Source: Lactarius indigo (lineage: Eukaryota; Basidiomycota; Agaricomycetes; Russulales; Russulaceae). From it: 64,000 nucleotides of DNA. Positions 1-64,000 of this stretch are shown piece by piece. Numbering within the stretch: the first letter of the stretch is position 1; every line of letters begins with the position of its first letter. Both the position numbers and the translations under genes were made by a program. Location: assembly GCA_025766275.1 (NCBI GenBank), contig JAFKAC010000175.1, positions 24,506 through 88,505 on the forward strand. The letters run 5' to 3'. The notes under the pieces are model-generated. The model made no database searches. It had not been told where the DNA came from and saw only the letters and a program-made list of their open reading frames with translations.

Positions 1-17
1 GAGCCGATTGTCAGCTT

Positions 18-70
18 GGCTCGGCTCAAGTTGGCCCAGCTTGGCTGGCTCAGCCGATTTGAGCCGAGCC
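18..70. repeat. Perfect 12-bp inverted repeat at the left edge
   Basis: Bases 18-29 and 59-70 are exact reverse complements (arm ggctcggctcaa) separated by 29 bp, which itself contains further agcttggct and ggctcagccga variants. The segment could fold as a hairpin. It lies about 150 bp upstream of the first DUF6535 exon and could be a degenerate repeat or the edge of a mobile element cut by the window. Confidence 0.6.
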
Positions 71-215
71 ACGGCAACACTACGTGCACGATGCAGGCTA
101 ATTTACCTTTAATTGGTCTACCGCAGGCTGTCTTCAACTTCCTACCGTAACCCTCCACCCCGGGTTCGTTGTGTTGTCGAGTGGCCCCCCTCTGCAGTCC
201 TCCTCGTTACTTCAA

Positions 216-3200
216 ATGCCCTCATCCGATAGTGGTGCTCCGGCCGATGTTACGGGGCAGCAACCTGCAAATAATACACCTACGACTCCTGCAAATCTCC
301 AACATTCAACTGCCCCTCAGGCCGATCAACATCTCAACGTTAACGTTTCTGCACCACAAACTGCGGATAATTCAACGGTTCAGCGGGGTGTGTTGACCCG
401 TCCGCTTCACAAGCTGTAATCTCATTCGTATACTAGATGAGGTCCGCAAAGACTCTTCTGATGGACTGTGGTCGTTGTACCTCCGTGAGGTCGAGAAGGC
501 GGACAAGCGGTTAACTGAGAGTTGGAAAGGGGATACAGATGGAATTATCGTATTTGTGAGTCCTGCTCTAGTCCATCTTGTGCATGTTCGTCGTCTAATC
601 CAAATGTTGAAGACTGGTCTGTTCTCCGCCACCGTCGCTGCCTTCATTGTTGAGAGCTACAAGAAGTTATCTCCTGATCCCGGTGATACAACCAATGCAC
701 TCCTTACTCAACTATCTGTACAACTCTTTAACATCTCTCACGGGATACCCCTCCCGAGCGTCGCAGCGCCAAGCAGTCAATCATTCACACCGAAAGGCTC
801 TGCTATCAGGGTTAACGTGTTCTGGTTCCTCAGCTTGGTCCTCAGCTTGAATTGCGCGCTCTCCGCGACATTGATGCAACAATGGACCCGACGGTATCAG
901 GAACTGGCGCAGCGCCGCGGCGCAATACACAAGCACGGGCGAATGCGAGCATATATACTTGATGGCATTAGTAATTTCGGAATGGCCCGAGCCGTCGCGA
1001 CAATGCCCACGCTCCTGCACATATCGGTCTTTCTCTTTTTCGCCGGTCTCGTCGAGTTTCTTATCCCGATCCACAAGACCGTCGCGTACGTCACCCTCGG
1101 CTGCGTCGCGGTGTTCGCACTGGCATACACAATTTTGACGGTTTTACCAATCTTGTACCACGATTGCCCGTATGGCACACCCATGTCTGAACTCACATGG
1201 CGTATATCCCAGTTTTCCGTGTTCGCATTTTTTTGGACCGTCCTCAAGTTGGAGGGACCCCTGTCGAAATTATGGTGTTTTGACAACCGGCAAGCGAAAA
1301 GGTCTCTTGAATACCTAGTCAAGACGTATCGACAGAGGTTCTCGCAAAGCCTACGGGAGAGCGTTGAGTCCAGTGCCTATGAAGCCGAAACAAGGGTAGT
1401 CACGAAGGGACTTGAATGGACACTCAAAACTCTCCGTGATGACGAGGAGATCGAAGAGTTTACCGCACAAGTGCCAGGATTCTTCGACTCTCATGATGTC
1501 ACAGATGCGACATCGGCGCTCCTCCCCCTGATGTTCCCTCAACGACACACTGATATCACCTTCGGATCCCGTCTGTACCGTCTCCTCGAGACGTGTACGC
1601 AGGAGACGCCCCTTCCCGACAAAGAAATGCTCAAGGAACGTCTACTGGTTTGCCTGACCTGCATGTGGTATTTTGCAAAAGCGTACAATCTGCCTATACT
1701 TTCCCAGCCGTTACCATCCGTTTTCCCAAGCGCCCTCGCTAGTCTAGTGACCACTCATATTGTTCAGACCAAAAACGACCCCCATGTCCGTGTGATAGGA
1801 CGCTGTTTTTTGGCGTTGATCGTAAACAAGCTTGCAGATGACCTCGACTCGGAGCCACACACCGTTTCAATTAGCGATGGGAAGCTGGCGAACCTACCAA
1901 CTATCCTTGGCACCGAGAGGCATGACGTGGAGCGCCTGCGTAGCCGGCCCGGTGCCGTTGCAATCGCGAACATGATTTCACTCACGTTTGGTGAGGTCGG
2001 AAGCTTGGCCACAGACACGGTTCCGTCGGATGTGCTGGATGTGGTCCGGCAAACACTTGCCACCTTATCTCAAACTTTTCTGGCTCAAGAAAATGCAGAA
2101 GATCGGACAACCGCTATTATCAACGGCTCTGACGGCAAGTTTGAACGTATGCTCTTATCCCGCCTCCTTGACCTCCTCAAAACGTGCATACCATTGACCT
2201 CGCCTCTCACCCAAGAGGAGCCCCCGCGCGCACGCTGTCTGCAGATGTGTCTGAAGGGGCTGTGGTATTTTGGGCGAGCTTTCAATCAGCCCGGGAAGCC
2301 GGTGTCTTTACCCTCCTACATCTGCATCGCTTTCTCCAATCCAGAGACGATTCGTCTCGTACGAGAGGAACGTGATTTCTCCATTAGAGTGACAGGACGT
2401 TGTGCTGAGGCATTAGTCGTAAACAAGCTCGCGACCGACATCACCTCACGCACCGGTCCTGTCAGCGCCGAGGAGTTGGCATGCGTATCAGCTATCCTTG
2501 GCGCTGGGAGTCATGACGTGGAGCTTTTGCTTAGCCAACCCGATGCCGTCCCAATTGCAAACATGATTTCACTCACGTTTGGCGAGATCGACAACTTGGT
2601 CACAGACACGGTTCCGTCGGATGTGCTAGATGTGGTCCGACAAACACTCGCCATCTTCTCCCAAGCTATTCCGGTTCAAGAGAACGCAGAAGATCGGACA
2701 ATCGCTATCATCAATGGTTCTGACGGGAAGTTTGAGCACATGCTCCTATCCCGCCTCCTTGAACTCCTCAAAACGTGCATACCATTGACCCCGTCTCTCA
2801 CACAAGAGGAGCGCACGATCTGTCTGCGGATGTGCCTGAAGGGCTTGTGGCACTTTGGACGAGCGTTCAATCAGCCTGGGAAATCACTGGGAGTGCCTTT
2901 GGCGTCCGACATCTGCATCGCTTTCTCCAATCCAAAGATGACCCCTCTCATACGCGAGGAACGTGACTTCTCTGTCAGGGTGATAGGACGTTGTGCTGGG
3001 GCGTTGGCCGTAAACAAGCTCGCGACTGACATTATCATACGCGCCGGTCCGGTCCGCGCTGAGGAGCAGGCATGCTTATCAGCTATCCTTGGCACTAAAA
3101 GCCATGACGTGAAGCCTTTGCTCAGCCATCTGGATGCGATCAAATTTACGAATATAGTTTTCCTCGCGTTGGACAATGTCAGCCCCTTCCGCTCTGACGG

Positions 3201-5858
3201 AGTGCCATTGGATGTGCTGGACGTGACCAAACAGACGTTCAGTATCCTCACTCAGGCCCTTCCAGATGAACTGAATACCAAGATGCAGCTAGATCCGACA
3301 AGTATTCTGACGGGTGTTTCCGGCGGTCAGTATGGACTCATATTCTGATCCCGTCTAAGAGGTTTAAATGTGCACATCAGGGACTTCGTATCACACGGCT
3401 GAAATGTACAACAACTTTTCACGCGTGTGTCTGAAGAACCTGTGGAGTTTTACAAGAACATACAATGGACCCACCGGGAGCTCGTTGCCATTGCCACCTT
3501 ACGTCTGCATCGCGTTCGCTAATCCAGAGATGGCTCGTCGTATACGCCCGGAAGGTGACCTCGCCGCCCGTGAGATAGGACGTTGTGTTGGGGCATTGGT
3601 CGTAAACAAGCTCGCGACCGACATCACCTCACGCACCGGTCCTGTCAGCGCCGAGGAGTTGGCATGCGTATCAGCTATCCTTGGCGCTGGGAGTCATGAC
3701 GTGGAGCTTTTGCTTAGCCAACCCGATGCCGTCCCAATTGCAAACATGATTTCACTCACGTTTGGCGAGATCGACAACTTGGTCACAGACACGGTTCCGT
3801 CGGATGTGCTAGATGTGGTCCGACAAACACTCGCTATCTTCTCCCAAGCTATTCTGGTTCAAGAGAACGCAGAAGATCGGACAATCGCTATCATCAATGG
3901 TTCTGACGGGAAGTTTGAGCACATGCTCCTATCCCGCCTCCTTGAACTCCTCAAAACGTGCATACCATTGACCCCGTCTCTCACACAAGAGGAGCGCACG
4001 ATCTGTCTGCGGATGTGCCTGAAGGGCTTGTGGCACTTTGGACGAGCGTTCAATCAGCCTGGGAAATCACTGGGAGTGCCTTTGGCGTCCGACATCTGCA
4101 TCGCTTTCTCCAATCCAAAGATGACCCCTCTCATACGCGAGGAACGTGACTTCTCTGTCAGGGTGATAGGACGTTGTGCTGGGGCGTTGGCCGTAAACAA
4201 GCTCGCGACTGACATTATCATACGCGCCGGTCCGGTCCGCGCTGAGGAGCAGGCATGCTTATCAGCTATCCTTGGCACTAAAAGCCATGACGTGAAGCCT
4301 TTGCTCAGCCATCTGGATGCGATCAAATTTACGAATATAGTTTTCCTCGCGTTGGACAATGTCAGCCCCTTCCGCTCTGACGGAGTGCCATTGGATGTGC
4401 TGGACGTGACCAAACAGACGTTCAGTATCCTCACTCAGGCCCTTCCAGATGAACTGAATACCAAGATGCAGCTAGATCCGACAAGTATTCTGACGGGTGT
4501 TTCCGGCGGTCAGTATGGACTCATATTCTGATCCCGTCTAAGAGGTTTAAATGTGCACATCAGGGACTTCGTATCACACGGCTGAAATGTACAACAACTT
4601 TTCACGCGTGTGTCTGAAGAACCTGTGGAGTTTTACAAGAACATACAATGGACCCACCGGGAGCTCGTTGCCATTGCCACCTTACGTCTGCATCGCGTTC
4701 GCTAATCCAGAGATGGCTCGTCGTATACGCCCGGAAGGTGACCTCGCCGCCCGTGAGATAGGACGTTGTGTTGGGGCATTGGTCGTAAACAAGCTCGCGA
4801 CCGACATCACCTCACGCACCGGTCCTGTCAGCGCCGAGGAGTTGGCATGTGTATCGGCCGTCCTTGGTGTTGGGAGTCATGACGTGAGACTTTGCCTTCG
4901 CCGGCCTGGCACTGTCGAGCTTGTGAACATGGCTTTCCTCGCGTTGGGCGATGTCAGCTCCTTAAAACCCAGCAAAGTGCCGCGCGACGTGCGCGATGTG
5001 CTCCAACAGACGCTTGGCACCCTCACTCAAGCTCTTCCGGCTGAAGAGAACGTTGATCTACAGGTAGATCAGATGGACGCCCACATCGACGCTTCTAACA
5101 ACAATTTCGAACGCACCGTAGTATCCCGCCTCCACAGCCTCCTCAAGACGTGTACATCAGGCGCCTCGCCCCTTACGGAAGAAGTGCGCAGGAGCTGTCT
5201 GCGGGTTTCTCTGAAGAGCCTCTGGCGTTGTGGCAAAGCGCACCATCAACTCGATACTTCCGATCCGTTGCCGTCTTATTTCCCTCTCACCCTTGCGAGT
5301 CCAAATATTATTGTTTACCTTCGGACCGAACAAGATCCCGTTGCCCGGATGCTCGGATGCTGCTTTGGAGCCTTGATCGCAAGTAAACTCGTGGACGATC
5401 TCGGGTCACCCACTTCCCTTGGTGGCTATGTCCAAGGCGCGGAACTGGCATGCATATTAGCTATCCTTGGTATAGAGAAACGTGGAGATTCACCGTTACC
5501 TTTACCCCACCTGCTCCACTTTATCAATTTCTGGAATGTCGTTTCCCTCATGTCAGGCGAGAGCGACCTCTCGTTCACCGCGGCTGGAATACCGGCAGAC
5601 ATGTTGGACATAGCCCAAGACACACTGCACATCCTCGCAGACCATCTTTCCGAAAGTATGTCCGTATTCGAGGGCTTGCCCATGGACCAGCGGCAGTTGC
5701 CGCAGGAAATCTATTCCGGAGTTGTGAACGCGCTGCGCTCCGATCAGCCTAACGACCAAACGATGGAGACAATAGACCAACTGCGGCAGATATTGGAAAC
5801 ATTACCATCCACGGAGGAGAGGATACAAAATACATCAATGCAGAATCTCGGACCTTGA
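216..5858 (+). CDS. DUF6535-family membrane protein with about seven C-terminal repeats
   Basis: Function is unknown. The N-terminal third is the DUF6535 membrane region, with hydrophobic stretches near nt 815-870, 1015-1060 and 1085-1160 and the RRYQELAQRR motif after the first. It is followed by about seven repeats of roughly 200 residues (starting near nt 1560, 2140, 2735, 3381, 3920, 4564 and 5110). Each repeat has LL-TC, CLK-LW-F/C, CIAFSNPE-like, GRC-ALVVNKLA and SAILG-SHDV blocks. Three long open frames look like three genes, but introns at 388-436, 556-612, 3326-3380 and 4509-4563 join them in phase into 1809 codons including stop. Intron 556-612 sits where the paralogues at 27230-27279 and 40020-40074 have theirs. 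The other three fall in sequence that is coding in sister copies. The start at 216 is the first ATG of the upstream frame. If those introns are not spliced, the locus is a pseudogene with a 5' frameshift and two nonsense lesions. Family assignment is firm; intactness is not. Confidence 0.68.
2416..4848 (+). repeat. 1183-bp tandem duplication inside the DUF6535 gene
   Basis: Bases 2416 to about 3666 recur at about 3599 to 4849 with a period of 1183 bp, so two full units lie side by side followed by the first ~66 bp of a third. I noticed only two differences, both C in the first copy and T in the second (2652/3835, silent; 2672/3855, Pro to Leu). Each unit holds about two protein repeats plus the 55-bp candidate intron, so the event adds protein repeats in frame once splicing is allowed. 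The near identity points to a very recent duplication or to gene conversion. Confidence 0.93.
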
Positions 5859-6163
5859 CCTGGAATTTGTTAGGGGACAGCATAGTTTAGCAACTCTGCG
5901 AGAATAAGCGATCACCAGGTGCTTGCTATCGGTCTTACGCTAGAAGTCGTGTAGAAGTCTCGTTTTTATATAGTTATATCCACAAGTCGCCAACTTTGTT
6001 GAAGGCGCGGTCACACAGTGATAGCGGTTCAAAAAACCCCACTCTCCTCGCTTCAACTGTTTGAGGGCATTGGTGGTTATTAGGTAATCTAAGGATTCGG
6101 GTTCAGGCCATGACACAAGCCTGAGCATGCCACTACAGTAAGGTTTGTCTGGCCAGACTCTGA

Positions 6164-7075
6164 ATGGAGGACGATTATTATTTGATAGATTCGATTCTTT
6201 CAGAAAATCAGGTACATCTCTGTCTCTGCCCAGGCATGCGCACGAGCATATCCACCTTTTGCACAGAAAATACAATGTACCTTCAAGGTCGATATTCCTG
6301 ACATGGGTCATCTCGAAGGCGGCCATGAGCGCGACGTACGCATTGAGGGTGTGGAACGTGTAGCTTTCCTCCCTCACTGCTCTTGATAGATCAAGGCCCA
6401 AAGCAAGATCCAATTGCCGCTATGGCTTGCTTTTATCCTCATATACTCGTGAGTGTGTGTCTGCTTGCCTTGGCCACCAAACAGACGGATTCATCTTGCA
6501 GCGATTACGTGGATTTCGCCGTCCCTACTCCATTCAGCTCGCGCGTACGAAATGCGCTCAACGCAGAAGCCAAGAGCGTCAGGCTCTCAGCGCTAGTGGG
6601 CGCAGGTGGACATTGGTACGGCTTTGGGAAGATTATCATGCGACTGTGAGTTGATCCGTCTACGCGCCGGTCCCACTTCTCATGTTTCCGCGGCAGCCTC
6701 GACGACACACAAGCCAATGAGATGTCAGACTTGCTCACAAAGGCACGTTTCGACATGTTCCTGTATACGCGAGGTCCCGATCACATGTATTTTTTTTTTG
6801 TTCTTTCAGACTTTTCGAGATCGTCTAGCCGAAGTGATTGACCAGGCGCAGCATTTCGCCGCTCTTGGCCCCGCGGGAGGGGGTGGTCAGTCGGGTGACT
6901 CTGCGCTTGCATTTAGGGAGGGCCTCGAGGTAACCGAGAGAGAGCGTGAGTCCCGGTCGTTCCCACTGCAGGCTACAACGTTTGTTGAACACTATGAAAA
7001 GTATTCTCACTCGCGCAGGAAAGCGCAAAGAAGACCAAACAGTGGTATGAGTCTACGGATAGGTTACGACGATGA
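6164..7075 (+). CDS. PSF3: GINS complex subunit Psf3
   Basis: Psf3 is one of four subunits of the nuclear GINS complex, which with Cdc45 and Mcm2-7 forms the replicative helicase. Seven exons (6164-6211, 6267-6335, 6390-6448, 6502-6645, 6697-6742, 6810-6945, 7002-7075) join into 191 residues, the normal size for the family. The N-terminus shows DYYLIDSIL, then QLPLWLA and the Psf3 hallmark PFSSRVRNALNAE, followed by GGHWYGFGK, FRDRLAEVIDQAQHFA and the C-terminal KKTKQWYESTDRLRR. The fifth intron (6743-6809) begins with GC rather than GT, and phase leaves no GT alternative. The gene converges on PKR1 with only 40 bp between stop codons. No long open frame marks it, so it is easy to miss. Confidence 0.93.
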
Positions 7076-7115
7076 AGGCGCATCTCCGAAACGTCCCGCA
7101 TCTGCGAAGGGGCCG

Positions 7116-7474
7116 TCAGAGCGTCTTCCTCGTCTCGGAGCTTGGTGACGATGACGTATGAGCTGCCAGTTCCGTCTTTTGTAATTCGTTGACGAACCTG
7201 TAATCGCTCCCGGTTGTAATTTACAAAACCCCGATGACAGCACCCGAACTTACCATTTGATGCTCACCCATAGAGCCAGTTCGATCAGAAGCAGCGCAAT
7301 CGGATGGACGCTACCCCCGGATACAACGATAAGTGAAACCAATGTCAACGCCAGCAATGCCAGCACGCCATCAACGAGGAGTAGAAAGGTCGGAGTTAGA
7401 GACGAGCCTGGCGTAAGGACTGCGGAAAGGAAGTCATTGTCTGACGTGTCCTCTCCTGGTCCGGGCTCGACCAT
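7116..7474 (-). CDS. PKR1: V-ATPase assembly factor Pkr1
   Basis: Pkr1 is a small ER membrane protein that helps assemble the V0 sector of the vacuolar H+-ATPase. Two exons (7254-7474, 7116-7197) give 100 residues. Visible are the FLSAVLTPGSSLTPTFL entry motif, two adjacent hydrophobic spans (about residues 30-48 and 55-72) split by a short GGSVHP turn, and WVSIKWFVNEL after the second span, as in known Pkr1 proteins. The tail is short, polar and Ser-rich. The start is the ATG before VEPGPG; no in-frame ATG improves on it. It converges with PSF3. I am confident of the family because the TPG-TPTL and LW-S--W blocks are diagnostic. Confidence 0.85.
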
Positions 7475-7784
7475 GATGGATAGACTAACCAACTGCACCT
7501 GCCAGTGCAAAGTTCGGCAGAGTTCGGAGAATACGGCCCGATCATACAGTCAAGTATCGCCAAGAGCCTGACTCGGAGACTGCCAGTGTGCGTAGCAACA
7601 CCTATCAATCTTCCTAAGTTGGGATTATCATATATTTAGAAGTGCGCACATAAATGTAAAACTAAAAGCTTGTAAGAAAACTATTGACTAGGTCAAGTCC
7701 ATGGAAGAAGTCAGTGATATAGTGTATAATACGTGTGGTCTAAGTTTAATGCAAAAATCGCGAGTCCTTCGGAAAAACAAAAGA

Positions 7785-10200
7785 TCATACAGCCACGACG
7801 GCAGCGCGCATAGGGCCAGGATCGTATGCGGGTGGTGCATCGCCCAGTACACTCTCGTGTCCAGACACCAGGCGCTCGTACGCCAGCGTCCGCTGGAGCA
7901 CGTCGCTCGGCACTTCCCCAAACTCTACGGGTGACATCAAACAGTCGATCCTAGGCGTGTTGCCTTCGCGTGCACGACGCTCGCGCTCGGCGACACACGG
8001 ACACGCGGGGGACTGTGACGCTTGCATGGCGCTCTCGTCGAGCGTCTCGGAGTAGCGCGGCAGCGTGGTGTACTCCGTACGTGCGTAGCACTGTCCGGGT
8101 TCCGGTCAGCTGAGGGATTTGGGGCGAGCGCGGAGGGGAGGAGGAACGTACAGAGAGGATGTGCACGGGCGTGCGCACGACGACCTCGAAGAGCCTTCGC
8201 TTGTTCGTCTTGGGATCCACAGGTGGGCCGTCGCCACGTGTGAGACGCATCGTGAAGCGAAGAACGTGGGAGACGTGGATCGTGCTATCCCGACTTCTGC
8301 TTGTCGGGTGGAGCACGTTGCAGTCAGCCGGGAGGTGCAGGTTCGCATTAATGGGCCATGGGCCCGGCCCCAAGAATTGCGAGACTACTGTCGACGGGTT
8401 ACCCTGGCGCCGGAGAGTAGAGAGCGGGGATTTCTCGTAGGCAAGTGGATCGTCTTGGTTCAGTGGAAGTAGTGGTTTTGTGTCGTCGCTACACTGCAGA
8501 TTGAGGAGTTTATGCACGTTGGTGACAGTACGAGTCATGTTCATCCCGCTAACATAGCTATCGATACGTTCTAAAAACGGGAATGGAATGTTTCAAAAAG
8601 GAGCGACTCGCCCAATGCAAAGGAATTGCTTACCTTCAAGGTCTACGGCAAGTTTATACATCTGGATCTTGGCTAACGGCATGAATGACATCTTGACGTT
8701 AAAGGACGAGCCAACAGTGAAAACCTTTCCAGAAATGTGGAAGAGGTACTGCAACTGATCGTCCCAAGGTCTCTCAATCAGGACGTCACCTGTCGTCTCA
8801 ACGTCCGATTCGGCGGGGATAGACACGACTTGCACCTCGCGAGTGGCGGAGAGCTTTGACGTGAACACGCCTGGTCGCCGAGCCTTGGCCACAAGCTTCC
8901 ACTTGATGGAACCGCCATCACAGTCCAAAGATGTCGGCATGTGTGATGGAATCTCGAAGGAAATTGGGAATGTATATGTTCCTGAACTTGACAGTCAGAA
9001 GATGGTCGACCCAGATTCGAGATAAGCCACGGACCTTTCCTGAACTCCTGCCATCCATCTCCCACCTCCTTGTGCTCCTCCTCTAGTCCGAAAGCCTCAC
9101 CCACCCTATTGAGAGCATGGTGAGAGAAGAAAGAATGCCGTTTTGTGTTATTCTTCTCCCGGCCGCGTTCCCGACCAGTTGGCTGCGGACTTTCCGAGCG
9201 ACTCTCAACCGGAGAATCCGGTTGGGAACTTCGTCCAAAAATGGAACCAAGGCTCAAGGAAGCATGTGACCGATGACTCTTCCCGTTTGGGGTGTCTGTC
9301 CCCGTCGGAGTATTGCGGCTCCGACGGCTCGAGGAGCGCGACGGAGTCTGGCTCTCTTCTAGGCTCACTGCGCGGGAATGTTCGAGACGTGGAATATCTA
9401 TCAAAAACTAGTTCAGCGATAAAGGAGGAAGAGGCGGTGAGAGAATGCGTACGTGCGGGCGCTGGGGTCTCCACCGTCGGGGATGAAGAAGATGAGGAAG
9501 TAGGGGATGAGGTAAAGTGGGATGAGGTAGGCGTATGTACCGTCCCCGCGTCTTCTTCTGTTGTCGGGGGAAACGAAAGTGGCGATGGTGCGGGTGGACG
9601 GTTATGATGCGCCACCGGATCACGCTGGAATACGAGGTGATCTGCGCTGGATCGTCTCCGGACACGCCTTCCTCGCTGACCGGTCTCATCGGAGACATGG
9701 ACAGGAGCGGGGGCAGTAAGGGCACGCTCTATTGTTGGAAATGGTGGGGGCGGGGGCGGAAATGGGGGTGGAGACTGATAATGTTCGCTTTCATTTGCGT
9801 AGTGAGAGACGCCAGGGTCTACAGACAAAGACCGCCTGTTTGAGGGGGAAGGCGCAGCATGGAAGAAGACTTGTGTGGCGCTATAGATCTTGCGCGTCTC
9901 CGAGGTGCCCATACCTGGATTGGGCTCAGAAGGACAGTCGTTGCTAAGACAAGGGACGGACGTACCCTCAGACCAAGAGGCATGAGATATTGCTTGCAAC
10001 TCGACTTGGATGCTCGAAATCCTGGTAGCTTTGGAGAGATCCAAGGCCAGGAGACCTCTGATCATAGACGGGGGAGAGGCGCCTCCACCCAGCGGGGACT
10101 GTACTCCTGCGACATCGACGGTACGAAGGATGACCACAGGTTCAGTAAGGGTGATCGTCAGGGAGTTTTTCGACGGAGTTGGTTGGGTCTGAGTCAACAT
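7785..10200 (-). CDS. Alpha-arrestin (ART/Rod-type) adaptor with C-terminal PPxY
   Basis: Alpha-arrestins recruit Rsp5/Nedd4-type ubiquitin ligases to plasma-membrane transporters to drive endocytosis. Five exons (9453-10200, 9035-9397, 8634-8981, 8152-8570, 7785-8090) join into 727 residues. The arrestin-N part starts with SLTITLTEPVVIL and GLLALDLSKATRISSIQVEL. It is interrupted by a long disordered Ser/Pro-rich insert with a polyproline run (nt about 9690-9750). The fold resumes with TYTFPISFEIPSHMP, SIKWKLVAKARRPG and the arrestin-C region ending near FEVVVRTPVHILS. The last exon carries PPAYDP, a PPxY WW-domain ligand, 14 residues from the stop. The large insert is common in fungal members. 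The specific yeast orthologue (Rod1/Rog3, Aly or Art) cannot be fixed by eye. Confidence 0.85.
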
Positions 10201-10410
10201 GGTCGCCCTTTGCAGGAGCAACTGAGATGGGCTAGCGGTTTACGAAGTTGAGGGCGATTCGAAAAAGTAAAAGGCATCCCTGTTATTTGAGAAGGAGCAA
10301 ACCGGGCGGGATTCGGAGAAGTGATAGAATGACTTAAGCTCATCAAACCCTTTTACGCTTCGGGCGACCACGGAATCAACATGAACCCGGCGACCGAAGA
10401 GTGACTAATT

Positions 10411-11449
10411 TCATTGCCACGTATAGCTCACCCCTGGTCGGTCAGTGAATACTCGACCTTTTCCGTCAATTCGCTTCCAAAGCAGAACAACATCATCTCC
10501 GTCATCACCTCGGGCTGTTTCTCGTAAACGCAGGGTGTGTGTCAGCGATCCCGGTTGTGAGGGAGAGGTGTCCTCTTCGTCGAATGAGTATGTGAAGCCA
10601 TCACAGGCACAAATGGTGAACATACTGGACTCGAACGTACCAACCCATTCGAAATAACGATCGACGAGACAGCCCACGCGATATGGCGGGTCACTCTGGC
10701 CTCCTAGCTCCACTTCTGGAGCGTGAACGGATGGCCTCAAGACTGGGAGGCTCAAGGAGTCTAGTTTCGAATCCATGAGCACGAGGGACACGCGAGGTCT
10801 GAGAGCCCGTCGGATTTTTGTACATGAGAGCTCGAAACAACACACATACTGGGACTCGTGTTCGGACAAAGACTTCAAAGTAGTGAGGGCGTGTGCGATC
10901 ACGGATAGATAGGACGCGACGTTGTGGCTGTTCAATCGCATCAGTACGGGCCTCGAAGCTGAGTGACCGCAATTACGGGCCAGAGCTTCCATCACCATCA
11001 AGAAAATAAGACGACAATTCGTGAAGGAGTACGAGGCACGGTGAGGATATTTCTAGCTGGGACGGTGCCCTTTCAGGACGCGCGACCCGGAGCATCGAGA
11101 GTGCCAGCGAGGCATGAGCCGGAGTGGGGGGGTAGCTAAGTGCAGGCGCTCAGCTCGTACACAGGGGAGAGGTATGAACCGAGAATACAGACAAGACCTC
11201 CACGCGGGATAAGACTTGGTATACGGCACCGAATCCCCCACATTCGTTCAACCAATCGTCGTTCAGGTCACGGAGGGCTGCGACAAAGTTGTCCCGGGAT
11301 GGTGTCAAGAGGACGGCGCGTGTCCCTGGGCGGTTCGCGAGGTGGGTTAGGCAGAGATGTATGGGGGCCGAGGCATGATACTGCCCCTTGAGAAGCAGTG
11401 TCGTAAATTCAGGCAATGCGGGACTGGGGAGTGGAAATAAGGTGGTCAT
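10411..11449 (-). CDS. Conserved hypothetical, possibly RecA-like
   Basis: I do not recognise a named family. Exons 10411-10958 and 10996-11135 join in phase. Upstream, 11209-11449 reads MTTLFPLPSPALPEF, then RAVLLTPSRDNFVAALRDLNDDWL and ends at YQVLSRVE; the next exon begins with PPTPAHASLALSML and CLVLLHELSSYFLDG. The hydrophobic strand plus LLHELSS resembles a Walker-B strand of RecA/Rad51-paralogue folds, but there is no clear P-loop. The C-terminal half has VDRYFEWVGTFESSMF. The junction between first and second exons is out of phase by one base and abuts a run of seven G (11126-11132 on the plus strand), so there may be a homopolymer sequencing error or a real frameshift. The start is chosen at 11449, which leaves 108 bp to the divergent MDM10 start. 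Confidence 0.5.
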
Positions 11450-11557
11450 GACGCCCTTCCGTGTGATCGCCGCTCCGTCGCAGAGAGACGCCTCGGGATC
11501 GACTTGACCCGCGAGCTCCGCTGCACCCACCACGGCCAAACAGTTCATCACACCCGC

Positions 11558-13164
11558 ATGCACCCATTTGCGACGTACGTCTTGCGTAGCTACTACAAGG
11601 CTACGGGATGGAACGAGGACAACTTGTTCGCCAATTTTACGAGATCCTCTAATGGTGCGTTTCCTCATCGTGCTTTGGTTCCTGCAAATACCCAGTGTGA
11701 TTTGATGCCTTGCAGCTGTCCTCGACTTTTCCGTCCCTCGTGGACTGCATTTCTCCATATCGAAATCCCCCAACACGCTGTTCCAGACGACGTATTCGAT
11801 GAATGCGTTGCCCTCGCTGAACGGCTCCGTTGGCTATATCTTCACGTCCTGCGAGCTCGACATCAAGAGTTCGAAAAACGTCCGTTTCAAGGACATGGTA
11901 GATCGATTCAAGGTCTACGACCAGCCCCTGAGACCCGTTCCCAAACCCGAGGAGTTCCTATCTGGTGAGCGCGTCGATACTCGCGGTAAGTGAGTGCACG
12001 ATATACGATCTAAGCCCGGTGCAGAATGAAATCTCGTCACAGACTATCTCCTTTATGGTCGTCTCTACGTCCCCACTGGCCGCCTTGACGCATTGTACTC
12101 TACGAGGCTATCGTCTACCTTGCAGGCCCTCGTCGCCGCCATTTCCGATCCGCGGGCCGACGTCAGGCAGTCGCAATCGACCCGCACTGCCTCGTCCCCA
12201 CGCAACCTCATGCTCAGTCTGCAGCACGACACGGGTCGCTGGTGCACGGAGTACACCTACAGCGCGGAGGACAGCATGGTCGGCGTCCGGATGCTCCACA
12301 ACTTTGGCAAGCTCGCCGACGAGTCCGGATCCGCAACACTGGCGTCCCGCGGCGGCGCCGGCGGGATGAAGAGGATAGACGAGGAGGATGCGATGGAAGG
12401 AGGTCTGAAAGGACGGATCTCCGCTGGCGCAGAGATCTACTTCAGCGCCAAGGAGAAGAGCGCAGGAGGTTGTGCCCATTCCCATCCCGTCCGTCGACGT
12501 TCTTTCCGCGCCGCGGAAACGCTGATCTGCTATTCTTTTTTTCGACAGTATCGACAGGCATCCGCTTTACCACGCTTCCAGACGCGACGCCGCCCTCGTT
12601 CCAGCCCCCGATAGAGTCCTCAACCTCCGCGCTCCCGTCTTCCTTCTCTTCCCCATGCTCCTCCCATGTTTCCCAGCCCGCGACCACCATCACCGCACTC
12701 TTCAACCCCATGGTGGGCTACATGTCCGGGGCATACACTGCCCGGGTGTCCCGAGACCTTTCCCTGAGCTCGCGATTCGACTTCAACGTGTACAGCTACG
12801 AGAGTGAGTGGACGGTAGGAGCCGAGTGGTGGCTCCGGCCGTCGCGGTCGAAGCCCGCCTCGGATGGTACTTCGGATGGCCCACCTACAATCTCGTCGGC
12901 GTCGCTCTCGGAGTCGCCTACATCGCCGTACGGCGTCACGGGTGTCGTCAAAGCTCGAGCTTCCACATCTAATGTGAGTCTATGATCCTCCTACGCACGC
13001 ACGAGCTGCTCAACCTTTGTTTCCGCACACAGGATATCGCATTGCTCTGGGAGGGTCGCCTGAAAAACGTTCTGGTCGGCCTAGGCGTTTCGTCCAACCT
13101 CTCCAGTGGCACAAAACCGATAAAGTCGTTCGGCCTCGAACTGTCTTATTTCAGTTCAGGATGA
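11558..13164 (+). CDS. MDM10: ERMES outer-membrane beta-barrel subunit Mdm10
   Basis: Mdm10 is a mitochondrial outer-membrane beta-barrel that anchors the ER-mitochondria encounter structure and also assists the SAM complex. Five exons (11558-11654, 11716-11985, 12043-12468, 12549-12973, 13033-13164) give 449 residues. The N-terminus MHPFATYVLRSYY with TGWNEDNL is diagnostic, followed by VPRGLHFSISKSP, TYSMNALPSLNGSVGYIF, YGRLYVPTGRLDALY, LQHDTGRWCTEYTYSAEDSM and VGYMSGAYTARVS. The C-terminus ends FGLELSYFSSG, an amphipathic final strand of the kind used as a beta-signal. There is no cleavable presequence, as expected for a barrel. All introns are short with standard GT-AG ends. Confidence 0.94.
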
Positions 13165-13429
13165 TAGTAGATGTGACATGGGCCCTGTGTATTTTTGTTC
13201 CATAGTTCGTAGTAACGGAAACGTCCACATGTTCGGCCATGATGTGTCGATGTCAATGTTAGAGTACAAACAGCGGCATGAGCGAACCAAACTTTGTGCA
13301 AGAAGGGTATCAAACTCGAACCGAATCGAAAAGGGAAAACCAAGAAAGTGAGAAAACCAAGTTTGTTCGGTGGCGAACTAAGATCATAGCATAAATAGAT
13401 TGAGGGGTGAGATATGTGGGTAGTAACAA

Positions 13430-15190
13430 TTATTCGGACGACGCTGCCACGTTCGTATCGGTCACTTCCTTCTTGGTGGGGAGAGCCATCCCGAGAGTCC
13501 TCGCGAGCCTGGACCTTGCATCCATCGTTATGACCGGACGACTTTGCCGCTGTCGGTGGGACGCTGGGGTGGATTGCGTGCGGGCGTGGTGCGGGCCCTT
13601 CGTTGCGTCAGCCCGTGCCGCCCCCGCCGGCGTCGACGAGCCCGACAGAAAGCCATGCTTAGCTACGAATGCAGGGGGGCGCCCGAGCGTGCGCGAACGG
13701 CCATGTGTGGGAATGCGCGGCTCCGGCGCCGGGCGTGGTTCCTCGGAGGGCCGAGACTCGGACGAGCTGCTAGATTTGGGCGCGTGGATTGACGCCGCTA
13801 GGCCCCGTTTGCCTACGTCGAGCTCAAAGTCTAGGCCGGGTGTCTCGGGTGGTGCCTCGGACGACGCACGTTCGTCACGGGGAGGAGCGTGAATGGAGTC
13901 GCCCAAGGCTCTGCCTGACTGTGAGCTGGGAGGGGTAGTGGAAGGGCTCCCAGAAGCAGTACTGGAAAGGTGTGGGGGGGCGTCCTTGTCTTTTGAGGTC
14001 GGAGCTGGCTCTGGGGAAGTGGAAGGTCCTTCGCTGGGTGAGAGCTTAGATGACTTCGGAACACGGTCTTCTTGCTTGTCGACTTCGATGGACGACGATG
14101 GAGTGTCGGGAACACCAGTGACGTGACCACCCTCAAGCCCGTTCACTTCAGAAATCGGCGCCGTATCAGCAATTCGAGGGGACGGTGAGCCAGAGCCGGC
14201 AGAAAGAGACGGGGAGCCAATCTTGTCAAAGCTTTGTGGGAGCTGCTTCAACGAGTCATCGAGGATGGGCGACATCAGCTCCAGTCGTGCTTTCTCGATG
14301 CTTTCCGATGGGCCAGGATCGGCACCAGCAGGTGTGCCCGAGCCAGGCGAAACTCCCCAATCGTCTAGATCCGGGAGACTGTCATCCTCGTCTGCCCAGT
14401 CGATATGGCTGCCAGGAGTAGACGGCCGATGGTCCATGGCCAAAGCGCGTACATGTTCTACGAGTGAATCGATGTTCGTTTTTGTTGAGAACGATGTCAC
14501 TGTAGGACCAGCAGAGAGGTGCGGAGGCGCATCCTTTGATGCAGACGCTTTGGGTGGTCCGTGAGGGGACGAAGGGCTCGTACGTGACTTTCGTGCCTTC
14601 ATCGCAGACGCCAGTGCCTCCACCGTTAGGTTTTCAGAAGATAGTGTGGCTACCGAGGACTTGTTGTTTTGAGACCTTCGGCGACGCGCAGTAGGTCTGG
14701 AGGAGCTAGTAGATGCGGAGTGCGGCGCCGAGCCCGAAAGATTCACGGTCGGGGACGCGGGCTCGATCATCAACGAGGGCAAGTTGTTTGCCGCATGTTG
14801 CGAGGCGCGGCGAGCACTGGCCTTGGGCTTGGCAGTGAGGTCTAAGCTAGGGATAGATCGAGGAAGCGATGAAGAGGGGTTTTTCGTTGAAGCGGATGTA
14901 TTTGTAGGTGGCACTGCTGGGGGCTGGGCTGGCTTGGCTGATTCTGTGGGAGTAGTTGGTGTGTTGGTGTTGTCTGCGGCAGTTGGAGGAGAGCCGTGGG
15001 GCCTGCTACCTCGCGTGGATGTGCCTCCACGTCGGCCCCCTCGACCCCCTCGACCGCGGTCGCCTCGGTTTGCACTGCCACGGCCTCTGCTTACACCACG
15101 AAAAGCAGAGCCACGCTCTCCACTGTGTCCCCAGTCGAGTCGAGTGGAAGTAGGGGCGGAAAGCGGTGGTGGGATAGAGAGTGAGGCCAT
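13430..15190 (-). CDS. RGG/Ser-Pro-rich disordered protein
   Basis: One uninterrupted frame of 586 residues that I cannot assign to a named family. The first ~55 residues contain an RGG-type tract (GRGSANRGDRGRGGRGGRRGG), typical of RNA-binding proteins methylated on arginine. The rest is rich in Ser, Pro, Thr and Ala and looks disordered. One compact acidic patch, HIDWADEDDSLPDLDDWGV (near nt 14340-14410), is the only clearly ordered or ligand-like block. It is preceded by an amphipathic TNIDSLVEHVRALAMD stretch. The C-terminus RSRLARTLGMALPTKKEVTD is also more regular. The start is the ATG at 15190, 226 bp from the divergent SmG start; the frame stays open further upstream but lacks a better ATG. 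An RNA-associated regulatory role is only an inference from composition. Confidence 0.7.
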   Translation of the reverse strand: MASLSIPPPLSAPTSTRLDWGHSGERGSAFRGVSRGRGSANRGDRGRGGRGGRRGGTSTRGSRPHGSPPTAADNTNTPTTPTESAKPAQPPAVPPTNTSASTKNPSSSLPRSIPSLDLTAKPKASARRASQHAANNLPSLMIEPASPTVNLSGSAPHSASTSSSRPTARRRRSQNNKSSVATLSSENLTVEALASAMKARKSRTSPSSPHGPPKASASKDAPPHLSAGPTVTSFSTKTNIDSLVEHVRALAMDHRPSTPGSHIDWADEDDSLPDLDDWGVSPGSGTPAGADPGPSESIEKARLELMSPILDDSLKQLPQSFDKIGSPSLSAGSGSPSPRIADTAPISEVNGLEGGHVTGVPDTPSSSIEVDKQEDRVPKSSKLSPSEGPSTSPEPAPTSKDKDAPPHLSSTASGSPSTTPPSSQSGRALGDSIHAPPRDERASSEAPPETPGLDFELDVGKRGLAASIHAPKSSSSSESRPSEEPRPAPEPRIPTHGRSRTLGRPPAFVAKHGFLSGSSTPAGAARADATKGPHHARTQSTPASHRQRQSRPVITMDARSRLARTLGMALPTKKEVTDTNVAASSE

Positions 15191-15416
15191 CAATAAGGGG
15201 TCACCGGGGTCAGATAAGTATGTTCTTTGAAAATGGTCGCGTTGAGCAACTGGGAATGTCACGAAAAGATCTGGGATGATACACGCACCAGAGATAGGAG
15301 ATAAATACAGGGCGTTGTTGGGTAGAAGATGTGCTGGGTGGTAGAGACGGTCGAAGTCCGGGTTGGACCCTGAGCTTGGCCAAGACATCAAAGACTTCCC
15401 TTTCGCGACAACTACC

Positions 15417-15755
15417 ATGTCCAAAGCGTCTCAACCAGAACTCAAAAAGGTCTTTCAAGTTACTGTGTCTCAAGCCATTGTGCTAATGATTCCTCAGTTT
15501 ATGGACAAGAAATTGTTCGTCCATTTGCAAGGTGGCCGTAAGGTCAGCGGAACCCTGCGCGGTTACGACCTTTTCCTCAACTTGGTTATCGATGATGCCC
15601 AAGAAGAAACTACACCCGCGCAAAGACACCCCATTGGCACCGTCGTGCGTGGCACTCTTCCTCCCGTCACCAAATGACCGCTGGCTAATCTATGAGGATA
15701 GGTCATCCGTGGCAACAGTGTCACTTCGATGGAGACACTGGAAGGATTATCATAG
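15417..15755 (+). CDS. SMX2: Small nuclear ribonucleoprotein G (SmG)
   Basis: SmG is one of seven Sm proteins that form the heteroheptameric ring on U1, U2, U4 and U5 snRNAs. Three exons (15417-15449, 15498-15644, 15702-15755) make 77 residues, the usual SmG size. Sm1 is seen as [21 protein letters not shown] followed by FLNLVID, and Sm2 as [18 protein letters not shown]. The first intron separates a short N-terminal [10 protein letters not shown] from the fold. It lies divergently from the RGG protein and convergently with the SANT gene, with about 200 bp on each side. PRP31, another spliceosome component, is 15 kb away with no sign of co-regulation. Confidence 0.95.
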
Positions 15756-15957
15756 CATTGTGCTTGCGATCCGCCGTGAACGACTAGTACAGCTTTTTCA
15801 TATAAAATTTGTATTTGAACAAGAGACAGATATAACAACGACAATAAGGGGGAGTATGCGCTATGTCTGCATGGTACGGGCTTGATAGGTGCGTCTTGTT
15901 GAGAAATTTGTCAAAACCAGAGTTGTCTACGGCCTATTACATCGTGAATACGCTAAG

Positions 15958-17128
15958 TTATGCCCGCTCTACGTTTACACCAAAAAGCTTCAACTTCTCA
16001 AAATACTTTTGTACACGGTTCGCGACCTGACGCGGAGTGTGGCGGCCACCCATAGCCTTCGATATCTTGGACCACCTATAATTTTTTTTAAAAAGATGTG
16101 AACATTTACGCTCCTCCATACATGGACAAAAAACGGTGTTTCGTACCGGTTTTTCTCACCGTCGGGAATCTCGGTGCAGTCGCTCGAGGAGATGCTGCTC
16201 TGAGATGGACCACGCCTGCTTGTACGTTTCTGACTTTAGCTTATCCTTCTTGACCGCGGGAGGGCATTTGTCGGGCTCGGGGTGCTGGTTCGTTTGAAGA
16301 GCGATGACCTTGGCATTTTCCGTGATTGCTGGTCGACGGGTTAGAGGTCGACGGGAACGAGTGAGACGTGGGGGTGGTATTTTCGAGTTCACTAAGTTTG
16401 ACGCCGATGGCATCAAGGCGCCAGGGGTGAGCGCCGCTGCTACGGGCCCCCCGTCGGTCGTCGCGATGTCAACGTCCGCGGTCTTGTCTCCAATGTCGCT
16501 GCGGATGTGCTCACCCGACGCACGGAGGGTCAGCCCACCCTTGTTGCGGAGGTGTATGCGGCGCAGCCGTTCCCTTTTACGTGCGGGGCGGAGGTACTCG
16601 GGTCCCAATTGCTCACTATCGGATGAGTCAGACGAGAGCTCGAACGAGGCGAGAACTGGCTCGATGATAGACCGCCTTGCCCTTCCTACGCGCTGCTGGG
16701 CTGACGACAATGCACTTTGATGTGTGGTTGGTGGTCGAGATCGCACATAGTGCGCTGCACAGAGATCTGCGGCAAAGGCGCGGAGGGGGGTAGGGTCTTT
16801 TCGTGTCGAAGGATAAGCGAAAATAATAACAGAGAAGGAAGGGGGTGCACCTTGGCCTTTGAATATGTCCCAATCGATCTTGTCTTGGACCTCTGCGGCG
16901 ATATCAGGCTGATGATCAAAGCGAAAGACATCGCTATTAAACTACGAATGTGTAAATATATTGAAATATCGAGAGCAGATAATCAAAACTTTCTCATCGA
17001 AAGTGTCAAAAAGATCTTCAGGATTCGCAGTAGCCTGCTCGCGTGGAAGTCGAAGGCGGTCTATGTCTGACTGGGTGCGGGCCAGAAGGTCCTTCTGCGA
17101 TTGGATATAGACCTCGAGAGCATCGAAG
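15958..17128 (-). CDS. Myb/SANT-domain protein, 5' end unresolved
   Basis: Four exons can be joined in phase (16990-17128, 16851-16941, 16160-16766, 15958-16075), but I could not find a convincing first coding exon, so the N-terminus is missing. The start of the visible part is FDALEVYIQSQKDLLARTQ, a predicted coiled-coil helix, then HQPDIAAEVQDKIDWDIFK. A basic disordered middle follows. The C-terminus carries a single Myb/SANT-like domain split by an intron: YKQAWSISEQHLLERL, then RWSKISKAMGGRHTPRQVANRVQKYF. The tryptophan spacing and the GGRHTPRQVA turn resemble the SANT domain of ZZZ3-type chromatin proteins, though no ZZ zinc finger is seen here. A nuclear DNA- or histone-binding role is inferred. 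The intron at 16076-16159 hides the second half of the domain from simple frame scans. Confidence 0.72.
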
Positions 17129-17951
17129 CTGCACGGAGAGTGAGAAGAGAGCTGAAGGAGGAAAAGGTAGATACAAACTTATTTTTCACGAGATGGAGTT
17201 GACACAGATGTACTGTCATTCGTGCATCGACATAATGCTAAATATATTTAATTCTATAATCCTAATTTATCGACGTAATTGAGACTACTGAACTAGGGTT
17301 AGGGTTAGGACGTTGTAAGAACATAAAAAAAGGCCTGCCCAGCCCGAGGGCCGAAGCAGGACAGGAAAATATTGGGACGGTGCATGAACCGAAGCCCATA
17401 CAAACCACGAGTTCCCCCTGGGGACAGGGTCGCCGTGCTATGGGAGGCCCTCATGGCCCATAGACCCAGGTAGCTGAAGGGGCCTATGCCATCAAGGTAA
17501 GTATGAAGATTCGTTATGTTCTCCAACGGGTTTTAAATGTTCGGAGCCTAGCGCACGGACCATTCCATTTAGGGCCGGTACATCTACAACGACGCGCTGC
17601 TCACCAATGGCCTCGACAATCACTGGAAGACATTCATCCCACACACGCTCCAGGTGCCAACGACAGCGTGTATTATGGCTTAAATTACCAGTGCCGCAAT
17701 ATCGCAGAACTGTACGGTACGAAATCATAGCTAAACAAGCAGACGTACAACAACCGATGCGAAGGCGCTAGCGAGTGAAGTGCGAAGAATTGGTGTTACA
17801 ACAAACTAGAAACGTGTGCTACTAGAACTCGAAAATGTCATGAAAACGGAATGATTGAGTGTGGGATGGTCGGGCGGGCGATTTCCAAGGGACACAACTT
17901 CGCAACTTGACTTGCTGGTATGTGGCCGCACAGCAGCCCAGGGTAAGCCAT
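17129..17951. other. Non-coding stretch of about 0.8 kb
   Basis: Apart from the telomere-like tract at 17294-17309 and AT-rich sequence at 17160-17280 (probably the SANT gene promoter or its missing 5' exon), I see only short unsupported frames on both strands. The end next to 17952 would hold the kinase 3' untranslated region. Confidence 0.5.
17294..17309 (+). repeat. Short interstitial telomere-like tract (TTAGGG)
   Basis: The tract tagggttagggttagg is about 2.7 units of TTAGGG, the telomere repeat of most filamentous fungi. It is isolated in non-coding sequence upstream of the SANT gene, far too short to be a telomere. It could be a telobox-type promoter element, a scar of break repair or chance. 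Confidence 0.6.
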
Positions 17952-20236
17952 TCAATAATGCATAGGACTTTGTGGCGCATCGATAGTGTCCGCATTGATC
18001 GGATTCTGGGCCAACGGAGTGGAGTCCATTGGTATCCTGCCCTGCGTGTCGCGCATCTGTCTTCGACCAATAAGTGTTGCTCCGTCAATGCTGAGCTCGA
18101 ACGGTTTGCCGCCATGGCGCCTCGGTGCATCACGCTGCCCGGCACGCCCGTCGTACGCTTCGCGAGATACGTGTTGCTGCTGTTGAGCCCGGGGTTGACG
18201 AGCTGTGATCTCGTCGTCCGGTGCGTCCTCATCGTCTTCGTTCAAACCAGCTAGGAATCCCGCCTGACCTGCGCCACCGCGGCCCTTGTATGCTCGCCTA
18301 CGCGCACCTTCTTCCTCCATCCGATGAACAGCGTATGTGATGTCGAATGCTTCCTTGAGCGAAGCGATACCAGGTGAACGGCCATCTCGTCCTCCGCGAA
18401 CGGACTGCAGGAGCGGAGAATCTAATGGATGAATATCGGCGCGCGGAGTTGGTGGAGGCGGTGGCGCCGGTACTGCGTTGCACCATGGATGAGCCAGAAA
18501 TTCATCGATTGTGTAGCGTTGAGCGGGATCGATGCAAAGCAGGTGTGTGATGAGATCTTTGGCTAATTTATCCACATCAGCAAGTAGGACCAGATATAAT
18601 TTATCGTGGTACAAACCCGAGGCGCTAATGTCGTCCCACCATGGACTCAGGAAAGTGTAATAACCGCGAGCCACCTTCTCTGTAAGCACATTGATGCTCT
18701 CGTCGTAGAATGGAGGAAAGCCACATAAAAGGGTGTAGAGAACACATCCGAGAGCCCACATATCCACACTTTTGGAATATCGCTCGTCTTTGACAATTTC
18801 TGGGGCAGTGTAGCCCACTGTTCCACACGGGGTCATTGTCTCTTCGTTCCAAATGACTTTAGAGAGGCCGAAATCCGCAATTTTGACGCGGCCGATACCA
18901 CCTCCGCCTACACCTGGGATGAATTCCCCTTCGTCCTCTTTTTCTTCGTCATTCTGTCGTACAATTGGGTCTTTGGACGGGATGATGGGTATGCGTTCGA
19001 ATAACAAGTTCTCCGGCTTGATGTCACTAAGTCGGGATGGGTCCATCAATGATGACAAGTGATGACCAGAACTTACCGGTGAACAACTCCTCTCTCTTCA
19101 TGAAGATATCGGATCCCGTGAGCAACCTGGAGAATGACGTGGCGGGAAAGGTTCTCGCTGAAGTACGTTAGCTTGACGATTTGATGGAATAGTTCACCAC
19201 CCTCCATGACTGATCAAAAAAAAAAAATTAGCAACCGCCGATGCGGACGACCATAGTAGCGCACATACGTTCCAAAACCAGAAAAAAGTGATCGGTGGAT
19301 TCAGAAAATGAGAGGAGCTTTACGATGCTGGGGTGGTTTGTTCCACGCATGATTTGTACCTCTGTTGATGAAACGAGTCGTTAATTATCCCATATACCAG
19401 TGTAGCGATCGACATGCCTTTCAAAATATTTGCACGCTGTGCGATCATCCGTCAGCCATCTATTCGGGACATAGGAGCACGGTTGATATGCTAAGCAACA
19501 GTACCTCTGTTACGCGCGGCTTCTTCTTGAACTGGGCGTTAAGATGCCTATCGCCCGCCTGGTATGGCGGGTCCAATATGAAGCCGCGCGTAAAACTAGA
19601 TCCATATTAAACGGAACTAACCTGTGATGAAGTAAGTTCGTATTTACGAACGGCTTTGACTATACAAGGTCATTGTTTGATTCACGACTGAATTAGGGGG
19701 AGGGGCAGACCAGCAACAGTAGTCCCCGATGTGAGATCCAAGGCTTTGTATACGTTGGAGAATGCTCCACTACAAAGGCAAACGATCAGCTAAGCGACAA
19801 GGGAAATCAAAGCAGTGACTGGCGCACTCTCCCATCTTCTGGGTGAGCTTGAAGCGCTCCAGGCCTTTATAAGTAGGCATTTTCTCCTTGGCTGCACGCT
19901 CTTCTTGAACGATCTTTTCTACCTCGCGCGTATACTGCTGCGATTGCTTAGCAGCCACGGGCTGTGCCTTAGCAGACTGTTGTTGCTGTTGCTGCTTCTG
20001 TTGGGTTTGAGGTTGGGCATTTGCCTGCTGACGACGTTCCGGGTGTGCACATTGACGATTTGTGTGTATATCAGTAGGGGGTAAGGCAGAAGGAATGTCG
20101 CCCTGACGAACATGTACGTGATTCTTGCCATGCCGAATAAGATCTAAAATAGGTGATCCCTTAAAAAAGTATGACAAAAATGGTATAAAGTTGTGTTACT
20201 TTTGAAAGCGTCGACGACGGCGACACCGGGAGGCAT
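17952..20236 (-). CDS. CAMK-group Ser/Thr kinase, Rck2/Srk1-like
   Basis: Nine exons (20200-20236, 19828-20143, 19711-19769, 19622-19659, 19418-19436, 19269-19361, 19077-19209, 18617-19026, 17952-18562) join into 571 residues. The kinase core is complete: glycine loop GDGAFSNVY, VAVKAVRKYE with the VAVK lysine, EVQIMRG helix C, VVHRDIKPEN catalytic loop, KIADFGLSK with DFG, CGTVGYTAPEIV activation segment and SVDMWALGCVLY. An insert between HRDIKPEN and DFG is acidic and glycine-rich. The N-terminus has a Gln-rich run. The C-terminal tail is disordered. In yeasts this group works downstream of stress-activated MAP kinases; that role here is inference. Exon 5 is only 19 nt, and the intron after it starts with GC (19362-19417). 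An in-frame 54-nt intron at 18563-18616 is read through in the raw frame. Confidence 0.9.
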
Positions 20237-20404
20237 GGCGAAGGAGGGAGTATATGCGTCCGGAGGATGAAATGTGGAGTGGAAAAAATCGGAGGCACTT
20301 ATTGCTCTCCCAGCCCTGACGTCATTTTTGCTTTTGTCGGTCACGACACAGGATTAGATTAGCGTCACAGGCACGGGTGATCATTATTACAACACAGGTC
20401 ATCC

Positions 20405-22500
20405 TCAGTCTATTGCCACCTCCAGTTGCGAACCATCCGTCATCCAACGCCGCTCAACACTACCTCGTTCTCTTCTCCGGCCAGCAAGTTGTCGTGTCGG
20501 GCTACCATCACTTAGCCAGCCAATCGCACGCCGTCTCCCAATGCTTCCCTCGAGACTCTCGAGCCTTCTTCCCGAGTGCTCCACTTCCAAAGCATCATAT
20601 TCTTGCCCGAGAGGAATTTCTGGCCGGGGTGGTGAATGTAGTAACAAGAGGCGCTGTAAAACAAGTCAGTGTATCGGCTCTTCGGCGAATAAAAAATCCT
20701 GTACCTGAGCAGGGGATATTCCCACTAAACTCACTGTACTTCGCCTCGTTCTTAAAGTGGGCCCACCACCTGGCCTTCGTCCCGCTCCAGCCGTGGGTGC
20801 ACCATCGACAACGAGTAGATTGTGGCCCTCCCCCTCCCCATCGCTGATCGCTCTTTCTGCGTCATTAGATCCGGGATGTTCGTTCGAAGCAGGCTCCCAG
20901 GCAATGACCCAGACACCGGCGAATGTTGCCGCGCAGCCGTACATGAATGTCACGAATTGATGAAATTTGGCCGTTCGGAAGTCGCCGTAGAGGATGGCGG
21001 ACCCAAGTATCGCAGACAGATTAAAAAGTACAAACTGTGTTGGAATAACGACCTGCACAGCCCCGCGTCAGAATACTTTTGAGTGGTCTTAATATAGACC
21101 GACCTTGCTATCAAAGCGCATCAGTGCCCGATTAAGGTATCTTATCTGGCCAACGCCAGTGCCAAACAGGACCTGCACCAGAGTTGTCTAATACGGCCTC
21201 GTGCACTCGTAATGATCACGCTCACTGCAAGGACGGGGTAGGTCATCGATTCTTTAAACATATCAAAACCGCGAGTGGCGAGGAGCGTAGAGATTGCTTT
21301 CGTCGATAGTACGGTGAACCCACCTGGATGACACGTTGAATATTGTGTATCGCATGGACAAAAGGTTCCTGCGCACCGAATAATGCACACAGCCCAACAT
21401 CCACAAGTACCCATCTTCGGCCCGCCCTCCCTTCGGAGAGACCCATCAGAAGGAACGCACCGATGGCGTAGACGATAGAAAAAACAAGGAAGACGCGCTG
21501 CGAGATGGCTTCGAGCAGTTTCTCCAGTGTTAACGGCGCATCAGACGCGTTGGAGGATAGAACAACGGTGACTGCGCCAACGATGGCGAGCATGATTCCG
21601 ACCAGATCGCGCTAAGATCAGGGTACGGTCAGTCAAGCGTTGAAAACGTCATATGATCTTACCTTCCGGAGTCGCTCATGAAGGAGCAAAGGCGCAAATA
21701 GGCAGTTGGCAATAAGCGCGGACTAGGAAGAGTGAGACTCCTCCCAAATGTGAGATGGAAAATTACTACCGTGCCGAGAGGCGCAACAACAGAAGCGGGA
21801 GCAAAGGCGTAGGAAATAAAATTTCCTGTCTCCCCAACATTCATTAATAAGAATCCGAGCCACCTACGGAAAGTTTGTACTTCGCATTTGGGAGAAAAGA
21901 AGAGAGGACATACCACAGCTTCGACCTGAGATACTCTGATTCTTGTCCCTCACTCTTCGACTCACGGGGACTTTGCCTGTTGGGATATTTCGCGGCATCA
22001 CCGGCAACTGGCCCTTTCGTGGTTTTGCGTTTCCATTGAAGTGGCGAGCCCCGTAGATATGCATCGTCAGTACCATTAAGAGCACCGTACGTCGGAGATA
22101 TGTGCAGGAGCTCCGCGTTTGCCGTCCGCGGGAAGGGGATCAGGGGATCAGTCTCTATGCTCGGCCCCTGCGGTCTTGACTCGGGATTTCCGTGCCATAT
22201 GCGAGCCTCCCTCTCCACTTCTGACGGAGGATCCAGGTCGTGGGTGCTTACGCCCAATGGCCCACCCGCGTCCGCGCTGTCTTCTTCTTCTATGTCTTCG
22301 AGGCCGTGGTCGCGCTCGGCGCGTGCCTTCTCGAGTCGGGCATGAGCCAGCTTTTGAAGGTTGAGTGCTAAACTGATGAGCACATTCCCTGCAACTGCGA
22401 CGCTGATACCAATAACAGTCGCGCGCGACACAGAAGGGAACTCGATGTCCTCAATGCCTCCTACATAGGGTAAGGTTGCAGGAATAGGCACAGGCAGCAT
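20405..22500 (-). CDS. NIPA-type (DUF803) magnesium transporter
   Basis: NIPA proteins are multi-span membrane carriers linked to Mg2+ uptake at plasma and endosomal membranes. Eight exons (21914-22500, 21770-21863, 21663-21722, 21377-21611, 21226-21323, 21104-21172, 20705-21052, 20405-20653) yield 579 residues. Family blocks seen: GISVAVAGNVLISLALNLQK in span 1, WWLGFLLMNVGETGNFISYAF, APASVVAPLGT, NCLFAPLLLHERL, RDLVGIMLAIVGAVTVV, FTVLSTKAISTLL, and QFVLFNLSAILGSAILYGDF, then a final span and a Ser/Arg-rich cytosolic tail. A roughly 115-residue hydrophilic loop between spans 1 and 2 (Asp/Glu-, Ser- and Pro-rich) is long for the family but is usual in fungi. The start is the ATG before LPVPIPA, 225 bp from the divergent SEC12 start. 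Confidence 0.9.
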
Positions 22501-22724
22501 GGTGGTATTGGTGTGTGCGTGTGTGTCGAGACCGATCTGTATTTCAATAGATGAGGAGCTGCGGCGTGTGGTTTGACATGCGGTTGGCCGGGGTGCACGG
22601 AGCAGAGGAGCAAACGTAACACAGGTGGAGATCGTGATGGAGGCAATTGTCACGTGCAAGGGCTTCTCTGCTCCTCTTCTCTTCTCCCTAGTCACGAGTC
22701 ATACACGATACCGTGACAACTATC

Positions 22725-24435
22725 ATGCGGGCTCGCCATACTGCACACTCAACGCCATCTTTCCCGGTATATTCTGCCGCATTTCTCTCACCCACAGAGC
22801 TTGTTCTCGGAGGTGGAGGTGGCGCTTCCAAGACCGGTATCAAGAACAAGCTGGTACTTCACCCTTATCTTCCAAGTTTGACGATTCCTCATTTGTCGTT
22901 TTCCACCAGAGACTCTATCACGTTGACGAGTTTCTTACCCTAAAACTCGCTGACGAACTTCAACTAGAGAATGGCGAGGATGCACCAATGAGCATGGCTG
23001 CTCACCCTGATGTGCGCCCTTTCTGCAGTGGGTCCGCCCTGTGCAACCACATGCTTATGTTCTCCTCGCAGGGTTCTTCGTTTGCGTGTGGAATCAACAG
23101 CTCTGCGGAAGTGGTCGCGAAAGGCGAGAATTTGAATTGCCGCGTGTACGCCGTAGGCGACGACGACAAGTGGGTCCACCGTGATATCCCCTTCTTATAT
23201 CGTGACGACGATCGGCTGGTGTGAGTAGACTAGGATTCATTTCTTCTGTTGGGACACTGGGAAAGGACGATCCGGAAGACTTTCAGGTCAGTTCCTTTGG
23301 ATTGTTTACATATCCCCATCTTACGTGGTGTCCAGAAAGTCACCGTATTCTCCCCCGATGGGGCATATCTGGTCGTGGCCGGTTGCAGCGAGGTTCGTTC
23401 CCTAATTCATACTTTTCGTTTTCTTAATGGACTCTTCGCTTTAGTTGTCCCTCTTAACAGTACCTGAACTCGTATCCGCCCATACGCGTGTCGACAAGGG
23501 TGAAATATACGACGCTGCGTTTTCAGAGACCACGGTATACACTCCGTTGAGCTTTCTCAACAAAACGGTGCTAATTGGCGTAGTTGGTTGTGGCAACAAC
23601 CCTCAATCTTCTCGTCTACGGCCTTCTTGGGAGTAAAAAAGGCAAAGAGAAAGAGAATGCGGTCCTGAAATTAGAGAACCCGACCGTTATTGAGCGACCG
23701 AAGTTACCAGGAGGAGACACAGGTACCTTTCGCGTTGGAAAGTGAGTTTTGGTTCCTTCGCCCTCTCAATAGCTCATTGGGAAGTCAAGGTACCATCCGC
23801 ACGATTCAGGTATATTTTATACCGCCATTAACACGACGCCTGCTCGTGGAGCCAAGGCAAGTCAGAGAAAGGCGTACCTAGTACGCTGGGACACCAACGG
23901 GTGGAAGGTTGATCGAATAAGGAAAGTGGGGGTAAAAGGATTGACAGCCTTCGACTTAAGGTACGTGATTGTGCATCTTTTATCAGCCGTAACGAGAACC
24001 CCCCCCCCCCCCCAGCGATAACGGCAAGTGGATTGCTTATGGCTCGTCGGATTGTTCAGTCGGATTGTTAGATGCATTTACGCTTGCAGTAAGCCCGCTC
24101 TTGATTATTCTATCTCTATGGCCTCCGAGATGAGCTCACATCGCTTAGCCACTTTTGAGCATTCTAAAATCACATGAATTTCCACCGACGGTTTTGAAGT
24201 TTAATCCTACGTCAAGGCTGCTTGTGTCTGGAAGCGCCGATAATACTGTGAGACTGATTGCGATACCAGAAGGACTTGGTGACAACGGTGGGTTTCACAC
24301 ATGCCATCTGTGGGGTCGGGCTGACCGCCGACTCTTTGCCCAGCGTCGTGGAGCTACACTATCACGGTCATCATAGCTATATTCTGCGTTTTATTTGCCG
24401 TCGCACTTCAACTCTTTATGCGTGGTGCTATCTAG
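22725..24435 (+). CDS. SEC12: Sec12-like guanine-nucleotide exchange factor
   Basis: Sec12 is the ER-anchored exchange factor for the Sar1 GTPase that starts COPII coat assembly. Eleven exons join into 388 residues (22725-22853, 22910-23011, 23072-23169, 23229-23286, 23336-23392, 23445-23534, 23584-23741, 23790-23960, 24016-24088, 24149-24287, 24344-24435). Visible are SFPVYSAAFLS and ELVLGGGGGASKTGIKN, the glycine-rich loop next to the potassium-binding K-loop that is typical of Sec12, then VTVFSPDGAYLVVAG, WIAYGSSDCSVGLLDA and FNPTSRLLVSGSADNTVRL WD-type blades. A single C-terminal span, TVIIAIFCVLFAVALQLF, gives the expected membrane anchor with a very short lumenal tail. One acceptor (24001-24015) sits at the end of an unusually long C run. 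The high exon number explains why only scraps appear in frame scans. Confidence 0.88.
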
Positions 24436-24743
24436 GTATCCATTTCGAGAATGAAGAATTCGCCACAGCCTTGGCCCTGCTAACTTTTCTACATGTTTTA
24501 TCACTCATTGGTCTTAACTCGACTTCGCTATTCGATAATCTTTATTGTTCGCACATACACAATTTTTCATTCCCTTAGCTATAATAGATAGGGCAGAACC
24601 GAGAGTTTTCTGTACTCGGAAATGCGAGTCGCAAACATTACAAAGATGCTTGCAGTCGAACTGTGGACGATGAGGGCTAGCGAGACTACATGAATCCCAG
24701 GATTGTAATCTTCCTGGTGGCCACATGGACAGAGAACCAGCCC

Positions 24744-25578
24744 CTAATCGTAGTCGTCCTCTTCCACTAATTTTCGCTTTACCCCGTCAGCCTGGTCCTC
24801 TGCACCGGCCGTGACCTCCTCCATGGGTTCGTCTGCGCCGCTCTCTTCTCCACCAGCGAAGAGCCCGTCGTCTTCGTCGCTGCCTTCCTCGACCTCGTTC
24901 GGCACGGCAGCCGAGGTATCCACCATATCAACGTCTTCTGAGGGCGTGTGCACGGCGTTGACGGGGTTCGCGATCGAAGGAGGGGAAACGATGGCCTGGG
25001 GATGTGGAGCCGCCGCGGCCGCGGGGGGGATGGCAGCCGGCTCCATGTCTTCGTCTTCGTCCTCCGACGCAGACTCGACGATTTCCTCGATCTCTTCGTC
25101 GAACTGCTTCTCCTCTGGCGGCGGTCTATTCGGCACGAGGTCAAAGTCGACGGCGGTCAAACACTCGTTTGCGGGCGGTAAGCGGAGGCCGAAGACTTCA
25201 GGCACGGGCGGGAGAGACTGCGCGTTGACCTGGGTGGCCAAGGAGAGGGTATACTGTAGCGCGAATAGTGTGAGACATTGGCGATGAAAAAAAATAGTAT
25301 GTTATTGGCACCTCTTTCGGGACACGCCCGCCAAACTCCCAACCTACGCGGGCTTGCACGGCAAGTGTTACATCGTCCATCTCGAGTTTGTTTGGGCGAC
25401 CGGCATGCTCTGCGTATACAAGCGCGTCTGAGAGGACCTGTGCGGTGTACCTGTGAGAGAATTCGAGAAGCTGGTGCAAGACCCCCGGCTGTGCATCCTG
25501 TACCGTAGGCGTCGAGGCTAAAAGCAAGGCGATGGCTCGGGCAGCTGGCGGGAGAGACTCCGTCGAGGGTCGGGACAT
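24744..25578 (-). CDS. TAF9: Transcription initiation factor TFIID subunit 9
   Basis: TAF9 pairs with TAF6 through a histone fold in TFIID and SAGA. Two exons (25312-25578, 24744-25253) give 258 residues. The histone fold runs through PPAARAIALLLASTP, VLHQLLEFSHRYTAQVLSDALVYAEHAGR and LEMDDVTLAVQARV, followed by YTLSLATQVNAQSLPPVP and FGLRLPP, the conserved TAF9 linker. The remaining ~130 residues are strongly acidic (DEDEDME, GSDEDDGLF) and disordered. The C-terminus KRKLVEEDDYD is a common ending in fungal TAF9. The frame is open upstream of the chosen ATG, but family members start near SRPSTES. It is divergent from ISU1 with 124 bp between starts. Confidence 0.92.
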
Positions 25579-25702
25579 GGGGGTGGAGCTTACATAATTG
25601 GAGCTGGCAGAAGCCGCGCCATGGAGCTTCCGTGCCGTAAGATGATGAATGATGCGACTCCGACTGCGTAGCTCTCTCACGCTCTTTACCCCAACGTTCA
25701 CC
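25579..25702. promoter_or_regulatory. Compact bidirectional promoter, TAF9/ISU1
   Basis: Only 124 bp separate the two divergent start codons, so both 5' untranslated regions and promoters must share or overlap this segment. I see no clear TATA box. Promoter activity is inferred from gene orientation only. Confidence 0.45.
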
Positions 25703-26465
25703 ATGTTGTCCACTCGCTTTACCGTCGCAACGCTTCCTCGCGTTTCTCGTATTGCTACTCGCCCGGTGATCGCAAGGGCATATCATGAAAAGGTTATCTC
25801 TCACTATGAGCGTCCCAGGAATGTGTGTAGTCACGGCTTGCGCTTTTTTCCGCCTGTTATCTGATAATCTTATTCTTCGCTCCCTCACAAACAGGTGGGT
25901 TCTCTCCCCAAGGGTGACATAGATGTCGGTACTGGGCTCGTCGGGGCACCTGCGTATGTGGTTCAATTATCATCATCTTCCAGCGGAATGGGCTGACAAA
26001 GAAAAAAACCTCACTGTCGACTGTTGGTCCTCATGGGAACAATCAGATGCGGCGACGTTATGAAGTTGCAGATACGTGTCGATGATAAGGGTATCATCTC
26101 GGACGTCAAGTTCAAGACGTTTGGCTGTGGAAGTGCCATCGCCTCTAGTTCGTACATGACTGAGCGTGTCAAGGGCCTTTCGCTCGATGAGGCCGGTAAA
26201 ATCAAAAACACCGAGATTGCGAAGGAGCTCGCTCTACCACCCGTCAAGCTCCACTGCTCAAGTGTGTCTATGCGCCTGGTCTTTGCCCACCATCTCACTG
26301 ATGTCACCTTTAGTGTTGGCCGAGGATGCCATTCGCTCTGCTATTAAGGACTACCAGTCGAAGCGAGCCAAGCTGGCCGACACCACACAAAAGAGTTTTA
26401 TTGACGTGGCGCAAAGCGGGGCTACTGCAGGGTCATCGGCAACCGCACACACGAGCCAGTCGTAA
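25703..26465 (+). CDS. ISU1: Mitochondrial Fe-S cluster scaffold Isu1
   Basis: Isu1 is the matrix scaffold on which the Nfs1-Isd11 desulfurase builds [2Fe-2S] clusters. Four exons (25703-25822, 25895-25953, 26047-26261, 26314-26465) give 181 residues. A basic, Ser/Thr-rich presequence (about residues 1-33, with RVSRIATRPVIARAY) fits matrix import. The core follows: YHEKVISHYERPRNVGSLP, GLVGAPACGDVMKLQI with the first cluster cysteine, FKTFGCGSAIASSS with the second, and LPPVKLHCSMLAEDAI with the third, preceded by the LPPVK motif recognised by the Ssq1-type Hsp70. The C-terminus is extended by ~25 residues beyond the usual end (TTQKSFIDVAQSG and onwards). Confidence 0.95.
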
Positions 26466-26931
26466 TGGCGTTTCTCACTTTTTCCCCTGTTGCTTAGTGT
26501 ATGATAGTATACTTCACTTAGTCTCGACACTGCATCTATCCCATTCATGTTTTCGTGGCCACAGTACTCGAGTTTCTTCGAACCACCTATCGGAACAGCG
26601 GTGAACCCGCTTTGCACCTTTTCGTCCCTGAGGATGTCCTAGCTCCCCCGCTGCATACTCAGTACTAATCCCTTCAACTGCGGTGCTCGACTCGCGGCGT
26701 TTATCTAAACCCCGTTCCGGCTTCTCTAGCACGAAATTGGTCGCCAAACGCTAATACCGTAAAATTACATTTTAAACTCGTTCCCGTGGCTGGCTACATT
26801 TATGCGATCCAATCGTCTGTAGCACAATCAAGGTACACCGCCACATCCGGGCCCAAGAAACGCAACTGAAGGACCGCGGTCACTCTCAACTTATTTTTTC
26901 GTTCTTTGCTGGGCACACGCCATCGTTTTCA
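26466..26931. other. Intergenic, no gene seen
   Basis: The stretch between the ISU1 stop and the second DUF6535 locus holds only short unsupported frames. It should contain the ISU1 3' end and the promoter of the downstream gene. I see no repeat or RNA gene in it. Confidence 0.5.
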
Positions 26932-27004
26932 ATGTCCAGGTATACTCTTCACGAGGCTACAAACGTACCCGAAACAGGAATAGGTACAGTTACCTTCTTA
27001 CCAT

Positions 27005-29747
27005 ATGACTATCCTTGCCAAGAGTCTTGCCATTCTCAACTGCCGCCACCACCTTATAGATGGTTACCCGTACCTACCTTCGTTGGCGTCAACTCCAGCA
27101 GCACAGGGAAAGCCCAACATTATTGATGGCTCTGGTCCCATCTTCTTAATGTATTTGGAGATGGCGGGGGAAGAAGATAAGAAGATGGTCGAAGGTTGGA
27201 AAGCAGACGCTGATGGGATCCTTATATTTGTGAGTCACTATCTTTAAACACTATTTCTTACACTGACCAGCAATCATAGACTGGTTTATTCTCTGCTGCT
27301 GTTGCGTCGTTGATCTCAGTGTCAATTCAGGACATTAGATCAAACCCACAGGACACCTCCAACTTCTACCTCGCAAATATCTATCAGACTATTGCCGACC
27401 CAAATCGACCAAACGTTTCCCTCCCTTCTTCCCCACCCGCGTTTTCTCCACCAAACTATGCAGTCTGGGTGAACTCACTTTGGTTCATGAGCTTGATGAT
27501 CAGTCTCACCTGTGCTCTTCTCGCGACGTCGCTGCAGCAATGGGCACGAAGATACCTTAAGGTCACTCAGCTGCGTTACAATCCACCCAAGCGAGCACGG
27601 ATCCGCGGATTCTTTGCTGAAGGCGTCGACAAGTTTCTCCTTCCTTGGGTAGTTGAATCGTTGCCCACACTTCTTCATGTTTCCCTGTTCTTGTTCTTTG
27701 CTGGCCTAGTTGTGTTCCTTTGCAACGTTAATCTCACAATCTTCAAGTTGGTGTTGTCCTGGATCGGCTTTTGCACAGCTCTCTATGGGTGCATCACGCT
27801 CATACCAATCTTTTATCATGACAGCCCATACTTCACACCGCTTTCGACACTGGTGTGGGAGATTGTTATGGGAGTACTATATGCTATTTATCGTGTCCGT
27901 CGATCATTCGGCTCATTGCGTCTCCATCGTCGTGTAGCCCTCTGGAGATCGAGAGACCGTTACCACAAATTTTTCTTGCAGGGCATGCACAAGACAGCGG
28001 AAGGAACCGCACTGAATTCACCATCACCGGAGGTCGACACTCGCGCCTTTATGTGGACGTTCGACAGTTTGGATGAAGACCACGAACTGGAGCGCTTCTT
28101 TTCCGGCTTACCTGGTTTCCGCAGCTCAAAGTGGTTGTCGACCCCCTCCCTGGTCTCACCGAAGAGCAAAAGTGGAGACTTTCAACGGAATTGATGAAGC
28201 TGTTGAATGTCACTTTCTTATCCGATTTTCTGCCCGAACATGTCAAAAAACGGAGAGCCATAATATGCGCGAAGGCCATCGATCCAACACACACTCCCAA
28301 TGCATTGATAATCCTCGACAGGATTTTGTCCAACTACCAATATAGTGGTCCGCTGGCCGCAGAAATTGTGCAGATTCGAAGAGGCTGGGGCAATAACAAG
28401 GGCGAAGCTACCAATTTGGTTGTACGGGCTGCTATCTGCAGTATTGTTGCACGAGCACAACGGCACGACGACTTCTGGTTTATTCTCACCTCCAATGAAC
28501 TGGGCATCCCAGAATCTGTCCTCCGAGACCACGCCACACGCGGTGACAGTCTGTCGCTCGCGATCTTGATTTACGTCACTCGCCAGCGGTTTAGCCTTTC
28601 CGGGAAAACGTCTTGGCCGTCGTTTTATATCTCGAGTATTCTCAAAGCGGCCTCCAAATTCAACGCGCAAGACACGTCACCCGAACTGCAGCACGAGTTT
28701 TGTGCTCTCTGGAATCAAATCGTTCTCGAGGTGCAAAGTGACTATCATGATCTGGGGGTGGCGTTCGAGATCTTGGGACCAATCCGCAACATCTACATCG
28801 CTCTACATCGAGATACTGATTCTGCCCCGACACGATTCTCCGCCCCCACTACGGATTATGACCGTATTTTGTTGAAGCCGTCTTCGTATCCATCATGTAC
28901 CGTCCCTGGCCATCATCCGGGCTCAACACCTCACATCCGCGTCGACTCTGCCTTCACAACCTTTGTTCACACTGTTCTGCATGATAACACAGTGATGGAC
29001 CCTACTCTCCTTGCTAGTTCCGATCCGCCTTCGTCGTCCACACCTACCCCGTTTCATGTCGTCAAAAGCCTCACGGGTGTCTCACCGCTTGACAATTTCC
29101 ACCCCGCTCATCGGATAACCGTCGGGAGCCTCCACAATCTTGTTACCCCACCAGATCCAGCCACCACTGACGCAATGCGAGACATTGTCACTTCAGGTAT
29201 AACAATATCCCATACCGCCCCCGAAACTCTGGGGTCCTCCCCTCCTTCTACCTCCCCATCTATTGCCATTGCCCTCCGACGCAACCCAAACCTCCTGAAG
29301 TCTTCCGGTCCACTAAACCTCCCACCCCCTGCTTCTTCTAATCCGGTTCTCGACAACATATTTCCCACAGGTCCACCGCTGTCTTCACACCCTCCCGCCA
29401 CTCGACCCGACCTCTCACCCTCTTTCCCAGAATCTCATCCCTCGGTAGTTACTACTTCTCTCAGTGCATCTCCAAGGCCGATCTCTGCACCTAATCCAAG
29501 TGCTACTCCCGAGGAAGGTGGTACCCTGAAGACTGCTTTACGCAAGGAGGAAGACGCCCTTGGCCCCCCATTAGTGAATAGCGCAATCCACGCAAACACT
29601 ATGGTCACCTTAAATTTTCCGCCACAATCCCCGTCACTACAACCGATTGTTGACCCGGATGTGGCCATTGTGGGTCTGTCACTGCGGGATGAGCGTACAG
29701 GAGATCAGTCTGTGCATCCTTCGCATTACCAGTATGAGTTCAGTTAA
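27005..29747 (+). CDS. DUF6535-family membrane protein with Ser/Pro-rich tail, one frameshift
   Basis: Second DUF6535 member, of unknown function. It reads YLEMAGEEDKKMVEGWKADADGILIF, then the conserved family intron (27230-27279), then TGLFSAAVASLI. The membrane region follows (WFMSLMISLTCALLATSLQQWARRY, LLHVSLFLFFAGLVVFLC and LVLSWIGFCTALYGCI). Unlike the copy at 216-5858 it has no ~200-residue repeats. After SGLPGFRSSK the frame must shift by one base near 28130 into a second open frame (VVDPLPGLTEEQKWRL, then IVARAQRHDDFWFIL and a long Ser/Thr/Pro tail) that ends at 29747. I found no intron of the right phase there, so either one base is missing from the sequence or the gene is broken. 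The exons before 27005 are uncertain; the given start is only the first in-frame ATG. Confidence 0.6.
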
Positions 29748-30025
29748 CGCGTCGTCTCTCAGACGTGCGTGGGCGATAGGGCGTTGGGGTCTTCGGTATC
29801 ACCATACTGATGCTATTCAATGCCTTTTCTCAACATGTGTATATACCGCCCTACTACACGGTACAAATAATGTGGCGAAATATGTGTACACTCGAGCGGA
29901 GATGTACAAGCGTATGATCGAGAGAACGAAGAAAGAAAAGAAAAGGTTTCGGTAGGGGAGGCAGAAGGAAAGCGATGGCCCAGCGCTCGACTTGGGTCGC
30001 GGACAGTCGACGCTATCCCCCGTGC

Positions 30026-32152
30026 CTATGAGCCCTTTTGTCCTACGAACGAGAATGTCCCGTTGGCGAACCAACGGTCGTTTGCTTCCTTCACGCGTTG
30101 GGCCGCGGCACGATTCGTCAGTTCGAACCCTAATCTACCATTCAGCATACTCAAGCGCAGCCGAACGATCAATGATCACCGACCTTGTACAGGGGTGACA
30201 ATGAGAGACGAGGCCGTCCCCGAAGTCTGCGCCGAACTCGCGGCCTTTGAGAGCGCCGCGGTCCGCAACCGGTTCGCCTTGGACATTTTGGCTGCGTATA
30301 CGGATTGGGGCATCAGGCGCGAAAACAAAATAGAAAGGAAAAACCGTCGCACCCCGTGTCTTCGCCTCGCCCAAGTTGGCGCGAACCTTCCCCGTGCTCA
30401 CGCCGATCATGCCAAGACCCTTTGTTTCGTCAAATGCCCCGACTTCCTCTTCCGCCTCGCCGAACGCCATGCGATTCGTAAGTTTACGGAGCTCGGTTTG
30501 CGCGTATGCTTCCTTGGCCTTGCGCGCACTAGTGTGTTGGGGCTGTTAGGGTCGCAGAGAATTGGGGGTAATATATGAGGAGCTGAACGTACCGCCTGCC
30601 ACCGCGTCGTTTCTTGGGGCCGTCGTTGGGTATGGAGAGAGGTTTGACCACCTTCGATGGTGGAGGCGCAGTCAGCCGGTCGAGGTGCTTCTCGATCTTT
30701 TCTCTAAGTTCCTCTCCATAACCACCTATATAACACGGGGCGAAAGACGTCACGAAACTGCGAGGGATAAAGTGGTAAAGTAACGACCAACCATCTCTCC
30801 TGTTCCGTTCTAGGTCCATTCGGGCGGCTAACACGCACTTGGCACCCACAGTACGCTGCAGCTTGAGTTGGTGCTCCGAAGGTGTGCTCTGAATAAGTTC
30901 GGACTGGTACACGAAACCAGTATGCCGTCGCTGCGTCGCACTAGAGAACCCTGCTGCTATTTTCCTCTGGGCACCGAGAAGCTGTGATAACGAGAATCGT
31001 TGGGACCGATAAAGGCAGGAAAGGAGTCGGAACTAACATGGACGTTGCAAGCGGGCATTTTGGCGAGTCCGTTCAAACCGCCCGCTACGCCGAGCAATTT
31101 CGCCGCTGTGGTTGTACCGACGATAGCTGACAAATTTGGCGCAAGAACATTCATTCTCGAACTGACGTACATGAAGATCTGAATAGGCGGTGAATCCGTC
31201 CGTCGATAACGTAGCAGCTTAGATGAGCACGCACCTTTGTCCGAACTTTCTCCAGTCGGTCGGCGAGATCGCAAGCACGTTCTACAGATTGCCAACCCGA
31301 GTCCGACAACTTTTGTCCTGTTGAGGTCGTCGCAGCCATTAAGACACTCATGACGACCGCTGGAGGGATTTCTTTGAGGTCAGCTCTGGTCGGATCCTTG
31401 GGGCAGAGCAGCCAGTGAATACAAATCAATCCTCTCGGCGACTGCGGTTTGACCGCGCACCTCATCATTAGCCAATTTTCGGACAGCCTTGACGTACATG
31501 TTCGGGTCGGTGATAAGCCGTTCCAGTTCAGGGAACTTTGGGGAGTAATGGTCTCTGATAAACTGTAATAAACAGCAGAGTGCCGAGTCAATACTTGGGG
31601 GGCCGCCGCACAGGAAAGCATAAAATTACCTTGTGCACAACAAGAATCTCGTTGTCGACATCGACGGAGAGGTTATTTGCCTGGACGATGACGTTGTACT
31701 CTGGATTAGAGTGCACCGGCATAGACATCGCCTCTCCTGATGACGGGTTGGCTTGATACTTTTCGATTTCCTAAGCAGAACGGGGGGGTCAATGTGGGCT
31801 CAGAGCCAGAAACGAAGAGGCGTACACCCAAAATCTCGGCCATGCGTCTGCTCCCTTCAAGTCGAGCAACCGTCCGAACGTCGTCCACACCGCCAAGATC
31901 CATTCTCTGTACCTCCTCCGCATCGAGCTCTTCTGCGGGCTTGACACCTCCGTCAAGTACCATTCCTGTGGTCCCTTCCCCTTCACCACCGTTCTCTTCT
32001 TGGTCATCTTCAGACATGGCGGCATCATCCGTGGTCGCTTTTCGTTTCCCATTTGACGGTCCCCCTTGCTCTGGCTCATCGTCGTTGTAATCATCTCCTG
32101 CATCTGAGAGACCATCGAGGTCGGCCATCAATTCGTCAGCGAGTGCGCTCAT
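30026..32152 (-). CDS. PRP31: U4/U6 snRNP splicing factor Prp31
   Basis: Prp31 binds the U4 snRNA 5' stem-loop with the 15.5K protein and bridges U4/U6 to U5 in the tri-snRNP. Ten exons (31826-32152, 31630-31770, 31461-31562, 31235-31396, 31038-31178, 30792-30981, 30593-30725, 30353-30528, 30184-30291, 30026-30129) join into 527 residues. An acidic N-terminus is followed by [14 protein letters not shown], then [18 protein letters not shown] and [14 protein letters not shown] of the Nop domain. Next comes [57 protein letters not shown]-like [20 protein letters not shown], and the C-terminal [16 protein letters not shown]. All are diagnostic of Prp31. The last two exons are hidden from frame scans by in-frame stops within introns. 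Confidence 0.95.
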
Positions 32153-32368
32153 AGCTACGGATTATTTGGGTGAAAGGTAAGGTCAAGCTGCGCTTGTCGC
32201 GCGTCCACTCTTTAAAAGTCACATGACTACGGCGTAAACTCAGGCACGCCATGTGAAGCACTGCGGCATTGTCATCATTTCTTCGCTCAGCTACTGTATG
32301 GTTCTAACAACCCCAAAGTAAAAGTCTACGAAAGTATCCAAGACAAGGTAGCGATAGAGGCCGTCCTT

Positions 32369-34263
32369 TTAAATAGCCATCAACGACACTCCGCCATCAG
32401 CTGTGACTCGTCTCCTCGTCCGAACTACGAGGAAATTGCGATTGAAGCGGAGGAGCTTTAATTTCACGCCCTCCGACTCAGAACCCAGTTCTGTACCCAC
32501 GTACACGCCGGTCGGGCAGCAGACAAGCGCCTCCCCCGTCTATACGAGACAAACAACTCAGTTAGCTCTCAACAGGAACGCAGAGCCATGAAACCCTTAC
32601 CTTAAGTGTCACCACACGGTCGAAGGAATCGTCGCTTGACATCGCTGCGGGGATATGCTTTTTCAAGTGTTCCCACCATGCAGAGGAGGCGAAACGATGC
32701 AGGATGATGAGACCACAAAGTGCAATAAACGCGGACGGAAGAACCGTGGGCTCTGCGGGAGGCCTAAGGATCATTGGAGTACTACTAGAAATGATCGTGC
32801 TAACCTTGTGTGCTCACAATTACGCGCATTGACATGTGTCGTTGCTGGCGAACGAGCGATAGCAATGCACGCGTGAGGCCGGTAGGGGTGCTTGCGTCTG
32901 ATAGGTACTGCGTCTCCCAGTTAGCCGGTAAGACCATTGGGGAAGAATATGGTAATGAAACCTTGTGCGCTTCGTCGACGACCAGTACCTTTCCGGTATC
33001 CACATTGGCTCTCTGGAATAGACGAATGCATATCTCAAAAATCGCCCCCGCCATTGCAGGGTCCACGAATGGGTCAGAGAGGTCGACGATGGTGACCCTC
33101 CCAGAAGCGAATCTTTGTTCTTCCACTGTGCTGATATTACGAGCTTTCGAATGCGGCTTGGGTTTTCCAGTGGCCAGTGGCTGGGTGAACGACATGAGAA
33201 GGTCAAGGCGCTGCTTGAGGCCGGCCTTTTGCGCCGGGTTCATATCTTTCTTTTGTTCTTCTATTCTGGCCATGAACGCCGTATACGTATAGTCATCCCC
33301 TAGTTCACGCAAAATGCTCTGTTGACCATTGGGGTCAACCACCTGTGGTTTAAATAAAAAGGGTTCCCTTACAAGCACAGTTTGCATGTATAGCGGTGCA
33401 TGATCAGACGAGTTTACGGCCATAAGAGACAGGAAGGCCGCTGCATCAAGTTCAGATGGGGAGAAGTATAAGGGTTTAACTTGAACGTTTTTTCCGAGGC
33501 GACTATACACTTGTTCCATACGCTTCAGTGACGAAGGTGCCACATATACGACAACGGGGGGCGGCTTCGCATTGTTGACAGTGGAAACACCAACATATGC
33601 CGCCTCACATGGGGAGGAACAGGACCCCGTCTCACCAACATGGAGTACCAGGCCAGACAGCGGCTTTACGAGCTGTCCCAGGGCAGGGCAACCAGTGACG
33701 AACATATTCTCAAGGATAACCGACACTGTATGGGATTTCCCTGATCCCTGTACGCCACATACAAGCGCCGAAAACGGCGTATTCTGCTAGAGTTGAATGA
33801 TACAGCTGCGGTCTGTAAAAATGTCACTTGCCGTGTTTAGATACAATCTAGAAAACTCGTCGTCCCGCATCGACATGGCCTGGGGTAGCCTACAGATTAA
33901 GATTAGGGAGTGAAAGAACGCCTTTGGACCACGTCGACATACCTTGACTCCGTGATATTACCGAAGACACCGTACTGACCTATAGCTTGTCGCATCTTCT
34001 TGGTGCGATATGCCCCACGGGTTAGCAATGGTGCAGTTTTGAACTCGTGATCATTATCGAGGTCGTTGCCGTCAATGTTACTAGCTACGCTCGTGAGCTG
34101 GCTTTCCTCCTGTTTTTTTTTTTTTTTTTTTCGAATGTCAGTGTCAAGATCCACAGAGAATAAGCGTGTGGCGATTGCCTACTGTTAGGTTGCGCGTCAG
34201 TGATCGGGATACAGAGGATCCCTTTGGTGAATCGGATGCTTGAACAGTGACCTTCACGCGCAT
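32369..34263 (-). CDS. P-loop ATPase with DEAH Walker B, fungal unknown
   Basis: Six exons (34183-34263, 33943-34109, 33832-33889, 32805-33786, 32601-32752, 32369-32539) give 536 residues. The N-terminal part has KMRQAIGQYGVFGNI and MSMRDDEFSRLYLNT. Walker A is GVQGSGKSHT (near nt 33735-33765) followed by SVILENMF. A likely Walker B is KVLVVDEAHK (near nt 32960-32990), and a sensor-like RVIVSTQEPTVLP follows across an intron. The order P-loop, DEAH, STQ resembles HerA/VirD4-type or similar translocase-like ATPases more than helicases, and I do not recognise a named fungal family. No membrane span is seen. The third intron (33787-33831) starts with GC, the only solution in phase. A 20-bp T run (plus strand, about 34113-34132) lies inside the first intron just before its acceptor. 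Function is unknown. Confidence 0.8.
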
Positions 34264-34567
34264 TTAGCTGGGGGACGAAAGGAAAAACAACACAGAAACA
34301 CACCGTCATTGCGAATGGAGAAGATAAGTTTCGTCACGAAGCGCAAAGCCCTCTTATAGAAAAGCAGTGGGAACCGAGTGTGGCACTCGCACGCCCCGTG
34401 TTACGTAGACCTAGGCGCCAGAATATAGATAACGCAGACATTAAGAATGCGGAACTGCGGTGCTGTGTAATAGGGGGCCAGCGTGAGGTCAGACGCAGTC
34501 CGCAACAAAGCCGCGAGCATACTCACGTCAGGGGTAAGTGCCCTTTCCTGTCATCCCATCCGCCGTC

Positions 34568-35924
34568 ATGGCGCTCTTCGATGTCCCAGGGTGGTCCGTT
34601 CCCGGTGCCCCCCTTGCAGTCCCCTCCAAAAAACGTAAACGGCCGTCAAAGCAAGGCCTCGATCAGATCCAGTCGGCGGCAGTAAACGTGGAGAAGTTGA
34701 TGGAGCGATTGGCTATGGAACGGACACACGATTCTAAGACGAAAACGAAACGAGAACATGGTGGGGGCGTGTCTGCAGACGCGGATCAACCTCCCAAGAA
34801 GAAGCACAAGCGTGTCAAAGACCACAAGGTCCTACAATCTCACACTTCTACACGAGGAGATGGGGAGCAAAGTACGCCGAAAAAGAAGAGGAAAGACAGG
34901 GAGAAGAAAACAGGAGGAGATAAGGTTACGTCCTCACCGTCCCTGGTTTCATCCCACCCACCTCCACAACCCTCCGACAATGCATTAACCAGTCTGCAAC
35001 GCGGCATGAAGCAGAGTTTGGACGGAGCGCGGTTTAGGTATGTAAACCCTCCGCCACTACGCGCCCAGGGCGTCATCGACCGCATCTCAGGTGGATCAAT
35101 GAGAAGCTCTACAAGTCGGACGGTGCGCATGCGCATACTATGATGCGTGAGGATCCCGCAGTATTTGACGACGTGCGTTCCTCATACCTTTCTCCGGCGG
35201 GGTATTCACGCGGATCCGCAGTACCACAAAGGGTTCCGGCGTCAAGTGGAGTCATGGCCGTCCAACCCTGTTTCCCATTACATTTCGACATTGTCGGCGT
35301 ACCCGCCGCGCACTGTCATCGCAGATCTTGGCTGCGGAGACGCTGCGCTGGCCCATGCGCTTATACCAAAGGGCTACACAGTTATGTCGTTCGACCTGGT
35401 GTCTGACGGTGTTTTTGTGATCGAGGCAGACATCTTCGAACGTCTCCCCCTGCCTGGATCCGAGGGTGACAGTGACGAAAGTGAGAAGTCCAGCCACGGA
35501 CATGGACAGATAGTGAACGTGGTAGTCTGTGCCCTGAGTCTCATGGGTACGAACTGGCCGAATTGCATCTGCGAGGCATGGAGAATCTTGCGTCCCAGGT
35601 GCGTATTGACTAAGCTAGAATGCGGGAGCTTACGCGCCTACAGTGGTGAACTCAAAATCGCCGAGGTAGCCAGCCGGTTCACGGACGTCCAACAGTTCCA
35701 GTCGCTCGTCGAATCCTTGGGATTCAGACACAAGTCTACGGTGTGTACTTTCTACGCCTCCCCCGGCACTGATCTTAACTCGCTAAATGCAGGATGATAG
35801 CAACACCCACTTCACTCTTTTGGAATTCGAGAAGACCGGTCGTAAGCTACGAGGCGAGAAAGATTTGAACAAGCTTCTGGCAAAAGGCCATATACTGAAG
35901 CCTTGCGAATACAAGAAGCGTTGA
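34568..35924 (+). CDS. RRP8: 25S rRNA adenine-N1 methyltransferase Rrp8
   Basis: Rrp8 is a nucleolar SAM-dependent enzyme that makes m1A in domain I of 25S rRNA. Four exons (34568-35037, 35091-35172, 35222-35740, 35793-35924) give 400 residues. A basic, lysine-rich N-terminus (KKRKRPSK, PKKKHKRVKDHK, PKKKRKDREKK) fits nucleolar targeting. The catalytic part begins RWINEKLYKSDG, then YHKGFRRQVESWP, motif I VIADLGCGDAALA, motif II-like VMSFDLVSDG, motif IV VVVCALSLMGTNWPNCICEAWRILRP and the Rrp8-specific C-terminus FTLLEFEKTGRK with PCEYKKR. Between motifs II and IV is an acidic insert (EGDSDESEKSSHGHG). All splice junctions are GT-AG. Confidence 0.94.
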
Positions 35925-36364
35925 GTTCCGGATTTGGGGCATATCTTCTTTCGCAACCTCGTCTGCATCACAATCCGTTCTAGGTGCCTAGTGCAGCTCA
36001 CGTCGGATACTCTCGGACTGGAGAACTGTCGTCACCTGCTAAAATATGCTCGTCGAGACTCAATTTGCAGCCGATTGGGGCGAGATCGTTGCAGGCGAGG
36101 ACACCGGTTCAAATGAAAGTCATCACATGCATTCTGAACGCTCGCAGAGATGGCTATGATATAAATAGCAGGTAGCACGTACAATCTAACATCACCAATG
36201 TGCCTAACATGCACACTCATCGATGCGGAGCATCGACAGCCTTAGTACGGCCCGTTTGCGTCCATACAACGGCATTTCCAGCGCACGGTAGCAACGCAGA
36301 GTGCCTATGTGGCCGTGGAGATCAGTGAGAGCACATCGAACACATCTCACATAACAAAGGGGTC
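35925..36364. other. Intergenic, no gene seen
   Basis: Between the RRP8 stop and the DUF6535 pseudogene I see only short frames without recognisable content. I checked for a tRNA-like T-arm around 36100 (ggttcaaatg) but found no matching acceptor or anticodon arms. Confidence 0.45.
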
Positions 36365-37950
36365 TCAATGGCATCCAAGGACTTGGCGGTAGCCTGTACG
36401 ATATCTGCTGTAGCTCGTCTTTGAGCCAGTTGAGAACCTTGAAATGTATGAACTGTGCGATTTGACGTAGGGGCAGATCGGCCCGGTCCTCTGTAAGAAG
36501 GGAATGTGGAGTGTCTGTTTGAACATGTCCAGGACATCCGGCGGCATTGGGTCACCAACAAATGAGTTAGCGACCAACACAAAGGGAACAATGCTCGCAA
36601 GTTCGATGACGCCAGGCTGGCCAAGAAAGAACATCACCTCGTGTCTGTCAGTGCCAAGGATAACTGATAACCACCCACGTATCTTGGTGTTGATTCGAAC
36701 ACGGTTAACGTCGGCTGAAAGCTTCTTTGTTACCAAAGCCCCGAAACAACGTCCTATGACACGCGCAGCCAAGTCCTCTTCCGCCTGAATTCGATGAGTC
36801 ATCTCGGGACTGGCGATGATGAAGACGTAGAAGGGTACGCGTTCAGCAAAGTCCTCAATCTCCTCGTTTTGGTGGAGAGCCGTAATTGTCCATTCAAGCG
36901 CATATGCGTCCACCGTTGACAGAGCGCCAGCTGCACCGAGTTCGACACTCATTTGTAGACCATCCCAAAGCCATCTGCGATGCATCGCGATCTTATAGTC
37001 GAGCATATCTCCCTCCACTTGGTAGGACCAAGAGGCCCTATAACTTCCCGTGTCCAACGCCATAAGGTCGGCGAAGGTCGGCGAAACCGACCCTCAACAC
37101 CTCGGGTGGCCAAAAAGGATTTCGAGGACGGAAAGCTGGGATAAACACCACGTGGTGAACACGACTGTCGCGTAGATTGGGAAAAGGAACTCGACGAGAC
37201 CGGCGAAAAAGAGGAAGACTGGATATGTGCAGGAGCTTGGTAATTGGCGTGACGGCTCGTGCAAGAGTTCCGAGTCTGCTAGTAAGGCCATCAAATATAA
37301 ATGCCCGTATACGCCCGCTCTTGTGAGGTGCACCGCGAGGCTGCATGAGTTTCCGATAATCTCGGGCCCATTGTTGTATTAGTGTCGCGAAATGCGCACA
37401 ATTCAAGCTGATGGCCAAACTGAGGAACCACATTACATCGACCCTGACGGCAGAAGCTGTTGGCTTGAATGGCTGACTGCTCTGTGCCGCAACGCTCGCG
37501 AGAGGTGTCCCGTTGGAGCTGTTGTCAAGTGGTTGAGATATTTGAGTAAGGAGCGCATTGGTCGTAACGCCGGAATCGGGAGATAGCGATCGATAGCTGC
37601 TTATAGCTTTCGATAATAAAGGCAGCGACGGTGGCCGAGGACAGACCCGTCTGCGGTATGTGCATTAGATAGAGTAACTGCAGATTATAGAGGGATGAGC
37701 ACTCACAAACACGAGGATTCCGTCTCCTTCCCCCTTCCAACCCTCGGTTATCTCTTTATCCTTCTGCTAGGCCTGAGTGAGGTACATTATCCACAACATA
37801 TCAGAAGAGTCTTTGTAGTTTTCAACTACGCGAATGGGTATACAGCTTTTGACGCGTCAAACCAACATACCCCATTGAACGTCTGCGTCACGATAATCCT
37901 CAGTAGTGGTGGTCTGAAACTGAGGATCTGCATGATCCGTAGGTCGAATA
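36365..37950 (-). pseudogene. Degenerate DUF6535 copy
   Basis: Reading the minus strand from about 37950 one meets fragments of the family in order but in changing frames. FDASKA near 37865-37850 comes first. Then GDGILVF, the family intron and TGLSSATVAAFIIESYKQL (37690-37600) follow. MWFLSLAISLNCAHFATLIQQWARDYRKL comes next (37433-37340), and finally EWTITALHQNEEIEDFAERVP and IIASPEMTHRIQAEEDLAARVIGRC (36900-36730). Against the intact neighbour at 38199-40401 there are several frameshifts and an internal deletion of about 90 codons between the ERVP and SPEMTH blocks. It lies directly downstream of that neighbour in the same orientation, so the pair looks like an old tandem duplication with one decayed copy. 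Confidence 0.85.
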
Positions 37951-38198
37951 GATGAAAGGATTGCAGGCCGAGTGTCCCGAGACTCAGTGATAGGGTGGGG
38001 TTGAACACTGATATAAACATGCGAACTGGGTGAAGCCATTTATAGAGGGTCCAAGGATATGACGATCCCTACTGCGGAGAGAGGGCCACTCGACAATATG
38101 ACGAACCTGAAGAGAACTTTGGACTATATGGAAACGTGGCTCGCGGACGAGGTGAAAGGGGTATGTTCGAGTTCACCCTGAGAAACACGTGTGGTAAA

Positions 38199-40401
38199 TT
38201 ACAGGGAGTGACGCTGCGTTGCGACGGCTCGTACTGTAGTACAACGGAAACCTGCCTCGCTTGCAACCAAGCCATCACCAATACCGCTATCTGGTGCACC
38301 TTCAGTCCGCACTTGATTCTCGCGCGATTGCTGCGGCCCATGAGGAATGTTGGTCTGTGGCTCCTGTGCGGGTTGAGGTTTAGGAAATGCCATAGCCCTC
38401 GTTGGCAGTTTGTCCGATATCTGTCGCAGCTCGTCTTTGAGCCAATTGGGAACCTTGGAATATATCTCGTGGAACTGTGCGATCTGAGGCGGGGGCAGGT
38501 CGGCGTGGATCTTGTCAATAAGAACCTTAGAGAGAATGTTGAGTGTCTTTTTGAACACGTCCAGCACATCCGACGGTATTTTGTCACCGACTAATGAGTC
38601 GGCGTCTACCAACATGAGGGAAACGATGTTCGCAAGTTCGATGGCGCCAGGCTCGCCAAGCCAAGACATTACCTCACGGCTGTCGGTCCCAAGGATAGCC
38701 GATAAACACGCGAGCACCCCTTCAGTCACTCGAACACGGCGCGAGTCAATGTCGGCTGAAAGCTTCTTTACGACCAACGCCCCGAAACAACGTCCTATGA
38801 CACGCGCAGCCAGGTCCTCTTCTGCCTGAATTCGATGAGTCATCTCGGGACTGGCGAAGACGATGCGGACGTAAGAGGGTAAGGGTTCCGGGTTCTCTGG
38901 CTGATTGTACGCCTTTCCACAATACCACAGGCTCCTCAGACACACCCGCAGACGGTTCTTGCGCTTTTCTTCGGCGAGGGGTGAGGTCCCTGGTATACAA
39001 GTCTTGAGGAGGTCGTAGAGACGAGATCCAAGGATGGGGTCGGTCGCCGACTGGTCGGACATCAAGGGAAGGATTGCCGAGGTCGCATCCGGGACGGCTT
39101 TGGAGTCGAAAAATCCTGGTACGCGTTCGGCAAAGTCTTCAATCTCTTTGTCTTCATCGAGAGCTGTAAGCGTCCATTCAAGTGCGTCCTTATCTACAGT
39201 CGATGGGGCGTCAGTAGCACTGAGCTCGACACTTTTCCGTAGACCATCCGAAAGCCATTTACGACGCATAGTGACCTGTATCTTGAGCGTCTCCCTCCAC
39301 TTGGTAGGACCAGGAATCCCCGTCGCTTGCTGGTGAGTCAAACGCCATAGGGACAACAAAGGCCCGTGAAATAGCCCCTCAACCCCTCGGATGGCCAAAA
39401 GGATTCTGAGCACGAAAAATTGGGATAGACGCCATGTGATTCCGGACAGTGGCGTGCGATACGGGCAATTGAGGTATAGGTTCGGTGAAATCGTCAAAAT
39501 TGCGTACGCAAGAGCGAACAGAGCAATCCAGCCGAGAGTGAAGTACGCGACGGTAGTGTTGATGGGGATAAGAAAGTCGACGAGACCGGCGAAGAAGAGG
39601 AAGACCGATAGGTGTAGGAGCACAGGCATTGTCTCGATGGCTCGGGTCATTCTGAATCCTTTTATACCATCGAAGATATACGCTCGCATACGAGCACGCT
39701 TATGAGGTGCGCCGCGGCGCCGCGCGAGTTCCTGATATCGTCGGGCCCATTGTTGCATCAATGTTGCCGAAAGTGCGCAAGTCAAGCTGAGGACTAAGCT
39801 GAGGAACCACATCACGTTGACTCTGACGGCAGAAGCTGTCGGCTTGAACGGCTGGCTGTTCTGCGCTGCAACGCCCGCGAAAGGTGTTCCGTTGGAGTTG
39901 TTGGCAAGTTGCTGAGATATTTGGGTAAGGAGCGCATTGGTCGTAACGCCGGAATCGGGAGATAGTTGCTTGTAGCTTTCGATGATGAAGGACGCAACGG
40001 TGGCCGAGAACAGACCAGTCTTCGTCATGTGCATTAGGTGAAGTGAATCAGAAGGTTGAGGGATGGGCACTCACAAACACGAGGATTCCCTCTGTATCCC
40101 CCTTCCAATTCTCAGTTATCTCTTTATCCTCCTTCTCAGCCTCAGTGAGGTACAACATCCATAACCTGCCAGAAGAGTCTCCATAGTTCTCGCCTGAAAA
40201 GCGAATGAGAACACGACCTGTGAAACGGCGAAACAGCATACCCCGCTGAGCGTCTGTGACAGGTAGCAGCGCGGGAGCATCCCCATGGTTATTGGTAGTA
40301 GCCTGAACCTGTGTACCGGGATCCGGAGGCTGAACGCCTAGAGGAAAAGTAGTAGGGCCAGTTTGAACATCGATGTTCACATGCGCGCTGAGTGAATCCA
40401 T
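38199..40401 (-). CDS. Intact DUF6535-family membrane protein with one repeat unit
   Basis: Two exons (40075-40401, 38199-40019) joined over the conserved family intron give about 715 residues, the cleanest member in the window. The N-terminus contains QRGMLFRRFTGRVLIRF and WMLYLTEAEKEDKEITENWKGD. The membrane region contains TGLFSATVASFI, VMWFLSLVLSLTCALSATLMQQWARRYQELARRRG, LLHLSVFLFFAGLVDFLI and FTLGWIALFALAYAIL. After it comes a single ~200-residue repeat (LYDLLKTCIPGTS, CLRSLWYCGKAYNQPE, GRCFGALVVKKLSADI, CLSAILGTDSREV, SDVLDVFKKTLNILS). The tail is Pro/Gln-rich. It serves here as the reference for judging damage in the other copies. Biochemical role unknown; membrane location is predicted from the spans. 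Confidence 0.85.
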
Positions 40402-41299
40402 TTCTGGGAAATGGGACAAGGGCTACTACGGAGAGAGGGCCACTCGACCACACGACAAACTCGGAGAGAAAACTTATAGGATGGACGCTGCACCTCCAGC
40501 CGTCGACACAGATTAGGAATTATTGGTCCCATCCGGAGCTGCAACATCCATAAACCTGTCAACCAAGAAACACCGCTAGCGATAGTGACAGTAAGCGATC
40601 TTACCCGATGTCGTACTTCTGCGTGAGCAGAATCGCTCGTGTTGAATATCACAATGCCAGCAACCCATACAAGACAACCCTCCGTTTATCTGCAGATCTC
40701 CTCTTGGACCTCCTATCATAAGAAGCCAGAGTGTGGAGTTTAACGATCTCTGCCCCCAATTGTTCTTTACGGTGAGGGCGGTGTCGGTGTTCTGATGGGC
40801 AACGTGTTCGCAGCGTGCGCGTTAAAGCAGACATAGGACGTAAATTGCCAGTTGAATTGTGCCATATATAGTAGAGTCAGCAAGCGATGCCGAAAACAGA
40901 ACACTGGCATGCGCAAGCGACATATCTTATCCATGACAGGCGTCAAAGACGAAATCAGGGCATGTCTAGCTCGATTTGTGACACTACGCTCTCCCAATCA
41001 ATATTCCAGAATCATTTACACCGGATGGCTAAAGAGCGAGTGCTGGCATGGAAATGTGATTAGTAGACGATGGCCAATCGCCACTCGGGTGCTATAAGTT
41101 ACAAACTTGAAGGGTTCGAAAGGTCCCACCGCACACCGCCCTACACACCATCCATATTACTTAGGATAGATAATTCTTCGGGGAGTGAGGTCCATAGCAC
41201 TGTAGGCCCGCGTTGATTGGGTTTGAGTATCGGCATCACCGGCATGCTGCTTGTTGGCGAGCGCGGAAGTCGAGAGTTCTCGGGCCGGGAGACCTAACC
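40402..41299. other. Intergenic, no gene seen
   Basis: About 0.9 kb between the DUF6535 start and the uracil phosphoribosyltransferase start on the other strand. It carries divergent promoters by position. Only short unsupported frames are present, and I recognised no transposon ends or RNA genes. Confidence 0.5.
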
Positions 41300-42342
41300 A
41301 TGTCGAACAATCTACATGTCCTCTCTCATCCTCTCGTGAATACTCGTTTGGCAAAGCTGCGGCAGGTGTCTACTACTCCTAAAGAGTTCCGTGAAGTATA
41401 CTCTCTTCGCGTCTGTCTGGGCCCTGGTCTGTCTCTGAGCGGCAGTGGTACTACAGGGCATCCATGATCTCAGCATCATGCTCGGATACGAGGCCAGTCG
41501 TGATCTCGAAGAGACACCTTTCCAAGGCGTAAGGACATTTAATTTCCTTGCATTATCAACTGACCTCAGACGGGATCCATAGCGATCGCCTATCGACACC
41601 TTCACTGGATCAGTTGTCAAACCCAGAATCGGGCTCACCCCCATACTGCGCGCTGGACTAGGCATGACCGACGGCCTTCTAACCTTGTTCCCGTGGGTTT
41701 TTTATGGATCCCCGAGTCTCTGTTCACTTCACTGACAAATTGGCACCAAGTGAGGCACCCGTGTACCACCTTGGCATCTACAGAGAAAAAGTGAGCTTGC
41801 AACCCGTGGAATGCAAGTCCGCTCGCCGTCTACGCTCGTTATCTTTGCCGATCTTCTTCTTTTTTTTTTTTTTTTTTCGCAGATTACTCAAAGTTACCAG
41901 CATCGCCACCTATTGACTTGGTCTTTGTGCTAGACCCCCTAATTGCCACCGGCGGAACCGCAACGGCCGCTTTGCACATGATCACGGACTGGGGTATCCC
42001 AGGTATGCATACATCCCCTTTTCCTGAGACAAACTGATCCAAAATATTACATGTTAGTGAGCAAGATTAAATTGCTCTGTATCTTGGCCTCGGAAGTCGG
42101 GCTCAATCATGTGCAATCACAGTTCCCCGGTGTCGAGGTGAGTGCTGTGCAATTCAATATAGACAGCGCTCAATCTCATGTTGAGTAGATATGGGTCGCT
42201 GCTACTGATCCCCAATTAACGCCTGATGGCCTCATCTCGCCAGGGTTGGGTGATACGGTGAGTGATCCTAACTGCGGATACGTCGCTCGTCTGACTGTCT
42301 CGCAAGGGTGACCGGCTCAATAATACGGTCAAAGAGTATTGA
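41300..42342 (+). CDS. FUR1: Uracil phosphoribosyltransferase
   Basis: The enzyme converts uracil and PRPP to UMP in pyrimidine salvage, in the cytosol. Eight exons (41300-41395, 41457-41528, 41583-41692, 41751-41812, 41883-42002, 42058-42137, 42189-42257, 42307-42342) make 214 residues, typical size. Seen in order: VLSHPLVNTRLAKLR, KPRIGLTPILRAGLGM, YHLGIYREKVSLQPVEYYSKLP, the PRPP loop VFVLDPLIATGGTATAA, KIKLLCILASEVGL, and the uracil-binding C-terminus DGLISPGLGDTGDRLNNT. The fourth intron (41813-41882) starts with GC and ends after a long T run (41856-41877) at CAG. Because exons are short, almost none of it appears as a long open frame. Confidence 0.95.
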
Positions 42343-42622
42343 GTGCGTTATTATCGCTTCCGGTCGTATTAGAATCACCTCCTTGTATTGTATGCCAAGT
42401 ATTGGCGCAGCGGTGTTGAATCAGAAACTAGCGCAACGGTCGCGAAACAGGTGTCGTCACCTTTGGTGAGTGGCAGCGCAATAGCAATTTCCTCGCACGA
42501 TAAAACATCAGGAATAGCCCATGTACACGTGAGTAGAGTGTAGTTAAAGTATCCAGTGTGTAGGCACCAGAGAATAAGCATCCCATCGTGATCCAAACAA
42601 TCGCAACCTGCTCTGTTTTGCT

Positions 42623-45190
42623 TTATATGCCCCACGGGCCCACCATCCCTGGTTGGCCTTCGCTGAGATCAACGGACCCAGAAATACAGGCCGCACCCTC
42701 GTTCTAAAAAGATAATTGGGGAGGTTATTAACCGAAAAGGTGAGGTGAAAACAACGCGGGCATACCGCAGCGCAACCTGCGAAGCTTCCCAAGGCCACAT
42801 CGGCACTAGTTACCTGTCCTAAAGGCGTGACGGGAAAGACGGCAGTCGATGTCAGTGACACAGGTACCAGGAAAGGTGCCGGGTGCCCAGCATTGAGCTC
42901 GAACTCTTCTTGACTTATTTCGCCCTTGCGTACCCTAGATAACTCGCGTTCGCGACGCCGGAGGGCCTTGTTATCACGCTGCGCCTTGGCCGCGGAATTG
43001 TTCGGCAGACCGAGAACCGCAACGGTGTTATGGTCGGACGGATGTGACGCGGCAAGGATCTCGGGCTGATCCGCTGGTGGCGCAAGCCTCGCCAGCGGAT
43101 AGTGTTTCGATCCTGAGAGGGGAACGAGCCGCGCAAGCTTCTGGCCGATGGTATTTCCAGGGAGAGGGCAGCCGCATTGGGTATAAGGTATGCCATATCG
43201 CATCTACGACCAGTGAATGAGATAGGAGCAGACGCGGATGAATTTTCTGGGTCGCACTGACTTCCCAGGCTCGACACGTCGCGTCAAACGCATCTGATAA
43301 ATGAAACTGCTCGACCTTATCGTCGCTGACAGGGGAATCGAAAATCAGAGGCGCGAGTGCTTGGCAGAAAGAAGACGTACTGATCGACGTATCTCCCAAT
43401 ATTGGTTCTGCAATCTTTGTGATAGCGTGGACCAGACAGCTGGTGGGAATGCCAGACCAAGTCTATATCTAACGTGGGCACAATGAGCATGTGCTGCGAC
43501 GAAGCCATCAAATCGAGGAACCTGGAAGTTCAGGGTCAGAAAGTTTTGGGGCATAGGACATGACCTTTCCTTACGCGTGGTATCGGACAACTGCATGATG
43601 CAGAACGGCGGCGTCTGCGTGCTTCTCAAAATAACTTGATGAGGTCCAGCCGAGATCGTATATCTTTTTGACAAAGGAACCTTGGCGCAGGACCTGGAGA
43701 TAGAATGTTCCATCAGCCAAGAAGAACGCCAAGCGAAGCACGTACTGCTCCGATCAGATCTACGGAAAATGGCCTCTGGTCGACATATGCGCCCAATACC
43801 TTGGTAATTCTTTCAAGTTGGAATAGTGAGAGCGACCAGAATCCAATGAGCGAGTATGCTCACATCTTCGGCTTTCCGAGTTTAGGTAGCGATTTCTTTA
43901 TCTCGCTTATCTTCCAGCCTAGACTTTCAGCCATTGCTACACTGGCTCCTTGGTTCTCCTGCCACTTGCGTGAATTGAACTGATCGATGGGCTTCAAATT
44001 AAGCAAGTCTTGTTTAATGTCCACCGCTCGTGACGTGTCTACACCGAGTTCATTACGCAAAGTGCCACTAAGATTCGTGAGAACCATGAATTTGTCAGGA
44101 GGGGTCAGCTTACGGGAGATATAACTGCATATTCGCAGACCCAGTTTGTGGTCCATGCAACAGATGAACAGTCAAATCCGTCGTCAACTTTGCGACTGCA
44201 AGTGTTTCCCTGGTAATCTCAAAGGTGCAGAACGGGCAAGCGCGAGAAAACTTCTGTTGAGCGTAACCCATTTCCTCGGTAGTGACATATGCTACACGCG
44301 TGTGAAGGCTCGGTGCTCATGCGGGGCGTAGAATACTCACGGGCTTTGACAGCGGCCTTGCACTTGGGGCATAGCAGTTCCTGATCAGAAAGAACAGCCG
44401 CACACTCGAAGGGGTCAAAGGATAGCCCAGTCTTCGCGACCCAGTTCGATCTGCTTGATGAGTGTGGCTTCCATTTGACCATGTCGTCGATGGTATCCTC
44501 CAGAGCGAAGAAGGTCAGCCCATGCATGGAGGGTTACGCCCCTACTCACGAGGGCGTCAAGAAAGAAGTCAGGAATTGCAGCGGTGAGTATCGCGAGAGG
44601 CTTCAGGGACCCGATACGGACGCAATCTTCAGCGAAAGACCTTGAAACAATTAGAAACGGGATTCTAGAAGGCATTGCATATGCTGACTGTGGGCTTAGC
44701 AAGTATGCATGTAATACCATCCAAACGTCGAGAGGAGGCATATCCCTCCTAACGAACTTGGCGAACGTGTTCGATCTTGAAGGTGGAGAAAGATGCTCTA
44801 CCCAGCGCTGAAATCTGAGGTGTTGCTGGTAAGTGAATATGATGTGAAGCACAACTATGGCACCGACCGCTCGACGGCCAAGTTGACAAACCATGACCAT
44901 CGCCGCTCTCCATCGAGCTCGCGAATCAGAAGAGGCCACGACGCATGGGCCGCGGTTTCAACTCTCTTCCTAAGGTCATGGAGTGCGCCCAGAAAGCATA
45001 GATGAAGCTTTAGGTGCTTGATTTTCACAAGCGAGTCCTGAAGTTCATGGAGCCCGACATGAAAGGTCAAAGGATTGTCTCGAGAACCTGACGATGACGA
45101 TGCCAATGGTTGACTAGGACTGTCAAGAGGACTGTAAAGAGGGCTGGGTTCATGTGGCTCTGAGTACGGTGGTAGTTCTGTGTCAGACAT
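42623..45190 (-). CDS. DUF1399 / glycine-rich domain (GRDP-like) protein
   Basis: A multi-exon gene whose middle exons I can only partly join. The N-terminus (MSDTELPPYSEP; Ser/Pro-rich, then NPLTFHVGLHELQDSLVKIKHLKLHLCFLGALHDLR) runs from 45190 to 44868 and splices at 44815-44867 into RFQRWVEHL. Downstream are TGLSFDPFECAAVL and LCPKCKAAV, a paired-cysteine segment. Then comes the DUF1399 signature VPTLDIDLVWHSHQLSG, followed by NIGRYVDHDDKVEQFHLSDAF across an intron, and CGCPLPGNTIGQKL. In plants GRDP proteins are linked to stress and development; the fungal role is unknown. The C-terminus after the last intron is short and ends VGPWGI. The start codon is 195 bp from the divergent MET10 start. 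Confidence 0.78.
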
Positions 45191-45385
45191 TGTATGGGCA
45201 GAGGAAAGATGCAAGTATCATATAAATAAGAACGAGCCGCCGCTGTTAACGGCCATTTCTTAAGTCGAGAACAGAAGCGAAGTTGGTTTCCCCAGCTAGA
45301 CCGAGTTACGTACGGCGTACTGTATGTGAGAAAACTTGGTCGATCCCGCTTTTCCCAAACCTTCATCCACCCCATCACCCCCATC

Positions 45386-48300
45386 ATGGCCACAGGTGAC
45401 TCAGGTGTCTCTACACCGATCTCTTCCTCATCCACTCTCACATCTAAATCCCCACTTTTCGAAAAGCAGCCCACGCAGCCTTATTCTCTCACCGCCTCAA
45501 ATCTTATCGAATTCATATCGTCTCGTTCTGCGACCAGTTCAACCCTCTTCGTTTATGATCTCGCAGAACAGGCGGGTTTTGGCCTGCTCTCCAAAGAGTG
45601 GTCGAAGTCAGACCAAGGCGCGACTTCCGTGATACCCTTACAAACAAGATCCGGCGCAGGTTTGAGCCTAGTGGGCAGGCTTTCCCAGGGAACAAGTAAG
45701 GATGCTGTCAGCGGGTCTGTGCTGACGGTGTACAATACACCGACCGGCCTTGTCGAGATGGTCCCCTCTCTTGCGTACGCACCATCTCCCACTGCCAACA
45801 GTAGGCTCATCCTTCAAGTTCCAACCGTCTCTGTGATTGGTGATCGTCTAACGCTATCCCCTACTTTGGCCTCCCTTAACACCGTCTTGCCTGTCATACC
45901 CGAGTCATTCGTTGTCCTTCTTTCGGCCACGCCCCAAGAATCAGTCGACCTTGCCGCCCTCGCCTATAAATTCCCAGCTCATGTCATCCACCTTTTCAAT
46001 CATCACGGCTCTGCTCGTGAAGTGGGCCAACTCCAGGTCCCTTCGGTATCATCAAAAGAAGTAGGAAGCACCGTTCGCAGCGTCCTGCACCAATCGGGCT
46101 ATCATAGTTTCGATTATACGGGTGACAGAAATGCTCACACTGTCATCGTTGTGCTTAATGGACCACTGGCGTTGGCTTTCAAGGCAACTCTTGCCGATAC
46201 GCTACATGTCGGAGTGCTCGTTGTCCGGGTGCTCCGACCTTGGGACGAAGAGCTGTTCCAAGACATCCTTCCCCCAACAGTGAAACATATACACATCATA
46301 GAAGACGCGCCCTTCGAAGCCTCCCGTGGCCTCCTACACGCCAATGTGAGGGGCAGCGTGTTAGATTTTCCTGGCCCAATTCCGGATATTCACCACGAAC
46401 CCGTAATTCCTGCTCGCCTTTCAGATCTGCTGGGCAAGCCTCGCTCCTTGGCTCACTTCCTCAGCAACCTATCGTCGTTTCCCGCGGATGTCAAGTCACG
46501 TGATGTCGGCGCGGCCAAACTAATTTTTTTCAGCACTCCCGGCACGCCCTTCTCTTCTGTTCCACAGAGGATCGAACAAACCTTCGCCCAGAGCCCTAGT
46601 ATATCCGCCCGTTTACTAACAGAACATGACGTACTCTCTCGACCAGGGGCGATCGCGGCGGACCGTATTTGGCTCGAGCCGCGGAATGATCCTGTTCCCC
46701 ACACCCCACTTTCGGTCGGCCTGCCTATCTCCAGCGACAGCGGGGGAGTGTGTAACTTCCTCGCCATCTTTGACCAAAGCCTACTGAAATCCCACTCCCT
46801 CTTGAAACATGCCAAGCTTGGTGCCTCTATCCTGGTGGTGACGTCTTGGTCGGCATCTGAACTAGTTTCCGGTCTTGGTGAAGAAGACATATCACTCATC
46901 CGAGACCGTGAATTGCACCTGTATATCATTGATGCCAACCTTATCGCTTCACAGCTTGGACAAGGTGGGGTTGCGCAAAATTCGTTGCAGGGGTTGATCG
47001 TTCATTTGGCTTTCTTACGTCTGTATTTGGGTCCCCGAGCTAGCGAGGCTGGTATTCTGAAGTTAACGGAGAGTCTCTATGGCGCGTCTGTGGATGGCGT
47101 ATCGATACCGACAGTTATCGCTCAGGTGTGGGATGGTCTCGCCGAAGTTGACCTATCAGGTGCCGCTGCTGAGCCGGGCGACAAACTAGAGCGAAAAGAT
47201 TTCGAATTCAACGCAATTGTTGCCACCGCGGAAGATGGAAATATCGTTGTAAATGGTGCTAGACTTGGGTCCTGGCATGACGCTGCGCGTCATTTGCTCT
47301 TCCCGTATGCATTTACCGAGCAAGATATCCGTGGATCCTCAACAGAACAATACCCACAAATTCCGGCTCTGCACCCCGAGAGTCCCGACCGTACCTATCT
47401 GGTGACGTGTACCGTTAACCGCCGTCTTACACCGAAGGAGTACGACCGTAACGTATTTCACGTCGAATTCGACACCACTGGGACAGGATTGAAGTACGCG
47501 ATTGGCGAAGCGCTTGCCGTGCATGGGTGGAACGACGAGGCCGAAGTTCTTGATTTCTGCAATTGGTATGGTGTGGACCCTACGCGCCTTATCACTATCC
47601 CAGTGCCAGGGGACGACGCGAAAGTGCACACTCGGACCGTATTTCAAGCGCTCCAACAGCAGATCGACCTTTTCGGGAAACCTCCGAAGTCGTTTTATTC
47701 CGATCTCGCGGAGTATACCAAAAGTTCCGTCGATAGGCACACGTTACTGTTTATCGGCTCTCCCGAGGGCATATCGACGTTCAAGAAGCTTTCAGAGAAG
47801 GATACGGTGACGTTTGCTGACGTGCTACGCCGACACCCGAGTGCACGACCGGGGATCGAGGTGCTGTGCGGATTGATTGGCGATATCAAACCGCGACACT
47901 ACAGCATTGCGAGCGCCCAGAGCGCCGTCGGAGATCGTGTCGATTTACTGGTTGTCACCGTAGACTGGGTCACGCCAAGTGGTGAGTAATGAGTTCATAG
48001 CAGTCTGATTCCAACCTCTTGACGAACTTGAAAGGCACCCCACGCTACGGACAATGCACCCGCTATCTAGCGGGACTCAAGATTGGCCAAAAGGTAACAG
48101 TATCGATCAAACCTAGTGTAATGAAGGTTCGTCTTCTCAAAAGCCTATGGATCGTCGCGGAGGTCGTTAATATATTGATTGTGATTTCTAGCTCCCCGCC
48201 GAAAGCACCCAGCCGCTCATTATGGCGGGATTGGGAACAGGTGCCGCACCATTCCGGGCATTTTTACAGCATCGTGCTCTACTCGCAACTCAAGGCGTCC

Positions 48301-48838
48301 TGCTTGGCCCCGTGTACTACTACTTTGGGTCCCGTCATCAATCTCAAGAATATTTGTACGGCGAAGAAGTGAGTCAGAGACCATACTACCTTCTCATGAT
48401 GTGAACCATACCACAATTCGCGGGCTGAGCTGTTGCGATGCGGAGAGCGAAATACCCAATCTAAGAACAGCCAACTGATCTTTTTGTTACACTCCAATTG
48501 CCGCTGCTTCCGATACATCTGAAACTAACTTCATCCCACAGATCGAGGCCTTTATCCAGGACGGCATCATTACCAAGGCGGGACTTGCCTTTTCGCGCGA
48601 CGGTCCGAAGAAAGTGTATATTCAGCACAAGATGCTCGATGACGTAGAGGCGCTCGTACGGATGTTGCACGAAGAGCAAGGCGTCTTTTACTTGTGCGGG
48701 CCCACTTGGCCTGTACCAGACGTGTATGAGACACTGGTCAAGGCGTTCGAGATGCACTGCGGCATGGATGCTGCAGCCGCAGATGCGTTTTTGGAGCGTC
48801 TGAAAGGGGAAGAACGCTATGTGTTGGAGGTGTACTAA
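45386..48838 (+). CDS. MET10: Sulfite reductase (NADPH) flavoprotein subunit
   Basis: Met10 is the alpha subunit of assimilatory sulfite reductase, passing electrons from NADPH through FAD to the sirohaem beta subunit that reduces sulfite to sulfide. Four exons (45386-47981, 48035-48126, 48192-48368, 48542-48838) give 1053 residues, the expected size. The N-terminal two-thirds is the pyruvate-oxidoreductase-like region (HIIEDAPFEASRGLLHANV). The FAD-binding part has RTYLVTCTVNRRLTPKEYDRN with FHVEFDTTGTGLKY and the FAD motif RHYSIASAQ. The NADPH part has MAGLGTGAAPFRAFLQHR, GPVYYYFGSRHQSQEYLY and VFYLCGPTWPVPDVYE. The start is the first ATG of the frame that gives a plausible N-terminus (MATGDSG). 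Convergent with the GH9 gene, 177 bp apart. Confidence 0.95.
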
Positions 48839-49015
48839 TGCCGAAAAAATGCATATCTGTTACTACAGAACGAGATGAAATATAATTACAGTGAGCTACG
48901 AGGTATTCAGTCCACAAAACAGTCAATTAAAGTCCGTGAGAAAGTCCAATGGGGTTCAAGATAAGCTGAGAACCATCTGTCCCCTTGACGGTCTAAATCA
49001 TTGAATGAACATGAT

Positions 49016-51289
49016 CTAATACTTGCTGCGCCGCCTCCTGTAAATGTATATGGCCGCGGCGGCTATGGCAGAGCCAACGATAGATAACACAACGCCAAGC
49101 GCGATCTTCGCGCCTTTGGAGAGACCGGAGTGGTGACACGAGAACACAGCGTCACACGGCTTGCCGTTGGGCTTGTTGGCAGCGAACGCACCGGCTTGGA
49201 GGCGTGTGAAGTACGGGTCGGAGGTGTCATTCAGGACTTGCATCGCTGCGAGCGTAAGCATGGGTGCGTTATAGTCTAGCGCAACCTATAGCGTACTGAG
49301 CAAACGCGGTTGTCGGGGATTTATGTGACAGTCTACAATACCTCTGTCTCGGGCCAGTCACTGCGGATGTCATAAAAATTGTCCTTGTTGTTTGGCCCAC
49401 CAACGACGGCACCGTACAGGACGTAAGCCTCTTGCGGAGGGGAGGTGTCGATATTGTTGATGTCGTTGCCGCCGCTAGCCATGGCGGAGTGGGGGTTAGC
49501 GGGTGAGTTTGGATTGGACCCAACGACGTAAGGCGCTGCGGCGGGACGTGGTAAGAATGCGAGTTCGAGAACGTTCCGAGTACGTACCTGACATGGGGTT
49601 TCTTCCGAGAGCGTAATCGAGCTGCGTCTGGGAAAAATCCTAGGAGATCATTATCAGCGAGAATATCCCATTCCCGGAGCAGCGGGCGCACCAAGTAATT
49701 CCTCGTCTTTTCCTGTGTGGTAGCGATTTGGGCATATCGGGTCAGAAGCATTGCAGCGTTGAGCGCCGGGTTGAGAGACGCGTCGTCAGAATCACCCGGG
49801 TACCATAACAGTCCACCTGCGATTCGATTTCAGCTTACACAAATGAACAAGTAGGATTTGAGCACATCCTCGCACCCTTGGTTTTGAAGGAAGGGCCTCC
49901 CCCGTTAAGGATGCGATCAAAGTACCGCTCTGCCTCCGCCTGCCAACCAGACAAGTTGCCTGCAAAGGTCGCACCCGCATTTGCCAGCTGGGCGAACAAC
50001 ACTGCCAATCCCGGCGTCTTTGAGTCCCAATTGAACACGGAATCTGTTCCGCCAAGGGAATACTGCTTGTAGTACCCCTCTGCTTGGGAATAATAGTCGC
50101 TCGAATTGGTCGCCCAGGAGAGAAGGAGCGCGGCCATGGCGAGCTCGTCACCATACGACGAAGACGGATATGCGATTCCGGCTTGGGGGGCAGCTGTTTG
50201 ATAGGTCTGCTGCCCACCGGACGCGTTTACAGCAAAGGCGTAGAGGTCTTGTGCGTGGGACAGCAGCGTTTCGGCATACGACGAGTTCTGAAGGGAGGCA
50301 GGGGCCGAGAATGAAGGCCCGAGATTGCGGTTGGCATACAGGTTCGAACACGCGGCGAATGCTGCGGAGGCGCCGGCTGCGGCATCTGTACCGGGCCTAG
50401 AAGAAACGGATGACCGACAGATATGACAGCCATACAGCACAGCCATACCTGGTGTCATTGATCTGATACGATGGACGGTCTTGAGGTATATCCAAATCGC
50501 CTCCCCAGTATGCGTTGTCCAAGTTTGCTGTGAACAGGTTAAATCAGCAGAACAGAAAAGAGAAACACGATTATCCATACCATCCGCCACTTGCACATAG
50601 AGAGTATGCGATGCAGGGTGGGCCTGCCTCGCCGTCAGCGCGTGAGCACCACTAATAGAAGGAAAGCACATGGGCACACAGCTCACCTTGATAAGCCAGT
50701 CTAAGCCCCATCTGAGCATGTCATCGAGGTAGGCGGTTTGGTTGGCCAAGTCGTATCCTACGTAAATCGTCATCAGAAATCGTGTTAGAATCGCTAGACC
50801 ATTTCGTGTATACCTCTTCCAAAGTCGACGGCACCCCAACATATTGACATGATGGAAAAGCTCTAGAAATGGTCTCAGCGGCGGTGGCGCCGAGCGGCGA
50901 AGGGACTGACTAGAGGAAATGTGCATTTGATGTAGTCTAATGTGGGATAGTAGGGAAGTCGGAGCAAATCGAGAGGAAACGGACGACGACATACCACCTG
51001 CATCATAATATCCACCAGACAAATCGAGGCCAACGTCTGACCCATCATTGACTGCGCTATCGTTTCTCCAGGAGACACGCTTTGTACTCGGGAGGCGACC
51101 ACTGCGCTGCGCCTCGTAGAAATAGAGAAGATTTCCCAGTAGTGTAGACCATTGCGAGTTGGGAATGCTGTCCTGAGATGATGAAACAGCACCTGAGGCG
51201 GGAGGCGGCGGGAGGAAAGACGCAGACGGCAAAGGCAATTGCGCGAGCACACACTGCGCCCAGAGAGCGAAGAGGAGGAAAAGAGTCAT
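49016..51289 (-). CDS. GH9 endo-beta-1,4-glucanase with C-terminal membrane anchor
   Basis: GH9 enzymes hydrolyse beta-1,4-glucan with inversion. Eleven exons (50995-51289, 50911-50936, 50814-50862, 50687-50757, 50581-50623, 50449-50527, 49876-50396, 49692-49816, 49588-49639, 49342-49535, 49016-49285) give 574 residues. A signal peptide ([16 protein letters not shown]) is followed by GGYYDAGDYIKC, where the catalytic-site aspartates of the GH9 DAGDY motif are intact, then [30 protein letters not shown] and the C-terminal catalytic segment with [16 protein letters not shown]. After it comes a spacer with a Cys pair and a final span, [20 protein letters not shown], with a basic RRRRSKY tail. 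That predicts a cell-surface anchored enzyme with the catalytic domain outside, as known for some basidiomycete GH9s. Exon 2 is only 26 nt. Confidence 0.93.
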
Positions 51290-51375
51290 GAATCAAGAGA
51301 GAGAGGATCGAGTCAGCCATCGACATAAAGAGGTGCACGGCGTTTAGATGCACGTTCTGCGCCTTCCATATCATT
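51290..51375. promoter_or_regulatory. 86-bp divergent promoter, GH9 / oxidoreductase
   Basis: The start codons of the GH9 gene and the Gfo/Idh/MocA gene are only 86 bp apart on opposite strands, so their promoters and leaders overlap. This is inferred from position; no specific binding site is claimed. Confidence 0.45.
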
Positions 51376-52728
51376 ATGACGCCCACGCCCATCCGAACCT
51401 GTGTACTCGGGGTTGGCCTCGCCGGCCTCACCTTTCATATCCCATTCATACTTGCGCTTCCAAAGTTATTTACCCTCACCGCTGTCCTCGAGCGTAATCC
51501 GTCCTCTCCTGGTGGGAAGCTACAAGATCGGTTCGGAGTTTCCGTCCGCATACATCGTACCCTACACAGTGTCCTCGATGATCGCGACATCGATCTGATC
51601 GTAGTCGGTACACCGAATGCCACTCATTATGAATTCGCAAAATCTGCGCTACTGGCTGGGAAGCACGGTGCGTGGCATCACCTGGCTGCATTGCAGCCGT
51701 GAGCGCTGAAACTGTAACTATTTTTGTAGTACTCGTCGACAAGCCCGTGACTGCTAGTGTCGAGGAAGCGAAAGAGCTTGGCGAGCTCGCCAGGTCTAAA
51801 AATCTTGTCCTCTATCCGTTTCAAAGTAGGCGGTGGGACTCGGATTTTTTGGCCCTCCGTCGTCTCCTTTCCGAACCGTCACATGCCCCCAAATCTCTGG
51901 GCGACCTAGTCGAATTTGAGTCTCAGTGAGTTACCGTACCACACGCGATACCGAACTCGGCTCTGAAACAGAGTCTTAGCTTCGATCGTTACCGTACTGC
52001 CCTCAAAGGGACTTGGAAGGATGAGGCAGGCCCCGCCAGTGGCCAGACTTACGACCTTGGATCGCATCTCATAGATCAGGCTCTGGTCCTCTTTGGACGG
52101 CCCAAGTCCATTACTGCCGTCATCGAGAACGCGAGGAATATTGGAGATCCTGATGTCGATGATAGCGTGAGCTTACCTGATTTCCAGATCAATTTGGCTC
52201 TCATGCTCTATTTCCTAGTTTACAATTATTCTTCGGTACCCTTCAGGAACTGTGTCTCCGCACCCTTTCATGGCAATCTTGCGTGCACACATCCTTTCTG
52301 TTCGCACTTCCCAGCTGCGGTTTAAAGTTCGCGGCGCCAGGGGAACCTTCATCAAATACGGCCTTGATACACAAGAGGAACAGCTCAGAGCCCTCCCGAA
52401 GCCGAACGATATCTTTGCTGCTGGTTTTGGTACCGAACCGACGGAGATATGGGGGACGTTGGAAAATAGAGGAGCAGATGGGTCCATTGAGAAGTCAACG
52501 CAAGTGCTGTTTCGCCACAAAACGCTATGTCAGCTAAAGGTTGTGCACAGGTGGCCCTCAACCGAGCGGGGTGGATACGTCAACTTGTTTCGCAACCTCG
52601 CAGCCGTTATCCGAGACGGTGCAGAACAGGATATAAAATGGGAGGAGTCAGTATCGGTAATAGAGATGGTCGAGCTAGCACATCAAAGTTCGAAAGAAAG
52701 GCGAACGCTCGAGGTTCCCCTCGCATAA
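51376..52728 (+). CDS. Gfo/Idh/MocA-family NAD(P)-dependent oxidoreductase
   Basis: Members oxidise or reduce sugars, inositols and related substrates with NAD(P). Five exons (51376-51667, 51730-51925, 51980-52166, 52219-52499, 52551-52728) give 377 residues. The Rossmann start is RTCVLGVGLAGLTFHIPFI, with a GxGxxG variant, then IDLIVVGTPNATHYEFA and VLVDKPVTASVEEAKEL, whose K in DKP is the conserved catalytic-region lysine. The C-terminal domain has DEAGPASGQTYDLGSHLIDQALVLFG with the usual G-H. The fourth intron (52500-52550) starts with GC and is 51 nt without a stop, so it can be missed as coding; splicing it out restores the family block ST-WPSTERGGY. The substrate cannot be told from sequence. 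The close pairing with GH9 is suggestive but not proof of a shared sugar pathway. Confidence 0.88.
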
Positions 52729-53779
52729 CGATAGAGTGCAGGCCCGGGGGCAGGGAAGGTTTATAATTTTGGCCTTGTACGGTATTACGGTACCCTTACC
52801 TGCGTCCGTGTTAATTATGTGTTACAGTATGTATTGTTCGTGATGTGTAGACCGCCAAACGTCCCTGTTGAGGGACATTAATTCAAACCTACAGCAATCG
52901 GCTCTCGCGAGCTCGCAAGAAAGTCTACGAGACCCCTCATGTATCCCAGCACTGGAGCAGGGTCCGGATGGCATCATTCAGCTAGATGCACTACAGGCCG
53001 GTCCTCTGACGGGATTTGCCAAGGAATCTGCTCAAGGTTGGCTCAGGACTGAACCTACCAAAATTTCGACATTCAATCGACCTGGCAATAGCCTCCGACT
53101 CCGAATAAGGTCGAACTCCGTGTGTCAAGGGGCCCTGTCATAGGACATGGATATTCCAGAATAAGCATCCTATTGGTTCTTGAATCAATTGCTCTACGTA
53201 CTATATCCGTCGATGTGTGGGCATCAGTGCTGACTCAGACTTCAGGAAGGTGGTCGGTTACCCAATCAAGCCTCGGTAACGGCAATCGCGATCTTCTTTT
53301 GCGGGCAGCAGGGTTCCTACCAAGGTTCTTATAAAAAAACCATATCAAAGGACGGCACCAGATTTAGTTCTGGTCTAGAATTGGGTCAGAAATTCGGGGT
53401 GTCCGTTGGGTGTTCGAGGGATGTTTGGGTCAGTGATCCGTTGTCTCGCTACCGGATCACTGCAGATGGCAAATTGAACTCAACAACCAGCCATGCCCAA
53501 AATAATTGAGTCCGCAGAGTCGGCGCTTGTTTTCCCTCCCGAGACAGCGCTCATATCATCATCCAACTCGGCGTCTCCTGGTCCGACTGCTAAAAGCGCT
53601 TACTGTAGCTGCTATATGTATGGCGCATGGTAGGATGACAAACTCCAGGTTAGTCTGACCACCACCCCCTCACACCTTTGTCTCTATCAACGCCGACAAC
53701 GCCCGCACCATCGCTTTTGGAGGTGCCTTTCTTGAAGATGAGTTTGCGAGTAGAGGACCACGCGCCGTAAGTTGTCACT
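52729..53779. other. Intergenic, about 1 kb, no gene seen
   Basis: This is the longest gene-free stretch apart from the DUF6535 flanks. I read both strands and found only short frames with no family resemblance, no terminal repeats and no convincing tRNA. It should hold the oxidoreductase 3' end and the F-box gene promoter. Confidence 0.5.
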
Positions 53780-55441
53780 ATGCTGTCGTCGTTGAGAAGA
53801 ACGAGCCCATATTTTGCGACCAGACCTCGTACTGAATATGGGCTTAATGCTAACGAACGCCTCGCCCACGCACACGAAGCACCAGTTTCACGCTTACTAT
53901 CAGAGATTCTCGTTCTAATATTCGCCTTCCTTGCCGAAGCCAGCCCTACAACGAGTTCTGCGGGCGACATTCCTGAGGGATTCGGTCCCCCGCGAGTCAG
54001 ACTTGGTTGGATCACTGTCACCCACGTGTGCAGTTTTTGGAGGCATGTCGCGCTGGACCATCGAACCCTTTGGACCCATCACCGATTCGACCTTGGCCCT
54101 GAGTGGACAACCGAAATGCTCCGCCGGGCGGGCGATGCTCCTTTGGAGCTGACCCTGTCAGAGGAAGTCGTACCTTTCCCACCTTCCAACAGTGATGCGG
54201 CGACCGTCATCTCCCAATTGTTCCACCGTGTGAGCGCTCTCACTATCAAGGAACGAGCTTTCACACCACCAGTTCTCGACTCTCTTGCGTCACCAGCTCC
54301 CCTTTTGGACACTTTAAGCATCACCTCTGGTCAACTCGCCCTCCTGCCACAATCTCATTTTTCAGGAAATGCCCCCAGGCTTCGCGATTTGTATCTAAGC
54401 AACGTTCTCCCCACGTGGACTACCGCAGCTTTCACAAGGCTGAAACGACTTTGTGTTGTCCTTGATCGTCAAATGGATACCTCCCACGTCCCCACCTATC
54501 CCGAACTCTTCGACACACTCCAGTCCATGCCCCACCTTGAAGTTCTTATGCTGAGAGGTTGTCTCCCCCTTGGTCTATTCCCTCATTTTCTAGGCGATCG
54601 AACGGTCCAGGTGCCTAACCTCCAACACCTCTTCCTCGATGGTCATACTTTCGGTTGCCACCAGATCCTAAAGCATTTAAATTTCCCACGAGAGGCCGTA
54701 GTGTCGGTGACGTGTCTCACGGAGGACATAACAGGGCAAGATTGCTGCGATATTTTACCTCTGTTAATTTCGCGCCTCCCTCGACCCTCTCTGGAAACTC
54801 TGGACGTATCGTGGAAGGATCGATTTGACCGCGCGTTTAACATCAGCGGAGATTCAACCTGGCACGAAGATGAAGACGCCAAAGTGCCTCAGTTTTTGTC
54901 TCGGAGAGAGAGTCGTCTGAGCGTTAGATTCAATTTCAAATTCCTGTTATGGAGTGCAGAGCAGAAAGTTCGGATGCTGAAGGCAGTCTGTAGTGCACTT
55001 CCTACGGATGACCTTCGCGTCCTCACGGGGAATTTGGACTTGGGAAAGGATGCGTGGTCCGAAGTCTTTGGGAGTCATCAAAGGCTACAACACATCCGCG
55101 TCGGTTCGCTCTCCACCCTTCGCTCGCTCGTTCCATTCCTTAGCCAAGAGGGCGTCTACCCGGATCTCAAGTCTTTGACGCTCCACGACATTGATCTAGG
55201 AGCCCAGCCGAGCGATATACTCACTCTCATAAAGCAACTCAATTCCAGGAGGCCCCCGAAGCTGAGCACAGTGATCATTGACGCTTGTCGACCCAGGTGG
55301 GAGTTGTTTTCGGTGATGAAGGCAGTGGCACCTAATCTCGAGATCCGATGCGACGGGGAGAGCCAAGAGAGGTTCGATAAGGTAGAATACAGACTATTCC
55401 GGGTGCGTAAAATAGAGTCGCACACCGTACTGCAGTACTAG
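53780..55441 (+). CDS. F-box protein, LRR-like C-terminus
   Basis: One exon, 553 residues. The F-box is VSRLLSEILVLIFAFL followed by RLGWITVTHVCSFWRHVALDHRTLW, the pattern of basidiomycete F-box-like proteins that link targets to Skp1-Cul1 ubiquitin ligases. The remainder contains leucine-rich, beta-alpha repeats (LRDLYLSNVLPTW, LEVLMLRGC, LQHLFLDGHTF, LKSLTLHDIDL) that probably form an LRR solenoid for substrate binding. Agaricomycete genomes carry large families of such genes, so it is probably one of many paralogues; the target is unknown. The start is the first ATG of the frame, giving a short tail ahead of the F-box. Confidence 0.85.
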   Translation: MLSSLRRTSPYFATRPRTEYGLNANERLAHAHEAPVSRLLSEILVLIFAFLAEASPTTSSAGDIPEGFGPPRVRLGWITVTHVCSFWRHVALDHRTLWTHHRFDLGPEWTTEMLRRAGDAPLELTLSEEVVPFPPSNSDAATVISQLFHRVSALTIKERAFTPPVLDSLASPAPLLDTLSITSGQLALLPQSHFSGNAPRLRDLYLSNVLPTWTTAAFTRLKRLCVVLDRQMDTSHVPTYPELFDTLQSMPHLEVLMLRGCLPLGLFPHFLGDRTVQVPNLQHLFLDGHTFGCHQILKHLNFPREAVVSVTCLTEDITGQDCCDILPLLISRLPRPSLETLDVSWKDRFDRAFNISGDSTWHEDEDAKVPQFLSRRESRLSVRFNFKFLLWSAEQKVRMLKAVCSALPTDDLRVLTGNLDLGKDAWSEVFGSHQRLQHIRVGSLSTLRSLVPFLSQEGVYPDLKSLTLHDIDLGAQPSDILTLIKQLNSRRPPKLSTVIIDACRPRWELFSVMKAVAPNLEIRCDGESQERFDKVEYRLFRVRKIESHTVLQY

Positions 55442-55538
55442 AATAGATTTACTTATTAATTATCTTGCACGTGACTGGCCTCCACGTAGCCAACGACGAC
55501 GACGCCACAGCTACCAGTGCCATTCACTCTCTCACTTC

Positions 55539-57345
55539 ATGTCCTTGCTCATCCGCGTCGAACTACCCACATATTCTCACTCGTTTCATGTATCTGTACC
55601 ATCTACTGGAATAATCAATGACCTCAAGCGTGAGATAGAGAGTGTTTGTCCAGGAAACCCGCGCATGCATGGCCAGCGCTTGATCTGGCAAGGGCGAGTC
55701 CTAAGTGACGACGAGAAAATGCTCGACCTTTGGAGGGTACGTTATCCCAGCCACTGCTCTTATTTTCCGTACTCATCGCAGATATCGTCGCCGAGCAGTC
55801 GCCGAGCGATTCGCCGATTGTCCACCTTGCGGTCCATCCATCGGCTTGGGCTGGCAGCCCCCCTAGCATTGCCACGCCGGCCAACTCTATTCCTGCGGTC
55901 GCGGGCATTATACCTGCCGTCCCCTCGCCAGCCCCCACCGGCCACAGCGCTGCTGGTTACTTTCCCGCTCATCCACCGCCAGCGGTCCAGTATGCCAGCC
56001 CACCCCCTCGGCCGGTGCAGCCTTCGACCGGCTTACCGCCCTCGGCCTCGGCCTCCCTCCCTGCTCCAACATCTATCCCGGGTCTTGCCCCGATATCGGT
56101 CGGGTATATCAACTTTGTAGCCTTTCAGCATCTGAGAGCGGCGATGGTGCTGAGACGCGGTCATGCCACCGAGGAACCCCCTCCGCCTAACATTGCCGAG
56201 TCGAGGGACCTGGCTGTGCAACTGATGACAATGTGGGGATACGCATGGCCAACCGTCCTAGACGATGAATATCCTCCCCCACAAGACGAGTCCGCCGGAA
56301 TCAAGTACGAGCCTGTGACGATCGAGTGAGCAGTCTGTATATCTGGTCCTATCGGAATCTTATTCTGCACTGCAGCGGCCAGGATTATCTCAAACTCGTC
56401 GATGCATCCAAGACGCCGACACCACTACAGGCGCACGCTCTTCGTGTGTTGGAGCACACCTTTGCGTTACTCGCGATGCCAGTCCCGGGCGCTTCTGCAA
56501 ACCCCATGCCACCACCAGCTCCGCAGGGCCATTCTCATCTCCCCGTCCACGTCAACGCACATCTGCGGCAAATTGGCCTTGCACCACTTCGTGTCCGCCA
56601 AGAGAATGCGATGATAGCCGAGCTGCGAGCCGTACCGATGCGTGCACTCGCGGCGCCATTGTTCATGCTGACTCTCCGGACACTCTTTCTGCTCTATTTC
56701 TTCTCGCCATTTCAGAAACCGGTATTTGGAATCATCGTAACTGCGTGGCTGCTATATGAGACCTGGAACACGATCCGTAATGCGATTCCCCGCCCACATG
56801 CACGGGACCACCACCACCACCACCACGCCGACGAGGACGCTCGTATCCTCGGAAATGCGCGCGTGCGCCCTGCAGAAGCTGTACACCAACAGGGTCCTGA
56901 TGCCGCACTACGAGCACAGCCGCCACCGCCAGTTCAAGCGCAGGCGCCTCGCCCGCGTCCCCCTAGTGCAACCATGATGGATACGCTGGCGAATATTAAC
57001 CTTCGGGAGGAATTGGGTGCATTGGACGCTCGTCCGGAGGCCGTAGCGGCGCCGACAATCGGACACCGGATCAAGACGTTTGTGGAATTGTTGATGTTGA
57101 CTGCGCATCCGGCCGTGTGGGACCGTCGACGCGCGGCACTTCGGCAGCGCGAGGGCAGGGTACGCACGGAGATGAACGCGCGAGAGGTGGCGTCACAGCC
57201 AGCTGAGGGCGATGGGGATGCACAGGCGAATGAAGCACGCGCACGCGTAAGAGCAGCATTAAGTGCGATACACTCAAGACGACCAGCATGGGTTGTTGAG
57301 TATATGGAACGTGTAAGGGGCGGTGACTGGGTAGATGACCAGTAA
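55539..57345 (+). CDS. UBL-domain membrane protein, Herp/Usa1-like
   Basis: Three exons (55539-55736, 55799-56325, 56376-57345) give 564 residues. The N-terminal ubiquitin-like fold reads SLLIRVELPTYSHSFHVSV, then INDLKREIESVCPG, QRLIWQGRVLSDDEKMLDLW and IVHLAVHPSAW. A Pro/Ala-rich linker follows. Two adjacent hydrophobic spans, LAAPLFMLTLRTLFLLYFF and PVFGIIVTAWLLYETW, lie near residues 345-390, followed by a basic, disordered tail with a run of seven histidines. UBL plus paired spans matches Herp/Usa1 proteins, which scaffold the Hrd1 ubiquitin ligase in ER-associated degradation; that assignment is by architecture, not by a signature motif. The acceptor of the first intron could instead be at 55781 with a shifted donor; the phase-0 CAG at 55798 is preferred. 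Confidence 0.75.
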
Positions 57346-57437
57346 TAAAGTAACACTGACTCGTCAATGACACTAAATTACTTGAAACTGTCGAGTCGAG
57401 CTTGAGCTCATAATCCAAAAAACGTCTGATGCTCGGG

Positions 57438-58064
57438 TCACGCCACAGGAACCCCCATTCTCCATTCCAAAACCCGTTCTCTGACTTGATTTAAGGTGCG
57501 AACGCGAAGCTCGGCGCTGATGCTTGGCTGCTCGAGGAGCTCGTCTGCGACCTCACGCAATGTAGATTGAAGGTTGTTGAGCCTTCTATATACCTTCATA
57601 AACTCCGGGTTGTGGGAAAGCTCAGCAACGGTGAGTAGAGCGATGGCATCCGGTGAGAGGTCAGAGCGCATGGGGGGTTCAAATGAGAGGGGCATCTGCG
57701 AATCCGACGACTCTATGCGACGAGAGAGGGTGCTTGGGTGGGGCTGCGTGTGTCGAGTTGGGTGAGACTCATGAGAAGGGAGAGGGTCGTCGACGTGAGG
57801 TTGTGAGTCGCCCACGACGAATGGGGAGTCGTCGTCATCCCAGTTAGAACATAAGTCGTCTTGGAGCTGGCAGTCGTCGATGTCGTCATCATCCATGAGA
57901 AATTCGTCACCGTAGTTAGTGTGTGAGGCCGCGGTAAATGGACAATCATCATCATCGAAGCATCTGTCATAGACGTTGACTTGCAAGTCATTCATGGGAC
58001 AGTCGTCGCCGTAGTTAGTATGCGAAGCCGCAGTGAACGGACAGTCGTCGTCGTCGTCATACAT
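57438..58064 (-). CDS. Acidic protein with DDDD-C-PF repeat
   Basis: A 208-residue frame of unknown family. The N-terminal half holds two copies of a 17-residue block, DDDDCPFTAASHTNYGD, at 58005-58055 and 57906-57956, and a third related DDDDSPF near 57830. Between them are other Asp-rich runs. The C-terminal half is predicted helical (LSPDAIALLTVAELSHNPEF, then YRRLNNLQSTLREVADELLEQP and VRTLNQVRERVLEWR) and looks like a compact coiled domain. The first ATG of the frame is taken as start, but an upstream exon is possible because a splice donor-like sequence lies near 58100. The two repeat copies encode the same residues through different codons, which argues that the protein is made and the motif is under selection. 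Confidence 0.65.
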   Translation of the reverse strand: MYDDDDDCPFTAASHTNYGDDCPMNDLQVNVYDRCFDDDDCPFTAASHTNYGDEFLMDDDDIDDCQLQDDLCSNWDDDDSPFVVGDSQPHVDDPLPSHESHPTRHTQPHPSTLSRRIESSDSQMPLSFEPPMRSDLSPDAIALLTVAELSHNPEFMKVYRRLNNLQSTLREVADELLEQPSISAELRVRTLNQVRERVLEWRMGVPVA

Positions 58065-58173
58065 GATAAGAGACAAGTGAAGTGTCGTGCGAAAGAAAGT
58101 GCTTACACATACGTGTGGGTCCAGCGGCGTCTTCGAGCGTGACTTGGAGGTCTGAGGTCGACGTCTCTCAATT

Positions 58174-61100
58174 ATGTTCGCAAAGAGACTCTTCTTCCCT
58201 CTTTTTTCCTTCCTTTTTTCTGAAATATCCGCTCAAGTCGCCATTCCACGTTCGAGCGATTGTTTCACTGGCAATGCCTCGCTCAAACTCGATGTCTCCA
58301 CCGTCTATGCCCAAGTCACCACCTCAGAATCTCTCGGAAAGCATCTAAACCTCGTTTTGCTAGGACAATCTCCTCAGATCATCCAGGGCACCGCTAATGG
58401 GAGCTCTGACTTGGGTGTGTGCCACTAGCCTTCTGCCTTCGTGAGGTATTAAGCCACCTCCCATTAGCCACATTATTCACAACGACAGAGTTACTAACGT
58501 TCGACGTCCGTGACAACAACTCATTTTTCTGCGCCACATTACGACCACCGTCCCCACTGCCAGCACCCGACAACACCTCGGGGCTGTATTGTCCCATCCC
58601 CGCTGGCCCTTTCGCCTTTGCCTCATACGCTCCACTTGGTTCGGGTCGCGAGCTCACCACTTTACAAACACGACTGCGCGCTGTAGACCCATTCAGCAAC
58701 GAGTTGCTCTGCATCGACATTGCGACTACGCCTCTCGACCCAGGTGCCCTAAACTCAGTGTATGGCCACGCCAAAATCATCTTCTGGGCGTCCATCGCGC
58801 TCTCCGCAGCATACTGGTTCCTCGTTGCCGCCGCCCGCCTGTCCACGGCTTGGTCTCGGCGTTCAGGGTGGTCCGGCCGCGGGTTTTGGTCCCGTGTCGA
58901 GAACATCGGCTTCGTCGTCGCTAGTGCCGTAAGCGGCGAGGGGCTTTCCAAATCTCCAGCACTCATTCGGTTCGGTACGTTGACACGCTGGTGAACGCGT
59001 CCTAATTTAGCTAATCCCCGTCCCTCCTCCTCGTAGTCACACCGTCCATGCGCGACGTCTTCTTTCACACGCAGTGGTGTGCCACGCTTGCCATGGTCGC
59101 CGTGCAGTGGCCCGAGTTCATTTGTGAATACGTCTTCCATATTCTTCTTATTCGCTCCGGCTCTTATTTTCTGACGCGCGATCAGACCCCCTCCTCTCGC
59201 AAACGGCATGGGCAACCCTCTCTTATAGTACGTGTCGTGTAAATTCTCGTGTCGTTTTACGTCGCTCTGACCTTCCCTCAAAAGATGTCACGCTGACCCA
59301 GGGTGACGACAGCTCTTGGAAGCACTGGAACCCGGTCTCGACTCCAACATTTAATCCCCCTTCTGACTTTGCGGACCAGTTGAGTGACAAAAACTCAACG
59401 ATATTCATCGATTCTAGTATTCCAAACACATTGTTTACCCTTCCGCAAAATGCCACCTCCGGGATTTCTTCGTTCGCATATACTGTCGGTTTGCGGCCCC
59501 AAGATCTCTTTCCTGTCTGCCTAGTTCTCTTCCTCGCGATCATCGCCAGCACGACCGTTTTGAGCTTATTTTTCTGGGCGTTGGACTCAGTGGTGACATT
59601 TATTGTCAATACGTACTTTAGCGGCCGTCAGGGTGGCCCATACGGGACACGGCGCCCTCACTACTCCGCGGGCAAAGACGTTTTGGATGGCCCTTCTGTC
59701 CCGCAAGTTGCTGAGGATGATCGCTCTCATACCTCGCACTTTTTATTTAGGTCTTCGAGGTTTCCTCAGGGTTCGCGCAAAAACTGGTTCCGAGTCCGGC
59801 CAGATTTCAGCTCTTTTCACTTCAGCATACTCCAGGGAAATCTTGTTCGCGTCCTCATGTTATTCCATCTCCCCGTGACCATTTTCTCGTGCTACCAGAT
59901 GACCATCGGTCGACACCATACGTCCATATTGTCCATCGCTCTCGCAGCCCTGTCCTTTACCCTGTTCTCCGTCATTATCCCTATTCTGCTAATCCTTCGA
60001 CTCTTCCTGACCTCGACAAGCAAACTCTACGATGAAACTTGGACATTGCTTGCCCTTGGCCCTCTCTACAACCATTATCGTCACGGGTCGCAGTTATTTG
60101 CGTGCATGTTCTTTGCTACGAGTTTAGCGGTAGGTATCACCATCGGATGCGGCCAGAAAAGTGGCACTGCTCAGGCCATCATCATTCTAATAATCGAAGT
60201 CGTTTCGGCGCTTGTCACTAGTGTCTGGCTGCCATGGGGCCATGGGGCAAGTATGGGCTTGGTTAGCTTCCTTTTATGTGTAACTCGGATCGTGGTTGCG
60301 GTCTTACTTGTTATTCTAACACCGGCAGTAGGTATTTCGTGCCTCCACCTCTGCTTCCGCCCCTGATCCGTTTCTTTTAATGTCTAGGTATCGATCGGTA
60401 TCGAAGCGGGTCAATGGGTGGCCTATGTGATTTTGTTCACTCTATCCTTCGTTTACTTGGCCTTCGTTCTACTGTTGATCTGGAAAATCATTGAGGCCTT
60501 GACACGGATTTTCGGTAGGATAGGGTTCGATCACAGTCGTCACACCGTCGACAGTGGGCTTATCGGTGTCTGCGGTCTCCTGGGGTGCTGCGGTTCTCGC
60601 AGGGGGCGGACTCCTCGTAGTCGTGCGACGCACTCCGACCTCCCCCCGATGACTTCCCAGGTGACACTACCCCTTGCAACGCGGAAAGGTTCCACGACTA
60701 CCCAATCTGGACCCCCCTCTATCTTCCGACCAGAGCATGCTCTTCGCCCATACAGAGAAGAGAACGACAGCGATACCGGATTTATAATGGGCGCGTGGCG
60801 ACCTTTCCCAAGGCCGGGCTACAACCCCGTCGGGGACAATGGAACTCCCCCGGAATCCCCGGGGAAGACAGGTTTCTCGCGTGTAGGAGGTGGTCGCTCA
60901 CATTTCGACACCCCATATTCCATCGCAACTGGCTCGGTCCACACATTCCCGTCTGCATCCGCAGATCACCCGCCCACGCCTCAGAGACATTCACACGAAT
61001 CCATTCCGTCGGTCACTCCCTCATTCGCAATGGCCGAGCGCCAGCCCCGTTCCAGCCTTCCTCCTGGAGCTATGGCACCCCACGTCCGCAAGAAGTCGCA

Positions 61101-61500
61101 AACTGCTATCATCGAGCACGCTCCTGCACCACCGAGACTATTGGTGGGGACATCGCAGGGTGCGGCTGCCACCGGACCGTCGTCGTTCCGCCGACACTCG
61201 CAGCTCTCGGAAGTTGCCAGCCCGGTTTCGGACGACGATGCTTCCGAAGTGAACCAGCCCAGGAAGCGGCACTGGTTCCAGCTGCGCAAGACGCGTCGGC
61301 ATAGCGATGGCGACGAGGCCCGTCCAGAAGACGTCGCGCCGACGGAGGATTCCGAAGACGCTGGACGGTCGTTCGTCGTTGTCCGGGGCAGGAAGTCGTC
61401 TCAGCCGATGGCTGGTGAACACGAGACCAGTGGCACTTCTGAGGCGCCGCCGGCCAAATCGTTTGTTGTTCTTCGAGGCAAAGACAATCCTCCTACATGA
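58174..61500 (+). CDS. TRP/Flc-like multi-span membrane protein
   Basis: Five exons (58174-58414, 58468-58974, 59037-59227, 59302-60327, 60388-61500) give 1025 residues. A signal peptide (FFPLFSFLFSEISAQ) is followed by a lumenal Cys-containing domain of about 160 residues. About nine hydrophobic spans follow, for example IIFWASIALSAAYWFLVAA, VCLVLFLAIIASTTVLSLFF, AALSFTLFSVIIPILLIL, AQAIIILIIEVVSALVTSV and VILFTLSFVYLAFVLLLIW. The C-terminal ~350 residues are Ser/Pro-rich and cytosolic, ending with two RSFVVVRG and KSFVVLRG copies. The plan, lumenal domain then nine spans then disordered tail, is that of fungal TRP-like/Flc proteins, implicated in Ca2+ or FAD handling and cell-wall stress. 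The pore motif is not obvious to me, so the function stays tentative. Confidence 0.72.
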
Positions 61501-61717
61501 TCATAACGACGGTGATGTTCCCCATGTTCAGCACTTCAAATCCGAACTTTTGTGTTGCTTTTGTAAGATTCATACTCGCATATACTACCTCTACTACTAC
61601 TACTACTTGACACTTGCATTTGGATATCACGCTCGCTCCGGACAATTAAGGATGTCACCTTTTGCTCTCTTTTTCTACTTACAATCACGCACGTTGCGCC
61701 ATAGGTATCTCTGTCCA

Positions 61718-64000
61718 TTAATCATCATCGTTTGTCCGTTGCTCCTCACCCATGCCGCCAATCCAAAAGATTCTCCAATCCTCCAATCCCCTCCGCTGCC
61801 ACCCGTAGATCCCTTTATCCGATTCGAGTCGCGAGATGACCTCTTCGGTCGCAATGCTGTCGAACGAAACCCCGCTGCGCACGGAATACGAGCGGCTCAG
61901 GGGGGCGTCGTACGGCCGGTGCCAGTGCCCTCCTCCGCAAAGGAAGCCAGTCTCGCCAATGACGACCTCCGACACGACGGGCTCCTCCAACCGCGCCTTC
62001 TCCTTCATCGAGAACGAGAGGGGCGTCTCTTGGACCTCGAGGCCGTCTTCGCTGAACGCGGTGAGCTGCAACATTTGTCTCTGCACCAGCGCCGGCGTCC
62101 ACGGACTCGGAAGACCGCCCTCACCGCCGCCACCACCATCGCCGCCGCTCTCGACCTCGATCACCCGTGGCGCGACGAACGTCGGGTGTGAGCGCCACGA
62201 GAAGGTCATGAGCGGCGCCGTCGCTTGCAAGTTGGCGGGCAGCGGGCAGGGCAGTATGAACGTCTGCTTCCCACGCGTGAGTAAGTAGACGCTCTGTGGC
62301 TCCGGCGCAGCAGCGGCGGGCGTCACTGGGGAGTCCCACGGATCCGCCGCGTCAGGGGTGGTACTTGTGCTGCTGGAGGGTAGATCGAGTCTGGCGGGGA
62401 GCGTCCAAGAGCCCCGGTTGTCCTTCGCGAGCCCGAAGCCGTCGAGAGACGTGCGTGAGCGGCGGGCCGAGAGCCCGAGGCCTGAGGACTGCGAGGGCGA
62501 GAGGGAGTCGCGCGAGCAATGAGCGTTGGCTTCTTCGAAGAGGGCGACCTCGCCGACTGCGGAGTTGATGATGCGTATCAGGCCGACCTTTTTCTCGAAC
62601 ACGATGAAGAGGCTCAGTTGTGGGTTGAGTACCGTCGACATGAGCGACGTCGGGCGCTGCCGCATGCTGCCACGCGAGGCTCGTAGGTGCTGTGACGTGG
62701 GACGCGCGAAGCCACTCGCCTCTGAAGTGCTTCGGGAAAGGTTGTCCTGAAGGCTCTGATTGACGAACGCGATGCTGCGAGGGAGGAGCGGTGTGTAGAA
62801 TTCCTGGGGGGGTGTTTTCTATTAGTGCTCCCAAATTCCTTGAGAGGAGACGGCTCACCTTGACAAATCGGAACGCTCGTTCGCCTTTTGGTGATTCGTA
62901 TAGTAATATCGCCGACTTGACCGCGACGGCTAATAACGCACTGCCACGGGCCTGATCGTCGTTCCGCCAGAGAGCATATGTTGAGACTGGCGAATTCATG
63001 AGTCGAGACCCAGGAGCGGCGAGGGGCACATAATCGGTCGCCCATCGGAGTGGAAGATCGTCCACAACGTCCCAGCCCGAGTCAAGTGTAGACGAGCGTT
63101 CCTGCAGACGTGGTCTTAATTCAGCTATTCGAGAGCTACTACCTGGTGAACCCTGCAGCATCGCTTGATATGAAGACGGTGGCTCGAGGTCTTGCGATGT
63201 ATCTGTCATGAGCGATCTCAAGCTTTTTGCCAGGCTACCGGAAGGCTTGTGCTTCTTCGTCGTCGACCGATGTGGGTGCCAGTTAGGTGGCCGGTGGAGG
63301 TCCAATGGTTTGACGCCCTGCACAGCCCCCTGAATATCAGAGAGCTTCATCGGTCCGGTTCAGCGTACCTTCGGAGAAATCGCCCACTTCGCTAAGCTGA
63401 TGAGACTTGCCAAGTTATACATGCGCAGGGTTCGGGTAGACTCTTGCTCTTTCCCATTTTCTAGGTCGGAACCAACCAAGAGCAAGGCAACGCCTGGGGT
63501 GTGCTCTCGCCAACTTCTTCCATCTCAAGAAGCGACATTTGAAAAACTCTGAAGAAGTTGTCTAGGCAATGCCCCTAATATCGGACAGTCATGACGACTA
63601 ACCCTTCTCCCGTCCAGATGGGGTAAGCGTGGGCTTCTCCTGGACCCCTGGTTTGCAGCCCGGTGTCGGTCCATTCTTGTGGGAACATGTTGAGCACAGA
63701 AAGTCCATCATCGTGACCGATAAGGAGAAGACGGTCCCCGAGTAGGGGTAATAGTGCGCGTATCTGAGAAGTAGAGTGGGGAAGAAAGCGGGAGCCGAGG
63801 TAATGCAGTCCAAGGTGAGCGGGTCGCAATGACTCGCCGAGTATAGGCTGCGTAGGGTCATATTCAAGCGATTCATCTGGTTGGACTGGCGGGCTTGGCA
63901 AGACGTCAAAGTCAGTATTTAGTCTAAGTGTCGGGATAGATGGAAGGCCCTGGTGTCGAGGGACCGCCTCCAGGTACAGCCTATGCCAATTGGGTGGGTT
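61718..64000 (-). CDS. CNH/beta-propeller-like protein, 5' end outside window
   Basis: Only the 3' part is in the window. Exons read from the right edge: about 63600-64000 (LYLEAVPRHQGLPSIPTL, LGDRLLLIGHDDGLSVLNMF), about 63370-63545 (MSLLEMEEVGESTPQALLLVGS), 62859 to about 63330, and 61718-62803. The repeated pattern of short hydrophobic strands (LLLIGHDDGLSVLN, SALLAVAVKSAILLYE, QLSLFIVFEKKVGLIRI, QSVYLLTRGKQTFIL) suggests a propeller such as a citron-homology (CNH) domain, as found in Rom-type RhoGEFs and Vps39/TRAP1-like proteins. The C-terminus GIYGWQRRGLEDWRIFWIGG is distinctive. The intron near 63331-63370 has two possible acceptors. The domain call is by pattern only. Confidence 0.6.

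Follow-up and report, generated by a model that had tools for sequence, protein, structure and literature searches.

A coding segment of a DUF6535 repeat gene that probably became an intron and was multiplied by repeat duplication in Lactarius indigo

Intronization, by which exonic sequence turns into an intron through new splice sites with no insertion of DNA, is itself already known and was reportedly the subject of works by Irimia and by Catania and Lynch, both in 2008. The process has been described as rare, with five cases among the 28,256 introns studied in Cryptococcus (Roy 2009, PMC2740785), and in fission yeast most intronization candidates were disproved by transcripts (PMC3629103), a warning that applies equally to the case from L. 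indigo presented here. A model examined in Paramecium (PMC9612004) predicts that coding blocks made of whole codons are the first to be spliced and that stops are gained last. Introns may also be gained by internal or tandem duplication (PMC3443670, a review; PMC4974935), and intragenic duplication raises the intron number of a gene (PMC3443670).

The L. indigo locus appears to combine exonic sequence turned into an intron via new splice sites, with no inserted DNA, and an in-frame stop in most copies. Unlike in the cases of PMC2740785 and PMC3629103, which are individual introns compared across species, the coding ancestor seems to survive in the same gene and the intron has been multiplied. 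The 60-nt block, now carrying a TGA and a deletion, resembles the Paramecium model; that study, as outlined in PMC9612004, offers genome-wide statistics, whereas in L. indigo both ends of the path are seen as homologous copies. At its outset, such an in-frame segment spliced out of a coding exon would presumably have been an exitron as outlined in PMC4484396. The present introns differ from exitrons in no longer being coding: a length of 55 nt does not correspond to whole codons, and each of the six copies of 54 nt has a stop; none of the 61 intron copies surveyed below is both open and a multiple of three. In contrast to the duplication-made introns covered by the general account in PMC3443670, duplication here copies an existing intron, and the splice sites are not AGGT-derived. 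Among the titles and abstract openings listed from one literature collection, none described the amplification of an intronized repeat; DUF6535 appears there in one study, on Flammulina.

The window, meaning the whole stretch of 64,000 nucleotides that was analysed, contains a gene whose DUF6535 domain was matched at C85:24974-25570 in a search of the L. indigo genome (E 6.0e-55) and is followed by repeats of ~591 nt. Its features, with the coding segments identified by alignment, are the following:

216..5858, plus strand: DUF6535 repeat gene, exons 216-387, 437-555, 613-3325, 3381-4508 and 4564-5858
556..612, plus strand: upstream intron of the spliced model, 57 nt, no in-frame stop
1552..1605, plus strand: coding counterpart DITFGSRLYRLLETCTQE in the first, most diverged unit
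2135..2194, plus strand: homologous coding segment, 60 nt, GKFERMLLSRLLDLLKTCIP
2416..3666, plus strand: first copy of a two-unit duplication, period 1183
2726..2785, plus strand: homologous coding segment, 60 nt
3326..3380, plus strand: predicted intron copy 1, 55 nt, G/GTCAGT ... CTGAT ... CAG (slash, splice position), phase 1
3599..4849, plus strand: second copy of the two-unit duplication, period 1183
3909..3968, plus strand: homologous coding segment, 60 nt, copy of 2726-2785 by the duplication
4509..4563, plus strand: predicted intron copy 2, identical in sequence to copy 1
5101..5160, plus strand: homologous coding segment, 60 nt, in the last unit, CAG at its end

With the four introns removed, the gene translates as a single frame of 1809 codons, stop counted (5427 nt), the sole stop being terminal, just as the preliminary description of this DNA had stated. 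Its account of 3326-3380 and 4509-4563 was likewise borne out: both are 55 nt long, run from GTCAGT to CAG, carry an in-frame TGA and, when removed, join their flanks in frame, while the same segment is coding in other units, namely in the four 60-nt segments listed above. The reported duplication at 1183 bp was also recovered, since 2416-3666 and 3599-4849 match over 1251 bp at this period with 2 mismatches; a tandem-repeat scan covering periods up to 500 detected no repeat. Within the array the unit spacing is 591-592, with the intron present or absent. Among the 14 GT-AG pairs of 45-75 nt near the lesion, two restore the frame, 3326-3380 being one of them, and frame joining at this junction, taken alone, is therefore only suggestive. 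The upstream intron at 556-612, whose length is a multiple of three, is read through within a 983-aa open frame; many paralogous DUF6535 matches hold a single internal stop, which perhaps sits at the equivalent intron.

A second DUF6535 gene lies at 38505-40019 of the window on the minus strand (C85:63010-64524) and has an equal-scoring match on C1 near 1,860,000. The other haplotype of the first gene's surroundings (C1:1815600-1829000; L075, L073) is 92-97% identical outside that gene; at the gene's place it carries a truncated DUF6535 repeat remnant, the longer pieces of which are 71-75% identical, and then ~4.3 kb of different sequence. No intact allele of the window gene was found at this corresponding place on C1.

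The L. indigo genome (90.3 Mb, 291 contigs) was then searched for related repeats, and window DNA 3150-3640 matched 76 places. From fetched stretches we assembled 21 loci, counting both haplotypes; these were chosen by their likeness to the window, and several are partial. They provided 106 repeat junctions out of 131 profile hits, with 25 first-unit or truncated hits left out. Only two types of junction were seen among the 106, with no intermediate or third type. Forty-five were coding, with a segment of 57, 60 or 63 nt (mode 60), no GT-AG and no internal stop, and 61 were intron-like, with GT-AG ends, a length of 49–59 nt (mode 55) and a frame that is not open. When the segment is cut out, recognisable repeat sequence on its two sides comes together in one frame at 60 of the 61 intron copies, C112:4254 being the exception, and 59 copies are free of stops for 60 codons in both directions; in C1_905k:2731 a stop follows soon after the junction. 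Frame joining on this scale makes chance an unlikely explanation. Introns occur in 18 of the 21 loci, at 1–9 intron units per locus. The intron-free loci are C166 and C228, both partial with one junction each, and C1_739k, with two complete coding junctions. Removing the 7 loci taken as second alleles, with alleles assigned by position and similarity, left 73 junctions, of which 38 are intron and 35 coding; without any C241 locus the intron copies number 34.

Some of these arrays deserve separate mention. Stops just upstream precede two of the 45 coding junctions, both in C112, and in the array at C112:1772438-1781000 (L007, L071) three of the nine complete junctions show stops or a lost frame; this array may be decaying. 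Other recent duplications of intron units were found at C1_1121k (L061; period 1189, 599 bp, 7 mismatches) and at C1_1179k (L069, L011; period 598, 507 bp, 4 mismatches). In the genome as a whole there are at least 150 DUF6535 places (150 of the 924 candidates scored).

The intron and coding consensus sequences are identical at 36 of 55 aligned bases. When the interior of each intron was compared with the coding consensus, 28 of 38 beat 99% of their own shuffles, and 10 of 38 remained below the 1% level. Judged from these alignments, the intron sequence is homologous to coding sequence of its relatives, as intronization requires. Net insertion of DNA is absent, the segment being 60 nt in coding and 55 nt in intron copies with unchanged unit spacing in the window. 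The preliminary description had ascribed the difference to a one-base deletion, but both the lengths and the alignment give 5 nt, as a single gap common to 61 of 61 intron copies and found in none of the 45 coding copies. An alignment of family repeats, which that description had proposed as a way to date the lesion, points, for the repeats of the 21 loci, to an old one. Its central idea, that coding sequence became an intron and was then duplicated, is supported; the notion of a recent lesion rescued in the window gene alone is not, as the state is common to paralogues and appears in gene models of other Lactarius species, and a private recent lesion is ruled out by a deletion common to 61 of the 106 junctions. 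Nor was there a single duplication, given the 1–9 intron units in each of 18 loci.

In 19 of the 38 introns the first in-frame stop is a TGA at one and the same codon, and in 3 it is a TAA there; 12 have their first stop at another position and 4 have none. The consensus TGA sits in CTCTGATCC and thereby also forms CTGAT, a putative branch-site motif; an exact CTRAY motif is present in 19 of 38 introns versus 1 of 35 coding copies. The donor reads GTCAGT in 28 of 38 introns. At the donor position 7 of 35 coding copies read GGAAGT, and 14 of 35 end in CAG, so that in many of them the acceptor is ready and the donor close. The variability of codon positions 1, 2 and 3 is 0.83, 0.73 and 0.96 in coding copies and 0.82, 0.79 and 0.73 in introns.

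Among deposited proteins, H4582DRAFT_453563 (P0001) is 100% identical to the window protein over 64% of the query. Its gene model has its start within the array, does not include the DUF6535 domain and terminates at intron copy 2. At 3326-3380 it is spliced exactly as proposed for copy 1; at 4509-4563 it fits a donor 4 nt further on and meets an early stop. As two identical copies are spliced differently in this model, the annotation is no proof of splicing. In the L. psammicola protein P0002, coding and spliced units alternate just as they do in the window gene. For P0001, AlphaFold2 with 23 sequences (mean pLDDT 70.8, below 50 in the first 42 residues) predicts a repeat protein made up entirely of helices. 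In this model the segment forms a helix of 16–17 residues at 56-71, 253-269 and 629-645, while the spliced junction has no counterpart of this helix. In terms of the model, what is gone from spliced units is thus one predicted helix, which would then be missing from the folded protein. A fold search with the model returned weak alpha-solenoid matches, the best being transportin (E 5.3e-4, TM 0.15), which suggests that the repeat protein may resemble an alpha-solenoid; since the matches are weak, we claim no named fold.

The two states extend beyond L. indigo. In 48 proteins of 11 Lactarius species, a count that omits blocks separated by over 90 residues or lacking a recognised partner found 138 junctions. 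Of these, 69 were short, at <25 aa with a mode of 16, and the other 69 were long, with a mode of 36; excluding L. indigo, the numbers were 56 and 57. The two modes lie 20 residues apart, which equals the 60 nt. Nine of the 11 species have short junctions of 15–18 aa, and L. hengduanensis and L. sanguifluus have off-mode short ones only. In 109 further proteins, with mostly ena and jgi as sources, 2 of 178 junctions were short, a scarcity that presumably reflects frames called without splicing. All named matches were from Lactarius, among the 120 matches listed in each of three protein searches. The species compared span, as we take it, more than one subgenus. Within L. indigo the intron recurs even in so remote a paralogue as the C112 locus, at 51% protein identity. 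From this distribution we infer that the intronization predates the divergence of the sampled Lactarius species.

Given these observations, we consider it likely, as far as sequence comparison can tell, that a 20-codon helix was intronized once, long ago, and that duplication of the repeats has since increased the number of copies of this intron. Ancestrally, every repeat unit would have encoded this helix, with a consensus near GKFERILVSRLLDLLKTCIP. In one internal unit the 60-nt in-frame block would have become a phase-1 spliceosomal intron, its donor being gained by a change from a G/GGAAGT-like sequence to G/GTCAGT and its acceptor CAG pre-existing, as it does in many coding copies. Because 60 nt are whole codons, splicing need not have come after a lethal lesion: early splicing would have dropped one helix with the frame unshifted. 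The TGA, created by a substitution that would also complete the CTGAT branch-site motif, and the deletion would have arisen after or alongside splicing, the later 5-nt deletion fixing the non-coding state. Duplication would subsequently have raised the number of intron units, with shuffling of them both inside single paralogues and from one paralogue to another, and the 1183-bp duplication in the window would be one late event of this multiplication.

A tree of the junction flanks, built from 80 + 80 aa beside the junction (160 aa, segment excluded, 73 rows, no outgroup), needs a single change of state and places all 38 intron rows in one group, with a support of 89/80 and recovery in 90% of bootstrap trees, and one change is also sufficient in a tree of the 60 aa downstream only. 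Trees of more distant parts of the units need more, namely four changes with the 80 aa upstream only and five with 130 aa downstream and the first units as outgroup; in the latter tree the window intron units group with the window coding units. These numbers would suit several independent intronizations of one hot-spot segment in different units, for which the coding copies, with their GGAAGT near the donor consensus and their CAG ends, offer a favourable starting point. We regard such repeated origins as unlikely, however, since the 5-nt gap is identical throughout, most introns share the GTCAGT start, and both junction-flank trees have one change each. Moreover, with an AU p of 0.40 a single intron clade is not rejected in the 130-aa tree, and we read the mosaic unit bodies as one origin followed by shuffling of bodies within genes, which would account for the extra changes. 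The reverse course, with an intron at the start and coding copies derived from it by exonization, is compatible with the flank tree, which lacks an outgroup and so gives no direction, but is quite unlikely on other grounds. With the first units, all of them coding, as outgroup, the root of the family falls on the coding side (12 of 14 form one clade, 2 of 14 lie elsewhere), and a SRL..LL..C motif is retained in the first, second and last coding units; together these point to a direction from coding to intron. In addition, all three complete junctions of C1_739k and C228 are coding, and the third codon position is the most variable one in coding copies but not in introns, although the difference is modest. 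Compared within Lactarius, the coding state comes out as the ancestral one.

A single intronization of coding sequence also has to be weighed against a dead locus in which the segments are simply unspliced lesions, the recently duplicated pseudogene that the preliminary description had left as its alternative. The truncated remnant, which is all that the other haplotype has at the place of the window gene, and the stops in some related arrays would fit such a locus. Against it stand the 1809 codons open to a terminal stop once four introns are removed, the frames joined at 60 of 61 homologous junctions and the identical alternation in L. psammicola P0002. The dN/dS of window unit bodies versus paralogues was 0.32–0.51 (12 comparisons), which indicates purifying selection, makes a long-dead pseudogene unlikely and differs from the value near 1 that the preliminary description had named as speaking against an intron in a living gene. 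Within the window gene dN/dS was 0.42, 0.64 and 0.52 (3 comparisons), and between alleles of 5 other loci it was 0.16–0.60. As the window gene displays neither relaxed selection nor a broken frame, we think a pseudogene very unlikely. Many similar introns in one genome could also bring to mind an origin from outside, through an introner or another insertion, or an AGGT tandem duplication, but this is scarcely credible here: the unit length in the window is unchanged, the intron aligns to coding copies over its length, and an intron 26-mer allowed up to 3 mismatches had 20 matches in the genome, every one within these arrays (reversed control, 0). An introner would require copies at non-homologous sites, and an intron formed by AGGT tandem duplication would have added length to the intron units; both were rejected.

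Taken as a single intronization, the L. indigo arrays bear on the origin of new spliceosomal introns, which is still debated and for which the case for intronization rests largely on single introns compared across species. We find it likely that one intronization before the sampled Lactarius species diverged was spread by unit duplication and shuffling, and not by transposition, to dozens of introns in one genome (38, or 34 without C241). The coding ancestor would then still be present beside them in these genes, and the outcome would be two kinds of protein repeat, one that has the helix and one that lacks it. By the dozen, this genome contains the 60 bases both as coding sequence and as intron-type sequence, alignable over their length, with a lesion common to the intron copies that can serve for dating. 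Such an array makes it possible to test directly by which changes the donor, the branch site and the acceptor came about, whether splicing began by skipping a single helix in frame, and how duplication makes many introns from one.
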